This document shows positions 1 through 47,282 of a stretch of DNA of 47,282 bases, piece by piece. Source of the stretch: Acidimicrobiales bacterium (GTDB lineage: Bacteria; Actinomycetota; Acidimicrobiia; Acidimicrobiales; JACCXE01). The stretch is from positions 1-47,282 of the forward strand of contig DASZWD010000050.1 in assembly GCA_035546775.1 (NCBI GenBank), in the 5' to 3' direction. How positions within the stretch are numbered: position 1 is the first letter of the stretch; the number at the start of each line of letters is the position of its first letter. The notes below the pieces were generated by a model. It searched no databases and was not told the DNA's origin. It saw only the letters and a program-made list of their open reading frames with translations. The translations under genes and the position numbers were made by a program.

Positions 1-1310
1 TGGGCGGAGGCCTGCCCACCGTCGCGACCGCCGATCAGGACTCGTCCCCCTGAGGCCGGTGAAGCACCCGAGACGAGGTTGAGCAGCGTCGTCTTGCCCG
101 AACCGTTGGGACCGATGAGGCCGTGCACAGTGCCCGGCGCCACGACGAGGTCGATACCGTCGAGGGCCACCAGGCCACCGAAACGCTTGGTGAGACCGAT
201 GAGCTCGAGCGCGGCGCTCTCGCCCGGCTCGACGTGACGCAACACGGTGCCGGCCGTGGCCGACGCGGCGGCGGCGACGTTCGGGTCGATGACCGCCGGC
301 TTGGCGCGGCTGTTCATCAGTTTGCGGATGTTGCCCATCGTTCCCTCCGGCGCGAGGGCCACACCGGCGAGACCGAGGACGCCGAAAACGAGGTTCTGCT
401 CGTTGACGAGGTGGGTCTGCACCCAGCTAATGCCGAAGCCGAAGGTGACCGCCATGGCGCCGATGATCGGGCCGGCGAGAGTTCCGAGACCGCCAAGGGC
501 GATCACCACGACGTAGCGGAAGGACTGTTCCTGCGTGCCCGAACCGGGGCTCACGAGCAGGAAGCGCTCGGCGGCGACCACACCGGCGACGGCGACGATG
601 CCGGCCGAGAGGGCGAAGGCCGACACCTTGTGCAGGTACGTGCCGACGCCCGACGCCTCCGCCGCGAGTTCGGACTCGCGAATCGCCATGCTCGCCCGGC
701 CCCACTTGCCACGCACGAGGTTCCAGCACAGCCACAGCGTCAGGAACAGCAAGACCGACGACAGGATGAACAAGCCGCGATACGAGTCGCCGTGCGCAAA
801 CGGCAACCCGGCCACGTTGATCGGGTGGTCGACGCTGCGCCCGCTCGTGCCGCCGAGCATCGTCTTGAGCACCACGACGAGCGCAGGCAGCAATGCCCCG
901 AACGCCAGGGTGACGACGGTGAGATAGAAGCCGCGCAGGTGGCAGCACAGGAGGGCGAGCAGGGTGCCCATCAGCGCGCCGAAGGCGAACGCGACGGGAA
1001 GGCCGAACCAGGGCGACAGGCCCCACTGCGGCGCCCACACCGCGCCGGCGTACCCGCCGGCGACGAAGAACCCGGCGTGGCCGAGCGACAGCAAACCGGT
1101 GTAGCCGGTCAGCAGGTTGACGCCCAACGCGATGGCGGCGAGGTAGGTGGCCTCGACGCCGATGTCGAGCCACGACCGCGACGACGAACCCGGCACGTTG
1201 GCGAACCAGATCAAGAACACCGCCAGCGCGGCGGCGGGCACGAAGCGCGACAGCGCCGCCGGCACGTGGAACCGCGGCAGCTTCACTGCCGGGAGGTGAG
1301 CAGTGGCCAC
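1..1310 (-). CDS. livM: LivM-LivG fusion: branched-chain amino acid-type ABC permease plus ATPase (partial)
   Basis: Inner-membrane permease fused to the cytoplasmic ATPase of a branched-chain amino acid/amide-type ABC importer. Translating the minus strand from the GTG at 1310 gives one open frame to the window edge. The first ~330 residues are a LivM-type permease with several hydrophobic segments and a conserved G-Y-T-G-L-L-S-L-G-H stretch. From about residue 370 a LivG-type ABC domain starts (T-K-R-F-G-G-L-V-A-L), with Walker A GPNGSGKTT at residues 400-408 (positions 113-87). The rest of the ATPase (signature, Walker B) lies left of the window. The start is 3 nt after the livH stop, so the genes are co-transcribed. 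LivM-LivG fusions are known in Actinobacteria. The exact substrate cannot be read from the sequence. Confidence 0.88.
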   Translation of the reverse strand, partial: MATAHLPAVKLPRFHVPAALSRFVPAAALAVFLIWFANVPGSSSRSWLDIGVEATYLAAIALGVNLLTGYTGLLSLGHAGFFVAGGYAGAVWAPQWGLSPWFGLPVAFAFGALMGTLLALLCCHLRGFYLTVVTLAFGALLPALVVVLKTMLGGTSGRSVDHPINVAGLPFAHGDSYRGLFILSSVLLFLTLWLCWNLVRGKWGRASMAIRESELAAEASGVGTYLHKVSAFALSAGIVAVAGVVAAERFLLVSPGSGTQEQSFRYVVVIALGGLGTLAGPIIGAMAVTFGFGISWVQTHLVNEQNLVFGVLGLAGVALAPEGTMGNIRKLMNSRAKPAVIDPNVAAAASATAGTVLRHVEPGESAALELIGLTKRFGGLVALDGIDLVVAPGTVHGLIGPNGSGKTTLLNLVSGASPASGGRVLIGGRDGGQASA

Positions 1311-1313
1311 GCG

Positions 1314-2213
1314 TTACGCCTTTTCTACGACGGGCAAGCCGAGCAGACCAGTGGGCCGCACGACCAGGACGAGCAGGAACACCACGAAGATGACGAGCGG
1401 TTCGTACTGGCCTCCGCTCGAGGACACGACGCGCAGGATGGCGCCGACGAAGCCGAGCACGAATCCGCCGAGTACCGCACCCCGCGTCGAACCGAGACCG
1501 CCGATGACCGCGGCGACGAACGCCTGGATCCCGAGCAGGGTGCCGTTGTCGAACTTGACGAACAGCCGCGGCGCCAGCAACACGGCCGCCAGCGCGCCGA
1601 GGGCGCCGGCGATGGCGAAGCTGGCCGTCACCGTCAAGCGCGGGTTGATGCCCATGAGCGACGCGGCGGCGCGGTCCTGCGACACGGCGCGCAACGCACG
1701 GCCCGCCATCGTGTGGCGCTGCACGTACTCGCCCACCACCATCAACACCAGCGCGCTGACGACGATCAAAACGTCGGCAGGCACGATCGGAATGCCGGCC
1801 ACTGTCGAGCCGCGCCAACCGAACACCGAGTCGGCCAGCGCCGGGATGGTGCGCGGTTCAGCGCCGATCGTGAGCTTGATGACGTCGAGGAGGATGAGAC
1901 CGGCAGCGAACGTCGTGAGGATCCACCCGACGCTCGTCCCCGGGTCGAACTCGCGCAGCGGCCGTATCGCCACGACGTCGATGGCGACACCGACGGCGGC
2001 GCCGGCGAGCGCCGAGAGCGGCACCGCACCCCACAACGGGACGCCGGCGCGTACGAAGGCGAAGGCGATGTAGCCGCCGACGACGAGCATCGAGCCCTGG
2101 GCGAAGTTCACGACGCGACTCGTGGCGAACACGAGGTTGTAGCCGAGCGCGACGAGCGCCAGCACCGACCCCACCGTCATCCCGTAGACGACTATTTGTA
2201 CGAGGTTGCTCAC
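1314..2213 (-). CDS. livH: LivH-type ABC transporter permease
   Basis: Integral membrane permease (299 aa) of the branched-chain amino acid/amide/urea importer family, pairing with the LivM half encoded just downstream. Hydrophobic segments run through the whole protein. Family hallmarks are visible: ALGYNLVFATSRVVNFAQG near the N-terminus and the GI-QAFVAAVIGGLGSTRGAVLGG stretch near residues 220-245. Start is GTG at 2213, 13 nt after the stop of the binding-protein gene. Length is normal for LivH (about 290-300 aa). Part of the operon running from 8110 leftwards. Confidence 0.93.
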   Translation of the reverse strand: MSNLVQIVVYGMTVGSVLALVALGYNLVFATSRVVNFAQGSMLVVGGYIAFAFVRAGVPLWGAVPLSALAGAAVGVAIDVVAIRPLREFDPGTSVGWILTTFAAGLILLDVIKLTIGAEPRTIPALADSVFGWRGSTVAGIPIVPADVLIVVSALVLMVVGEYVQRHTMAGRALRAVSQDRAAASLMGINPRLTVTASFAIAGALGALAAVLLAPRLFVKFDNGTLLGIQAFVAAVIGGLGSTRGAVLGGFVLGFVGAILRVVSSSGGQYEPLVIFVVFLLVLVVRPTGLLGLPVVEKA

Positions 2214-2226
2214 GGTTCGGCGGCGA

Positions 2227-3702
2227 CTAGTGAATCTTGCACTCGTTGCCGAGCGTGCCGTCGGCGTGCTTGGTGCACTGCGTGCCGTAGCCGAGGCGCA
2301 ACACCTCCGCCATCGTGTCCGGATGGGCGCGCTTGTTTGCTTCGAGCGTCGGGCGCACGAGGTGCGTAGGGCCGACGTAGCCCGCGGGGAACACGCTCTT
2401 CCATTCCGCGCCGAGTTCGTACGCCGGCGTCGTCTTGGCCGGCCCCGACGACTTCTCGAGGGTGACGATCAGCAGGTCGTCCATCGTCTTGGAGAGGTGG
2501 CGGTCGGCGCTGAAGCTGAACGGCAGCGACGCGAACTTGATATCGCCCATCGTCTCGAGGGCGGTGACCATCTTCTGACGATCCGTCGACCCGGCGCTCT
2601 GCGTGGCCTTGAGCAGCGCGAACAGGCCGTCGGCCGGCGACTCTTCGCCACCGGTGACGCCCTTCTTCAGGAACTTCTGCATCCAGCCGCGGATGGCGAA
2701 GCTGGGCAGCGAGACGAGCCCGCCGACATGCCACGCCGTCAGCGTTCCGATCTTGGCGGCGGAGCCGGCGAGGTCGGCCCACGTGTGCTCGCCGGTGCCA
2801 CCGGGCGACCCCATGATGTGCGGGTTCCAACCGCCGGCCTTCGCCGTCGGGGTGTCGACGTAGCCGCCGCCCACCTTGTCGATCGCCTTGGCGATGCCGG
2901 CGGTGTCACCAGCGATACCCCAGACGAACAGGGAGTGACCTTTCTGACCCTTGAGCCGGTTGATCTGCGGACCGAAGTCGGCGTCGCCGAGCTGGTAGCT
3001 CTCCATGCCGGCGGTCGACATCCCGTACTTGCTCATCGACGCGGTGAAGTACTCCTTGGCGTTGGCGCCGATCAGCGTGTCGTAGATGAGGCCGACCTTC
3101 GAGTAGCCGCGGTCGTTCTTGGCGTAGTTGGCGAGGACGTCGAAGGCCATCGAGTCGGGCATGAGCATCTGGAAGATCGACCGCTCGGGCGCGCTGGGGT
3201 ACAGGCTCTTCGACGAGTACAAGTCGTTGAACACCGCGATGACGGGCATGTTGTCGCGCTTGATCTGCGCCCGACTCTCGTCGAGGCCGGCACCGCCGCA
3301 CCACAGGATGCCGATGACGCTCGAGTCCGACGCGAACGCCTGGTACGCCTTCACGCCCGCCTGCGGGTCGGTACCCGTGTCGCGCTTGATGACCTCCACC
3401 TTGCGCCCGCCGATGCCGCCCGTCGCATTGATCTGGGCGACGGCGGCGTCGAGTGAGTTGTTGACGATGCGGCCCACGAAGGCGCCGACGCCGGAGAAGA
3501 TGCCGACGACACCGACCTTCAGCGTGTCGCCCGAAGCGGTGAAGCCCCGCGACTTGTCGGCCGCCGTGGTGGCCGACGACTGGTCGTTCTTGTTACCGCC
3601 ACCACCGCAAGCGGTGAGGGCGAGCACCGACATCGTGCCGAAGCCGACCGAGCCGGCCCACTTCACAAAGTCTCGTCGGGAGAATTCCTTCTGTTCGTCC
3701 AT
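2227..3702 (-). CDS. ABC transporter substrate-binding lipoprotein with Tat-type signal
   Basis: Extracytoplasmic binding protein (491 aa, Peripla_BP_6/LivJ-like type I fold) that should deliver a ligand to the LivH/LivM permease. The N-terminus has a twin-arginine motif S-R-R-D-F at residues 8-12, a hydrophobic stretch and a lipobox L-T-A-C ending at Cys32, followed by a Gly/Asn/Ser/Thr-rich linker. This implies Tat export and lipid anchoring. The mature part shows the family pattern (KVGVVGIFSG.GAFVG, D.AVAQINATGGIGGRKVEV, VIGILW). It lies 2 nt after the second binding-protein gene in the same operon. Ligand unknown: amino acids, amides, urea and aromatic acids are all used by this family. 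Confidence 0.88.
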   Translation of the reverse strand: MDEQKEFSRRDFVKWAGSVGFGTMSVLALTACGGGGNKNDQSSATTAADKSRGFTASGDTLKVGVVGIFSGVGAFVGRIVNNSLDAAVAQINATGGIGGRKVEVIKRDTGTDPQAGVKAYQAFASDSSVIGILWCGGAGLDESRAQIKRDNMPVIAVFNDLYSSKSLYPSAPERSIFQMLMPDSMAFDVLANYAKNDRGYSKVGLIYDTLIGANAKEYFTASMSKYGMSTAGMESYQLGDADFGPQINRLKGQKGHSLFVWGIAGDTAGIAKAIDKVGGGYVDTPTAKAGGWNPHIMGSPGGTGEHTWADLAGSAAKIGTLTAWHVGGLVSLPSFAIRGWMQKFLKKGVTGGEESPADGLFALLKATQSAGSTDRQKMVTALETMGDIKFASLPFSFSADRHLSKTMDDLLIVTLEKSSGPAKTTPAYELGAEWKSVFPAGYVGPTHLVRPTLEANKRAHPDTMAEVLRLGYGTQCTKHADGTLGNECKIH

Positions 3703-3704
3703 CG

Positions 3705-5003
3705 TTAGCCTCCGTATGGATTGTCGAGACCCGCGAGCGCGGCGGGTGGGGTGTACGACCCGGCGACGGCGATCCAGTGACCGCCGGCGGTGGCGTCGGT
3801 CGGGTAGCGCCCGCCGCCGTCGTTGAGCGACGAGTACGTCAGCAACGCCACGTTCTTGTCGTTGAAGGCGAGCTGCTGCGAGAAGTCGTCTGGCGCTCCG
3901 ACCGTGCCCGTGACGGCGTCGGTGGCCACGTTCTTGATGGCGTCGAGCACGTCGGCGCGATCGGCCTTCGCCTCAGCCGCGTGGACGAGTGCGAGCACAG
4001 CGTCGTGACTGCGGAAGTCGGCGAACGTCAGGTCGGCGCTCACCGCACCACTCGACACCGCCTTGTCGCGGGCGAGGTAGAACGCGTCGGCGGCGGCGGT
4101 GGGCAGGTCCGGACCGGCCCAGGTTCCGACCGAGAGCGCACCGTCGTTGACGGCGGGTGCGAGCGACCCGGCGACACCGTGGCCGAAGGCGGGTACTGCG
4201 GCGCGATCGCCGAAGAGCAGCGCGCCGCTGTAGCCGGCCGTCGACAGCGCGTCGGCCGCCGCCAGCGACGTGGCGGCGTCGGCGAACACGATCACCGCGT
4301 CCGGCGCGCCGGCGACGATGCCCGTCGCCGAGATCGGATCCGTCGCGGTGATCGGCGTGTCGCTGACGAAGGACAACCCGTCGGCGACGAGCGCCGCCTT
4401 GCCGGCGTCGCCGTAGGAACCGGCTTGGCGCAGCAGCGCGATCTTGCCGGCGTCCTTGGTCTTGTCGGCGAGCTTGGATGCGACCTGTTCGATCGTGGGT
4501 GACGCCAGGTACGAGGTGGCGCCCTGGTCGACGATGCGGTGATCGTCGGCGTAGGGGTACACGACGGCGACGCCCTTCTCGGCGGCGGTGGCGGCGCCGG
4601 CGAGCAGTTGCTCACCGGTCGACGCGTACACGATGCCGATCACGCCCTGGTCGACGAGGTTGTTCACCGCCGCGGTCGCGCCGTCCGGCGTGCCGTTGTC
4701 GTCCTGCACGGCGAGCTCGACGTGGCTGTTGCCCGTCTTGGCTTCGTTGAGGCGGAAGGCCGCGATGTACGCGCCGGCCGCCATGTCCTTCAGGTCGGCG
4801 CCGGGACCGGCGCTCGACACGATGAGGCCGACCTTGGCGTCCTTCACGGTCGTCTGCAGAGCGATGGCCGGGGCGCCCGACAGGTTCGTCGAGCGGGCCT
4901 TCTCGCCCTCGGTGTTGGTCTTGGTCTTGCTGCTGCACGCCACACCCGCGAGGGCGACGGCGACGCAGACGGCCGCTGCGGCCGCTTTCCGGGCCCGGGT
5001 CAT
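3705..5003 (-). CDS. Second ABC substrate-binding lipoprotein (Peripla_BP_6-like)
   Basis: 432-aa secreted protein with a short Lys/Arg N-terminus, hydrophobic segment and a probable lipidation Cys23 (A-G-V-A-C-S-S; position -3 is not the usual Leu). The mature sequence follows the type I periplasmic-binding fold (VGLIVSSAGPGADLKDMAAG, VQDDNGTPDGATAAVNNLVDQGVIGIVYASTGE). It is clearly divergent from the 491-aa binding protein next to it, so the operon carries two different receptors. Its ATG overlaps the stop of the upstream repeat-protein gene by 4 nt (5000-5003), which points to translational coupling. Ligand unknown; a sensory rather than transport role is also possible. Confidence 0.8.
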   Translation of the reverse strand: MTRARKAAAAAVCVAVALAGVACSSKTKTNTEGEKARSTNLSGAPAIALQTTVKDAKVGLIVSSAGPGADLKDMAAGAYIAAFRLNEAKTGNSHVELAVQDDNGTPDGATAAVNNLVDQGVIGIVYASTGEQLLAGAATAAEKGVAVVYPYADDHRIVDQGATSYLASPTIEQVASKLADKTKDAGKIALLRQAGSYGDAGKAALVADGLSFVSDTPITATDPISATGIVAGAPDAVIVFADAATSLAAADALSTAGYSGALLFGDRAAVPAFGHGVAGSLAPAVNDGALSVGTWAGPDLPTAAADAFYLARDKAVSSGAVSADLTFADFRSHDAVLALVHAAEAKADRADVLDAIKNVATDAVTGTVGAPDDFSQQLAFNDKNVALLTYSSLNDGGGRYPTDATAGGHWIAVAGSYTPPAALAGLDNPYGG

Positions 5004-8000
5004 CCCACGCCTCCTTCCCGGAAGACGAAGATTGTTCGGTGCTTGTCGCCACTGGCGCTGCCGAAGCCCTGGTACTGCTCGGCGCGGGTTACCCCGGCCT
5101 GGTGCAGGGCAGTGGCGACGTCGGCGCTGTTGACCGAACTCGACACGACATGGCTGAGCGTGGTGGCACCGGTGGCGCCCGTCGAGGCGCCGCCGTTCGC
5201 GAGGCCGAGGCCGTCGCTCACCTGCTTGAGACCAGCCAAGATCGTCGCCGCGCTGACGTTGGGGTCGCCGAGAGCGTCCACGATCTGGGCGACGCCGGCG
5301 ACGAACTGGTTCATGACCGCGTCCTTCGACGACTGCAAGGCGTAGAGCAGGTCAGCCGGCGTCTCGATGACGTTGCCGTACTTCGACGTGCGGGTGGTCA
5401 CGTTCTTCACCGGCTTGCCGCTGGCGTCGACGTTGCCGAGGCCGGCGACGATCTGGTCGATCCCGCCGACGAGTTGCGACACGCCCGAACTCATGGCGAC
5501 GAGCGCCGCTTGCATCGTCAACGGCGTGCCGTCGGAACCGAAGTCGCTGGCGCCGCCGGTACCGATCGAGTCGTGGGCGAGTTGCGCGCCACCTTGGAGC
5601 TGCGCGACACCCTGCTGGAGGGCGACGAGCGACGCTTGGATCGTCAGCGGCGTGGCGCCGTTGAACTCGTTGCCGAGGCCGAGCGACGCGTAGATCTGCT
5701 GCAGGCCTTCGACGACGGCGGGATTGTTGACGTCACCCGAGGACAGGCCGGCGCGGATGGCGTTGAGGCTCGCCCGCAGTGATGCCGGCAGGCCGTTGTT
5801 GAATTCACTGCCGGTACCGATTGCCGCCAGGATCTGCTGGAGGCCTTCGATGACCGCCGGGTTCTGCATGCTGCCCGACGACAGGCCGGCGCGGATCGCG
5901 TCGACGCCGGCGCGGATCGACTTCGGCACGCCGTTGACGACTTCAGAACCGTCACCGACGGCGGCGAACACCTGCTGGACGCCTTCGATGATGCCCGGCG
6001 TCACCTGACTGCCCGACGACAGGCCGGCGCGCATGGCCACCATCGACGCCATCAACGTGAGCGGATTCTGGTTGGCGTCGAACTCGGTGCCGTCGCCGAT
6101 GCCGGCGTAAATCTTCTGGAGGCCCTCGAGGACTCCGGGGTTGTTCACGTCGCCCGACTCCAGCCCGGCGCTCATCGTGTCGAGCGCCGCTTTGAACTGG
6201 CCAACTGCCGTGTCGAGGACACCCTGGACCGCGCCGCCCTGCGTGAGGTCGAGAGCGAGCGGGCCGAGCAGCCCGTTAACCGTGGCGACAAACGTTGACG
6301 CGAACCCGTCGAGCTGCGTCTTCATCTGCCCGATGCCGGCGACGACTTGCTCGACGCCTTCGATGATGCCGGGATCGACCATGCTGCCCGTGGACAGTGC
6401 GCCGCGGATGGCGTTCAGCGTCGCCCGAGCCGTCAGCGGGTTGCCGCTGCCGTCGAACTCGTTGCCCGCTCCGATGCCGGCGTAGATCTTTTGGAGGCCT
6501 TCGAGAATTGCGGGGTTGTTGGCGTCTCCGGACGACAGCGCGGCGCGCACGGCGGCGAGCGACGCCGCGAGCGTGAGCGGCAGGTTGTTCGAGTCGAACT
6601 CGGTGCCGTTGCCGATCGAGTTGTAGATCGTCTGGAGGCCCTCGATGATCTTCGGGTTGTTCATGTCACCCGACGACAGCGCACCGTGGATGGCGGCGAG
6701 GCCGGCGGCGACCGTCAGCGGCGTGGTGCCGCTGAACTCGGTGCCGTTGCCGATCGACGCGTAGATCGTCTGGAGACCCTCGATGATCGCCGGGTTGTTC
6801 ATGTCACCCGACGACAGGCCAGCGCGGACGGCGTTGATCGACGCCCGAATCGTGAGCGGCGTCGTGCCGTTGAACTCGGTGCCGGCGCCGATGGCGTCGG
6901 AGATCTGCTGGAGCCCTTCGACGAGGCCGGGCGCGTTCACGTCGCCCGACGAGATGCCCAGACGCAGCGCGTTGAGCGACGCCCGGACGGTCAGCGGGTT
7001 GCCGTTGCCGTCGAACTCGTTGCCCTGGCCGATGCCGGAGATGACCTGGTTGAGGCCTTCGACGACACCGGGGTTGGAGGCGTCGCCGGTCTTGAGGCCG
7101 GCGCGGATCTGTGCCGCGCCCGTGATCATCGTGCCCAAGCCGTCACCGAGGAGGCTGAGCGCCTCGAGGAGACCCGGCTGGTTGTAGGCCAGAGTCGAGT
7201 CTTCGGCGTAGAGGGGCTTGTCGAACTTCGTGTTCGTCAGGCCGGGCTTCAACGTGTCGTTCATGCCGGCGAAGATCTGGTCGAGGCCGCCCTTCAGTTG
7301 TGAGATGCCGCCGTCGAGTTGGGCGAAGCCGTCGCCGAACTGGGCGATGTAGCCGCGCACGGTCGCGGTGGCGGCGCCACCCTTCTCGGCCGCGTCGCTC
7401 GCCGCCTTGGGCAGCGCGCCGCTGATGCCGGGGGTCGCGACCATCTGCGTCTCGGGGAGCTTGAAGTTGTTGGTCTTGCCTTCGACGGTGAAGTTCGCCG
7501 TGCCGGGGAACACCGGCGGCGCGAGGACCGACGTCCAAGAAAGGACAGTGGCGTCGTTGGCCGACGAGCGCGACAGGACGCCGTTGCTCGTCAGGCTGTC
7601 GAAGGACGCGTCGGGGAGCGAGAGACCGGACAGGTCGACGGTGAAGGGCACCATCGTCGCCGCCGTGACCGTCTTCTCCTTGCCGGTGACCGAGTCGGTG
7701 TAGGTGACCTCCTCGGTCTTCTGCGTGCGGTTGGTGACATCCCACTCGACCTTGAAGTCACCGGACTTGCCGGCGATGTCCTGCGCGGAGACCTCGGTGC
7801 CGTTCAGGAAGTAGTGCGTATGCACCACGACCGGCAGCGCGCGATGGTCGCCGTTGACGGTTACTAGTCCGTCCTTCAGATCGAGCGTCGACGCGTTGGC
7901 GCTGTCTTTGGATCCGCTGTCGCTGTAGGTGCGGGTGAACGCGTTGAGCGTGACGCCCAACGGGAACCCGGCGCTGTCGAGGCGAACAACGGCAACGTCG

Positions 8001-8110
8001 ACGGATTTCGTCTCGTCGGCGCTGGCGGACAGGACTTGTGCCGCGAACACTGCGGTCGCGACAACAACGACGGCGGCGGCAACTGCGCGCCGCGTACGTG
8101 GCCTCCTCAT
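5000..8110 (-). CDS. Large secreted protein with about ten 46-residue tandem repeats
   Basis: 1036-aa protein with an N-terminal signal segment (R-rich, then a run of A/V ending near residue 31), so it is probably exported. Residues ~35-230 look like beta-rich extracellular domains. From ~250 the sequence is built of Leu/Gly-spaced stretches (F.QLDGGISQLKGGLDQIFAG) and then about ten imperfect copies of a ~46-aa unit (138 bp), e.g. RAGLSSGDVNNPAVVEGLQQ followed by IYASIGNGTEF and PLT.RASLNAI, interrupted once by a non-repeat spacer near residues 590-640. I see no sortase motif or C-terminal anchor. The pattern recalls the X-X-X-Leu-X-X-Gly repeats next to YhgE/Pip domains, so a helical rod or coiled coil is likely. 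A strong SD (AAGGAGG) precedes the ATG. First gene of the Liv-type operon. Function unknown. Confidence 0.8.
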   Translation of the reverse strand: MRRPRTRRAVAAAVVVVATAVFAAQVLSASADETKSVDVAVVRLDSAGFPLGVTLNAFTRTYSDSGSKDSANASTLDLKDGLVTVNGDHRALPVVVHTHYFLNGTEVSAQDIAGKSGDFKVEWDVTNRTQKTEEVTYTDSVTGKEKTVTAATMVPFTVDLSGLSLPDASFDSLTSNGVLSRSSANDATVLSWTSVLAPPVFPGTANFTVEGKTNNFKLPETQMVATPGISGALPKAASDAAEKGGAATATVRGYIAQFGDGFAQLDGGISQLKGGLDQIFAGMNDTLKPGLTNTKFDKPLYAEDSTLAYNQPGLLEALSLLGDGLGTMITGAAQIRAGLKTGDASNPGVVEGLNQVISGIGQGNEFDGNGNPLTVRASLNALRLGISSGDVNAPGLVEGLQQISDAIGAGTEFNGTTPLTIRASINAVRAGLSSGDMNNPAIIEGLQTIYASIGNGTEFSGTTPLTVAAGLAAIHGALSSGDMNNPKIIEGLQTIYNSIGNGTEFDSNNLPLTLAASLAAVRAALSSGDANNPAILEGLQKIYAGIGAGNEFDGSGNPLTARATLNAIRGALSTGSMVDPGIIEGVEQVVAGIGQMKTQLDGFASTFVATVNGLLGPLALDLTQGGAVQGVLDTAVGQFKAALDTMSAGLESGDVNNPGVLEGLQKIYAGIGDGTEFDANQNPLTLMASMVAMRAGLSSGSQVTPGIIEGVQQVFAAVGDGSEVVNGVPKSIRAGVDAIRAGLSSGSMQNPAVIEGLQQILAAIGTGSEFNNGLPASLRASLNAIRAGLSSGDVNNPAVVEGLQQIYASLGLGNEFNGATPLTIQASLVALQQGVAQLQGGAQLAHDSIGTGGASDFGSDGTPLTMQAALVAMSSGVSQLVGGIDQIVAGLGNVDASGKPVKNVTTRTSKYGNVIETPADLLYALQSSKDAVMNQFVAGVAQIVDALGDPNVSAATILAGLKQVSDGLGLANGGASTGATGATTLSHVVSSSVNSADVATALHQAGVTRAEQYQGFGSASGDKHRTIFVFREGGVG

Positions 8111-8198
8111 ATGGCCTCCTTGTTCGATAACCCCCTGATCGGCGGAGGTCAGAAGAGGCTGAGCAGGAATGCCACGGCGTTGGGTTTTCCTTGGCTAC
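8111..8198 (-). promoter_or_regulatory. Leader/promoter region of the repeat protein-Liv operon
   Basis: 88-bp gap upstream of the repeat-protein gene. On the minus strand an AAGGAGG Shine-Dalgarno sequence sits 4 nt before the ATG at 8110. The operon promoter is probably in this gap, but I cannot point to -35/-10 boxes with confidence. Read-through from the gene ending at 8199 is also possible. Confidence 0.4.
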
Positions 8199-9131
8199 TT
8201 AGGGCCGTTGGACCTGATTCCACTCAATCCACCCCAAGCCCGCGACTCCGGCGCGGGTCGTGAAGCGCGTGGCGGCGCGATTGAAGTGGGCGCGCTGACC
8301 GTTCGGGTCGACGAGGAGCAGCGGACCGAACGCTATGGGGTCGACGACGAGGTCGATGCCCGCAGGCGCGCACGTGACGGTGCCGCGCGTCGGCATGCCG
8401 TAGTCGCCGAGTTCTTCGGTGGTCACCAGTTCGCTTTCGACGGCGACGACCTCGCCATCGTGTTGCCGGTAGCCGAAGCTCAAGCGGAAGTCGGGGCTGA
8501 GCCGGATGTCGGCGCCGTGCACGCGGGTTCCGTCGTCCAACCACCCGGCGAACCAGCACCACTCGAAGGACCACCAGTCGCGGTTGGCCCACGAGTGATC
8601 GCGCTGGCCGCGGCAATTCACGGTGTAGGTCTCGTCGCCGACCGTGATCGTCCCGGCGACGGTGCACGGGATCTCGTAGCGCGGCGAGAGGACGTAGTGA
8701 TACGGCACGCCGTCGGTCGTCCACGTGACGTCGAAGGCGACCGTGGTCTCCTCCGCGTTGGAGTTGTCGTACACGCCGTTGGCCGTCGGGTGCACTTTGG
8801 CGGGCGCGCTCGCGACGACGCGGAAGTGCTGCAACGGTTCGTCGACGATGCAGTCGACGGTGACGTCTTGTGCGGCGACCGACATGGCGTCGGGCGCCGG
8901 GAGCGGCAACGCGTAGTTCGTCGACATCACGCACGGCTTGTCCTTGCCGACAACCGCAGCGGTCCACCAGGCCACGCCCTGGTTCGGGTGCAGGCCGAGG
9001 CGGACGTAGCCGGCGAGTTCGCCGTCGCCGTCGACGAAGTCGAGATACCACGACTCGTTCCACCATTCCTCGGGTCCCGGCTCGTGCCGGCCTTCGTCGG
9101 CGGGGTCAACGGAGTGGTCGAGATCGCTCAT
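8199..9131 (-). CDS. CrtC/AttH lipocalin-like protein (DUF7064/7065-type)
   Basis: 310-aa soluble protein, rich in Trp and beta-type sequence, with no signal peptide. Conserved-looking features are W-W-N-E-S-W-Y-L-D-F near the N-terminus and G-Q-R-D-H-S-W-A-N-R-D-W-W near residue 205. These resemble actinobacterial proteins with two tandem lipocalin-like domains related to hydroxyneurosporene synthase/AttH; the family name is from memory. The start is set at ATG 9131 (MSDLDHSVD). An in-frame extension to 9272 would run through the thioesterase gene on the other strand and is not credible. The divergent thioesterase starts only 19 nt away, suggesting a shared promoter region and perhaps lipid-related metabolism. 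Confidence 0.6.
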   Translation of the reverse strand: MSDLDHSVDPADEGRHEPGPEEWWNESWYLDFVDGDGELAGYVRLGLHPNQGVAWWTAAVVGKDKPCVMSTNYALPLPAPDAMSVAAQDVTVDCIVDEPLQHFRVVASAPAKVHPTANGVYDNSNAEETTVAFDVTWTTDGVPYHYVLSPRYEIPCTVAGTITVGDETYTVNCRGQRDHSWANRDWWSFEWCWFAGWLDDGTRVHGADIRLSPDFRLSFGYRQHDGEVVAVESELVTTEELGDYGMPTRGTVTCAPAGIDLVVDPIAFGPLLLVDPNGQRAHFNRAATRFTTRAGVAGLGWIEWNQVQRP

Positions 9132-9150
9132 TGCCGTAGCGTTCCATGCC

Positions 9151-9603
9151 ATGGCGATCGGCAAGGAAATCGTGTTCGACTTCCCCGACAACAACTGCTT
9201 CGGCTGCAGCCCGACCAACGAGCGCGGCCTGCAGCTGCGGTTCACGCAGGTGAGCCACAGCGGCGTCGCCACGCGCTACACCGCGCCCGCGCACACGTGC
9301 GGCGCCCCGGGGGTCGTGCACGGCGGTGTGCAGGCGGCGCTGCTCGACGAGGCAATCGGCTTCGCCATGCACGCCATGCACGCGTCCAACGGAGAGCTGG
9401 GAGCCGACGAAGCCGGCTGGCAGAACGTCGCCACCATGGAGTTCGACCTGCGCTACCGCCGCCCCGTTCCCGTCGGCATCGAGGTCGGCGTGCGCGCCGA
9501 AGTCATCGGCGCCTACGGCAAGGACTACTACGCCGTCGCCGAGATCACCGGCACCGACGACGAGGTGCTGACCAGCGCGACTGCGAAGTGGCGCCGGGTC
9601 TGA
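9151..9603 (+). CDS. PaaI/4HBT-family hotdog thioesterase
   Basis: 150-aa hotdog-fold protein, probably hydrolysing acyl-CoA thioesters in the cytoplasm. The diagnostic segment G-V-V-H-G-G-V-Q-A-A-L-L-D-E-A-I-G at ~residues 52-68 contains the HGG turn and the acidic residue of the long helix used by the PaaI branch. An N-terminal N-C-F-G-C-S-P motif matches the actinobacterial subgroup that begins with a Cys-x-x-Cys-like element. Full length for the family. Divergent from the lipocalin-like gene and convergent with the gene ending at 9614. Acyl substrate unknown. Confidence 0.85.
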   Translation: MAIGKEIVFDFPDNNCFGCSPTNERGLQLRFTQVSHSGVATRYTAPAHTCGAPGVVHGGVQAALLDEAIGFAMHAMHASNGELGADEAGWQNVATMEFDLRYRRPVPVGIEVGVRAEVIGAYGKDYYAVAEITGTDDEVLTSATAKWRRV

Positions 9604-9613
9604 GCACTGCCCG

Positions 9614-10510
9614 CTACGGCAGCGGCGTCACCGTCGGCACGAAGACGACGCCGTCGGCTTGATCGGCGAGGCGGCAGCGAAGGTCGAGATTGTGCATGTG
9701 GGTGATGGTGCGGTGCTCGGTGTCGCCGTCGACGCGCAGGACGACCGGCGCGCCGTAGCGCGTCAGCAACTCGGCGTTCCAGCTGCCCGGACCGGGCCGC
9801 AGTGCGCCGCCGGGGACGAACGGGCTCGCCGTCGCACCCTCACCGTGCAGGAGCCAGAACGACAGCACGGGACCGCCGATCGACGTCGCCACGTGATGCC
9901 CGATCGAGGGCACCTGACCGCCGCCTGGCCCGGTCATGCCTGGCGCGCTGAGCTTGGCGTCGTTCTTGGCGAGGTGCACGCTGCCGGCCATCAACGCGAC
10001 CTTCTCGCCGGGGTGCGCGGCGAACCACGCGTCGACGCGCGCGTGGATGATGCGCTCGCGTAGCGCCATCGCGTCGGCCAGCGCCTCGTACGTGTCGGCG
10101 GCGTTGGCGGTCGCGAGGTAGTCCTTGTCGTCGAAGCCGATGTCGAAGCCGAACCAGCGCGCGTCAGGCACGTAATCGCGGACGCGCTGCACGAGCCGGG
10201 CGCGGTCACGCTGCATTCGTTGGTCGAGTTCGATCGCCGCCGCGGAGCCCGCCGTCGCCGCCAGGACACCGCTCGTGTACCAGGGCTCGTCACGCACCGG
10301 CCGGTAGTCCCCGGCGTCGAGCCGCGCGCCGATGCGGTGGTCAACCTCTTCGCCGAACCAACGCCAGCCGCGCGCGGCGAGATAGCGGATGCACGCCAGC
10401 CGGAACGGCGACTTCTCGGCGATGCAGTGATCCATCTCGACGAGGTAAGCAACCTGCGCCCGCTCTGCGAGGTCGTCGAAGGGCGCGAACGCCGAGAGGT
10501 CGATCTCCAC
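9614..10510 (-). CDS. Erythromycin-esterase-like (EreA/ChaN-type) putative hydrolase
   Basis: 298-aa soluble protein; start chosen at GTG 10510 (VEIDLSAFAPF), because longer in-frame versions overlap the LLM gene on the other strand. Resemblance to the EreA superfamily is visible in the early E-M-D-H...E-K-S-P-F-R segment, R-Y-L-A-A-R-G-W..F-G-E-E-V, and later R-E-R-I-I...W-F-A-A-H-P-G-E-K-V-A-L-M-A-G-S-V-H-L-A-K-N-D, matching the family's general pattern of paired His/Glu residues with a late H-x-A-K-N-like motif. Real substrate unknown; family members also act on succinoglycan or are uncharacterised. An assignment to macrolide resistance is not supported. The divergent LLM gene starts 18 nt away. 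Confidence 0.5.
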   Translation of the reverse strand: MEIDLSAFAPFDDLAERAQVAYLVEMDHCIAEKSPFRLACIRYLAARGWRWFGEEVDHRIGARLDAGDYRPVRDEPWYTSGVLAATAGSAAAIELDQRMQRDRARLVQRVRDYVPDARWFGFDIGFDDKDYLATANAADTYEALADAMALRERIIHARVDAWFAAHPGEKVALMAGSVHLAKNDAKLSAPGMTGPGGGQVPSIGHHVATSIGGPVLSFWLLHGEGATASPFVPGGALRPGPGSWNAELLTRYGAPVVLRVDGDTEHRTITHMHNLDLRCRLADQADGVVFVPTVTPLP

Positions 10511-10528
10511 AGGGGTTACTTTGCCGTA

Positions 10529-11380
10529 ATGCGCATTGGACTGACCGGCGGAGGCAGCAGTGCCGACCGCATCGTCGAGCAGGCACAGCAGGCCGAGGCC
10601 GACGGGTTCAGCCATCTGTGGTTCCCGAGCGCCGTGCTGGGCGACCCACTGGCGCCGATGGCCCTGGCGGGCAAGGCGACCACGTCGATCGAACTCGGCA
10701 CCTCCGTCCTCGTAACCTACGCCTGCCACCCGATCCTCCAGGCCAACCGCGCCTTGTCGACGGCGGCGACCATGGACCGGCCGGGGCTCACCCTCGGCGT
10801 CGGTCCGTCGCACAAGCCCGTTGTCGAGGACTACCTCGGCTTGTCGTACGAGGGTGTCGGCGCGCACACCGAGACCTACGCCAAGACCGTCGGCGCCCTC
10901 CTCAAGGACAAGCCGGTGACCTTCATGCTCTCGGCGCTGGCGCCGCGGCTGCTGCGCGTTGCCGGCGAGCACGCCGACGGCACCATTCTGTGGATGGCCA
11001 ACGCCAAGGCGGTGGCGTCCCACGTCGCGCCGCGCATCACCAAGGCGGCGGCCAACGCCGGCCGACCGGCGCCGCGCATCGTGGCGGGCCTGCCCGTTGC
11101 CGTGTGCGACGACGCCGCCGAAGGTCGTGCGCAGGCAGCGAAGGACTTCGCCAACTACGGCGAGTTGCCGAATTACCGCCGCATCCTCGACATCGGCGGC
11201 GCCGCCGAACCGGCCGACGCCGCCATCGTCGGCGACGAAGCATCGGTCACCGCGCAGATCACGGCGCTGTTCGAGGCCGGCGCCACCGACGTGTGGTGCG
11301 CGCCTTTCGTGGTCGGCGAGGCCAGAAGCGCGTCGCGCCGGCGCACGCGCGACCTCCTGAACGAACTGGCGGGCGCGTAG
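10529..11380 (+). CDS. F420-dependent LLM-class oxidoreductase
   Basis: 283-aa luciferase-like monooxygenase-fold protein, likely using coenzyme F420 or a flavin. Seen: M-R-I-G-L-T-G-G-G N-terminal strand, G-F-S-H-L-W-F-P-S, I-E-L-G-T-S-V-L-V-T-Y.CHP..LA..ALST-type second strand, L-T-L-G-V-G-P-S-H-K, and the late segment with G-D-E-A-S-V-T-A-Q-I. These are the standard TIM-barrel landmarks of the actinobacterial F420 group (TIGR03564-like). Start ATG at 10529; the in-frame extension to 10220 overlaps the divergent gene. Substrate unknown. A 17-bp palindrome lies 20 nt past its stop. Confidence 0.85.
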   Translation: MRIGLTGGGSSADRIVEQAQQAEADGFSHLWFPSAVLGDPLAPMALAGKATTSIELGTSVLVTYACHPILQANRALSTAATMDRPGLTLGVGPSHKPVVEDYLGLSYEGVGAHTETYAKTVGALLKDKPVTFMLSALAPRLLRVAGEHADGTILWMANAKAVASHVAPRITKAAANAGRPAPRIVAGLPVAVCDDAAEGRAQAAKDFANYGELPNYRRILDIGGAAEPADAAIVGDEASVTAQITALFEAGATDVWCAPFVVGEARSASRRRTRDLLNELAGA

Positions 11381-11400
11381 CCCGACGTTTTCCCAGCATC

Positions 11401-11417
11401 AGTCCACAGTGTGGACT
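11401..11417. promoter_or_regulatory. Perfect 17-bp palindrome (operator or short terminator)
   Basis: AGTCCACA, central G, TGTGGACT: 8-bp arms with a single-base centre, 20 nt after the stop at 11380. No T-run follows. The rest of the 286-bp gap 11381-11666 shows no convincing gene in either strand and presumably holds the promoter of the secreted propeller protein. Confidence 0.35.
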
Positions 11418-11666
11418 CTTCCCCAGTTTCGCGACGCGACGACCCGAACGGGTACAGCGCGACAAGCGCCGCTGAGCCGAACTCCTCGGCGGATTTGGCT
11501 CCAACCCTCAGTAACCCGGATCCGATCGTCGTGAAGGTGGAGATTCACGCGGCGCGCGGGGAACCGACGACTTCGTTCGGATCGCGTTCCTGCGGGGACG
11601 TCTCGACCGAACCGACGCCACGAAGGTAGTCCTCAACTCGTTGGGTTTCTCCGCCGATAGGCGGAC

Positions 11667-12902
11667 GTGCGCCTTCTGCTTCGCCGCGTCAACCGCGGCC
11701 TGTGCGTTGCCGGAGTCGTCGCCGCGGTCGGCGCCGCGACGTTCGGGTTGCCGGCGGGCGCGGCACAACCAGGCGGCAACGGAGAGATCGTCTTCACGCG
11801 GCGGATGCCTGACTACCGATACGAGCTGTTCGCCGTAAACCCGGACGGCACCGGCCTCCACCCGCTCACGCAGGCGCCGGAGCAAGCAGCGTTCCCCAGT
11901 TTCTTCGCCGCCGGTTCGAAGATCGCCTACTCCGGCGACCTCGCTGCCACGATGAACCCCGATGGATCGGGGAAGCAGGCACTACCGGGCATCGCTCCCC
12001 GGCTCTACTTGCGCGTATCGCCCGACGGCACGCACTTCATGTACGAGGCCGGCGACGACTCAAACGCGAAGATCGAAACGGTCAACTTCGACGGCTCGGG
12101 AACCCACCGCCTGTTCCCCGACAGCGGCGAGGGCGAATGGTTTCCGACGTGGGCACCCGACAGCCGTCGCATCGCCTACATCAGGATCCCGAGCAGCGGA
12201 CGTCGCGAAGTGTGGGTCACCGACAGCGACGGCGCGAACGCACACTTCGTCGCCGCACTTCCTCCGTTCTCCGGGTCCAGTCCACCGTCGTTCTCGCCCG
12301 ACGGGCATCGCATCGCGTTCGCGGGCACCGAGTATCTCGGTGACGGCGTCTATCAGCCACACCTCTTCCTCGTGGGCGACGCCGGCGGCGAGGTCACGGA
12401 CGTTCCCGTAACACTGCCCGCGACCGGTTTCGGGTCGCCCAGCTTTTCGCCCGACGGACAGCGGCTGGTGTTTGCGGCGAGTGGCGCAAGCCCCGGCCTG
12501 TACAGCGTGGCTATCGACGGTACGAATCTCATCCAGCTGACCTCTGGTTCCGATGATGATGACCCGCAGTGGCAGCCGCTGACCGCCGCGAACCTTCCGA
12601 CAACGACCACCACCACGACCTCGACGACCTCGACGACAGTGCTGAGCAATGCCGCGCCGAAGCCGATCATCACGCTGGCGACGAGCGGCCGAACGCTGCA
12701 AGTCAGTGGCGCCCGCTCGACTGATCCCGACGGCACGGTCGCGTCCTACCAATGGCTGTGGGGCGACAAAGCAGGCGGCACCGCTCGGACGAAGTCGGCG
12801 ACGCACACATACGCCTACGCCGGCACCTACCGCGTGGTGCTCACGGTCACCGACGACGACGGCGCAACGGCCTCGACCGAGACCTGGGTGCACGTCAACT
12901 AG
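11667..12902 (+). CDS. Secreted TolB-like beta-propeller protein with C-terminal PKD domain
   Basis: 411-aa exported protein starting at GTG 11667. Residues 1-33 form a signal peptide (R-rich, then V/A/G, A-G-A-A). Residues ~40-305 contain repeated PD40/WD40-like blades (W-A-P-D-S-R-R-I-A-Y, F-S-P-D-G-H-R-I-A-F, F-S-P-D-G-Q-R-L-V-F), i.e. a TolB-type propeller. A Thr/Ser linker (~T-T-T repeats, residues ~310-328) leads to a PKD/Ig-like domain at the end (S-T-D-P-D-G-T...Y-Q-W-L-W-G-D...H-T-Y-A-Y-A-G-T-Y-R-V-V-L-T-V). Likely an extracellular binding or scaffold protein; no catalytic residues are recognised. Stands alone between two palindromic elements. Confidence 0.8.
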   Translation: MRLLLRRVNRGLCVAGVVAAVGAATFGLPAGAAQPGGNGEIVFTRRMPDYRYELFAVNPDGTGLHPLTQAPEQAAFPSFFAAGSKIAYSGDLAATMNPDGSGKQALPGIAPRLYLRVSPDGTHFMYEAGDDSNAKIETVNFDGSGTHRLFPDSGEGEWFPTWAPDSRRIAYIRIPSSGRREVWVTDSDGANAHFVAALPPFSGSSPPSFSPDGHRIAFAGTEYLGDGVYQPHLFLVGDAGGEVTDVPVTLPATGFGSPSFSPDGQRLVFAASGASPGLYSVAIDGTNLIQLTSGSDDDDPQWQPLTAANLPTTTTTTTSTTSTTVLSNAAPKPIITLATSGRTLQVSGARSTDPDGTVASYQWLWGDKAGGTARTKSATHTYAYAGTYRVVLTVTDDDGATASTETWVHVN

Positions 12903-12935
12903 CGCGCCGGCGGGTCAGCCAATGCTTGCCCGACG

Positions 12936-12985
12936 GACTTTGTGTATCGGAGCGCGCACCGTCGCGCATTCAGATACACAAAGTC
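12936..12985. terminator. Long perfect inverted repeat after the propeller gene
   Basis: 13-bp perfect arms GACTTTGTGTATC (12936-12948) and its complement (12973-12985) around a 24-nt loop that contains GC-rich self-pairing. Lies 34 nt after a stop and 45 nt before the next ATG. Probably a terminator or stable RNA stem; no U-tract is present. Shares a TTGTGT core with two other intergenic stems. Confidence 0.55.
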
Positions 12986-13029
12986 GGCACCGGCTCACAT
13001 TGCCGGGTATCGCGGTAGCGTCCGCGGCG

Positions 13030-13686
13030 ATGGCGCCGCGCAGTTTTCTCCTGACCGACGAACTCCACGCCTACCTGCTGGCGCATATGGCGCCGCTCGA
13101 CGAGGTCGCGCAGTCGCTCATCGACGCGACCGTCGCCCTCGGTGGCGTGAGCGGCATGCAGATCGCACCCGACCAGGGCGCGTTCCTGGCGCTGTTGGTG
13201 AAGCTGACGGGCGCGCGCCGGTGCATCGAAGTCGGCACGTTCACCGGCTACTCCGCACTGTGCGTGGCCCGCGCGCTACCCGGCGACGGCACGCTGCTGT
13301 GCTGCGACGTCAGCGACGAGTGGACGCGCATCGGGCGCGAGCACTGGGCACGCGCCGGCGTCGATCACAAGATCGACCTGCGGATCGCGCCCGCGGTCGA
13401 CACGCTGCGGGCGCTCCCCCGCGACGAGCAGTTCGACTTCGCGTTCGTCGACGCCGACAAGCCGAACTACGTCAACTACATAGAGGAAATCGTGCCGCGA
13501 TTGCGGTCGAATGGCGTGTTGCTCGTGGACAACGTGTTGTGGGGCGGTGCGGTGATCGACGCCAGCAACACCGACGACAACACCGTCGCCATTCGCCGCA
13601 CCAACGATTTCGTGGCCGCCCACCCCAATCTCGAGTCCGTCATCCTGCCGGTGGCCGACGGGCTCACGATCGCCCGCAAGCGGTAG
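13030..13686 (+). CDS. Class I SAM-dependent O-methyltransferase (caffeoyl-CoA OMT type)
   Basis: 218-aa methyltransferase that would transfer a methyl group from SAM to a catechol-type hydroxyl. Visible motifs: Q-I-A-P-D-Q-G-A-F-L-A-L-L-V-K leading to motif I I-E-V-G-T-F-T-G-Y-S-A, motif with C-C-D-V-S-D-E-W, F-D-F-A-F-V-D-A-D-K-P-N-Y (metal-binding Asp and the conserved D-A-D-K-x-N-Y), and L-L-V-D-N-V-L-W-G-G. All are typical of the bacterial COMT/CCoAOMT family (Methyltransf_3). Full length. Start ATG at 13030. The downstream ATPase gene begins 9 nt after its stop, so they may share a transcript. Substrate unknown. Confidence 0.9.
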   Translation: MAPRSFLLTDELHAYLLAHMAPLDEVAQSLIDATVALGGVSGMQIAPDQGAFLALLVKLTGARRCIEVGTFTGYSALCVARALPGDGTLLCCDVSDEWTRIGREHWARAGVDHKIDLRIAPAVDTLRALPRDEQFDFAFVDADKPNYVNYIEEIVPRLRSNGVLLVDNVLWGGAVIDASNTDDNTVAIRRTNDFVAAHPNLESVILPVADGLTIARKR

Positions 13687-13695
13687 CGCACGACC

Positions 13696-16674
13696 GTGCG
13701 CGAGGCCCTGCTGCACGAGCTGCGGTCGGTGGCCGACGCCGCGGCCCGCGGCACCGGCGCGATCGTGCTGCTCACCGGCGAAGCCGGCATCGGCAAGACG
13801 AACGTCACGCGCGCGGCGACGCGCGCGCTCGGTGAGGGGTGGCGCGTCACGTATGGCAACTGCGTCGCCGACCGCAGCGCGCCGCCGTTCTGGCCGTGGC
13901 TCGAGTTGGTGACGGCGCCCGATACCGACGCCTCGGTCGACGAAGTGTTCGGCTCGGCCGCCGCGGGCGCCGAGCGCTTTGCCCAGCTCAACCGCATGCG
14001 CGACGAAATCCTGGCGGCGGCGCGACAACGACCCCTCCTCCACGTGATCGAGGATCTCCAGTGGGCCGACGTGGCCTCGCTGCGATTGCTCGCCCACGTG
14101 GGCACCGTCGTCGACACCGCGCCGCTGCTCGTCCTGGCGACGCTGCGCACCGGTGAACCGATCGCCAACGCGCTCGACGACGCCCTCGAGGACGTGCGCC
14201 GCTCGGCCGAGGTGCGCCCCGTCCCCCCACTCGACCACGACGACGTCGCCGCTCTGCTGCACGCCGCCAACGTCGACGCCGCGGCCGACCTCGTGGGCCT
14301 CGTGTGCGAACGGACCGGCGGCAACGCGCTGTACGTCACCGAGCTGGTGCGCTCGGTGCGGGCTGATCAGCACGACGACCGCCTGCGCGAGCAACTCAGC
14401 GGCAACGTGCCGACCCGCGTGTCCGAACTGATCGCCCGTCGCCTCGACCGGCTGCCGGCGCCGGTGGCCGACCTCGTAGTGCACGCCAGCGTGCTCGGCA
14501 GCGCGGGCGACACGCGCGCGCTGGCGGAGACGCACGGCGTGTCGGTCGACGACGCCCTCGACCTGCTCGAACAGGCACGCGCCGCCCGCCTCGTCGAGAC
14601 GGCTACCGGCGCCCGCTGGCAGTTCCGGCACGCGCTCGTGCGCGACGCCGTGTACAGCACACTGACGGCCGCGGAGCGCGCCCGGCTGCACGCCGGCGCA
14701 TTGCAGGCGGCGCTCACCCACGACACCGCGCCACCGGCGTTGCTCGCCCATCACGCGTTCGCCGCCGTCCCGCTGGTCGAGCCACTCCGCGCCGCCGAAC
14801 TCGCGGTGCGCGCCGGCGAAGCGGCGCGGGCCCACCACGCCCACGAGGAGGCGCTGCGCTGGTTCGACCTGGCGCTCGACTCCACCGGCGACGCCGGCAA
14901 CCCAGCGCGCCCCGAGTGGCTCGTTCTCGCCGGCGAGGCGCGCCGGCACATCGGCGACGTGACGACCGCGCAACAACGCTTCCTCGCAGCGGCCGAGACC
15001 ACCGACGACCCCGGGCTACTGGCGCGGGCTGCGCTCGGTTACGCCGACCCGGGCGCCGATCTCGGCATCGCCTACCGGAGCAGCGACCCGATGACCGCAG
15101 ACCTGCTCGACCGCGCCCTCGCCGCGCAGCCGGCGGGGGCCGACTCGGTGATGCGCGTGCGCCTCCAGTCGCGCCTCGCGGCTGAGCTGTACTTCTCCCA
15201 CGACCGCGCCCGCGGCCAGTCGCTCATCGCCGACGCCTTGGCCGGCGCCCGTCGCCTCGGCGACCAGCGGGCCATGGTCATCGCCGGCGCGGTCAACCAC
15301 GACGCCTTCGTCGTCGGGCAGCGCCCGCTCGACGAGCAGCTACAGGGCTCCGCCGACCTGTTGGCCCTGGCGCGCGCGTCCGGCTCTCCCCTCGCCGTGC
15401 TCACCGCCCATCGCGCCCGCGTGTTCGACCACTTGGCCGCGGGCGACATCGCCGGCGTCGACGCGGAGATCCTCGAGTTCCGTCGCGTGCTCGGGACCTA
15501 CGGCGACGCGCCGGCGCTGGCGTGGTGGCCGGCGCTGTGGTCGGCGATGCGCACGCTGCTCCAGGGCCCGCTCGAAGACGCGGAGTCGCGTGCCACCGCC
15601 GCGTTCGAGATCGGCCGTGTGTCGTCGCCTACCAACTCGTTCACCAACCTGTCGTTCCAGCTGTTCTTCCTGCGCCGCCAGCAAGGCCGCTTCGCGGAGG
15701 TCGAGCAGGCGACGCGCGACTTCGTAGCGTCGAACCCCGACATCCCCGCTGTACGCGTTGCGCTCATCTTTCTCTTGGCCGAGATCGGGCGGCTCGACGA
15801 GGCCCGCACCATGCTCGGCGCCATCGACGACAAGGCGCTCCTGGCGCTGCACGACCGCAATTGGCCCGCCTCGTGGTTTCAGCTGGCCCGCGCCGCCGAG
15901 TGCACCGGCAGCCGCGAGCTGGCGCGCACGTTGCTCGACACCGCGCCGAGCGAGCGCTGCGTGATGGTCTCGTTGGCCACGGTTTGCCTCGGAGCGACCG
16001 ACCGCGCCCGCGCCTGGCTGCACGCCACGCTCGGCGAGGCCGACAATGCGAGCGAGCTTCATGCGGCGGCCGACGCCCTCGACGCGCAACTCGGTGCCCG
16101 CGGGTGGTTGCAGGCGCCGCCCTCGCCGCGGCCACAACCAGCGGCCGCCGTCTTCCTCCGGCAAGGGGCCGCGTGGGAGGTGACGTTCGGCGCCTCCACG
16201 ACGCGTCTGGTGCACTCGCGCGGTCTGGTCGACCTTGCTGTGCTGTTGCAGCGCCCCAACGAGGCCGTCTCGGTGCTCGAGTTATTGGGCGACGGCGCCG
16301 ACGCCACGTCGAGCCGCGGCCCCGCCGCCCTCGACGACCGCGCCAGGCGCGAGATCCGCGACCGCATGCACGCCCTCGACGCCGCCATCGCGGATGCCGA
16401 GTCGGCGGACGACGGCGAGCGTGCCGCGCTGGCACGCGAGGAACTGCAACAGCTCGCCGAGCACGTGGCGCGCGACCTCGGCCTCGGCGGGCGCGCCCGG
16501 CGCGTCGACGACCCCGTCGAGCGGGCGCGCAAGACGGTGTCGACCCGCATCCGCCGGGCCATAGCGACAGTGAAGGCGGCGCACCCCGACCTGGGTCGCC
16601 ACCTCGAGCGCTCCGTCGACACCGGAACGTGGTGCGCCTACCGGCCCGCCGAGCCCATCCGCTGGACCACGTAG
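13696..16674 (+). CDS. Large AAA_16/NACHT-like ATPase regulator
   Basis: 992-aa cytoplasmic STAND-type ATPase starting at GTG 13696. N-terminal P-loop G-E-A-G-I-G-K-T at ~residues 30-37, Walker B-like L-H-V-I-E-D-L-Q-W-A-D at ~115-125, then a helical tetratricopeptide-like middle region (~350-780). The C-terminal ~190 residues match a wing-like domain seen in actinobacterial AAA_16 regulators (W-E-V-T-F-G...R-L-V-H-S-R-G-L-V-D-L-A-V-L-L-Q-R-P, then R-K-T-V-S-T-R-I-R-R-A-I and P-D-L-G-R-H-L-E-R-S-V-D-T-G). No LuxR helix-turn-helix was recognised at the C-terminus, unlike classic MalT/LuxR-type members. The likely role is signal-dependent regulation; target unknown. Confidence 0.75.
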   Translation: MREALLHELRSVADAAARGTGAIVLLTGEAGIGKTNVTRAATRALGEGWRVTYGNCVADRSAPPFWPWLELVTAPDTDASVDEVFGSAAAGAERFAQLNRMRDEILAAARQRPLLHVIEDLQWADVASLRLLAHVGTVVDTAPLLVLATLRTGEPIANALDDALEDVRRSAEVRPVPPLDHDDVAALLHAANVDAAADLVGLVCERTGGNALYVTELVRSVRADQHDDRLREQLSGNVPTRVSELIARRLDRLPAPVADLVVHASVLGSAGDTRALAETHGVSVDDALDLLEQARAARLVETATGARWQFRHALVRDAVYSTLTAAERARLHAGALQAALTHDTAPPALLAHHAFAAVPLVEPLRAAELAVRAGEAARAHHAHEEALRWFDLALDSTGDAGNPARPEWLVLAGEARRHIGDVTTAQQRFLAAAETTDDPGLLARAALGYADPGADLGIAYRSSDPMTADLLDRALAAQPAGADSVMRVRLQSRLAAELYFSHDRARGQSLIADALAGARRLGDQRAMVIAGAVNHDAFVVGQRPLDEQLQGSADLLALARASGSPLAVLTAHRARVFDHLAAGDIAGVDAEILEFRRVLGTYGDAPALAWWPALWSAMRTLLQGPLEDAESRATAAFEIGRVSSPTNSFTNLSFQLFFLRRQQGRFAEVEQATRDFVASNPDIPAVRVALIFLLAEIGRLDEARTMLGAIDDKALLALHDRNWPASWFQLARAAECTGSRELARTLLDTAPSERCVMVSLATVCLGATDRARAWLHATLGEADNASELHAAADALDAQLGARGWLQAPPSPRPQPAAAVFLRQGAAWEVTFGASTTRLVHSRGLVDLAVLLQRPNEAVSVLELLGDGADATSSRGPAALDDRARREIRDRMHALDAAIADAESADDGERAALAREELQQLAEHVARDLGLGGRARRVDDPVERARKTVSTRIRRAIATVKAAHPDLGRHLERSVDTGTWCAYRPAEPIRWTT

Positions 16675-16688
16675 AGCAGAAATTTCGC

Positions 16689-16707
16689 CGTGTCGCGTCG
16701 CGACACG
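16689..16707. terminator. 19-bp perfect palindrome after the ATPase gene
   Basis: CGTGTCGCG, T, CGCGACACG between the ATPase stop (16674) and the next start (16730). Could be a short GC-rich terminator stem or an operator for the downstream gene. No T-run. Confidence 0.35.
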
Positions 16708-16729
16708 CACTGTCGCGCCTTTCTCCACG

Positions 16730-17452
16730 ATGGACGTGGACGAGAGGCGCCTCGGTGAACTGGTCGAACGCTTCGCCGACGACGTCGCGGCGGCCACGCG
16801 TGCCGCCACCGTCGTGGCCGGGGATCGCCTCGGCCTGTACCGCGCCCTCGCCTATCTCGGCCCGTCCGATGCCACGGACCTGGCCCCCTTCGCCGGCGGC
16901 GACGTGCACTTCGTGCAGGAGTGGCTCGACGCGCAGTGTGCAGCCGGCTACTGCCACTTCAGCGCGCTGACGCACCGCTACTGGCTGAGCCCCGAGCAAG
17001 AGGCCGTGCTGGCCGACACCGCCAGCCCGACGTTCATGGTCCCGGCGATGACCCTCGCCCACCTGCGCTTCACCCACCAGACAATCAAGGAGACAGCAAT
17101 GCCCGGAGTGGAATACAACGACTTCAGCCAGCCCGACGAAGTCCGCTCGCCCGACAAGACGACCGTCGAGATCGTCAAGATCGGCGGCGGCGAGATCGGC
17201 CGCTACACCTTCCAGCCCGGCTGGCGCTGGTCGGAGTGCATCAAGCCGGTCGCCGGCACCGACTCGTGCCAGGTCGAGCACGTCGGCTACTGCCTGTCGG
17301 GCGCCATCCACGTCAAGCACGACGACGGCACCGAGGCCGACGTGAAGGCGGGCGACGTCTATCGCATCGCGCCGGGTCACGACGCGTGGGTCGACGGCCC
17401 CCAACCGATGGTGACCGTCGAGTTCCAGGGCGCCGCGGGTTACGCGAAGTAG
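16730..17452 (+). CDS. Cupin protein joined in frame to a methyltransferase N-terminal domain
   Basis: 240-aa open frame in two unlike parts. Residues 1-~115 match the N-terminal winged-helix dimerisation domain of Rv2258c-like SAM methyltransferases (V-A-G-D-R-L-G-L-Y-R-A-L-A, V-Q-E-W-L-D-A-Q-C-A-A-G-Y, L-S-P-E-Q-E-A-V-L-A-D), but the SAM-binding Rossmann domain is absent. Residues 124-240 are a complete small cupin (E-I-G-R-Y-T-F-Q-P-G-W-R-W-S-E-C, V-E-H-V-G-Y-C-L-S-G, D-V-Y-R-I-A-P-G-H-D-A-W). The cupin has its own ATG at 17099 with an AAGGAG 6 nt upstream, so it may be translated alone and the first part may be a truncated remnant. Downstream is an OsmC gene. Confidence 0.7.
   Translation: MDVDERRLGELVERFADDVAAATRAATVVAGDRLGLYRALAYLGPSDATDLAPFAGGDVHFVQEWLDAQCAAGYCHFSALTHRYWLSPEQEAVLADTASPTFMVPAMTLAHLRFTHQTIKETAMPGVEYNDFSQPDEVRSPDKTTVEIVKIGGGEIGRYTFQPGWRWSECIKPVAGTDSCQVEHVGYCLSGAIHVKHDDGTEADVKAGDVYRIAPGHDAWVDGPQPMVTVEFQGAAGYAK
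17087..17101 (+). promoter_or_regulatory. Internal Shine-Dalgarno and ATG for the cupin part
   Basis: AAGGAG at 17087-17092, six bases, then ATG at 17099, exactly where the cupin homology begins. This is a better initiation site than that of the upstream ATG at 16730 and supports a separate cupin product of 117 aa. Confidence 0.6.
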
Positions 17453-17512
17453 CGCAGGCGTAACGCGCCCAACCAGTTTCAAGACCGACATTCACAAGAG
17501 GGAGGAACCCAA

Positions 17513-18076
17513 ATGACCATCACCGACAACGCCGTGGACAACGGCGTCAACCTGGAAGCACTCAAGGAAGCCCGCACGGTTCTGGGCGAGCAGCCGGAAC
17601 TCGCACGCTTCGAGTGGCGCGTCACCAACACGTGGAAGTGGGGCACCCACAGCGTCGCCACCGTCGAGAAGTTCGGCGGCATGGGCGGCGAGCAGACGCA
17701 CAAGCAGCCCTTCGCCTACGACATCGACCATCCCGAGCTGTTCGCCGCCGAGGACAACGGCGCGACGCCCGTCGAGATGGTGCTCGTCGGCCTCGCCGGC
17801 TGCCTGACCGCCGGCGTGGCGTCGATCGCGCAACTGCGCGGCATCCAGCTGCGCTCGGTCACGGCCGTCATCGAAGGCGACATGGACGTGCGCGGCAGCA
17901 TCGGCGTCGACCCTGAGGTCCGCAACGGCTTCAGCGCCGTCCGCGTGCGCTACCAGATCGACGCCGACGACGCGTCGCGCGAGGACCTCGAGGCGGTGCT
18001 GGCGCAGTCGCAGAAGCGCTCACCCGTCTACGACCTCCTCACCAGCCCGACCATCGTCAGCGTCGAGTTGGCGTAG
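17513..18076 (+). CDS. OsmC/Ohr-family protein
   Basis: 187-aa OsmC-fold protein, probably a thiol peroxidase-like or related enzyme. Features: F-E-W-R-V-T-N-T-W-K-W-G-T-H-S strand, a G-A-T-P-V-E-M-V-L-V-G-L-A-G-C-L-T-A-G helix with the first conserved Cys (~residue 102), and a basic/acidic second half ending in I-V-S-V-E-L. The second peroxidatic Cys expected in Ohr is not evident, so peroxidase activity is uncertain. A clear SD GAGGGAGGA precedes ATG 17513. Followed 7 nt later by the flavoprotein gene, so likely one transcript with it and the cupin. Confidence 0.82.
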   Translation: MTITDNAVDNGVNLEALKEARTVLGEQPELARFEWRVTNTWKWGTHSVATVEKFGGMGGEQTHKQPFAYDIDHPELFAAEDNGATPVEMVLVGLAGCLTAGVASIAQLRGIQLRSVTAVIEGDMDVRGSIGVDPEVRNGFSAVRVRYQIDADDASREDLEAVLAQSQKRSPVYDLLTSPTIVSVELA

Positions 18077-18083
18077 GTCCAAC

Positions 18084-19298
18084 GTGCGCACGACGACCGT
18101 CATCGTCGGCGCCGGCCACGCGGGGCTCGCCATGAGTCGCCGCCTCACCGAGCGCTCGATCGACCACGTGGTCCTCGAACGCGGTGAGGTGGCGAACTCG
18201 TGGCGCACCGAGCGCTGGCCGAGCCTCCGGCTGCTGACGCCGAACTGGCAGACGACGCTGCCCGACTTCGCCTACGACGGCGACGATCCCGACGGCTTCA
18301 TGGCGGTGACCGAGGTCGTCGACACCATCGCGACGTACGCCAAGCACGTCGCTGCGCCGGTGCAGACGCACACGACGGTCGAGTCCGTGCACGCCAACGG
18401 CGAAGGCTACCGCGTCGTCACGGACCAGGGCCTGTGGGACGCGCGCTGCGTCGTGCTGGCGACGGGCGCGTGCAATCGCGCCGTCACGCCGGCGTGCGCC
18501 GCCGCGGTGCCCGAGGGCGTCGCCACGCTCACACCGATGGACTACCGCGGCGCCGACGCGCTGCGCGACGGGGGCGTGCTCGTCGTGGGTGGTTCGGCCA
18601 CCGGTGCGCAACTGGCCCAGGAAATCCACCTGTCGGGGCGACCGGTCACGTTGTCCACCGGCGAGCTCGTGCGCCTGCCGCGCACGTATCGGGACCGCGA
18701 CATCTTCTACTGGATGGACCGCGTCGGCATCTTCGACGAGCGCTACGACAAGATCGACGACCTCGTGCGCGCCCGCCACCTGCCGTCGCCGCAGCTCATC
18801 GGCACGCCCGAGAAGGCGTCGCTCGACCTCAACTCGCTGCGCACCATCGGCGTGCGCGTCGTCGGCAAGCTGAGCACCATCGTCGACGGCCGCGCCCACT
18901 TCGCCGGCTCGCTCGGCAATATCGCGAAGCTGTCCGATCTCAAGATGCACCGGCTGCTCAACACGATCGACGAATTCGCCGGCTTCACGCGCGACGACGC
19001 ATTGCGGCCCGAACCCACGGCGCTCGACGCGACGCCGTGCCTTGGTATCGACCTACGCGGCGGCGAGATCCAGACGATCGTGTGGGCGACGGGCTACCAG
19101 CCCGACTATTCGTGGCTCGAACTCCCGGTGTTCGACCACCACGGTCGGATCAAGCACGACGGCGGAGTAGTGCAGGACGCACCGGGTGTGTACGTCCTTG
19201 GGCTCCCACTCCTCCGCCGCCGCCGCTCGACCTTCATTCACGGCGCCTCCGCCGACACCGGCGACCTGGCGAGTCACCTCGCGGCGTCCGTCGCCTAA
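18084..19298 (+). CDS. FAD/NAD(P)-dependent oxidoreductase, flavin monooxygenase-like
   Basis: 404-aa flavoprotein starting at GTG 18084. FAD-binding V-G-A-G-H-A-G-L-A-M near residues 8-17, E-R-G/W-R-T-E-R-W-P-S-L-R-L-L-T-P-N-W as in FMO-like proteins, a second dinucleotide motif V-L-V-V-G-G-S-A-T-G-A-Q-L-A near residues 168-180, and a late V-W-A-T-G-Y-Q-P-D-Y signature. The group includes putative monooxygenases and CzcO-like flavoproteins; hydroxylation substrate unknown. The C-terminus R-R-R-R-S-T-F-I-H-G-A-S-A-D is typical of the family. Its last 4 bases overlap the convergent GAF-kinase gene. Confidence 0.82.
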   Translation: MRTTTVIVGAGHAGLAMSRRLTERSIDHVVLERGEVANSWRTERWPSLRLLTPNWQTTLPDFAYDGDDPDGFMAVTEVVDTIATYAKHVAAPVQTHTTVESVHANGEGYRVVTDQGLWDARCVVLATGACNRAVTPACAAAVPEGVATLTPMDYRGADALRDGGVLVVGGSATGAQLAQEIHLSGRPVTLSTGELVRLPRTYRDRDIFYWMDRVGIFDERYDKIDDLVRARHLPSPQLIGTPEKASLDLNSLRTIGVRVVGKLSTIVDGRAHFAGSLGNIAKLSDLKMHRLLNTIDEFAGFTRDDALRPEPTALDATPCLGIDLRGGEIQTIVWATGYQPDYSWLELPVFDHHGRIKHDGGVVQDAPGVYVLGLPLLRRRRSTFIHGASADTGDLASHLAASVA

Positions 19299-20332
19299 CG
19301 CGGCAGGATTACTTCGAGGGCGACCTCGGGCGACGGGCGCTCGAGGAGCCGGCCGCCGAGTTGTTCGACGAGCAGCTGGCGCGTTGGCTCGATCACCGAC
19401 GGATCGGCGAGCGGCGCCGCACTCAACATCTGGACGCGACCGACGGTGTCGTTGCCGCCGACGACCAGACCCACCGGTTGCTCAGCGGCCGCACCCACGA
19501 GCAACGCGATGACGTGGTGCACGATCGCCGGCAGCGAACGCACGACGGTGGGGACGCCCTCGACCCGCAGCGGCGCGGCGCTGAGCGACCGCTGCGACGC
19601 CACGTCACGGCACACCGTCAGCAGGTCGACTTTGAGTTCGCGCGCCCGAACGCGGTCGCGGCTCACGGCGTTGGCCACCTGGTCCACGGCGTCGGAAACG
19701 TCCGCGAGGTGGCGGACCGCGGCGTCGACGGCGACGGAATGGCCGAGCTCTTCGAGTTCGAAACGCAGACGGGTCAGCGGCGTGCGCAGCTCGTGCGACG
19801 CGGTGGACGCCAGGCAGGCGGCGCGGTGCTCGCTGGTGCGCCACGCGATCGTCGTCATCAGCGCATCGGCGATGTCGTGCATCGTGGCGACATCGTTGTC
19901 GGTCCACTGGCGGGGGCGGCTGTCGATGGCGCACAACGATCCGAGGGTTTCGCCGCCGGGGGCGCGCATCGGCACGCCGAGGTAGGCGCGAACGCCGAGC
20001 TCGTCGATGGCGAGGTTGTCCTTCACCCGCTCGTCGTTGACGGCGTCGGTGACGACGAGGTCGGCGTCGGTGGTGACGACGTGCTGGCAGAACGACATCG
20101 ACAGTGGCGTCTGGCGCCGCGTCGCCCACGGCTCGGCGAGACCGACGAGCGCGGGAAAGAACTGGCGATCCTCGGAGACGAACGACACCAGCGCCGTCGG
20201 CACGTCGAGGACCCGCGCCACGAGCTTGGCGTACACGGCGAAGGTAGGCGACGGCGCCCCGGGGAAGACGTCGACTTCCTCAAGGGCCAAGAGGCGCTGC
20301 CGCGAGTCGAGGGGCCAACCGGTCATCGTCAT
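19295..20332 (-). CDS. GAF-domain sensor protein with HisKA and degenerate ATPase domain
   Basis: 345-aa soluble protein. Residues ~15-165 are a GAF domain (F-V-S-E-D-R-Q-F-F-P-A-L-V-G-L, L-S-M-S-F-C-Q-H-V-V, Y-L-G-V-P-M-R, G-S-L-C-A-I-D) of the light/redox GAF type near diguanylate cyclases and kinases. A HisKA motif with His180 (T-A-S-H-E-L-R-T-P-L-T-R) follows. The C-terminal part has no N-box Asn, no DxGxG and no GxGxG, so ATP-binding kinase activity looks lost. The start follows the stop of the signal peptidase gene without a gap, so the two are coupled. It may act as a phosphatase or a scaffold for the module's response regulator. Confidence 0.75.
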   Translation of the reverse strand: MTMTGWPLDSRQRLLALEEVDVFPGAPSPTFAVYAKLVARVLDVPTALVSFVSEDRQFFPALVGLAEPWATRRQTPLSMSFCQHVVTTDADLVVTDAVNDERVKDNLAIDELGVRAYLGVPMRAPGGETLGSLCAIDSRPRQWTDNDVATMHDIADALMTTIAWRTSEHRAACLASTASHELRTPLTRLRFELEELGHSVAVDAAVRHLADVSDAVDQVANAVSRDRVRARELKVDLLTVCRDVASQRSLSAAPLRVEGVPTVVRSLPAIVHHVIALLVGAAAEQPVGLVVGGNDTVGRVQMLSAAPLADPSVIEPTRQLLVEQLGGRLLERPSPEVALEVILPR

Positions 20333-20869
20333 CTACGCCGTCCGTACGCGTCGGCGCAAGGATGGCACGGCGATGTCGAAGACGTCCATCAACGCCATCA
20401 GCGCGATGACCGCCGCCGGCAACCCGATGAGGGCCATGCGGATGTGCGGGTTCGACAGCGCCATCAGCGCGTAGCCGACGTAGGGCACCGAGAAGTGCTC
20501 GACGTTCTGCGTCGGCGCGTTCAACGCGAAGGTCCACGGATCGGCGCCGGGGTTGGCGTCACCTTTGGTGCGGTACACGCGGGTCACGCCGTCGTCGGCG
20601 AGCTTGATCGAGTGGATGCGGTGCGACACGAGGTGGTTGATACCCGTCGGCGCCGGCGGCGTGTAGGTGATGATGTCGCCCACCTTCAGATCGGCCGTCG
20701 GCTTGGGCTTGTCGAAGATGACGCTGCCCTGGTTGAAGGTGCCCGTCATCGAACCGCTCACGATCACATACCGGTCGTAGCCGAGGAAGTTGGGCACGAC
20801 CAGCGCGGCGATGGCGCCCATGACGGCGAGCCAGGCGGTCCAGCCCAGGATGCGACGCGTTTTTGCCAT
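20333..20869 (-). CDS. SipW/archaeal-type signal peptidase I (S26B)
   Basis: 178-aa membrane peptidase that would remove SipW-type signal peptides from the fibre proteins encoded upstream. An N-terminal transmembrane segment (~residues 8-28) precedes the nucleophile region V-I-V-S-G-S-M with Ser40, followed by V-G-D-I-I-T-Y and S-H-R-I with His83. His rather than Lys as the general base marks the S26B (SipW/ER/archaeal) branch. The later K-G-D-A-N-P-G-A-D segment supplies the conserved Asp residues. A C-terminal hydrophobic segment (~145-165) suggests a second membrane pass. Located at the end of the TasA-like module with its own upstream copy of the shared 25-bp element. Confidence 0.87.
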   Translation of the reverse strand: MAKTRRILGWTAWLAVMGAIAALVVPNFLGYDRYVIVSGSMTGTFNQGSVIFDKPKPTADLKVGDIITYTPPAPTGINHLVSHRIHSIKLADDGVTRVYRTKGDANPGADPWTFALNAPTQNVEHFSVPYVGYALMALSNPHIRMALIGLPAAVIALMALMDVFDIAVPSLRRRVRTA

Positions 20870-20906
20870 GTCCCAAGTCTGCGGAAATCGGTCGCTCGCG
20901 TCACCA

Positions 20907-20931
20907 ACGCCTCATCCACAGTTCGGTAACA
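20907..20931 (-). promoter_or_regulatory. 25-bp shared element, copy upstream of the signal peptidase
   Basis: On the minus strand this copy begins TGTTACCGAACTGTGGATG and continues with AGGCGT. It lies in the 72-bp gap between the soluble kinase stop (20942) and the peptidase ATG (20869), ending 37 bases before the start. It matches the copy at 24579-24603 at 24 of 25 bases. Likely a promoter or operator shared by the module. Confidence 0.6.
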
Positions 20932-20941
20932 GTTCGCCCGG

Positions 20942-21583
20942 TCACGCCAACCGGAAGCTGAGTTCGAAGCACGTCGGATCGGCGTTCGACACCCGCAGGC
21001 GCCCGCCGGTGGCGTCGACGATGGTGCGGGCGAGGGCGAGGCCGATGCCCGAACCGGCGCTCGTGGCCGACCGGTACGTGCGCTCGAACATGCGGTCCAT
21101 GACGGCCGGCTCGAGGCGGCCCTCGTCGCCGACGTGCAGCAACCCGTGCGTCGCCGTCGCCAGCACCTCCACCGACGCCTCGCCAGCGCCGTGGTTGCGG
21201 GCGTTCTCCAGCAGCACGTCGATCACCTGGAGCAGCGGCCGCGGGGCGGTGGTGATCACCACCGGTTCGGGCGGGGCGTGGAATCGCAGCGTCCGCTCCT
21301 TGTCGGCGAACAGCTTGCGCCAACGGGCGACGGCGCTCGCCGCGGCGTCGGACAGATCCACGCTGGTGATCTCGGGGTCCTCGCCGGCGCGCGACAGCGC
21401 CAGGATGTCCTCGACGATGCCGGTCAGGCGGTCGACCTCCTTGACGCACTCGAGCAGTTCGTCACGCAGCGACGGGCCGGCCTCGTGCCACAGCGACATG
21501 TCCTCGAGGCGCAGGCGCAGTGCGGCGAGCGGCGTCTTCAGCTGGTGCGACGCGTCGGCGAGGATGTCGCGCTCGTCGCTCAT
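20942..21583 (-). CDS. Soluble histidine kinase (HisKA-HATPase, no sensor domain)
   Basis: 213-aa protein consisting only of a HisKA helix with His13 (D-A-S-H-Q-L-K-T-P-L-A-A-L) and a HATPase domain with an N box (L-L-E-N-A-R-N-H-G), a reduced G1 (G-D-E-G-R-L) and an intact G2 (G-S-G-I-G-L-A-L-A-R). There is no signal peptide, transmembrane segment or input domain, so it should be cytosolic and receive its signal through another protein. Its ATG overlaps the response-regulator stop by 4 nt, so the two form a coupled two-component pair within the fibre module. Confidence 0.85.
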   Translation of the reverse strand: MSDERDILADASHQLKTPLAALRLRLEDMSLWHEAGPSLRDELLECVKEVDRLTGIVEDILALSRAGEDPEITSVDLSDAAASAVARWRKLFADKERTLRFHAPPEPVVITTAPRPLLQVIDVLLENARNHGAGEASVEVLATATHGLLHVGDEGRLEPAVMDRMFERTYRSATSAGSGIGLALARTIVDATGGRLRVSNADPTCFELSFRLA

Positions 21584-22293
21584 CCGGCGCTGGACTCGAG
21601 GCGGAACCCGACGCCGCGCACCGCGACGACCTCAACGGGCGCCGCCGCATCGGCCAGCTTGGAACGGAGACGGCCGAGCGTCACGTCGAGTGTCTTCGTC
21701 GAGCCGAACCAGTGCTCGTCCCACACCTCGTCCATGATCCGCTCGCGTGTGACGACCTTGCCGGCGTCGCGCGCCAGTAGGGCCAGCAGGTCGTACTCTT
21801 TGGCCGAAAGGTGCATTTCGGCCGCTCCGACGAACACGCGGCGGCTCCCCTCGTCGACGCGCAACCCGTCGATCGTCGCCGGGGCCGCGGCGTCGGTGGC
21901 GCTGGCGGGTTCGGTCGGCACCCGTCCGGAGCGGCGCAGCAACGCCCGCACCCGCGCCAGCAGCTCGGCGAGGGCGACGGGCTTGCTCATGTAGTCGTCG
22001 GCGCCGGTGTCGAGCCCGACGACGCGGTCGAGCTCGTCGCCGCGGGCCGTCAGGATGAGAATGGCGCCGTCGAACCCTCCGGCGCGCGCCTGGCGGCACA
22101 CGTCGAGACCGTCGATGTCGGGTAGGCCGAGGTCGAGGATGACGAGCTGGGGTGGGGCGTCGCCGGCGATGGCGGCGAGGGCGTCAGCGCCCGTCGGCGC
22201 GCGCGTGACGTCGTAGTCCTCGCGGGCGAGCGCCCGCTGCAGCGGCGCCGCGATCCCGTCGTCGTCTTCGACCAGCAACAACTTGACCGCCAT
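21580..22293 (-). CDS. OmpR/PhoB-family response regulator
   Basis: 237-aa transcription factor. The receiver domain (1-~120) has acidic residues E9-D10-D11, phospho-acceptor Asp54 (V-I-L-D-L-G-L-P-D), Thr in I-L-T-A-R and Lys in S-K-P. A linker leads to a winged-helix effector (~135-232; L-S-A-K-E-Y-D-L-L-A-L-L-A-R-D-A-G-K-V-V-T-R-E, V-D-V-T-L-G-R-L-R-S-K-L, V-R-G-V-G-F-R-L). The start is ATG 22293, 20 nt after the Ig-like protein gene. It probably controls the TasA-like and signal peptidase promoters, perhaps through the shared 25-bp element; that is inference. Confidence 0.93.
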   Translation of the reverse strand: MAVKLLLVEDDDGIAAPLQRALAREDYDVTRAPTGADALAAIAGDAPPQLVILDLGLPDIDGLDVCRQARAGGFDGAILILTARGDELDRVVGLDTGADDYMSKPVALAELLARVRALLRRSGRVPTEPASATDAAAPATIDGLRVDEGSRRVFVGAAEMHLSAKEYDLLALLARDAGKVVTRERIMDEVWDEHWFGSTKTLDVTLGRLRSKLADAAAPVEVVAVRGVGFRLESSAG

Positions 22294-22313
22294 CCCGGTC
22301 GTAAGGATACGGG

Positions 22314-23846
22314 TTAGAAGTCGCGATCCTTGGATCCGGACTCCGTCACCGGCGCCGTCGAGCACTTGTTGCCCGCGAGATCCGTCGCCGTGCTCGCTGG
22401 CGTCCACACCATCGTGGCCGACGCAACGGTGCGCAGCTGACCGGCGTTGCTGATGGCCGAACCGAGCGTGATGGTGATCGTCGATCCGCTCTGGACCATG
22501 GTGGCGTTGAACGGGACGACCTTGTTGTTCTTGACGTAGTTGCCCTTGAGGTTCACCGAACCCAGGTTGACCGCCGTCGTGTAGGCGCTGGAGGTGAACA
22601 CGTCGAGGGTGTCGTCGTTGGTGGTCAGGCCGAGGGTGAGGCCGTCCCGCAGGCGTACGACGACCGGCGTCGACGTGCCGGTCCAGCCGGCGAGCACGGT
22701 GCTCGGCTTCATCGTCTCGCTGTAGCTGAGCGTGAGCGTGTCGCCCGAGCTCAGCTTGCCGGCCTGGCCGCCGGCAGCGGCATGGACGTCGGTGCCCCGC
22801 ACCGCCGTGTTGTCGACCAGCGACGGGCCGACGGTGGCCGAGGTCGTCGTCAGGCCGAGCGTGTCGGTGAGGATCGCCCGGAAGCTGAACCCGCCGTCGG
22901 TGACCGTCGTGGTGTCCCAGGGGCAGCTGTAGGGCGCCGTCGTGTCGGTGCACAGGTCGACCCACGTGCTCGACCCCGTCGTCTGGCGCTGGAGCTTGAT
23001 CGAGACGACGCCGACGGAGGCGTTGGCGTTGGCGTTGATCGAGACCGTGCCCCGCAGGTAGGCGCCCGGGTCGTTGACCGACACCGACTCGACGATCGTG
23101 TTGGTGACGATGCGGTTCTTGACGGTCGCGGTGGTCGTCGGGTTGCCGGCGACGTCGGTGACGATCGCCCGGAAGTCGTAGGCACCGTCGGTCACCTGGG
23201 TGGAGTCGAATCGGCAGCCGAAAGGCACGGCGAACGACGTGCAGATCGTGGTCCAGTTGGTAGAGCCGCTCGGCGCTCGCTGGATGGCGACGCTGGCGAC
23301 GCCCGACTCGCCGTCGGTGGCCGTCGCCGAGATGGTGACGACGCCGCTGATCGGACTCGGAATGCTGTCGAGCGAGCCGGCGGGAGCGGTGTTGTCGACG
23401 AGGACGCCTTCGACCAGCGACGTGGCGGTGTAACCGGCGTTGTCGGTGGCCGTGGCCTGCAGGTCGACGTCGTCCTCGGCCAGGCCGGTGGTGCTGAACG
23501 AGCACGTGTACGGGCTCGTCGAGTCCGTACAGATCGTCGTCCAGCCCGTGGTGCCACTCGGCGCCCACGCGACGACGACGTTCTTGACGTCCGTCTCCGC
23601 GTCCGACGCCGACGCGCTCAGCGTGACGGTGCCGCGAATGGCGTCGCCGGGATCGGCGAGCGTGACGGTCGGGGGCGTCCAGTCGATGGCGGAGCTCACC
23701 GACGAGGTGTTCGTGGAGTTGGACGTGAACAAGGCCCATCCCACACCGGGAAGGGCCATGAACACGACGAGCGCACCAAGAATGCCCAGCCCCCACCGCA
23801 GAAGCCGACCTGTGGTTTCGGCGTCAGAGCGGTGAGGACTGGGCAT
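22314..23846 (-). CDS. Secreted SipW-type Ig-like repeat surface protein
   Basis: 510-aa exported protein. Residues ~15-45 are a hydrophobic segment followed by A-L-F-T-S-N-S-T-N-T-S-S, the same F-T-S-N-S motif found after the signal of the neighbouring TasA-like protein, so it is probably also cut by the SipW-type peptidase. Three Ig-like repeats of ~95 aa follow (P-P-T-V-T-L-A..., A-P-A-G-S-L..., V-E-S-V-S-V...), each with a paired-Cys segment such as T-I-C-T-D-S-T-S-P-Y-T-C. The C-terminal ~150 aa is a different beta-rich domain (L-S-S-G-D-T-L-T-L-S-Y-S-E). Likely a matrix, fibre-associated or adhesin protein. I see no Shine-Dalgarno sequence before the ATG. Confidence 0.8.
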   Translation of the reverse strand: MPSPHRSDAETTGRLLRWGLGILGALVVFMALPGVGWALFTSNSTNTSSVSSAIDWTPPTVTLADPGDAIRGTVTLSASASDAETDVKNVVVAWAPSGTTGWTTICTDSTSPYTCSFSTTGLAEDDVDLQATATDNAGYTATSLVEGVLVDNTAPAGSLDSIPSPISGVVTISATATDGESGVASVAIQRAPSGSTNWTTICTSFAVPFGCRFDSTQVTDGAYDFRAIVTDVAGNPTTTATVKNRIVTNTIVESVSVNDPGAYLRGTVSINANANASVGVVSIKLQRQTTGSSTWVDLCTDTTAPYSCPWDTTTVTDGGFSFRAILTDTLGLTTTSATVGPSLVDNTAVRGTDVHAAAGGQAGKLSSGDTLTLSYSETMKPSTVLAGWTGTSTPVVVRLRDGLTLGLTTNDDTLDVFTSSAYTTAVNLGSVNLKGNYVKNNKVVPFNATMVQSGSTITITLGSAISNAGQLRTVASATMVWTPASTATDLAGNKCSTAPVTESGSKDRDF

Positions 23847-23877
23847 CTTGTGTGGGGGGATTTGTGTGTTGGGGGGG

Positions 23878-24477
23878 TTAGTTGGCGGCCGTGGCGTTCG
23901 CCGGGGTGGCGGCAGGCTGGTTCACGTTGGCGGCCGTCGAGGTCTGGGCGGCATCCCAGCTGTAGGAAGCCGAAGCGTTCTTGCCCTGCTCGGCGTTGCC
24001 GGCGGTGGACTTGAGCTGGCTCGAGAAGTGGTACGTGCGGGCTTCGCCGGCGGCGAAGGTACCGAGGGCCTGGGTGCCCATGGTGCCGAACGTGCCGGTC
24101 CAGACGGTCGTCGAGCCCTGCGTGACGGTCATCACGAGGTTGGTCTTGTCGGTGAAGCCGTTGGTCGCCGTCTCGGTCACCGAGAACACCGCCGGCAGCG
24201 AGCCGGTGTTGGTGATGGTGACGTCACCGCTGGCGGTGTCGCCCGGCTTGAGGTTGGTGACGTTGAAGATCGCGGCGGCCGACTTGCTGTTGGACTGGGT
24301 CAGCGAGCCGGAGGCGACGACGCTGGCGGCGTTGGCCGAGTTCGACGTGAAGTTCGCGCCCGAACCGATGGCCAGCGCGCCGGCGGCGGCCAGCGTGGTC
24401 AGCGGGATCAGGGCCTTGCGCCACTTGGCGCTGCGGGAAACTGCTTCGGTGGCGGTGGTGATGTTGCGCTTGTTCAT
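23878..24477 (-). CDS. TasA/camelysin-like fibre protein with SipW-type signal
   Basis: 199-aa exported protein. After a basic N-terminus comes a hydrophobic stretch (A-L-I-P-L-T-T-L-A-A-A-G-A-L-A-I-G-S-G) and A-N-F-T-S-N-S-A-N, the SipW-dependent signal type. The mature chain matches the TasA/CalY pattern: F-N-V-T-N-L-K-P-G-D-T-A-S-G-D-V-T-I-T-N-T-G-S-L-P-A-V-F-S-V, a long beta-rich domain, and an Ala/Asn/Pro-rich tail. By analogy with Bacillus TasA it may form extracellular fibres or be a surface protease-like coat protein. Strong SD AGGAGAGGA before ATG 24477. First gene of the module. Confidence 0.85.
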   Translation of the reverse strand: MNKRNITTATEAVSRSAKWRKALIPLTTLAAAGALAIGSGANFTSNSANAASVVASGSLTQSNSKSAAAIFNVTNLKPGDTASGDVTITNTGSLPAVFSVTETATNGFTDKTNLVMTVTQGSTTVWTGTFGTMGTQALGTFAAGEARTYHFSSQLKSTAGNAEQGKNASASYSWDAAQTSTAANVNQPAATPANATAAN

Positions 24478-24578
24478 TGTGGGGTCCTCTCCTAAGGGCT
24501 TTTGGTCTGAGCGGGCCGCTCGACCCGATGGGGAGCAAGGTACGAAGGTCCCTTCCACAGCCCCCCCACATGCGGGGT

Positions 24579-24603
24579 ACGCCGCATCCACAGTTCGGTA
24601 ACA
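24579..24603 (-). promoter_or_regulatory. 25-bp shared element, copy upstream of the TasA-like gene
   Basis: On the minus strand it starts TGTTACCGAACTGTGGATG, then CGGCGT; 24 of 25 bases match the copy at 20907-20931 before the signal peptidase. It is 101-126 nt upstream of ATG 24477. Repetition in front of exactly the fibre and processing genes suggests co-regulation. Confidence 0.6.
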
Positions 24604-24620
24604 ACCCCAACTCCCTCCGG

Positions 24621-24666
24621 TTTTTGCGTCCCCAGACCCGCAAGACCCGATCTGAGGACACAAAAA
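24621..24666 (-). terminator. Stem-loop after the ECF sigma gene
   Basis: 16-bp arms (24621-24636 and 24651-24666) around a 14-nt loop. Two mismatches in the DNA become G-U pairs only in minus-strand RNA, so the stem is fully paired in the sigma-gene transcript. It starts 8 nt after the stop codon at 24675. The stem itself opens with five U and closes with five A. Confidence 0.65.
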
Positions 24667-24674
24667 CTGTTGGG

Positions 24675-25835
24675 TTAGGTGAGTTCGGCGAGGCGGCGGG
24701 TGAGGAAGCGGCGTTCGGTGTCGTCGGCGGTGAGGTCGAGGGCGGCGCGGTAGGCGGCGGCGGCTTCGTCGGTGCGACCGAGGCGACGCAGGAGGTCGGC
24801 ACGCGCCGCGTGGAAGTAGCGGTAGCCGGCGAGGTCGAGTTCCTCGACGATGGCGAGGGCGGCCGCCGGCCCGTCGACTTCCGCCACCGCGATGGCGCGG
24901 TTGAGCTCGACGACGGGCGACTGCGTGAGCCGGGACAACTCGGCGTACAGCGCCGCGATCTGGGCCCAGTCGGGTTCGCGCGCGGCGTGCAGCGACGCGA
25001 TGGCGGCCTGTACGACGTAGGGACCGCGGCCGAGCAGCGCCAGCGCCCGGTCCAGTTCCTCTCGGCCACGTGCGATCTCCGCCGCGTCGTAGCGCGACCG
25101 ATCCTGGTCGGCGAGCGCGACCACGTCGCCCTTGTCGTCGTGGCGGGCGCGGCGCCGGGCGTGGAGCAGCAGCATCAAGGCGAACAAGCCGCGCACCTCG
25201 GGCTCGTCGGGCATCAGCTCGATGAGCGCCTCGCCGAGCAGCAACGCCTCCGTCGCCAGGTCGACCCGGCCGCTGTAGCCCTCGTTGAAGATCAAATAGA
25301 TGACGCCGAGCACCGCCGCCAGCCGGTCGGGCAGCAGGTGATCGGGCGGGACGCGGAACGGGATGCCGGCGGCGCGGATCTTGCGCTTCGCCCGCACCAG
25401 GCGCTGCGCCATGGTCGGTTCGGCGACGAGGAAGGCGCGGGCGATGTCCTCGGTCGACAGGCCGCCGAGGGTGCGCAGCACCAGCGCCACCTGGGCGTCG
25501 AGGGCGAGCGCCGGATGGCAGCAGGCGAAGATCAGCTCGAGTCGCTCGTCGCGGATGGCGGAATCAGGCGTCATGTCGGCGTGGTCGTCGCTCACGAGCA
25601 GGTGCGCTTTGTCGGCGAAGCGGCGTTCGCGGTTGATGCGGTTGACGGCGCGGTTGCGCGCCGTGGCCACCAGCCACGCCCGCGGGTTGTCGGGCGCGCC
25701 GTCGCGGGGCCAGCGTTCGGCCGCAATGGCGAAGGCCTCCTGGACGGCCTCCTCGGCGAGGTCGAAGGCGCCGTGGAGGCCGACCAGCGTGGCGACGACT
25801 CGCCCCCACTGCTCGCGGTAGACGCGTTCGAGAAT
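24675..25835 (-). CDS. ECF sigma factor (ECF42/DUF6596 type), apparent ATT start
   Basis: About 386 aa. Region 2 ([50 protein letters not shown]) and region 4 ([25 protein letters not shown]) are followed by the long C-terminal extension of the ECF42 family ([26 protein letters not shown]). The conserved N-terminus lies upstream of the first GTG (25670), but no ATG, GTG or TTG is in frame there. GGAG at 8-nt spacing points to ATT at 25835-25833. It is coupled to the YCII gene, whose stop is 2 nt before, as is usual for this family. Confidence 0.8.
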
Positions 25836-25837
25836 CC

Positions 25838-26197
25838 CTAGTACTCCATAACCGGCCGGACTTCGACGGCGCCGCCGAGGCGCGCCGCCGGGATGCGCGC
25901 CGCGAGTTCGATGGCGGCGTCGAGGTCGGCGGCGTCGAACAGCAGGTACCCGTTGATTGCTTCTTTCATCTCGACGAACGGGCCGTCGGTGGTCAGGGTC
26001 TTGCCGTTCTCGACGCGCACGGTCGTGGCCGTCTCCGGGGCGTCGAGTCCGTGGCCCGGCGTCACCCCCGGCGTCTGGTTGAGCGCGCCGTAGTCGGCGT
26101 ACACCTGCTGCTGCTCGGCTTCGGACAGCGTCGCCCAGGCCTCGGGGTCACGCGGCGTCGGCGCCGAGCCCTGGTGGATCAAAAGCATGTACTTCAT
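25838..26197 (-). CDS. YCII-related (DGPF) protein paired with the ECF sigma factor
   Basis: 119-aa ferredoxin-like-fold protein of the YCII/DGPF family: [10 protein letters not shown] start, [16 protein letters not shown] (the DGPF motif) and C-terminal V-E-V-R-P-V-M-E-Y. Proteins of this family regularly sit next to ECF42 sigma factors and may sense or modulate them; the mechanism is not established. ATG 26197 is preceded by a strong SD AAGGAGGAAC; the longer frame to 26365 lacks such a site. Its stop is 2 nt before the putative ATT start of the sigma gene. Confidence 0.88.
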
Positions 26198-26382
26198 GGC
26201 GTTCCTCCTTGGGAGATGTTTGCCCAAGAGACAAACGGCGCTGGGCGAGATCGACACGTCGCCGGAAAAAAAGTTGAGGAACCGGTGCAACCGGGTCACA
26301 GGATCTGACCCGTTCGCGCTACGTGGTCTCGGGACTTTCGTACCGATTTGGTCATCAGTCGACACTGAGGCGACGCACCTCG
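26198..26382. promoter_or_regulatory. Divergent promoter region with two inverted repeats
   Basis: 185-bp gap between the YCII-sigma pair (minus) and the hybrid kinase (plus). A perfect 7-bp inverted repeat CGGGTCA-N7-TGACCCG lies at 26292-26312. A second one, CTTGGG (26208-26213) with CCCAAG (26223-26228), abuts the YCII Shine-Dalgarno on the minus strand and could hide it. A run of seven A at about 26270 precedes the first repeat. No small gene is evident. Confidence 0.45.
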
Positions 26383-28920
26383 ATGATTGCCACCGTTCAG
26401 CAAACGCTCACCGCCACTCGCTACGCCAATCTCGGCGTCTTCGTCGTCCTCACGGCGGCGTGCATGTGGCACTGGCTGCGGGGGCACCGGCGCAACATGC
26501 GCTTCGCCGCCGCCGCCTTCGGCACGCTCACCCTGCTGCAGACGCTGAGCCTGGCGCTCACCCAGGCGGCGGCGCAGCACCTTTTCGTGTGGATCGCCAA
26601 GGGCGTGCTCGTCATCTTCGTGCTCTTCCCCTACTTCCTCCACCTGTTCGCCACCAGCTTCGGGCGGTCGCTGGTGGTCGAACGGTGGGCCGCCCGGCTG
26701 ACGACGGCGGTCGTCGTCGGGTGGACGATTCTGCTGCCGCGCTTCCCACTGCCCGGCCAACCCATCGCGTGGACGTTCAACGCCTACCGGATCGCGATCC
26801 TCGTGCAGTGGACGGTGTTGTTCGCGTCGATCGCGGCGCGCATGTGGCTCGACAGCCGCGGCGAGGCGACGGTGCCGCGGCGGCGCATGCAGGTGCTGTC
26901 GCTGGCCGCCGGCACGATGATGGCAGCGACGCTGTTGTCGGGAGTCGCCAAAACGCCCCAGACGCTCGACTTCATCCTGGTGACGCAGCTGATGTTCCTC
27001 GGCGCCACGATCATGTTCCTCATCGGCCTGTTGCCGCCGCGCTGGATGGTCGACCTGTGGCGCCGTCCGGAGAGTCGCGCCTTTCAAGACGCGATGGGTG
27101 CGCTGTTCCGCGCACAAACGCAAACCGACATGGCGGCGGTGCTGTTACCGCCGTGTGTACGCGTCGTCGGCGCCGGCGGCGGTTCGTTCATCGCCCGCGA
27201 CGGGCGCGTGCTCGGCGAGTACGGGCGCACCGACAGTGCAGTGTCCACCGCGCACCGGTTCGAGCTGAAGACGGGCACGCTCGTCATCTGGACGAGCGCG
27301 TACGCGCCGTTCTTCGGGCCCGGTGAGTTCCGCCTCATCGACGGCCTCGGCGCTTTCGCCGACATCGCCATGGAGCGCGGCGCACTCCAGGAACGACTCA
27401 CGGTCGCGTTGGGCGAGGCCCAGGAGGCGTCGCGCATGAAGTCGGCGTTCCTCGCCAATCTCAGCCACGAGATCCGCACGCCGATGAACGGCGTGACCGG
27501 CATGCTGGGCCTGCTGCTCGACACCGGGCTCGACCAGCAGCAACGCGACTACGCCGAGACGATGGCAGGCTCGGTCGAGAGCCTCAGTTCGATCATCGAC
27601 GACGTGCTCGACTTCTCCAAGATCGAAGCGGGCAAGCTCACCCTCGACAGCGGGCCATTCGACCTGCGCTTCGCCGTCGACGCCGCCGTCAGCATTTTCG
27701 CCGGGCGGGCCCACGAAAAGGGCGTCGAGTTGATCACCCACTTCGACGCTGACGTGGCCGACGTCGTCGTCGGCGACCGCCTGCGCCTGCGTCAAGTGCT
27801 GTCGAACCTCATCGCCAACGCCATCAAGTTCACCGAAGGCGGCGAAGTGGTCGTGCGCGTGAGCAACGCTGAGGGCGACGGCGTCCGCTTCGACGTGCGC
27901 GACGACGGCATCGGTATCGCGCCGGAGCAACAGTCGCTGCTGTTCGAGCCCTTCACCCAGGCCGATTCGTCGACGACGCGCCGCTACGGCGGCACCGGCC
28001 TCGGTCTCGCCATCTGCCGCCAGCTCGTGGAGCTCATGCAAGGCGAGATCCACCTCGAGAGCAGCCTGGGGCACGGCTCCACGTTCTCCTTCGTCGTACC
28101 GCTGGCGCCGGCGCGCCGCGCCGAGCCGGCCCGCCGCGTCACGTTGCCCCCCATGCGGGTGCTCGTCGTCGGTAGCCGCGCCTCGCTGCGCGACGCGCTC
28201 GCCGACGCGCTACGACACTGGTCGCTCAGCGTCGAATGCGCGAGCGGCATGGCTTACGCGCGCGACGCCCTCGCCGCCCGCAGCTTCGACGTCGTCATGG
28301 TCGACACGGAACTCGACGACGCGTCACACGTCGACGCCCTGACCGAACTGCGCCGCGCCGGACGCGTGCGCGTGATCGGGCTCAGCCCGGCACACGAACG
28401 AGGCGATGCCGCGCTCGCCAACGCCTGGCTGTCCAAACCGCTGCGGCACGCCACCGTGCGCGACTGCCTCGCCTTCGTCATCACCGACGCGCCGGCGCGG
28501 ACCGAGTCCACCGACGCCGCCAAGCCGCCTTCGCAGCCCGCGAGCGCCGGCCGTGTGCTCGTGGTCGAAGACAACGCCGTCAACCGCAAGGTCGCCGTCG
28601 CCCTGCTCGACAAGCTCGGCTATGCCGTCGACACCGCCATCGACGGCGTCGAAGCGCTCGAAGCGCTCAGCCGCTCGCAGTACGACGTGGTGCTGATGGA
28701 TTGCCAGATGCCGCGCATGGACGGGTACGAGGCCACCGCCGAGATCCGCCGGCGCGAGACCGACCGGCACACGCCGATCGTCGCCATGACGGCGTCAGCC
28801 ATGGCAACAGATCGTGAACGCTGCCTCGCCGAAGGCATGGACGACTACCTCGCGAAGCCGATCGACCGCACCGCGCTGTCGAACGCGTTGCGGCGCTGCA
28901 TGGGCGCGGCGGCGACCTGA
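26383..28920 (+). CDS. Membrane hybrid histidine kinase with pseudo-receiver and receiver
   Basis: 845-aa sensor. Residues ~1-235 contain about seven hydrophobic segments (7TM-type input). A GAF-like region (~245-350) follows, then HisKA with His362 ([13 protein letters not shown]), HATPase ([25 protein letters not shown]), a receiver-like domain lacking the acidic pair (V-V-G-S-R) and a complete C-terminal receiver with Asp773 (V-V-L-M-D-C-Q-M-P). Such kinases signal through phosphorelay to an HPt protein, none of which is nearby. Start ATG 26383; GTG 26323 would add 20 residues. Stimulus unknown. Confidence 0.87.
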
Positions 28921-28933
28921 TCGCAGGCGGCGA

Positions 28934-28953
28934 ATCTGGGTGAATTCCCAGAT
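28934..28953 (+). terminator. Stem-loop after the hybrid kinase gene
   Basis: ATCTGGG, six-base loop, CCCAGAT, 13 nt after the stop. Seven perfect base pairs; no T-run. A further GCCCGG-N5-CCGGGC stem at 28998-29014 lies in the leader of the next gene. Confidence 0.45.
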
Positions 28954-29040
28954 AGCGCTCACGCCCGTCAGAGGTTCGGAACCGATCCTTGTCCTGTGCC
29001 CGGAACGACCGGGCGCACCGATCAAGGAGTTATCCGAACC

Positions 29041-29523
29041 ATGAACCCCCTCCGCAAGGCGGTAATCGGCGGCGCTCTCGTGGTCTCGACGATGGCGGGT
29101 GGCGCATTCGGCGCGGCTCTCATCAACGGGTCCGCGTCGGCCGCGACCAACACCACCACCACCGCTCCCAGCTCCACCAACGGCACCGCCACTCCGAGTG
29201 GGCAGGCGCCGCCGAACTTCGACCCGAGCCAGGCGCACCACGTTGCCAACGGCATCACCGAGACGCTGCTCACCGGCACGGACGCCGAGAAGGCCACGGC
29301 CGCGGCGCTCAAGGCCGTGCCCGGCGGCACGATCCAGCGGGTCGAGACCGACGCCGACGGTGATGCCTACGAGGCGCACATGCTCGACGCCTCGGGCAAC
29401 CCCGTCACCGTGAAGTTCGACAAGGACTTCAACGTGACCTCGACCGAGTCCGGCCCCGCCGGCGGCATGGGTCACGGTGGTGGCGGTCAGCCCCCGGCGG
29501 CGTCCACCTCGCCGACGGCCTAG
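29041..29523 (+). CDS. Small secreted PepSY-like protein
   Basis: 160-aa exported protein. A signal segment covers residues 1-35 (basic start, hydrophobic core, A-S-A-A-T), followed by a Thr/Ser/Pro linker. Residues ~58-145 resemble a PepSY-like domain: E-K-A-T-A-A-A-L-K-A-V-P-G-G-T-I-Q-R-V-E-T-D-A-D-G-D-A-Y-E-A-H then V-T-V-K-F-D-K-D-F-N-V-T. The tail is Gly/His-rich (G-M-G-H-G-G-G-G-Q). Such proteins may inhibit peptidases or bind surface polymers; function here unknown. AAGGAG lies 12 nt before ATG 29041. An earlier in-frame GTG at 28996 lacks a good SD. Confidence 0.72.
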   Translation: MNPLRKAVIGGALVVSTMAGGAFGAALINGSASAATNTTTTAPSSTNGTATPSGQAPPNFDPSQAHHVANGITETLLTGTDAEKATAAALKAVPGGTIQRVETDADGDAYEAHMLDASGNPVTVKFDKDFNVTSTESGPAGGMGHGGGGQPPAASTSPTA

Positions 29524-29545
29524 TCCCAGCAACAACAATGAGAGG

Positions 29546-30391
29546 GTGACCACCGCGTTCGTCCTCTCCGGAGGTGCGAGCCTCGGCTCGGTCCAGGTCG
29601 GCATGCTGCTGGCCTTGGCCGAGCGGGGCGAGCGCCCCGACATGATCGTCGGGACCTCCGTCGGTGCGATCAACGGCGCGTGGATTGCTTCCCGCCCGGA
29701 TTTCGTCGGCGTGCAAGCACTCGCCGACCTGTGGTCGTCGCTCAAAGCGCGCGACGTGTTCCCACGCCAGCTCGGCCAGGGACTGCTCGGTTTCGTCGGC
29801 CGCCGCCAAAGCCTGGTGTCGGCTGCGGGGTTGCGGCGACTCATCAGCGCCCATCTCGACTTCGCACGCCTCGAGGACGCACCGATCCCGCTGCACGTCG
29901 TGGCGACGGATCTGCTGACGGGCAAGGACTCCCGCTTGTCGACGGGCGACGCCCTCGAAGCGATCACCGCCAGCGCCAGCATCCCGAGCGTGTTCCCGCC
30001 GGTCATGATCGACGGCAAGGCGCTCATCGACGGCGGCGTGGTCAACAACACGCCGATCGCCGATGCGGTTGACCTCGGCGCCGACGTCGTGTGGGTGCTG
30101 CCCACCGGCTACGCCTGCTCGCTCGACAAACCGCCCCGCGGCGCCTTGTCCATTGCCCTCCATGCCTTGACGTTGACGATCAACCAGCGTCTCGCCGTCG
30201 ACGTCGCCCGCTACGAGTCGGTCGTCGACCTGCGCCTCATCCCGCCGCTGTGCCCGATCGCCACGACGCCGCTCGACTTTTCCCACACCCGCGAACTGAT
30301 TGACGCGTCATATGCGTGGACGCAGAAGTGGCTCGCCGGCAAGCACCCGTGGACGGGCCAGGCGAAGCTGCTGGCGCTGCACGAGCACTAG
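29546..30391 (+). CDS. Patatin-like phospholipase
   Basis: 281-aa lipid acyl hydrolase starting at GTG 29546 (V-T-T-A-F-V-L-S-G-G). The oxyanion-hole motif S-G-G-A-S-L-G, the nucleophile elbow G-T-S-V-G (Ser ~residue 40) and the catalytic Asp in D-G-G-V-V-N-N (~residue 166) are all present, giving a complete Ser-Asp dyad. No signal peptide, so it probably acts in the cytoplasm or on the inner membrane face. The TMEM175-like channel gene begins 9 nt after its stop, so the two may be co-expressed. Lipid substrate unknown. Confidence 0.9.
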   Translation: MTTAFVLSGGASLGSVQVGMLLALAERGERPDMIVGTSVGAINGAWIASRPDFVGVQALADLWSSLKARDVFPRQLGQGLLGFVGRRQSLVSAAGLRRLISAHLDFARLEDAPIPLHVVATDLLTGKDSRLSTGDALEAITASASIPSVFPPVMIDGKALIDGGVVNNTPIADAVDLGADVVWVLPTGYACSLDKPPRGALSIALHALTLTINQRLAVDVARYESVVDLRLIPPLCPIATTPLDFSHTRELIDASYAWTQKWLAGKHPWTGQAKLLALHEH

Positions 30392-30400
30392 AACTGCGGC

Positions 30401-30973
30401 GTGCACAAGGGGCGGATGGAAGCGTTCAGCGACGGCGTGATCGCGATCCTGATCACGATCATGGTGCTGGAACTGCACGTGCCGAAGGGCCAGGACCTCC
30501 ACGCCCTGCGCCCGCTCGTACCGGTGTTCTTCAGCTACGTGTTGAGCTTCGTGTACCTCGGCATCTACTGGAACAACCACCACCACCTGTTGCACGCGAC
30601 GACGCACGTGAGCGGCGGCATCCTGTGGGCCAACCTGCATCTGCTGTTCTGGCTGTCGCTGTTCCCGTTCGTGACGGAGTGGATGGGCGAGAACCACTTC
30701 GCCCGCACGCCGGCCGCCGTCTACGGCGTCGTCGCCCTCGGTGCGGCCCTCGCCTACTACTTGCTGCAGACGATGATCGTGCGCGTCGACGGACACGACT
30801 CGGTCCTCGCCGCCGCACTCGGGCGCGACCTCAAGGGCAAGGCGTCGCCCGTGCTGTACGCGTCGGCGATTCCACTGGCGTTCGTGAACCATTGGATCGC
30901 GGTGGCGCTGTACGTCACCGTGGCGCTGATCTGGCTGATCCCCGATCGGCGCCTCGAGCGCCAGTTCGTTTGA
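30401..30973 (+). CDS. TMEM175/DUF1211-family membrane protein, putative potassium channel
   Basis: 190-aa integral membrane protein with the family signature R-M-E-A-F-S-D-G-V-I-A-I (R-x3-F-S-D) near residue 5 in the first helix, several further hydrophobic segments and a W-N-N-H-H-H-L-L cluster after the third. Bacterial members form tetrameric K+-selective channels. GTG start at 30401 (M-H-K-G-R-M-E). Convergent with the nitrite reductase gene; the gap is 19 nt. Confidence 0.85.
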   Translation: MHKGRMEAFSDGVIAILITIMVLELHVPKGQDLHALRPLVPVFFSYVLSFVYLGIYWNNHHHLLHATTHVSGGILWANLHLLFWLSLFPFVTEWMGENHFARTPAAVYGVVALGAALAYYLLQTMIVRVDGHDSVLAAALGRDLKGKASPVLYASAIPLAFVNHWIAVALYVTVALIWLIPDRRLERQFV

Positions 30974-30992
30974 CGGCGTTCGCGTCGTTACC

Positions 30993-32471
30993 TCAGTGAC
31001 TCATCGGAGCGGCGTCGCCGACTTGGAATAGCCCGAGCGCGCCCTTCATGACGTTGGCGAACTTGTGCGTCACCATCGGATAGCTGCCGTCGTCGTCGAG
31101 GGTGAACTCGACGAAGCCGCCCTGGGCCGGCTGGAGGTCGAGCGCCTGCGAACCGCCGTGACCCGGACCCGGGCGCAACGTGTAGTCGCCTTCCTTGTAG
31201 ACGGTGTCGAAGATCGTGCCCACGATGTGGAACGACGAGTTCTCCGACGGTCCGGCGTCGAGGACCCACACCCGCACGCGATCGCCGGCGTTGACCTTGA
31301 TCGGCGAAAACTTGTACTGATTCACGTAGCCGTTGAAGACCACGGCGTCCGGCTTGACCGCCTGCATCTTCGCCAGGTCGCCCGGCTGACCCTGCGGACC
31401 GAGGTAGAGCTCGGACTGCACCATGACGTACTCGTGGTCGACGGGGTCGAGCGCCGGTGGGTCGATGATGACGGCGCCGTACATGCCGTTGCCGATGTGG
31501 TGCAGCGCGGGGGCGGTGCCGCAGTGGTACATGAAGATGCCGGCGTAGCCGGCCTTGAACTGGTACACGAGCGACTCACCCGGATTGATCGTGCGCATCT
31601 GGACGCTCGGCGAAACCTTCGAGGCGTGGAAGTCGATCGAGTGGCCCATCGTGCCGTCGTTCACCAGCGTCACGTTGAACACGTCGCCGACCTTGCCGCG
31701 CAGCGTCGGGCCGGGAACCTGATCGTTGAACGTCCACATCAGCTGCTTCACGCCCGGCGCCACTTCCATCAGCTTGTCGGTGGTGTGGAACGTGACGTCG
31801 TGAACCGAGCCGCCGTCACTCGGCTGCAACGTCGGGTCGAACGCGTGCCAGTTCGCCTTGGGCATGGCGTTGAAATCGATGGTGGCGTCCTTGGCGGCGG
31901 ATCCCTTTGTCGCCGTGGCGGTCGCCACGTTGCCGACGTGCAGCATGGCGGTCATGCCGGCGGCCTCGTGACCGGGAACGGCGCAGAACATCGTGTACAT
32001 CCCGGGCGCCAGGCCCGCGAGTGACAGCTTGGCCGAGTCGCCGGGCTTCAGCATGGCGGTGGCCGCCGTCTGACCCTTGATGGCGAGGTTGTGCTCGACG
32101 GTGCCGCCGTTGGTCACCGTAAGGGTGGCGCCTTCGGCGACCGTGACGGTGTTCGGCGTGAGGGCGAACTCGCTGAGCTTCACCTTCGCGGTGGCCGGCA
32201 ACGACTGCGACGAAGTGCCCGTCGAGGGTGCCGACGCGCGACCCGTCGTATGCCGGATCGCCGCGTAACCCGCGACCAGCGCGACGAGCATCGCCATGAC
32301 GGCGAGGCCGATCGTGAACAGCATCCACGCGCCTTGCACGTCGCGCCCGTGGTCGATCTCGTCTCGGAGCGCGCGGAGTTGGGTTTCGACCTCCGGGGCG
32401 TTGCCGGTGCCGGTGCTGTTGCCGGCGCCGTTGTTTCCGTCGCGGCGCGGCGGAAGTGCGGTCTGCGTCAT
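30993..32471 (-). CDS. nirK: Membrane-anchored copper nitrite reductase with extra N-terminal cupredoxin
   Basis: 492-aa enzyme likely reducing nitrite to NO on the outer face of the membrane. A transmembrane segment at ~48-72 is followed by a cupredoxin domain with a type 1 site (His127, Cys163, His168, Met173). The two-domain NirK core follows. Its type 1 ligands are His277, Cys317, His325 and Met330; the type 2 ligands are His282, His316 and His469. The catalytic pair is Asp280 (H-S-I-D-F-H) and His415 (S-F-H-I-V-G). The spacing matches NirK. The fused cupredoxin may pass electrons directly. ATG 32471 has a strong SD GAGGAGG; longer in-frame starts run into the regulator. Divergent from the HTH-Nudix gene. 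Confidence 0.88.
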   Translation of the reverse strand: MTQTALPPRRDGNNGAGNSTGTGNAPEVETQLRALRDEIDHGRDVQGAWMLFTIGLAVMAMLVALVAGYAAIRHTTGRASAPSTGTSSQSLPATAKVKLSEFALTPNTVTVAEGATLTVTNGGTVEHNLAIKGQTAATAMLKPGDSAKLSLAGLAPGMYTMFCAVPGHEAAGMTAMLHVGNVATATATKGSAAKDATIDFNAMPKANWHAFDPTLQPSDGGSVHDVTFHTTDKLMEVAPGVKQLMWTFNDQVPGPTLRGKVGDVFNVTLVNDGTMGHSIDFHASKVSPSVQMRTINPGESLVYQFKAGYAGIFMYHCGTAPALHHIGNGMYGAVIIDPPALDPVDHEYVMVQSELYLGPQGQPGDLAKMQAVKPDAVVFNGYVNQYKFSPIKVNAGDRVRVWVLDAGPSENSSFHIVGTIFDTVYKEGDYTLRPGPGHGGSQALDLQPAQGGFVEFTLDDDGSYPMVTHKFANVMKGALGLFQVGDAAPMSH

Positions 32472-32566
32472 CGAGGGCCTCCTCGTTCGTTCGTATAGCC
32501 ATCGTCGGTTGCCGCCCCGCGGCGAGGTAGGGGCCGCAGGTCCCAGGTGGCGGGCCAAACGACCCT

Positions 32567-32590
32567 TATCTCCACCACAAGGTGGAAATA
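32567..32590. promoter_or_regulatory. Inverted-repeat operator between nirK and its putative regulator
   Basis: TATCTCCACC (32567-32576), ACAA, GGTGGAAATA (32581-32590): 10-bp arms with one mismatch. It is 96 nt upstream of the nirK ATG and 18 nt upstream of the regulator ATG (32609), the position expected for an operator of a divergent, autoregulated pair. Confidence 0.6.
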
Positions 32591-32608
32591 TCCGTACCGT
32601 CACGGGTG

Positions 32609-33763
32609 ATGACCGTTGCGCGTCTCAGCGAGGACCAAGCCCGTGCGCTGGGCCACACGACGCGCCGCGAAATCGTGCGCATCGTCGACGCCGCTTCCGG
32701 CGACGTGACTGTGGCCGAACTCGCCGGCGCATTACGGCTCACGCAGAACGCGGTGCGCAAGCACCTCGCCCTCCTCGTCCGCGCCGGACTCGTCACCGAG
32801 GCACAGGAGGAACGCCACGCGCGCGGGCGCCCGCGCCTCGTGTACCGGCCGGCCGCCGGAGCGAACGAAGACCCCTACCGGCGCACCGCGACCCTGCTCG
32901 CACGCGTCGTCAGCCGCGGGGAATCCCCCGAGGCCGTCGGCCGCGCCGCGGGCGCGGCAACGGCGTCGCCGACAACCGACACACCGGTGGACGCCCTGGC
33001 CGCGCAACTGCGACGCGGTGGCTTCGACCCCGTCGTCGTCCAACGCGAGGACGGCGGCGCCAACGTCGTGTTGCGAACATGCCCGCTGGCAGACGCCGCG
33101 GCCGAGGCAAGCGACGTCGTGTGCCGACTTCATCTCGGACTCATCGAGGGCATGGCGCAGGCGATTGGTGGCATCGACATCTCCGCCTTCGACGCCCGTG
33201 ACCCCTATCGGGCGGGCTGCCGCGTCGTTACGACGCAAACTGGCGCGCCGCCACCTCCCGCGCCCAATGCTGCGACCGTCGGCGAAACTCACCACATGGC
33301 CAAGCAGAGCGCGGCGCTGCTCGTTTACCGCCGGACGGGCGAGGAACTCGAGGTGCTGATCGTGCATCCGGGCGGCCCGTACTGGGCCAAGAAGGACGAC
33401 GGGGCGTGGTCGTTGCCGAAGGGCGAGTACGTCGACGGCGAGGACCCGCTCACAGTCGCGCGGCGCGAGTTCGCCGAAGAGCTCGGTCAACCACCTCCTG
33501 CCGGCGACGTCGTCGACCTCGGCGAGGTGCTCCAGGCGGGCGGCAAGCGGGTGCACGCGTTCGCGGTGGCGGGCGACGCGGAGGTCAGCGCCATCACCAG
33601 CAATGAGTTCGAGATGGAGTGGCCGCCGCGCTCGGGCCGCCGGCAGTCATTCCCCGAAGTCGACCGGGCGATGTGGGCCACGATCGAGGTCGCCCGAGTG
33701 AAACTCCTCGGCGGGCAGGTGCCGCTGCTCGACGCGCTGGTCAGCCGCGCCGGCTCGGGCTGA
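32609..33763 (+). CDS. HTH regulator with SufR-like cysteines fused to a Nudix hydrolase
   Basis: 384-aa open frame without an internal stop. Residues ~8-85 are a winged helix (T-T-R-R-E-I-V-R-I-V-D, L-T-Q-N-A-V-R-K-H-L-A-L-L-V-R-A-G-L-V). Residues ~125-207 resemble the C-terminal domain of SufR-type regulators, with Cys158, Cys172 and Cys204 that may hold an Fe-S cluster. A Pro-rich linker (~212-228) joins a Nudix domain from residue 230 (M-A-K-Q-S-A-A-L-L-V-Y-R) with the box G-x5-E-x7-R-E-F-A-E-E-L-G at ~275-297. It probably represses or activates nirK in response to redox or NO. Nudix translation from Met at 33296 alone is possible but lacks a strong SD. Confidence 0.75.
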   Translation: MTVARLSEDQARALGHTTRREIVRIVDAASGDVTVAELAGALRLTQNAVRKHLALLVRAGLVTEAQEERHARGRPRLVYRPAAGANEDPYRRTATLLARVVSRGESPEAVGRAAGAATASPTTDTPVDALAAQLRRGGFDPVVVQREDGGANVVLRTCPLADAAAEASDVVCRLHLGLIEGMAQAIGGIDISAFDARDPYRAGCRVVTTQTGAPPPPAPNAATVGETHHMAKQSAALLVYRRTGEELEVLIVHPGGPYWAKKDDGAWSLPKGEYVDGEDPLTVARREFAEELGQPPPAGDVVDLGEVLQAGGKRVHAFAVAGDAEVSAITSNEFEMEWPPRSGRRQSFPEVDRAMWATIEVARVKLLGGQVPLLDALVSRAGSG

Positions 33764-35387
33764 CGACGCGCCCGGCGCGCACCGCGCGTTGTGCTTCGTC
33801 GATGCGCGTCGCCGTGCCGTTGACCAGCAGGTGGCGCATGCCGGTGGGGGCATCCGCGGTCAGGCGCGCCGTGTCGGCCGGGAAGTCGCGGACACGGCGC
33901 AGCGGACCCGGCCCAACCGTCGCCGGGTCGAACACGACGATGTCGGCGTAGGCACCGGGTTGCAGCACGCCGCGACCCGCGAAGCCGAACAGGTTCGCCG
34001 GTTCCTGCGTGAGCTTGTGCACCGCCTTCTCCAGCGACATCACTTGTCTGTCGCGGACCCAGGGGCCGAGCAGGTCGGTGGGCAGGGGCGCGTCGCACAG
34101 CTGGCCGACGTGGGCGCCGGCGTCGGAGAGCCCGAGGGCGCAGCCCGGCTCGTTGAGTAGGACGCTGATGCCCTCCTCGTCGTCGTTGGCGATGATCGTC
34201 TTGACCCGGAGCCCTTCGAGGTCGTCGACGGCGAGGTCGAGCAGGACGTCGAGCGGCTCGGCGCCGCGGGCGGCGGCGATGTCGGTGACGGTGCGCCCCA
34301 CGAGCTCGGGGTGTTTGGCCGACTCCATGATCTCGAAGGTCTGCCACCGCGGCGGCAGCGTCCACGCGGCGTTGACCTGGTCGCGCCACGCCGGGTTGGC
34401 GAAGGCGGCGCGGCGGTCGTCGAGCGACGCCCCCGACAGCTGGGCGAACACCGGGTTGGTGTTGAGGGTGAAGGGCTCGACCATCGTCATCGAGAACGAC
34501 AGCGGGCGGCAGCTCACCTGGGGCCACACGTCGGCGCCCTGCTCGCGGTTCCGCCGATGGATGTCGACCGCCTTCATATGGCCGCCGCCCGGGAACGTGA
34601 GCAGCGCGGTGTACGTGATGGGCGCGCCGATCTGCGGCTGCACCTTGTAGCAGTCGGTGAAGCCGAAGCCTTCGCCGCCGTTGACAGCCACGACGCCGCG
34701 GCCGCTGCGACCGACGGCGCCGAACAACGCCTCGAGCTCCTCGCGCTCGGCGACGCGGCTCGGGATCGGTCGGCCGTCGGCGCCGAGGTGGGTGATGGCG
34801 CGGCTGGTGGCGAAGCCCGCCGCGCCAGCGTCCATCGCCTCTTCGACGAGGCCGACCATCTCGGCGATCTCGTCGGGCTTGGCGGCGCGATCCGACGCGT
34901 CCTCGCGCATCACGTAGAGCCGCACCGGCGTGTGGCCGATGTAAGCGGCGAAGTTGAGGGCACTGCCGCGGCGGCGCACACAGTCGAGATACTGCGGGAA
35001 CGTCTCGAACTCGTCCCACGGGATGCCCTCCGCTAGGCACTCCGGGTCCATGTCCTCGACCTTCTCCATCGTGCGCCCGACGAGGTCGCGGTCGACGGGT
35101 CGCGTCGGCGAGAGGCTGAAGCCGCAGTTGCCGGCGACGACGGTGGTGACGCCGTGGAAGCTCGACGGCGTGAGCGCCGGGTCCCAGAACACCTGCGCGT
35201 CGTAGTGCGTGTGGATGTCGACGAATCCGGGCGCGACGACGCAGCCCAACGCGTCGAGCGTGTCGTCGCCCGACAGGTTCGGTCCGATCTCGACGATGCG
35301 GTCAGCCTCGACGGCAACGTCGGCGGCGTAGCCCGGCGCGCCCGTCCCGTCGACCACCGTTCCCCCACGAATCACCAGTCGGTCCAT
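33741..35387 (-). CDS. N-acyl-D-amino-acid deacylase-type amidohydrolase
   Basis: 548-aa zinc amidohydrolase of the D-aminoacylase branch. Seen: G-G-T-V-V-D-G-T-G-A-P N-terminus, metal-binding D-I-H-T-H-Y-D near residue 58, A-G-N-C-G-F-S with the bridging Cys used by this family, A-A-Y-I-G-H-T, a later S-D-A-G-A-H metal Asp motif (~residue 428) and P-A-N-L-F-G near the C-terminus. It should hydrolyse N-acyl-D-amino acids or related amides; substrate uncertain. The 3' end overlaps the convergent Nudix gene by 23 bp. ATG 35387 lies downstream of a strong stem-loop. Confidence 0.88.
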   Translation of the reverse strand: MDRLVIRGGTVVDGTGAPGYAADVAVEADRIVEIGPNLSGDDTLDALGCVVAPGFVDIHTHYDAQVFWDPALTPSSFHGVTTVVAGNCGFSLSPTRPVDRDLVGRTMEKVEDMDPECLAEGIPWDEFETFPQYLDCVRRRGSALNFAAYIGHTPVRLYVMREDASDRAAKPDEIAEMVGLVEEAMDAGAAGFATSRAITHLGADGRPIPSRVAEREELEALFGAVGRSGRGVVAVNGGEGFGFTDCYKVQPQIGAPITYTALLTFPGGGHMKAVDIHRRNREQGADVWPQVSCRPLSFSMTMVEPFTLNTNPVFAQLSGASLDDRRAAFANPAWRDQVNAAWTLPPRWQTFEIMESAKHPELVGRTVTDIAAARGAEPLDVLLDLAVDDLEGLRVKTIIANDDEEGISVLLNEPGCALGLSDAGAHVGQLCDAPLPTDLLGPWVRDRQVMSLEKAVHKLTQEPANLFGFAGRGVLQPGAYADIVVFDPATVGPGPLRRVRDFPADTARLTADAPTGMRHLLVNGTATRIDEAQRAVRAGRVVSPSRRG

Positions 35388-35413
35388 GCGACCGTTCTAC
35401 TCCCAACCCCGTT

Positions 35414-35456
35414 CTGGGCGCGCCCGCTCGTGCGCAGCACGAGCTGGCACGCCCAG
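35414..35456 (-). terminator. Strong stem-loop after the RTX protein gene
   Basis: CTGGGCG (35414-35420) pairs with CGCCCAG (35450-35456), and GCTCGTGC (35426-35433) pairs with GCACGAGC (35437-35444) around a 3-nt loop; the intermediate 5-nt segments pair partly. It lies 26 nt after the RTX stop on the minus strand and before the amidohydrolase start. Confidence 0.65.
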
Positions 35457-35482
35457 TTCGGAGGAGGATCGGAAGAGGATGG

Positions 35483-37345
35483 TCAGGCCGCCTGGTCGCA
35501 GTAGGTGACCTGGGCGCCGTCGGCGCCGGGGTCGCAGCGGTCGATGCCGTCGCCGCCGTCGAGGGTGTCGTAGCCCGCACCGCCGATGAGCGTGTCGTTG
35601 CCCGCGCCGCCGTGCAGCGTGTCGTTGCCGGCGCCGCCGTCGAGCCGGTTCGCCGCCGGGCTGCCCGTGAGGGTGTCGCCGCCCGACCCGCCGGTCACGT
35701 TCTCGACGTCGGCCTTCACGTTGTCGTGCTCGTTGGCCTCGCCGTCGTTCGCCACGCCGTCGAGCGTGACGGAGACGGGCGCGGCCCGGCCCGCGTAGCT
35801 GATCGAGTCGACGGCGGTGCCACCGGCGATGGTGTCGGCGCCGTCGGCCGCGTGCACGACGAAGGTGTCGGCGCCGGCGTCGCCCGAGAGGACGTCGTTG
35901 CCGGCGCCCCCGTCGATGACGTCATCGCCGGAACCACCGCTGATGACGTTGTCGCCCGCGCCCCCGGTCAGCGTGTCGTTGCCGAGGCCACCGGTGAGCA
36001 TCTCGACGTCAGTGCCGACGTTGTCGCGCTCACCCGTGGCTCCGTCGTCCGCGGTGCCGTCAGGGTCCGCCGAGATGGGCGCGGTGCGCTCGGACCACGT
36101 GACGAGGTCGCGCCCGGCGCCACCCACGAACGAGTCGGCGCCGTCGAGGTCAGGGTTGGCGACGAAGGTGTCGTCCCCGCTGCCGCCGTCGAGCGCGTCG
36201 TCGCCGAAGCCGCCCACGAGGATGTTCTTGAGCGAGCTACCGACCAGGTGGTCGTTGCCCGCACCGCCGAGGATGGTCTCGACATCGGCGCGCACGTCGT
36301 CGTGTTCGTCGGCCGCGCCGTCGTCGGCCTGCACGTCGGCGTCGACCGAGATCGGCGCCGACCGTTCGGCATAGGACAACACGTCGGTAGCCGTGCCACC
36401 GGTGATCGTGTCGGCCCCGTCGGCCACGCGGTCGGAGAGGAACACGTCGGCCCCAGCGCCACCGTCGAGTACGTCGTCGCCCGTTCCCCCGATGATGATG
36501 TCGTCGCCGGCGCCGCCCGCGACCTTGTCGTTGCCGCCGAGGGCGCAGATGACGTCGGGGCCCTGCGTGCCGGTGATGGTGTCGGCACCGCTCGTCCCGT
36601 TGATCGTGCACTCAGGACGGATCGTCACCGCGTACGCACCCGTGTCGTCGTCGGCAGAGTCGTCGACGCGCAGCGTGTAGCTCGCCGTGCTGGGCAGCGT
36701 GCACGTGGCTTGCGCGGTGACGCCGGCGCGGGTGGCGCACACGACGTCGCCGTTGGGCGCGAACACGTCGAGGTCGGCCTCCATGACGGAGGTGCCGACG
36801 ACGGTTGCCCGCGCCACCATAAGGGCGTTGGCGGCACCGGAGAACGTGTACCAGTCGTTCTCGCCGGCGACGGCGATGAGACCCTGCCGCGGCCGCGCCA
36901 TGGCCAACGCCAACCCACCGACGGGTCGATTGACGCGCTGGGCCTCGAGGCGGTAGCCGCCGACGTCGTCGCTGCCCGAGTCGAACACCGACACGGTGTA
37001 ACGACCGGCAGAGGCCAAGCGGCAGACGGCTTCGGTGCTCGGCCCGGCGGTAGCCGAGCACACCGTCTTGCCCGCAGCGTCGCGTACGTCGAGGTCCATC
37101 TCGAGGCCCGACCCGGCGGCACCGGTGGCGTGCACGTAGGCGACGTCGCCCGCCGACGCTCTCAGGGCGAAGCCGTCGACCTCGCCCTTCGCGGCGAGTG
37201 AGCACGCCACGGTCGTGCCGAACGAGATGGTGCTGGGACACGCGGTGGCCGCCGCCACTTTGGGCGTGCCGTTGGGCAGGCACGCGACGAGAAGCGCCGT
37301 GATGGCGCCGGCCAGCGCCACGCGCCGGAACTGCTGCGAAGACAT
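35483..37345 (-). CDS. Secreted RTX-type calcium-binding repeat protein, possible lipoprotein
   Basis: 620-aa exported protein. The signal region ends with L-V-A-C (Cys22), a good lipobox, so it may be lipid-anchored. Residues ~35-250 hold two beta-sandwich domains resembling bacterial pre-peptidase C-terminal domains (A-G-R-Y-T-V-S-V-F-D-S-G-S-D-D, S-Y-T-L-R-V-D-D-S-A-D-D). From ~255 onward there are many RTX nonapeptides (G-G-A-G-D-D-I-I-I, G-G-A-G-N-D-T-L-H, G-G-S-G-D-D-V-I-D), separated by three similar blocks of the form A-P-I-S-V-D..A-D-D-G-A..E-H-D-D-V. These bind Ca2+ in beta-rolls. No type I secretion genes are nearby, as expected for a monoderm. Confidence 0.85.
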   Translation of the reverse strand: MSSQQFRRVALAGAITALLVACLPNGTPKVAAATACPSTISFGTTVACSLAAKGEVDGFALRASAGDVAYVHATGAAGSGLEMDLDVRDAAGKTVCSATAGPSTEAVCRLASAGRYTVSVFDSGSDDVGGYRLEAQRVNRPVGGLALAMARPRQGLIAVAGENDWYTFSGAANALMVARATVVGTSVMEADLDVFAPNGDVVCATRAGVTAQATCTLPSTASYTLRVDDSADDDTGAYAVTIRPECTINGTSGADTITGTQGPDVICALGGNDKVAGGAGDDIIIGGTGDDVLDGGAGADVFLSDRVADGADTITGGTATDVLSYAERSAPISVDADVQADDGAADEHDDVRADVETILGGAGNDHLVGSSLKNILVGGFGDDALDGGSGDDTFVANPDLDGADSFVGGAGRDLVTWSERTAPISADPDGTADDGATGERDNVGTDVEMLTGGLGNDTLTGGAGDNVISGGSGDDVIDGGAGNDVLSGDAGADTFVVHAADGADTIAGGTAVDSISYAGRAAPVSVTLDGVANDGEANEHDNVKADVENVTGGSGGDTLTGSPAANRLDGGAGNDTLHGGAGNDTLIGGAGYDTLDGGDGIDRCDPGADGAQVTYCDQAA

Positions 37346-37421
37346 GGAGAACTCCCGGTCAGAAAGGAATGACGGGGAGTGGCTCGGCTACCTCACCACG
37401 CGACGCACAGCCGCGCAAGGG

Positions 37422-38579
37422 TCAGTTTTCGTGCTGGGCGACCAGGGCGCGCCCGACCCCCTCGGCGACGAGGTCGACGTCGAAGACGGTGTGGGCACAG
37501 ATCATGTGGATGTCGCGGTGCAGCCGCTGCAGCTCGTTGTCGAGGTAGTGCGCCGACGCGCCGCTCGACTGCATGACGTCACGCACGATGTCGCGGCAGC
37601 GCCGCACGATGTGGGCGATGCCGAGACGCAACTCGAGCTGCGCCACCTGGTCGAGGTCGATGACACCGTCCGCGTGCGCCTGGATGCGGTCGCCGGCGGC
37701 GCGCAGCAGCGTCTCGGCGTGGTCGACTTCGACGCGCAGGTTGGCCAATCGCACCTGCGTGGGCACGCGCGCCGACTGGGTCTTGCGCGTCCCGAACATG
37801 ACGCGGTCGAACAGCCGCTGCTCGAACAGTTCGAGGGCGCGCTTGGCCGCACCCACCGCCGGCATGGCCGCGGTGATGGACAGAAACGGCGGGATCGGGA
37901 TCCGCAACAAATACGGATCGCCCGGCTTGGCCAGCACGTGGGGCGGCGGCATGAGCGACACGCGCCGCGCCGGCACCGTCACCGCGTTCGCCACGATGTC
38001 GCGGCTACCGGTGGCGGCCATGCCGTCGACGTGCCACGTGTCCTTCACCTCGACCTCGCCGACGGGCACGAGGAAGTTGCGCGCCATCTCCGTCGCGTCG
38101 CCTTCGATCTTGCCGCTGAGCAACGCCCAATCGGCGTGACAGATGCCGGTGCCGAAACTCCACTGACCCGTCAACGTGAACGTGCCGTCGTCGTTGGCCG
38201 TGGCGCGGCCCGACGGGTTCACGCTGCCGGGCGCGAGCACGTAGGGCCGGCGCCCGAAGATCTCGTCCTGGAGCTCCTCGGCGAACATGGTGATGAGCCA
38301 GTTGTGCTCCATGTAGAAGGTGGTGATCCACCCCATCGACGGGTCGGCGGTGGCGACGGCGATGCCGATGTCGAGGTACGTCGCCATGTCGATCTCGTAG
38401 CCGCCGTAGCGTTTCGGCACGAAGGAGCGGAACACGCCGGTCTCCTTCAGCGCCTCGATCACTTCGTCGAGCGGGCGGCGCTGCGCCTCCGCCTCGAATG
38501 ACTTCGAGGCGATCATCGGCAACAGCGCCGCTACTCGCTCGACGAGTCCGGCTACGGGCGGTCCCCCCGAATCGCTCAT
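37422..38579 (-). CDS. Acyl-CoA dehydrogenase-fold flavoprotein (possible HsaA-type hydroxylase)
   Basis: 385-aa flavoenzyme of the acyl-CoA dehydrogenase superfamily. Landmarks: F-R-S-F-V-P-K-R-Y-G-G-Y-E, D-P-S-M-G-W-I, G-Q-W-S-F-G-T-G-I-C-H-A-D-W-A-L-L (substrate/flavin region), G-M-A-A-T-G-S-R-D-I and a helical C-terminus. The W-x-F-x-S/T-G pattern and the absence of an obvious catalytic Glu in the dehydrogenase position fit the flavin-dependent monooxygenase subgroup (HsaA/hydroxylase-like), but a dehydrogenase cannot be excluded. Its ATG overlaps the stop of the VOC gene (TAATG). Last gene of the eight-gene catabolic operon. Confidence 0.8.
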   Translation of the reverse strand: MSDSGGPPVAGLVERVAALLPMIASKSFEAEAQRRPLDEVIEALKETGVFRSFVPKRYGGYEIDMATYLDIGIAVATADPSMGWITTFYMEHNWLITMFAEELQDEIFGRRPYVLAPGSVNPSGRATANDDGTFTLTGQWSFGTGICHADWALLSGKIEGDATEMARNFLVPVGEVEVKDTWHVDGMAATGSRDIVANAVTVPARRVSLMPPPHVLAKPGDPYLLRIPIPPFLSITAAMPAVGAAKRALELFEQRLFDRVMFGTRKTQSARVPTQVRLANLRVEVDHAETLLRAAGDRIQAHADGVIDLDQVAQLELRLGIAHIVRRCRDIVRDVMQSSGASAHYLDNELQRLHRDIHMICAHTVFDVDLVAEGVGRALVAQHEN

Positions 38580-38977
38580 TAGCCGGCTCGTTGTTGTTCG
38601 AGAAGCTCGACCACGTTTCCTTCGGGATCCTCGATCATGGCGATACGAATTCCCGGCATAAGTTGCGTAACGGGCAATGGGACAGGCGAACCGGCCTCGA
38701 CGGCGGGTGCGATGGCGAGATCGATGTCGTCGACGCCCATCGTCCAGTAGCGCAGACCCGTCCCGCCGGCCGAGCCGCCCGGCGGGTTGGCCGCACTCGG
38801 CGTCTCCTTGTGCTTCACCAGCTTCACCACGCACTCGCCCACGGCGAACTGCCACATGTGCGAGCCCGTCGGCAGGTCGAAGTCGAAGAGGAACTTGAGG
38901 CCGAGCACGTCGCGGTAGAACGGGACGCAGGCGTCCGGGTCCTTCACGACGATGCCGATGTCGATGTGATGCGCCAT
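38579..38977 (-). CDS. Short VOC/glyoxalase-fold protein
   Basis: 132-aa vicinal-oxygen-chelate protein with a single beta-alpha-beta-beta-beta pair: M-A-H-H-I-D-I-G-I-V-V-K-D-P-D, F-Y-R-D-V-L-G-L-K-F, and I-E-D-P-E-G-N-V-V-E-L-L-E. The N-terminal His and the late Glu are the expected metal ligands. It may act as a lyase, isomerase or dioxygenase on a pathway intermediate. Start ATG 38977 overlaps the stop of the upstream NTF2-like gene and its own stop overlaps the next start, so all three are coupled. Confidence 0.85.
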   Translation of the reverse strand: MAHHIDIGIVVKDPDACVPFYRDVLGLKFLFDFDLPTGSHMWQFAVGECVVKLVKHKETPSAANPPGGSAGGTGLRYWTMGVDDIDLAIAPAVEAGSPVPLPVTQLMPGIRIAMIEDPEGNVVELLEQQRAG

Positions 38978-39381
38978 TAGCTGCCTGCTTTCTTGTCTCG
39001 CGGCGGGAGGAACTTCCCGATCTGGCCGGTGTCGAAGTACTCGTAGATGCGGCTGAGTTTGCCGTCGCGCACGTAGCCGACGAAGCACACGTCCATCTGC
39101 CCGACGAAGCCGCTCTCGTAGGTGACATAGATCGTGTGCTGCTGCACGAAGCCACCTTCGAACACCCGCACGCGCCGGTTCTTGTAACGCGTCTTCGGAT
39201 TCGTCTGCATGCCGCGTTTGAGCATGGCCAGGTTCGACTCGCGCGTTTCGTACAGCTGATCGTGGCTGTGCCAGACCACGATCTCGGGCGCGTAGCAACT
39301 CTCGACCGTGTCGTAGTCGCGTCGCTCGAGCGCGTCGAAGAAGCGGTCGCACAACTCGAGCGTCTGCCAGTCCTTACGCAT
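38977..39381 (-). CDS. NTF2/SnoaL-like protein, third tandem paralogue
   Basis: 134-aa cone-shaped NTF2-fold protein: L-C-D-R-F-F-D-A-L-E-R-R-D-Y-D-T-V, Y-A-P-E-I-V-V-W-H-S, R-V-R-V-F-E-G-G-F-V-Q-Q-H and I-Y-E-Y-F-D-T-G-Q-I-G-K-F. Families with this fold include limonene epoxide hydrolases, steroid isomerases and SnoaL cyclases. It is clearly related to the two genes upstream. ATG 39381 overlaps the previous gene's stop by 8 nt. Catalytic role unknown; the conserved W-H and D-x-G near the end are candidates for the pocket. Confidence 0.8.
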   Translation of the reverse strand: MRKDWQTLELCDRFFDALERRDYDTVESCYAPEIVVWHSHDQLYETRESNLAMLKRGMQTNPKTRYKNRRVRVFEGGFVQQHTIYVTYESGFVGQMDVCFVGYVRDGKLSRIYEYFDTGQIGKFLPPRDKKAGS

Positions 39382-39790
39382 CGGCGGCAAGTCCCCTCTC
39401 GCGGCCCGTCTCTTGGCCCATCCAGGCGGCGAACTTCGTGGTGTCCATGTACTCGTCGATGCGCGTGATCTGGCCGTCGCGCACCCGCCCGACGATGCAG
39501 ATCGGCATCGATCCCTGGTGACCGGTGTGCATCGTGCCGTTGAGCGAGTGCTGGATGACGAAACCATCCTCGAAGCAGTTGATCTGACGGTCGTTGTAGG
39601 TGCGGCGGCGCTGGCCGGCATAACTGTCGGGATACGCGGCGAGGTTCTCGTCGCGCGTCGTCTCCTTGCCGAAGACGTTGTGCCACACGATGCAGTCGTC
39701 GCTCATGATGCGCCGCAGCGTTTCGACCCGCCCGTCCTGGTAGGCGTCGAAGAACTCGTTGCACAGGTCACGGATCTCGTACTCGTTCAT
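39374..39790 (-). CDS. NTF2/SnoaL-like protein, second tandem paralogue
   Basis: 138-aa NTF2-fold protein similar to its two neighbours: L-C-N-E-F-F-D-A-Y-Q-D-G-R-V-E-T-L, D-D-C-I-V-W-H-N, R-R-R-T-Y-N-D-R-Q-I-N-C-F-E-D-G-F-V and I-D-E-Y-M-D-T-T-K-F-A-A-W. ATG 39790 overlaps the stop of the first paralogue by 4 nt. A pocket enzyme (isomerase, dehydratase or epoxide hydrolase) or binding subunit is likely. Confidence 0.8.
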   Translation of the reverse strand: MNEYEIRDLCNEFFDAYQDGRVETLRRIMSDDCIVWHNVFGKETTRDENLAAYPDSYAGQRRRTYNDRQINCFEDGFVIQHSLNGTMHTGHQGSMPICIVGRVRDGQITRIDEYMDTTKFAAWMGQETGRERGLAADA

Positions 39791-40161
39791 GCGCGCGCCA
39801 GCCTTCCGGTGTCCATGTACTCGTACAGCTTGTTGATCTTGTCGTCGTGGACTTCGGCGACGAGGCACGACGACAGCGGGATCTGCGTCCCGTTCTTGGC
39901 CACGACGTGGCACGTGTACTGCACGACGAAGCCGTCGTCGAAGGTGTTGATCGTGCGGTCGTTGTAGAGGCGGCGTCGCAGGAGACCCTTGCCCTGCTCG
40001 AGGACGGCGAGGTTCTCCTCGCGCGTCATCGTGTCGCCCGTGGTGTTGACCCACATCGTCATGCCGGGCGCGTAGAACTCGGCGACGGCGGCCACATCAC
40101 CGCGTTCGAGGGCGTCGAAGAAGTCGTTGCACAGCTTGCGCAGGAACGAGTCACGCGTCAT
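39787..40161 (-). CDS. NTF2/SnoaL-like protein, first tandem paralogue
   Basis: 124-aa NTF2-fold protein: L-C-N-D-F-F-D-A-L-E-R-G-D-V-A-A-V, Y-A-P-G-M-T-M-W-V-N, R-R-L-Y-N-D-R-T-I-N-T-F-D-D-G-F-V-V-Q and L-Y-E-Y-M-D-T-G-R-L-A-R. It shares Y-N-D-R-x-I-N with the second paralogue, but the W-H of the other two is W-V here, so catalytic properties may differ. ATG 40161 overlaps the GntR-regulator stop by 4 nt. Confidence 0.8.
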   Translation of the reverse strand: MTRDSFLRKLCNDFFDALERGDVAAVAEFYAPGMTMWVNTTGDTMTREENLAVLEQGKGLLRRRLYNDRTINTFDDGFVVQYTCHVVAKNGTQIPLSSCLVAEVHDDKINKLYEYMDTGRLARA

Positions 40162-40817
40162 TCGAGCGCTTCACCTTCGCTCACCGCCAGCGCGTCCAGC
40201 ACCGCGTCGCGGCCCTGCGCGATGTGCTCGCCCATCAGCGCGGCGGCGCGGGTGGCGTCGCGGCGACACATCGCGTCGGCGATGAGGTGATGGAACGTGT
40301 CGGAGCGCTCGATCTCCGCCGCGCCGAAAGACTGGAAAGCGCGGAACACCAGCGGGATGTCGACGGTGCGCGCCAGCATCGACTCGAGGCGGCGGTGGCG
40401 CGCCGCGTCGATGATCGTGTCGTGAAACCGGCGGTTCGCCTCGTGCAACGCCCGCACGCCGGCGACGGAGTCGACGTCGACCGTGCGGCACACCTCGCCG
40501 AAGGCGTCGGCGGCGGCGACGAGGGCGCCCAACGCCTCCTCGGTGGCGCGTTCGGTGGCCACCTCGACGGCGTAGGACTCGAGCTTGATGCGCAGCCCGT
40601 AGAGGTCGGCGACTTCGGTGGCCGACAGGCGGCGCACCATGGCGCCGCGGTTGCGCTCGCTGACGACGAGCCCTTCGGCCTCGAGCAGGCGCAGCGCCTC
40701 GCGCACCGGCGTGCGCGACAGCCCGAGTTCCTCGGCGATGCGCTGCTCGACGAGTCGCTGCCCCGGCGGGTAGCGGTTCTCGACGATGGCGGCGCGCACC
40801 GCGTCGTAGGCCGTCAC
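40158..40817 (-). CDS. GntR-family (FCD) transcriptional regulator
   Basis: 219-aa ligand-responsive regulator, probably a repressor of the surrounding catabolic operon. The winged helix covers residues ~1-70 (Y-P-P-G-Q-R-L-V-E-Q-R-I-A-E-E-L-G-L-S-R-T-P-V-R-E-A-L). The all-helical FCD domain follows (L-Y-G-L-R-I-K-L-E-S-Y-A, N-R-R-F-H-D-T-I, F-H-H-L-I-A-D-A-M-C-R-R-D, M-G-E-H-I). The start is GTG 40817, overlapping the CoA-transferase stop by 4 nt; ATG-initiated longer frames run into that gene. A GTATAC site at 42667-42674 in the divergent promoter is a plausible operator. Confidence 0.9.
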   Translation of the reverse strand: MTAYDAVRAAIVENRYPPGQRLVEQRIAEELGLSRTPVREALRLLEAEGLVVSERNRGAMVRRLSATEVADLYGLRIKLESYAVEVATERATEEALGALVAAADAFGEVCRTVDVDSVAGVRALHEANRRFHDTIIDAARHRRLESMLARTVDIPLVFRAFQSFGAAEIERSDTFHHLIADAMCRRDATRAAALMGEHIAQGRDAVLDALAVSEGEALE

Positions 40818-42010
40818 TGGATCGCCCCCTGCGCCCTTAACGACGCGATGGCGTCGGCGTCGAGGCCGAGCAACTCGTGCAGCACCTCGTCGGTGTGCGC
40901 GCCGAGCGTTGGGCCGGCGTGGCGGATGGTGCCGGGCGTCTCGGTGAAGCGGGGCACCACCCCGGTGACCGGCACTTCCCAGCCCTGTGACGAGGTGATG
41001 CGGCGCACCATGTCGCGGGCGAGGTACTGCGGGTCGGTGAGCATGTCGGGCGCGGTGAAGATGCGCCCGGCGGGTACGCCGTGGCGTTCGAGCACGGCCA
41101 GCACGTCTTCGCACGACAGCGTGGAGGTCCAGGCGCCGACGATGGCGTCGATCTCTTCGAGGTGGGCGCCGCGGGCGTGATGCGACGAGAAGCGTTCGTC
41201 CGTCGCCAACTCGGGCTGGCCCATGGCGTCGCACAAACGGGTGAACACGGCATCGGCGTTACCGGCGACCGCGACCTCGGCGCCGTCGGCGGTCGGGTAC
41301 GCGTTGGCTGGAGCGACGCCGGGCAGGATGCTGCCGGTGCGCGTGCGAATGACGCCGCCGAGTTCGTAATCGGCCATGGTCGACTCCATCAGCGCCGCGA
41401 CCGCTTCGTAGATGGCGACGTCCACCTCTTGGCCCTTGCCTGTGTCCTTCGCCCGTACGAGCGCCGCCAGCGTGCCGATCACGGCGAAGACCGACGCCAG
41501 CGCGTCGCCCAGCGAGATGCCGGTGCGCGCCGGCGGCCGGTCGGGGCTGCCGGTCGTGTAGCGCACGCCCCCCATCGCCTCGCCGATGCTGCCGAACCCG
41601 GCGTTGTTGGCCAGCGGACCGGTCTGGCCGAACCCGCTCACGTGCACGAGGATCAATTTCGGGTTGCGCGCGCTCAGCGACTCGTAGTCCATTCCCCACT
41701 TGTCGAGCTGGCCGGTGCGGAAGTTCTCGACCACCACGTCGACGTGGCTGGCGAGGTCGACGGCGATCTGGCGCGCCGCGTCCTGCCGCATGTCCAACAC
41801 GATCGAGCGCTTGTTGCGACCGATGCTCGGCCACCACAGCGAGTCGCCGTCGCGGGTGACACCCCAGCGTCGCATCGGGTCGCCGTCGCCCGGCGACTCG
41901 ACCTTGATGACATCGGCGCCGTAGTCGCCGAGCAACTGGCCGGCGAACGGACCCGCGATGAAGTTACCGAGTTCGAGGACGCGGACGCCGTCGAGGGGAC
42001 CAGCCGTCAA
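40814..42010 (-). CDS. Family III (CaiB/BaiF) CoA-transferase
   Basis: 398-aa enzyme that would move CoA between acyl groups to activate a carboxylic acid. Typical segments: L-D-G-V-R-V-L-E-L-G-N-F-I-A-G-P, G-A-D-V-I-K-V-E, R-N-K-R-S-I-V-L-D-M, V-V-E-N-F-R-T-G, V-S-G-F-G-Q-T-G-P and F-A-V-I-G-T-L-A-A-L-V-R-A. The catalytic Asp should lie in the G-I-S-L-G-D-A-L-A-S segment near residue 168. Start is an apparent TTG at 42010, 3 nt after the upstream stop. Acyl substrate unknown. Confidence 0.9.
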   Translation of the reverse strand: MTAGPLDGVRVLELGNFIAGPFAGQLLGDYGADVIKVESPGDGDPMRRWGVTRDGDSLWWPSIGRNKRSIVLDMRQDAARQIAVDLASHVDVVVENFRTGQLDKWGMDYESLSARNPKLILVHVSGFGQTGPLANNAGFGSIGEAMGGVRYTTGSPDRPPARTGISLGDALASVFAVIGTLAALVRAKDTGKGQEVDVAIYEAVAALMESTMADYELGGVIRTRTGSILPGVAPANAYPTADGAEVAVAGNADAVFTRLCDAMGQPELATDERFSSHHARGAHLEEIDAIVGAWTSTLSCEDVLAVLERHGVPAGRIFTAPDMLTDPQYLARDMVRRITSSQGWEVPVTGVVPRFTETPGTIRHAGPTLGAHTDEVLHELLGLDADAIASLRAQGAIQ

Positions 42011-42013
42011 CCG

Positions 42014-42658
42014 CTACTCGCCCGTCGTGGTCATGCGGCCGATGTCGGCCGCGCCGTAGCCCTCGGGCGCGGCGATCTCGACGATCGGGTCCTCGCGCTC
42101 GTCGTACTCGGTGCGCAACGCCACCGACATCACGGCGTGCAGCACGTAGGTCATCGTGATGTAGGTGAACTCCATGATCTGCTCGTCGCTGAGGTGTTCC
42201 TTCAGCACCGCGAACACGCCGTCGGCGACGCGGCCGTGGGCGAGCACGAGGGCGTCGGTGTAGGCGAGCAGGGCGCGCTCGAGCTCGTCGAACTGATCGC
42301 TGACCTGCCAATGCTTGATCGCCTCGATCTTCTCCTCGGAGAAGCCGAGGGCGCGGCAGCTCTTGCAGTGCTGCGAGAACACGAATTGGCTGCCGACGAC
42401 CCAGCCCCCGCGGGTCTGTCCGAGCTCACGCAACTGCGGGCTGATCTTGCGGTCGGGGCTGGCGTAAAGGGCGAAGCCGGCCACCGCGTGTTCGAGCACG
42501 TCAGGCGAGTTGGCCCACACCGTCCACCAGTCGCCGGGGGTGCCGGTGGCGGTGCCGGGCTCGGCGACCGGGTCGCGATCGCCGAACAGGATCTTGTACA
42601 TCCTGCGCACAATCTTCGGGTTGTCGTCCGATTTCGGGATCTGTCCTAGCCGCGGCAT
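42014..42658 (-). CDS. AhpD/carboxymuconolactone decarboxylase-like protein
   Basis: 214-aa all-helical AhpD-fold protein. The S-Q-H-C-K-S-C-R-A-L-G motif (Cys-x-x-Cys followed by a helix) near residue 97 matches the AhpD redox/proton-relay centre. It is preceded by G-Q-T-R-G-G-W-V-V-G-S-Q-F-V-F and followed by F-D-E-L-E-R-A-L-L-A-Y-T-D-A-L. It may be a peroxidase-like or decarboxylase enzyme of the pathway. Start chosen at ATG 42658 (M-P-R-L-G-Q-I-P), since upstream starts overlap the divergent gene. First gene of the operon that ends at 37422. Confidence 0.83.
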   Translation of the reverse strand: MPRLGQIPKSDDNPKIVRRMYKILFGDRDPVAEPGTATGTPGDWWTVWANSPDVLEHAVAGFALYASPDRKISPQLRELGQTRGGWVVGSQFVFSQHCKSCRALGFSEEKIEAIKHWQVSDQFDELERALLAYTDALVLAHGRVADGVFAVLKEHLSDEQIMEFTYITMTYVLHAVMSVALRTEYDEREDPIVEIAAPEGYGAADIGRMTTTGE

Positions 42659-42666
42659 CGGCGGAT

Positions 42667-42674
42667 TGTATACA
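42667..42674. promoter_or_regulatory. GTATAC operator-like site in the divergent promoter
   Basis: TGTATACA is a perfect 8-bp palindrome in the 24-bp gap between the operon start (42658, minus) and the VOC start (42683, plus). GntR-family regulators bind GT-N-TA-N-AC/GTATAC-type sites, and a GntR gene is in this operon. It would also overlap one of the promoters. Confidence 0.55.
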
Positions 42675-42682
42675 TTGCCCTC

Positions 42683-43258
42683 ATGGCCGGTACCCAGTTC
42701 ACGAACGCCGAATTCGAGCTCCGGGGCTTCAACCATCTCGCCCTCGTCGCCCGCGACATGAAGGAAACCGTCGAGTGGTACGAGGACGTGCTCGGTATGA
42801 AGCTCGTCAAGACCCTCGAGCTACCGGGCGGCCACGGCCAGCACTTCTTCATGGACATGGGCAACGGCGTCGACGGGATCGCGTTCTTCTACTTCGGTGA
42901 GCACGCGCCCGAACCCGAGCGCGGCGTGTCGATCCAGAACCGCTTCGGCATCACCGCCATCGGCACGATGAACCACCTCGCCTTCGACGTCGACCCCGAA
43001 AAGTTCGACGCCTACCGCCAGAAGCTGATCGACAAGGGCGTCGAAGTCACGATGACGATCAACCACTGCGACTCGCTCGACGGCGGCCACAAGGAGAACT
43101 ACGACCCGGCCACCGACGACGGAGACGTGTTCGTGCGCTCGATCTACTTCAACGACCCGAACGGCACGAAGCTCGAGTTCGCCTGCTGGACCAAGACCTT
43201 CGACGAGTCCGACGTCAAGCACGCCCCCGCCACCGCCCAAACCCCCGTCGACGCCTAA
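42683..43258 (+). CDS. VOC-family protein, extradiol-dioxygenase-like
   Basis: 191-aa protein with two VOC modules. Metal-ligand candidates are His in F-N-H-L-A-L-V (residue ~17), His in M-N-H-L-A-F-D-V (~95) and Glu in K-L-E-F-A-C-W (~160), the two-His-one-Glu set of the family. Also W-Y-E-D-V-L-G-M-K-L-V and F-F-M-D-M-G-N-G. It could be a ring-cleaving dioxygenase or a related lyase in the same pathway as the divergent operon. ATG 42683 is the only start with a suitable distance from the operator-like site. The gene ends 10 bp before a long perfect palindrome. Confidence 0.83.
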   Translation: MAGTQFTNAEFELRGFNHLALVARDMKETVEWYEDVLGMKLVKTLELPGGHGQHFFMDMGNGVDGIAFFYFGEHAPEPERGVSIQNRFGITAIGTMNHLAFDVDPEKFDAYRQKLIDKGVEVTMTINHCDSLDGGHKENYDPATDDGDVFVRSIYFNDPNGTKLEFACWTKTFDESDVKHAPATAQTPVDA

Positions 43259-43267
43259 CCCCTCGCG

Positions 43268-43314
43268 AACTTGTGTTCTGTGGCACACGATTCGTGTGCC
43301 ACAGAACACAAGTT
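43268..43314. terminator. 47-bp perfect palindrome, bidirectional terminator
   Basis: Left arm 43268-43290 (AACTTGTGTTCTGTGGCACA then CGA), central T, and a perfect reverse complement at 43292-43314: 23 bp without a mismatch. It lies between convergent genes, 10 nt after the VOC stop and directly adjoining the stop of the lyase gene (43315-43317). Confidence 0.75.
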
Positions 43315-44223
43315 TCAGGAGGTGGCATACGGGGTGCCGGCGAAGCGGGGGCCGGCGACGCCGACGTGGCTCTGCACTGACCGGCCCGTGATGCGGCAGG
43401 CGACGCGCGCCGCCTCGACCATGCCGGCGACGTCGACGCCCGTCTCGACGCCCATGGCGTCGAGAGCGTGCGCCAGGTCTTCGAGCGCCAGGTTGCCCGA
43501 CGCTCCGGGGGCGAACGGGCAACCACCCAACCCGCCGACGCTGCCGTCGACGCGCTCGACGCCCGCCTCGATGGCGCGCAACGCGTTGGTGATGGCCAGG
43601 CCCCGCGTGTCGTGGAGATGGATGCCGACGGGCAGACCCAGCGCGGCGACGCGCGTCACCGCCGGGCCGATCTCGGTGGGCACGGCGGTGCCGATGGTGT
43701 CGGCAAGGCCGAGTGCCTTCACGCCGGCGGCGACGGCGGCCTCGGCCACGCGCACGACGTCGTCCAGCGGGACGGGACCGGTGAACGGGCAGCCAAACGC
43801 AGTGGCGAGCGTCAACTCGACGACGGCGCCGTCGGCGTCGGCCAACGCCACGACCCGCGCGAGACCGGCGAGGCCCTCGGCGACGGACTGACCGGCGTTC
43901 TCGCGCTGGTGCGCCTCCGACACCGAGATCACCCACTGCAGGTGCCGGAGGCCGGCGGCGAGCGCCCGCTGCGCGCCCCGCTCGTTGAGCACGAGTCCCC
44001 AGCGGGTGACGGGCGACCCGGCGGTCGCCGCGACCATCTCTTCGGCGTCGGCCATCGCCGGGACGCGGTCGGGCCGCACGAACGATGTCAGTTCGAGATC
44101 ACGGATGCCGGCGGCGACGAGGGCTTCGAACAGCTCGAGCTTGGCCTGCGTGCTGACGGGTGCCTCGTCCTGCAAGCCGTCGCGCAGCGTCACGTCGCGG
44201 AGCACCACCATGCGACCGACCAT
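43315..44223 (-). CDS. HMG-CoA lyase-like aldolase (DRE-TIM)
   Basis: 302-aa TIM-barrel lyase. The signature R-D-V-T-L-R-D-G-L-Q-D-E near the N-terminus is the DRE-TIM metal/substrate site. H-L-H-D-T-R-G (metal His pair) and G-G-L-G-G-C-P-F-A-P-G-A-S-G-N with its loop Cys match hydroxymethylglutaryl-CoA lyases. It would cleave HMG-CoA, or a related 3-hydroxy-acyl-CoA, to acetyl-CoA and a keto acid; leucine or branched-acid breakdown is plausible. Start ATG 44223; ATG 44211 is an alternative 4 residues later. No clear SD for either. Divergent from the DUF998 gene 12 nt away. Confidence 0.88.
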   Translation of the reverse strand: MVGRMVVLRDVTLRDGLQDEAPVSTQAKLELFEALVAAGIRDLELTSFVRPDRVPAMADAEEMVAATAGSPVTRWGLVLNERGAQRALAAGLRHLQWVISVSEAHQRENAGQSVAEGLAGLARVVALADADGAVVELTLATAFGCPFTGPVPLDDVVRVAEAAVAAGVKALGLADTIGTAVPTEIGPAVTRVAALGLPVGIHLHDTRGLAITNALRAIEAGVERVDGSVGGLGGCPFAPGASGNLALEDLAHALDAMGVETGVDVAGMVEAARVACRITGRSVQSHVGVAGPRFAGTPYATS

Positions 44224-44235
44224 ACAGTTGCGCCC

Positions 44236-44781
44236 GTGCACCGCCCGACTCGACTCGCGGCGATCGGCGGCGTCGCCGGGCCGGCGGCGTTCATCGGTGC
44301 GTGGGGCGTGCTCGGCACGCGGCTCAAGCACTACAACCCGCTGCACGATCCGATCAGCCGGCTCGCCGCGATCGGGTCGTCGACGCGGGCGCCGATGACC
44401 GCCGGCTTCCTGGCGTTCTCCGTCGGCTTGGCGTTGTACGCGCTCAGCGCGCGCGACCACCTGTCGCGACGCGTCGCCGCCCTCGCGGCAGTCAACGCGG
44501 CGGCGACGATCGGCGTCGCCGCGTTTCCGCTCGAAGGCTTCGGCGGCAGCTTCGGCCACGCCGCTTCGGCCTTCACCGGCTACGCCACCCTCGCCGCCAT
44601 GCCGGCGGTGCACGGCCGGCGCGGCGGCAAAGCGCTGTCGGCCGTTATCGCCGCCGCGTTGGTGCTCAGCATCGTCGACGAGTCGCACACCGGACTGTTC
44701 CAGCGCAGCGGCCTCACCCTCGGCGACGCCTGGATCGTCGCCACCGCCCTCAGCATCCTCCAGGGAAGGAGTCAACCGTGA
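44236..44781 (+). CDS. DUF998-family membrane protein
   Basis: 181-aa integral membrane protein with about five or six hydrophobic segments: R-L-A-A-I-G-G-V-A-G-P-A-A-F-I, M-T-A-G-F-L-A-F-S-V-G-L-A-L-Y-A-L and P-L-E-G-F-G-G-S-F-G-H near the middle, as in DUF998 proteins. The family has no established biochemical role. Starts at GTG 44236. Its TGA overlaps the GTG of the amidohydrolase by 4 nt. Confidence 0.8.
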   Translation: MHRPTRLAAIGGVAGPAAFIGAWGVLGTRLKHYNPLHDPISRLAAIGSSTRAPMTAGFLAFSVGLALYALSARDHLSRRVAALAAVNAAATIGVAAFPLEGFGGSFGHAASAFTGYATLAAMPAVHGRRGGKALSAVIAAALVLSIVDESHTGLFQRSGLTLGDAWIVATALSILQGRSQP

Positions 44782-45899
44782 TTGCTCTGCGCGCCGCCCG
44801 CGCCTTCGACGGCGACCGGTTCCTCGACAACGCCGTCGTGGTCGTCGACGGCAACGTCATCACCGACGTCGGCGAGTCCGTACCCGCGGGCGTCGACGTG
44901 GTCGACCTCGGCGACGCGCTGCTCACTCCCGGCTTGATCGACTCGCATCAGCACCTCGTGTTCAACGCCCAGGGCACGCTCGAAGAGCAAGTGGCCGGCG
45001 TGTCGGACGACGAGTTGCGCGAGCGCGCCCGCGCCAACGCCCAGCGCGCCCTGCGCGCCGGCATCACGACCATCCGCGACCTCGGTGATCGCAACTACGT
45101 CACGGTGGGTCTACGCGACGACGCGACGCTCCCGACGATCCTCGCCGCTGGGCCGCCGCTCACGCCGGAACAGGGTCACTGCTGGTTTCTCGGCGGCGAG
45201 TGCGGCGACACCGACGCGCTCGTCGCCGCCGTGGGCGAGCGCCGGGCGCGCGGCTGCGACGTCGTGAAGATCATGGTGACGGGCGGCGCGCTGACGCCGA
45301 CGTATCCCATGTGGAGGTCGCAATTCACCACCGACCAACTGCGCGCCGTCGTCGCCGCCGCCCACGACGTCGGGCTCCCCGTCGCCGCCCACTGCCACGG
45401 GGTCGGAGGCATCGCGTCGGCCGTCGAAGTCGGTGTGGACACGATCGAGCACTGCACCTTCTTCACCGAAAGCGGTGGGTCGGAGCCCGACGAGACGCTG
45501 CTGCACGCGATCATCGCCGCCGGCATCCCGGTGTCGGTCACCCTCGGTCAGCTGCCGGGGGGCGAACCACCACCGGTGATCAAGGCGAACTTCGAGACGA
45601 TGCTCGACGCCTTCCGGTTCTTCGTGCACAACGGCGGCACCGCGGTCGTCGGAACCGACGCCGGCATCGGCCCGCCGAAGCCGCACGACGTGCTGCCCTA
45701 CGCGTACGACACCTTGCTTGGCATCGGCATGACGCCGGAGCGGGCACTGCAAGCGATGACGTCGAAGTCAGCGGACGTCATCGGCCTCGGTGACCGGAAG
45801 GGACGGCTGGCGCCGGGCTACGACGCCGACGTCCTCGCCACCGGCGCGGCGCTCACCGAAGTGCGCGGCGTGTGGCTACGCGGCGAGCGCGTCGTTTGA
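44778..45899 (+). CDS. Imidazolonepropionase/Xaa-Pro dipeptidase-like amidohydrolase
   Basis: 373-aa metal-dependent hydrolase. Metal motifs: D-S-H-Q-H-L near residue 56 (H-x-H), a Lys in D-V-V-K-I-M-V-T-G-G (~165, likely carboxylated), A-H-C-H-G (~205), E-H-C-T-F (~225) and the terminal G-T-D-A-G Asp (~292). This set matches the cyclic imidate/Xaa-Pro-type amidohydrolases. Start GTG 44778 overlaps the DUF998 stop, with a strong SD GGAAGGAG. C-terminal R-L-A-P-G-Y-D-A-D-V-L is typical. Substrate unknown. Confidence 0.9.
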   Translation: MIALRAARAFDGDRFLDNAVVVVDGNVITDVGESVPAGVDVVDLGDALLTPGLIDSHQHLVFNAQGTLEEQVAGVSDDELRERARANAQRALRAGITTIRDLGDRNYVTVGLRDDATLPTILAAGPPLTPEQGHCWFLGGECGDTDALVAAVGERRARGCDVVKIMVTGGALTPTYPMWRSQFTTDQLRAVVAAAHDVGLPVAAHCHGVGGIASAVEVGVDTIEHCTFFTESGGSEPDETLLHAIIAAGIPVSVTLGQLPGGEPPPVIKANFETMLDAFRFFVHNGGTAVVGTDAGIGPPKPHDVLPYAYDTLLGIGMTPERALQAMTSKSADVIGLGDRKGRLAPGYDADVLATGAALTEVRGVWLRGERVV

Positions 45900-45903
45900 C
45901 GCG

Positions 45904-46698
45904 TTAGGCGCGGAACACGACGGGCCATAGCTCGTCGTCGGCGTAGGCGTCGCCCACACCGCGGCCGCGGCTCTGGAGCAACCCGAGGTTGTAGTGGCGC
46001 CAACCCTCGCCCTCGTCGATGGCGGTGACGTCGCCGGCGACGAGGTGCACGGCGAGCGAGCGGCGCGGTCGCTTGCTCTTGTTCGGTCCGCTGCCGTGGA
46101 ACGTCAGTACATGGTGGAAGCTCGCCTCGCCGGCGCGCATGCACAGGTGGCGCGGCTCACCACCGAGGCGCGCCAGCTGGGCGTCGACGTCGGTGCCGAG
46201 GAAGTTGCTGGCGCCGGGCACGTGACCCCACGCGTGACTCCCGGGGATCACCTGCATGGCGCCGTTCACCTCGTCGACGTCGTCGAGGGCCACCCACGCC
46301 GTCACGAACGCGTCGCGCGACGCGACGGTCTTCCACGAATCCCAGTCCTGGTGCCAGCCGATGTTCCCCGTATCCACACCCGTCGGCGGCTTGTCGAGCA
46401 GCTGGTCCTGCCACAGCCGCACCGTCGGCGTGTCGAGCAACGCGGCGGCGATCTCACCGAGGCGTTTGTCGGTGGCGAGCGACGCCAGATCGGGGTCGGC
46501 CCACCACGCGTTGTCGATCTTGCGCAGCGCACTGGGGTCGGGCGGGATCGGCAGGTCGAGCGTCGGGCGCCGGCCGGTCCGGTACTCCCCCGCTTCGACG
46601 CGGGCCAGCGCGGCGCGGAAGCACTCGACCTCGTCGGCGCTGAACAGCTGCGGCGCGATGACGTACCCGTCGCGCTGGAATGCCGCTACGTCGATCAC
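45904..46698 (-). CDS. Phytanoyl-CoA dioxygenase (PhyH)-family protein
   Basis: 264-aa Fe(II)/2-oxoglutarate-dependent oxygenase. Iron ligands are seen as W-H-Q-D-W-D (His-x-Asp, residue ~120) and a distal His in T-F-H-G-S-G-P-N, followed by R-R-S-L-A-V-H, where Arg should bind 2-oxoglutarate. N-terminal [13 protein letters not shown] matches the family. It may hydroxylate a lipid or natural-product intermediate. Start set at GTG 46698 (V-I-D-V-A-A-F), since the longer frame to 46719 has no better site. Convergent with the amidohydrolase; gap 4 nt. Confidence 0.88.
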
Positions 46699-46742
46699 CC
46701 GGCGAGCGTAACGGTGCACCCCCGGTGGGAGACGAAACGAGC

Positions 46743-47138
46743 ATGGATACCGAAGTCACCAAGTCCGACGCCGAGTGGCGCGCCGAGTTGACGCCGGCGC
46801 AGTACAACGTGCTGCGCAAGGCCGGCACCGAGCGTGCGTTCAGCGGCGAGTACTGGGACTGCCACGACGACGGCATGTACCACTGCGCCGCGTGCGACGC
46901 CCCGCTGTTCGCCTCCGACACCAAGTTCGACTCAGGCACCGGCTGGCCGAGCTTCACCGAGCCCGCGGTGGCCGAGGCCGTGTCGCTGCATCGTGACCGC
47001 AGCCTGTTCATGACGCGCACCGAAGTGCGCTGCAAGCGTTGCGGCGGCCACCTCGGTCACGTCTTCGGTGACGGGCCGGCGCCGACCGGTCAGCGCTACT
47101 GCATCAACTCGTGCTCGCTCGACCTCAAGCGTCGATGA
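46743..47138 (+). CDS. msrB: Peptide methionine-R-sulfoxide reductase MsrB
   Basis: 131-aa cytoplasmic repair enzyme that reduces methionine-R-sulfoxide. Zn-binding pairs C-A-A-C and [21 protein letters not shown] and the catalytic R-Y-C-I-N-S all match MsrB. An additional Cys follows (I-N-S-C-S-L), close to the usual S-A-S-L. Full length. ATG 46743; a GGGAG at ~12-nt spacing precedes it. Its last 14 bases overlap the convergent AlaX gene. Confidence 0.95.
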
Positions 47139-47282
47139 CCTCGATGCGGATCCGCTTGTTGCCCTTGCCCTTCGACTCGGTCTTGACGACGCGTATCCGG
47201 CCGACCTGATCAGTCGACGACACGTGCGTGCCGCCGTCGGCCTGCTTGTCGAGACCGACGATGTCGACGACGCGGATCTCCG
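47125..47282 (-). CDS. AlaX-type alanyl-tRNA editing protein, C-terminal end (partial)
   Basis: Only the last 51 codons are inside the window; the start is beyond the right edge. The translated end contains [11 protein letters not shown] and [21 protein letters not shown], the C-terminal half of the AlaX/AlaRS editing domain with its zinc-binding H in G-T-H-V. It would deacylate mischarged Ser/Gly-tRNA(Ala). Stop TGA at 47127-47125, overlapping msrB by 14 bp. Confidence 0.85.

Follow-up and report, generated by a model that had tools for sequence, protein, structure and literature searches.

Organization of the operon

The window analyzed here, a stretch of 47,282 nucleotides from an Acidimicrobiales bacterium, opens with a run of five genes on the reverse strand that comprise the signature components of a Liv-type ABC importer operon (a BPD_transp_2 permease, a Peripla_BP_6 binding protein and adjacent LivM and LivG), along with a gene for a large secreted protein, denoted here the stalk protein:

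5000..8110, reverse strand: stalk protein gene (ROD), an open reading frame for 1036 amino acids, secreted, without a C-terminal membrane anchor
3705..5003, reverse strand: SBP1, a lipoprotein-like type I binding protein (type assigned by reading of the sequence), with an ATGA overlap with the stalk gene
2227..3702, reverse strand: SBP2, a binding protein with a Tat-type signal (Peripla_BP_6, 7e-35; lipobox-like LTAC read from the sequence)
1314..2213, reverse strand: LivH-type permease (BPD_transp_2, 7e-38), in the clade of stalk-linked LivH
1..1310, reverse strand: LivM-LivG fusion (permease and the beginning of the ATPase domain), truncated at the contig end

The stop codon of the stalk gene and the start codon of the SBP1 gene share the ATGA at 5000-5003, which bears out the 4-nucleotide overlap with a binding-protein gene that was pointed out in the first-pass annotation. 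SBP1 itself yielded no Pfam match. The LivM-LivG protein is similar to the fused LivM/G of G067 and G072, two Acidimicrobiia metagenome-assembled genomes; LivF lies outside the visible sequence of the window, where the contig ends within LivG.

The first-pass annotation placed the stalk gene at the head of the operon. In G067 and G072, it is indeed the first gene of the block; in the window, however, a DUF7064/DUF7065 gene (8199-9272, reverse strand) is located 88 bp upstream on the same strand, and for this reason the stalk gene is possibly not the first one transcribed. A DUF7064-like gene is likewise found near another Liv operon in G295 (L119). Elsewhere in the window, a secreted protein with RTX calcium-binding nonapeptide repeats (35483-37345, reverse strand; HemolysinCabind, 1e-41) and a secreted-looking protein with two bacterial Ig-like domains (22314-23846, reverse strand; Big_7) are encoded.

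Domain architecture of the stalk protein

The stalk open reading frame starts with ATG immediately downstream of a Shine-Dalgarno sequence and encompasses the following features:

8115..8121, reverse strand: ribosome-binding site AAGGAGG, from the sequence
8018..8110, reverse strand: signal peptide-like segment, residues 1-31 (hydropathy peaking over residues 6-32; AxA-type site read from the sequence)
7328..8005, reverse strand: conserved N-domain, residues 36-261 (profile match in all 40 family members, alignment, secondary structure)
7265..7342, reverse strand: xxxLxxG heptad-like stretch, residues 257-282 (TIGR03057 match)
6269..7108, reverse strand: repeat array 1, six units of 46/47 amino acids, residues 335-614 (DNA repeat, self-identity, unit HMM)
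6176..6268, reverse strand: spacer within the sixth unit, residues 615-645 (self-identity, unit HMM)
5618..6175, reverse strand: repeat array 2, four units, residues 646-831 (DNA repeat, self-identity, unit HMM)
5492..5584, reverse strand: degenerate partial unit, residues 843-873 (unit HMM, domain E-value 2e-4)
5003..5137, reverse strand: conserved C-domain, residues 992-1036 (profile match, 1e-13)

Secretion, as originally proposed, is supported by the N-terminal sequence, in which the hydrophobic core at residues 6-32 is followed by ASA-DE (hydropathy and reading of the sequence). No transmembrane segment beyond the signal peptide was detected by hydropathy analysis, and neither an LPxTG motif nor another wall-sorting signal was found at the C-terminus (FVFREGGVG, without a transmembrane segment). 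That the protein is a frameshifted form that lost its anchor was considered and rejected because the stalk proteins of G067 and G072 end alike, with the same C-domain. Lacking a visible anchor, the Acidimicrobiia forms could be released from the cell.

The N-domain matched its profile with an E-value of 2e-56 after iteration and the G067 protein with 1.7e-30 in a single-sequence comparison. In the window protein, this domain is approximately 50 amino acids shorter than in its relatives, according to the alignment, and is predicted to consist mostly of strands in a low-confidence model. The C-domain profile match (E-value 1e-13) covers residues 992-1031, the window protein being among the seeds of that profile. 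No Pfam domain was identified in the stalk protein and no significant Pfam relative for its N-domain; likewise, the PDB search produced no sequence relative, and none of the matches to the N-domain profile was significant (best E-value 0.34). Matches to PHROGs covered short stretches, with no domain above the threshold, and were taken as chance. The TIGR03057 model scored 20.4 bits in the genome search and 13.7 bits in the protein scan, against a cut-off of 18.6.

The middle of the protein is occupied by ten units of 46/47 amino acids (138 bp in the DNA), starting at residues 347, 394, 440, 486, 533, 580, 658, 705, 751 and 797, of which the one at residue 580 is stretched to 78 amino acids by the spacer; this agrees with the about ten copies, one of them interrupted, in the original description. 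Chance repetition was rejected given that self-identity across residues 316-900 reaches 156 at lag 46 (115 at lag 47), compared with at most 74 identities over lags 20-99 in 2000 shuffles. The HMM of the unit (consensus roughly RAGLSSGD.NNPAIIEGLQ.IYA.IG.GTEF.....PLT..ASLNAI) recovered all 10 copies and a weak eleventh at 843-873. Two helices are predicted per unit. A period of 46 residues and the presence of Pro/Gly loops speak for short paired helices and against a single long coiled coil, in agreement with the predicted secondary structure. Of the helical rod that was initially envisaged, the helix pairs are retained, but the confidence of the two three-dimensional models (pLDDT 36 and 47) is too low for an array, regular or not, to be read from them, so that the term describes secondary structure only.

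Conservation of the stalk-Liv block

Among 395 Acidimicrobiia genomes, the N-domain search gave strong matches only in G067, G072 and the genome of the window (G000), and a ten-sequence profile retrieved the same three; scans of named genomes also recovered only G067 and G072 as relatives. A fourth stalk gene, in G077, is split over contig ends. All these Acidimicrobiia members, the three and the split one, are Liv-linked, with the gene order stalk-SBP1-SBP2-LivH-LivM/G, and in G067 and G072, ATGA (4-nucleotide) overlaps are present again. The same block headed by the stalk gene is found in G434, G448 and G462, which belong to a second class of Actinomycetota; there, the operon consists of genes for the stalk protein, SBP1, a beta-propeller protein with a C-terminal transmembrane helix, a sortase-like protein, SBP2 and LivH. 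In this second class, the stalk gene is present in all 3 of the 3 genomes that are more than 90% complete.

Liv operons are frequent, and the chance neighborhood of one of them and the stalk gene was therefore weighed. Each of the six genomes with a stalk operon contains 5-19 LivH matches, yet the best match to the window LivH is in every case the stalk-operon copy, and a tree of 27 LivH groups the six stalk-linked sequences in a single clade (support 99/96). The paralogue ranking and the tree reject the chance explanation and indicate a distinct Liv-type system. SBP1, too, has strong matches only in genomes with the stalk; a weak SBP1-like match in G295 was dismissed as part of a different Liv operon without a stalk gene. 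Judging from these sequence comparisons, the stalk gene has been inherited together with a single LivH clade in both classes of Actinomycetota, and the test put forward in the first-pass annotation, conservation upstream of Liv-type operons in related genomes, thus came out positive in six genomes.

Several other features of these loci were observed. G067 (L034:2397-7468, reverse strand) and G072 (L035:12182-17816, forward strand) possess a second Liv operon (SBP2-like, LivH, LivM/G) divergently transcribed and back to back with the stalk operon, and a similar arrangement is seen in G448 (L088:10252-13933). The sortase-domain proteins of the second-class operons (L088:3282-3911, L086:3021-3617 and L077 about 3850-4450, all on the reverse strand) contain no cysteine at all and seemingly lack the usual histidine, and hence are probably catalytically dead; each of their genes adjoins a gene for a membrane-anchored beta-propeller of the PQQ/BamB type.

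A family of stalk proteins with different partners

In the phylum sample of Actinomycetota, the N-domain was matched in 55 of 396 genomes; both this set and the 395 Acidimicrobiia genomes, drawn from a larger class, are samples, and diverged members may have escaped the first-look step of the search. We collected 40 proteins, all of which contain the N-domain and 26 of which contain the C-domain of about 42 amino acids, located either at the extreme C-terminus or immediately ahead of a transmembrane helix. The domain profiles were iterated from, and tested on, these same 40 proteins, so that the E-values denote consistency rather than independent discovery; in the shuffled-sequence control, no match fell below an E-value of 0.18. 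Complete members share a long middle of about 300-700 amino acids.

The gene partners of the family, as assigned by BLAST against one or two reference sequences per kind, are a Liv operon, an MMPL/RND protein, a DUF1097 membrane protein or, in the remaining cases, none that was recognized. The N-domain tree sorts by partner: the Liv group is moderately supported (86/85) and includes the window protein as a long branch, the MMPL group has support of 97/93 and the DUF1097 group 100/100, and a fourth group consists of partnerless proteins, most with a C-terminal transmembrane helix of their own. Three ungrouped proteins (L102, L111 and L112) fall inside the DUF1097 branch; no DUF1097 gene was found for them, two of the three being near contig ends. 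The MMPL-type and the Acidimicrobiia Liv-type stalks lack an anchor; in the complete DUF1097-type and the second-class Liv-type stalks, one is present. At one MMPL-partnered locus (L087:1321-6181), a sortase-like gene lies beside the MMPL gene, resembling the second-class Liv operons.

The N-domain defines an unnamed actinobacterial family, probably of envelope stalk proteins, with subfamilies each tied to a different membrane partner, and the window protein conforms to it, with the N-domain following the signal peptide, the C-domain at the C-end and the gene beside the partner of its subfamily. A search of literature available without subscription found no paper describing this family.

The 46-residue repeats are distributed differently. 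With the unit HMM, they were not detected in the other Liv-linked stalks, including those of G067 and G072; one to three copies were found in about 17 other stalks, nearly all of the DUF1097 type (sequence E-values 3e-6 to 2e-15, the best shuffled value being 0.005). The repeat array is a lineage-specific elaboration rather than a conserved feature of Liv-linked stalks, and looks like the expansion of an old stalk module. Liv-linked stalks have the N-domain and the C-domain in common and differ in their middles, which are replaced wholesale; because the other Liv-linked homologues yielded no repeats, the conserved function must reside in the two terminal domains. The window protein is of mixed affinity, its repeats resembling those of DUF1097-type relatives and its terminal domains grouping with the Liv type; recombination, or loss of the repeats in G067 and G072, are possible causes. 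The non-repeat middles of the G067 (L034) and G072 (L035) proteins contain DADGDG motifs followed by FVWPDPD, resembling calcium-binding loops, which are absent from the window protein.

Possible function of the stalk protein

The reading that we favor, tentatively and at slightly less than an even chance, is that a distinct Liv-type ABC importer has this protein as its dedicated envelope stalk. The C-domain would be located at the membrane, given that a transmembrane helix closely follows it in anchored relatives, and would dock on the transporter or its lipoprotein receptors; members without an anchor would be retained by their partner. The variable helical middle, in the window the ten two-helix units, would span the cell wall as a spacer whose repeat number, which has changed freely between lineages, would set only the reach, and the conserved N-domain, at the far end, might contact either the ligand or a polymer of the wall or surface. 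The substrate would thereby be kept near the two lipoprotein receptors. Capture of substrate and linkage to the wall, the roles suggested in the first-pass annotation, are putative. The presence of other envelope proteins in the second-class operon, the membrane-anchored beta-propeller and the sortase-like protein, was counted in favor of an envelope stalk, as were the conserved and coinherited block and the sorting of the N-domain tree by partner. On a broader scale, exchangeable envelope stalks docking on inner-membrane proteins that are unrelated to one another (ABC importer, MMPL/RND, DUF1097) might be a general class in Actinomycetota, with this Liv-type importer reaching through the cell wall by means of one; we regard this generalization as speculative and somewhat unlikely.

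An alternative, unlikely in our estimate but deserving attention, is that the protein belongs to the wall or surface layer and is merely co-transcribed with the importer, for example, in response to the same inducing signal, without any contact. It is secreted without a membrane anchor or a known interaction motif, and some relatives have no recognized partner, most of them with their own C-terminal anchor, all of which would fit; coinheritance with one LivH clade in two classes and the partner-specific subfamilies nevertheless argue for a functional partnership, and the 4-nucleotide overlaps suggest translational coupling. The long middle bears on a different possibility, namely, that the protein acts close to the membrane in assembly or stability, with the middle as dispensable filler. 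Among Liv-linked members, only the terminal domains are conserved, as this would predict, but retention of about 300-700 residues in complete members suggests that length matters, and we deem such a role improbable.

The sister subfamily partnered with MMPL/RND proteins raises the further possibility, by analogy with MmpL5, whose coiled-coil tube reaches about 18 nm (PMC12501195), that the stalk conducts or shuttles hydrophobic ligands across the wall and that the Liv-type system would import such a ligand. The 46-residue period and the Pro/Gly loops argue against a continuous coiled coil, and no oligomer or tube is predicted. Moreover, the Liv-type ligands known so far are mostly small polar compounds; a conduit appears quite unlikely.

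Relationship to known systems

The usual view of ABC importers in monoderm bacteria is that they depend on binding proteins tethered to the membrane; a stalk inherited together with the importer would extend this view by a part that crosses the wall. From the sorting of the family by partner, testable predictions follow for many actinobacterial proteins that lack annotation, and the family provides a candidate role for proteins now labeled only "heptad repeat" or "hypothetical".

The closest known systems are the Liv/HAAT-type importers (LivJ/K-LivH-LivM-LivG-LivF), with which the window operon shares SBP2 (Peripla_BP_6), LivH (BPD_transp_2) and homologues of LivM and LivG, in an identical order; it differs in the additional stalk gene, a second, divergent lipoprotein-like SBP and the fusion of LivM and LivG, to which the second-class operon adds the beta-propeller and the sortase-like protein. 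The likeness to xxxLxxG heptad-repeat proteins (TIGR03057) amounts to one marginal match in the window protein and is clear in the relatives L082, L109 and L079; the main repeat in the window is 46 amino acids long, not a heptad, and the model covers the repeat only, leaving out the N- and C-domains by which the family is defined. Like the surface proteins YueB/EsaA and YhgE/Pip of Bacillota, the stalk protein has a large ectodomain (that of YueB is reported to form a fibre, according to a title from the reference list of PMC3701619), but it has no transmembrane segment beyond the signal peptide and different partner genes, and its membership in EsaA/Pip was rejected, there being no match to the Pip/YhgE model and no flanking transmembrane segments. 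In MmpL5, a helical extension, the coiled-coil tube, projects from the transporter into the wall (PMC12501195); there, the tube is a domain of the exporter itself, whereas the stalk described here is a separate protein encoded with an importer.

Follow-up and report, generated by a model that had tools for sequence, protein, structure and literature searches.

The described proteins closest to the locus analyzed here are, on one side, SAM-dependent methyltransferases of the Rv2258c type and, on the other, small single-domain cupins. A complete methyltransferase from a relative (locus L035) aligns with TnmJ (PDB 8g5s) over its full length and with PDB 5f8c, which we take to be Rv2258c, over most of it; intact relatives of this kind carry the SAM-binding domain at about residues 175-351. 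Our window, i.e., the whole 47,282-nt stretch of an Acidimicrobiales contig that was analyzed, encodes a product whose alignment covers residues 12-107 for TnmJ (E = 1.4e-9) and residues 11-104 for 5f8c (E = 3.7e-4). Compared with Rv2258c-type methyltransferases, it keeps the first 110 of 352 residues and lacks both the remainder of the helical domain and the entire SAM-binding domain. The N-terminal domain of RedM is treated in PMC10784701. Our search of the literature for a methyltransferase-cupin fusion of this type found nothing.

Translation of the open reading frames confirmed a single forward-strand frame of 240 codons at 16730-17452, in which, as the preliminary description had recognized, a methyltransferase N-terminus runs in frame into a cupin. 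The winged helix-turn-helix domain of Rv2258c-like proteins (HTH_65, PF21320) was matched by Pfam on residues 27-94 (E = 1.5e-7; 32 bits versus a cut-off of 24.1). The assignment of residues 1-115 to an Rv2258c-like enzyme therefore stands for most of that segment, although homology to the intact enzyme ends slightly earlier, at residue 110. No SAM-binding domain was detected by domain search in the 240 residues, and the methyltransferase core is thus missing altogether, as originally noticed. Residues 124-240 constitute a complete cupin of 117 aa. At the nucleotide level, methyltransferase codons 1-110, with the HTH_65 region and without a Shine-Dalgarno sequence, occupy 16730-17059 (+). They are followed by a short junction (17060-17086, +) made of leftover methyltransferase end or spacer, within which the breakpoint is placed only approximately. 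The cupin gene (17099-17452, +) is intact and, as also noted before, retains start signals of its own: an ATG at 17099-17101 and an AAGGAG Shine-Dalgarno at 17087-17092 (+), with a pairing energy of -8.3 kcal/mol. Mapped onto a structural model of the intact enzyme, residue 110 falls within a helix (104-115), and the helical portion continues to about residue 162-171. Therefore, the retained part is not a whole N-terminal domain.

Orthologous loci indicate what the ancestral arrangement may have been. Among 149 loci, three distinct ones, L142/L006 (genome G055), L033 (by coordinates, contig G409:C191 of the class-genome search) and L035, carry a regulator gene, a full 352-aa methyltransferase gene and a separate cupin gene, whereas L143 and L144 have the regulator and the 352-aa methyltransferase with no adjoining cupin. 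The window counterpart of this regulator is an AAA_16-type gene encoding 992 aa (13696-16674, +), the orthologue of which lies 5' of an intact methyltransferase in all five relatives. No close relative with an intact locus was found among the genomes searched, and the sole genome of the same genus (77% complete) showed no counterpart of the locus and no DNA match to it. An unrelated second O-methyltransferase gene (Methyltransf_3, E = 1.4e-57) is found at 12991-13686, just 5' of the regulator on the same strand.

Codon 110 and the cupin ATG are 39 nt apart in the window; the three intact loci have 775, 775 and 790 nt at this place, so that the net loss amounts to 736-751 nt. From the methyltransferase ATG to the cupin ATG, the intact loci measure 1105, 1105 and 1120 nt, all with a frame offset of 1, whereas the window measures 369 nt with an offset of 0. 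This difference in three out of three loci argues that the joined frame arose with the deletion. Similarity on both sides of the join is far beyond chance, and E-values together with synteny rule out a fortuitous resemblance of either half; the in-frame join itself does not exceed chance. When deletions were simulated in the three intact loci, 32-33% of them produced a join that was both open and in frame. An open frame is thus expected of about one such deletion in three and does not speak for function.

These data favor the first of the two options initially considered, namely a remnant produced when a deletion brought two genes together: three syntenic loci are intact, the frame has changed, the upstream Shine-Dalgarno has been lost and the fusion is absent from the other genomes searched. 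We thus propose, with a rough probability of 0.82, that the methyltransferase gene was broken by an internal deletion and that its remnant shares a reading frame with the intact cupin gene by chance. The ancestral row would have consisted of regulator, full methyltransferase (352 aa) and cupin as separate co-directional genes. A single internal deletion of about 740-750 bp would have taken methyltransferase codons ~111 to 352, the stop codon and part of the spacer, leaving codons 1-110 abutting the last bases 5' of the cupin Shine-Dalgarno. The leftover frame would then coincide with that of the cupin by chance, at odds of about one in three, and this coincidence of frames is why a gene finder reports one 240-aa gene. 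The outcome resembles deletion-remnant pseudogenes in operons in its truncated homologue, lost initiation signal and intact syntenic relatives, but it differs from the typical case in that the frame is still open and continues into the neighboring gene.

Initiation signals point in the same direction. For the remnant, the 20 nt preceding the start pair with the 16S tail at +1.0 kcal/mol, as opposed to -10.5 to -12.3 kcal/mol in L142, L033, L035, L143, L144 and L145, the six nearest relatives examined, while the value for the window cupin (-8.3 kcal/mol) equals that of the L142 cupin. Likewise, the regulator stop is separated from the methyltransferase ATG by 55 nt in the window versus 85, 87 and 89 nt in relatives. 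Judging from these signals, the cupin is most likely translated from the ATG at 17099 behind AAGGAG. Codons 1-110 are most likely a pseudogene, since they have lost their own Shine-Dalgarno and retain no catalytic part. For annotation purposes, this means that two features should take the place of the 240-aa gene, namely a methyltransferase remnant (16730-17059) and a cupin gene (17099-17452). More generally, as about one-third of such deletions leave an open join in these loci, a fusion of operon neighbors seen in a single genome needs to be compared with syntenic loci before any function is put forward for it.

Relocation of the methyltransferase core was rejected as an explanation. A search of the bacterium's own genome (97.5% complete) for the lost part yielded, as its best match, a 36% paralogue on another contig, and hence no copy that could have moved. 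The intact L035 enzyme was matched at E <= 1e-60 in 58 of 397 genomes of the order, and most of the matches listed for it extend to the final residues. Partial matches among those listed cover residues 1-222 (G305:C46), 71-350 (G384:C454), 155-352 (G216:C379) and 116-351 (G046:C226), none of which resembles the 1-110 segment of the window.

The same search bears on an unlikely alternative, an assembly error in which the contig skips about 740 bp or merges two strains or loci while the organism keeps an intact methyltransferase. The locus is read from a draft assembly in 75 contigs. Moreover, a relative's contig offers a possible precedent: at L145, 3595-4467, where contig G305:C46 ends, the frame of another methyltransferase of this family continues into a sequence unrelated to it. 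That sequence is reminiscent of HypE, and the contig is probably chimeric. The junction in the window, however, sits 17 kb into a contig of 47 kb, and no other copy of the missing segment turned up in the genome, which is 97.5% complete. The lost Shine-Dalgarno and the shortened leader (55 versus 85-89 nt) are hundreds of bases away from the join and fit a gene that had already decayed.

Traces of decay in codons 1-110 are mild: the remnant has no stop codon, its GC content by codon position is gene-like and only 1 of 11 strongly conserved columns is broken, a count that does not set it apart from intact copies (0/11 to 4/14). R60, an arginine invariant in 13 intact enzymes, is replaced by histidine in the window. 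Columns conserved within the near group are broken more often in the window (7-10 of 50-59) than in five near intact copies (1-4 of 50-53), and the more distant L145 reaches 10 of 59. With synonymous sites near saturation, pN/pS over codons 1-110 ranges from 0.41 to 0.53 in five pairs with the window versus 0.22 to 0.40 in ten intact pairs. The corresponding cupin values, also near saturation and calculated without L035 because of a gap, are 0.41 and 0.63 in two window pairs versus 0.52 in one other pair. Conservation of the N-terminal part exceeds that of the regulator C-terminus by 4 to 20 points (mean, 11) in six pairs of intact loci, whereas in four pairs with the window this difference shrinks to between -2 and +4 points. 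L143 was left out of this comparison, its regulator row comprising just 73 aa, partly in another frame. The L143 regulator changes frame near its C-terminus (about 3607-3741), which reflects either a frameshift or a sequencing error. A recent deletion is conceivable, as is a remnant that the cell tolerates as a leader or an additional N-terminus.

The second option of the preliminary description, a genuine small sensor-cupin fusion, was not supported. It would be a 240-aa protein in which a partial winged-helix N-terminus serves the cupin as a small sensor or oligomerizing extension, born by the deletion and then kept, and we consider it unlikely. The frame open through the join, the gene-like codon-position GC and the few broken conserved columns are compatible with such a protein. 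Leaderless translation is also conceivable; since leaderless mRNAs are reportedly extensive in Mycobacterium tuberculosis, a missing Shine-Dalgarno does not forbid translation. The locus would then represent a newborn domain fusion whose N-terminal part, with translation initiated in the absence of a Shine-Dalgarno, tethers or oligomerizes the cupin and is under selection. Against this stand the cut inside a helix, which leaves an incomplete domain, the raised pN/pS, an open join expected once in three events, and the loss of the remnant Shine-Dalgarno in the face of a cupin that retains its own start and Shine-Dalgarno.

The distribution of the fusion weighs in the same sense. Relatives with the identical 240-aa fusion and a conserved junction, which would speak against a remnant, were sought in two overlapping genome draws that both contain the bacterium's own genome. 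Matches to the 240-aa query occurred in 47 of the 397 genomes from the order at E <= 1e-20 and in 36 of the 395 from the class at E <= 1e-25; in each draw, the match from the window itself is the only one to cover both parts. A conserved fusion is thus ruled out, as no second genome in either draw joins them. In the order search, all N-terminal matches lie within open frames of at least 367 codons. In the species-genome collection, residues 1-123 were matched near a cupin at 2 of 74 cupin loci, L033 and L035, both with intact methyltransferases.

The cupin itself was examined by sequence, predicted structure and phylogeny. Cupin_2 was matched on residues 182-227 (E = 7e-5, below the gathering score), DHCW_cupin (NCBIfam) only weakly (19.7 versus a cut-off of 70 bits), and no solved structure was found that matches the window cupin by sequence. 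The AlphaFold2 model (pLDDT 93.7) retrieved cupins in Foldseek, with TM1459 as the best match, and the window protein shares the fold of these TM1459-like small single-domain cupins. An alignment of 32 cupins has 18 invariant columns, among them H61 and H94 as candidate metal ligands, and 17 rows compared have the same methionine start. The conserved residues are common to relatives in many phyla. A tree of 101 cupin rows and 121 columns places the window cupin next to a sister clade (support 98/91) that comprises all three methyltransferase-linked cupins and the cupin of G030, next to which no methyltransferase was found; the cupins of G196 and G077 fall outside this group.

Downstream of the cupin, the window encodes an OsmC-like protein (17513-18076, +) and a flavin-dependent oxidoreductase that resembles the MSMEG_0569 family under the family cut-off (18084-19298, +). 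The row of cupin, OsmC-like protein and flavin oxidoreductase (window 17099-19298) recurs at L134 (G196) and L135 (G077) with no adjoining methyltransferase, and forms a conserved module that is perhaps redox-related. Least probable of the readings weighed here is a two-locus recombination that joined a regulator-methyltransferase pair to a separate operon of this type, which remains a rival because the five-gene row with an intact methyltransferase was not found among the 149 loci, and which the free-standing rows of L134 and L135 would suit, but the branching of the window cupin with methyltransferase-linked cupins rather than with the L134/L135 type (on 121 columns only) sets it aside as first choice, and an internal deletion needs just one event.

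A scan for promoters and terminators found nothing. Between regulator and remnant, at the place of the methyltransferase leader of relatives, lies a perfect palindrome with 8-base arms around a 1-base center, GTGTCGCG T CGCGACAC (16690-16706). The genome has a single occurrence of its 15-base core; with two mismatches allowed, four matches are found in the window, which is not above chance. A further half-site, TGTCGCG, lies beside it at about 16711-16717. The palindrome is possibly an operator, for which 16690-16706 is a candidate.
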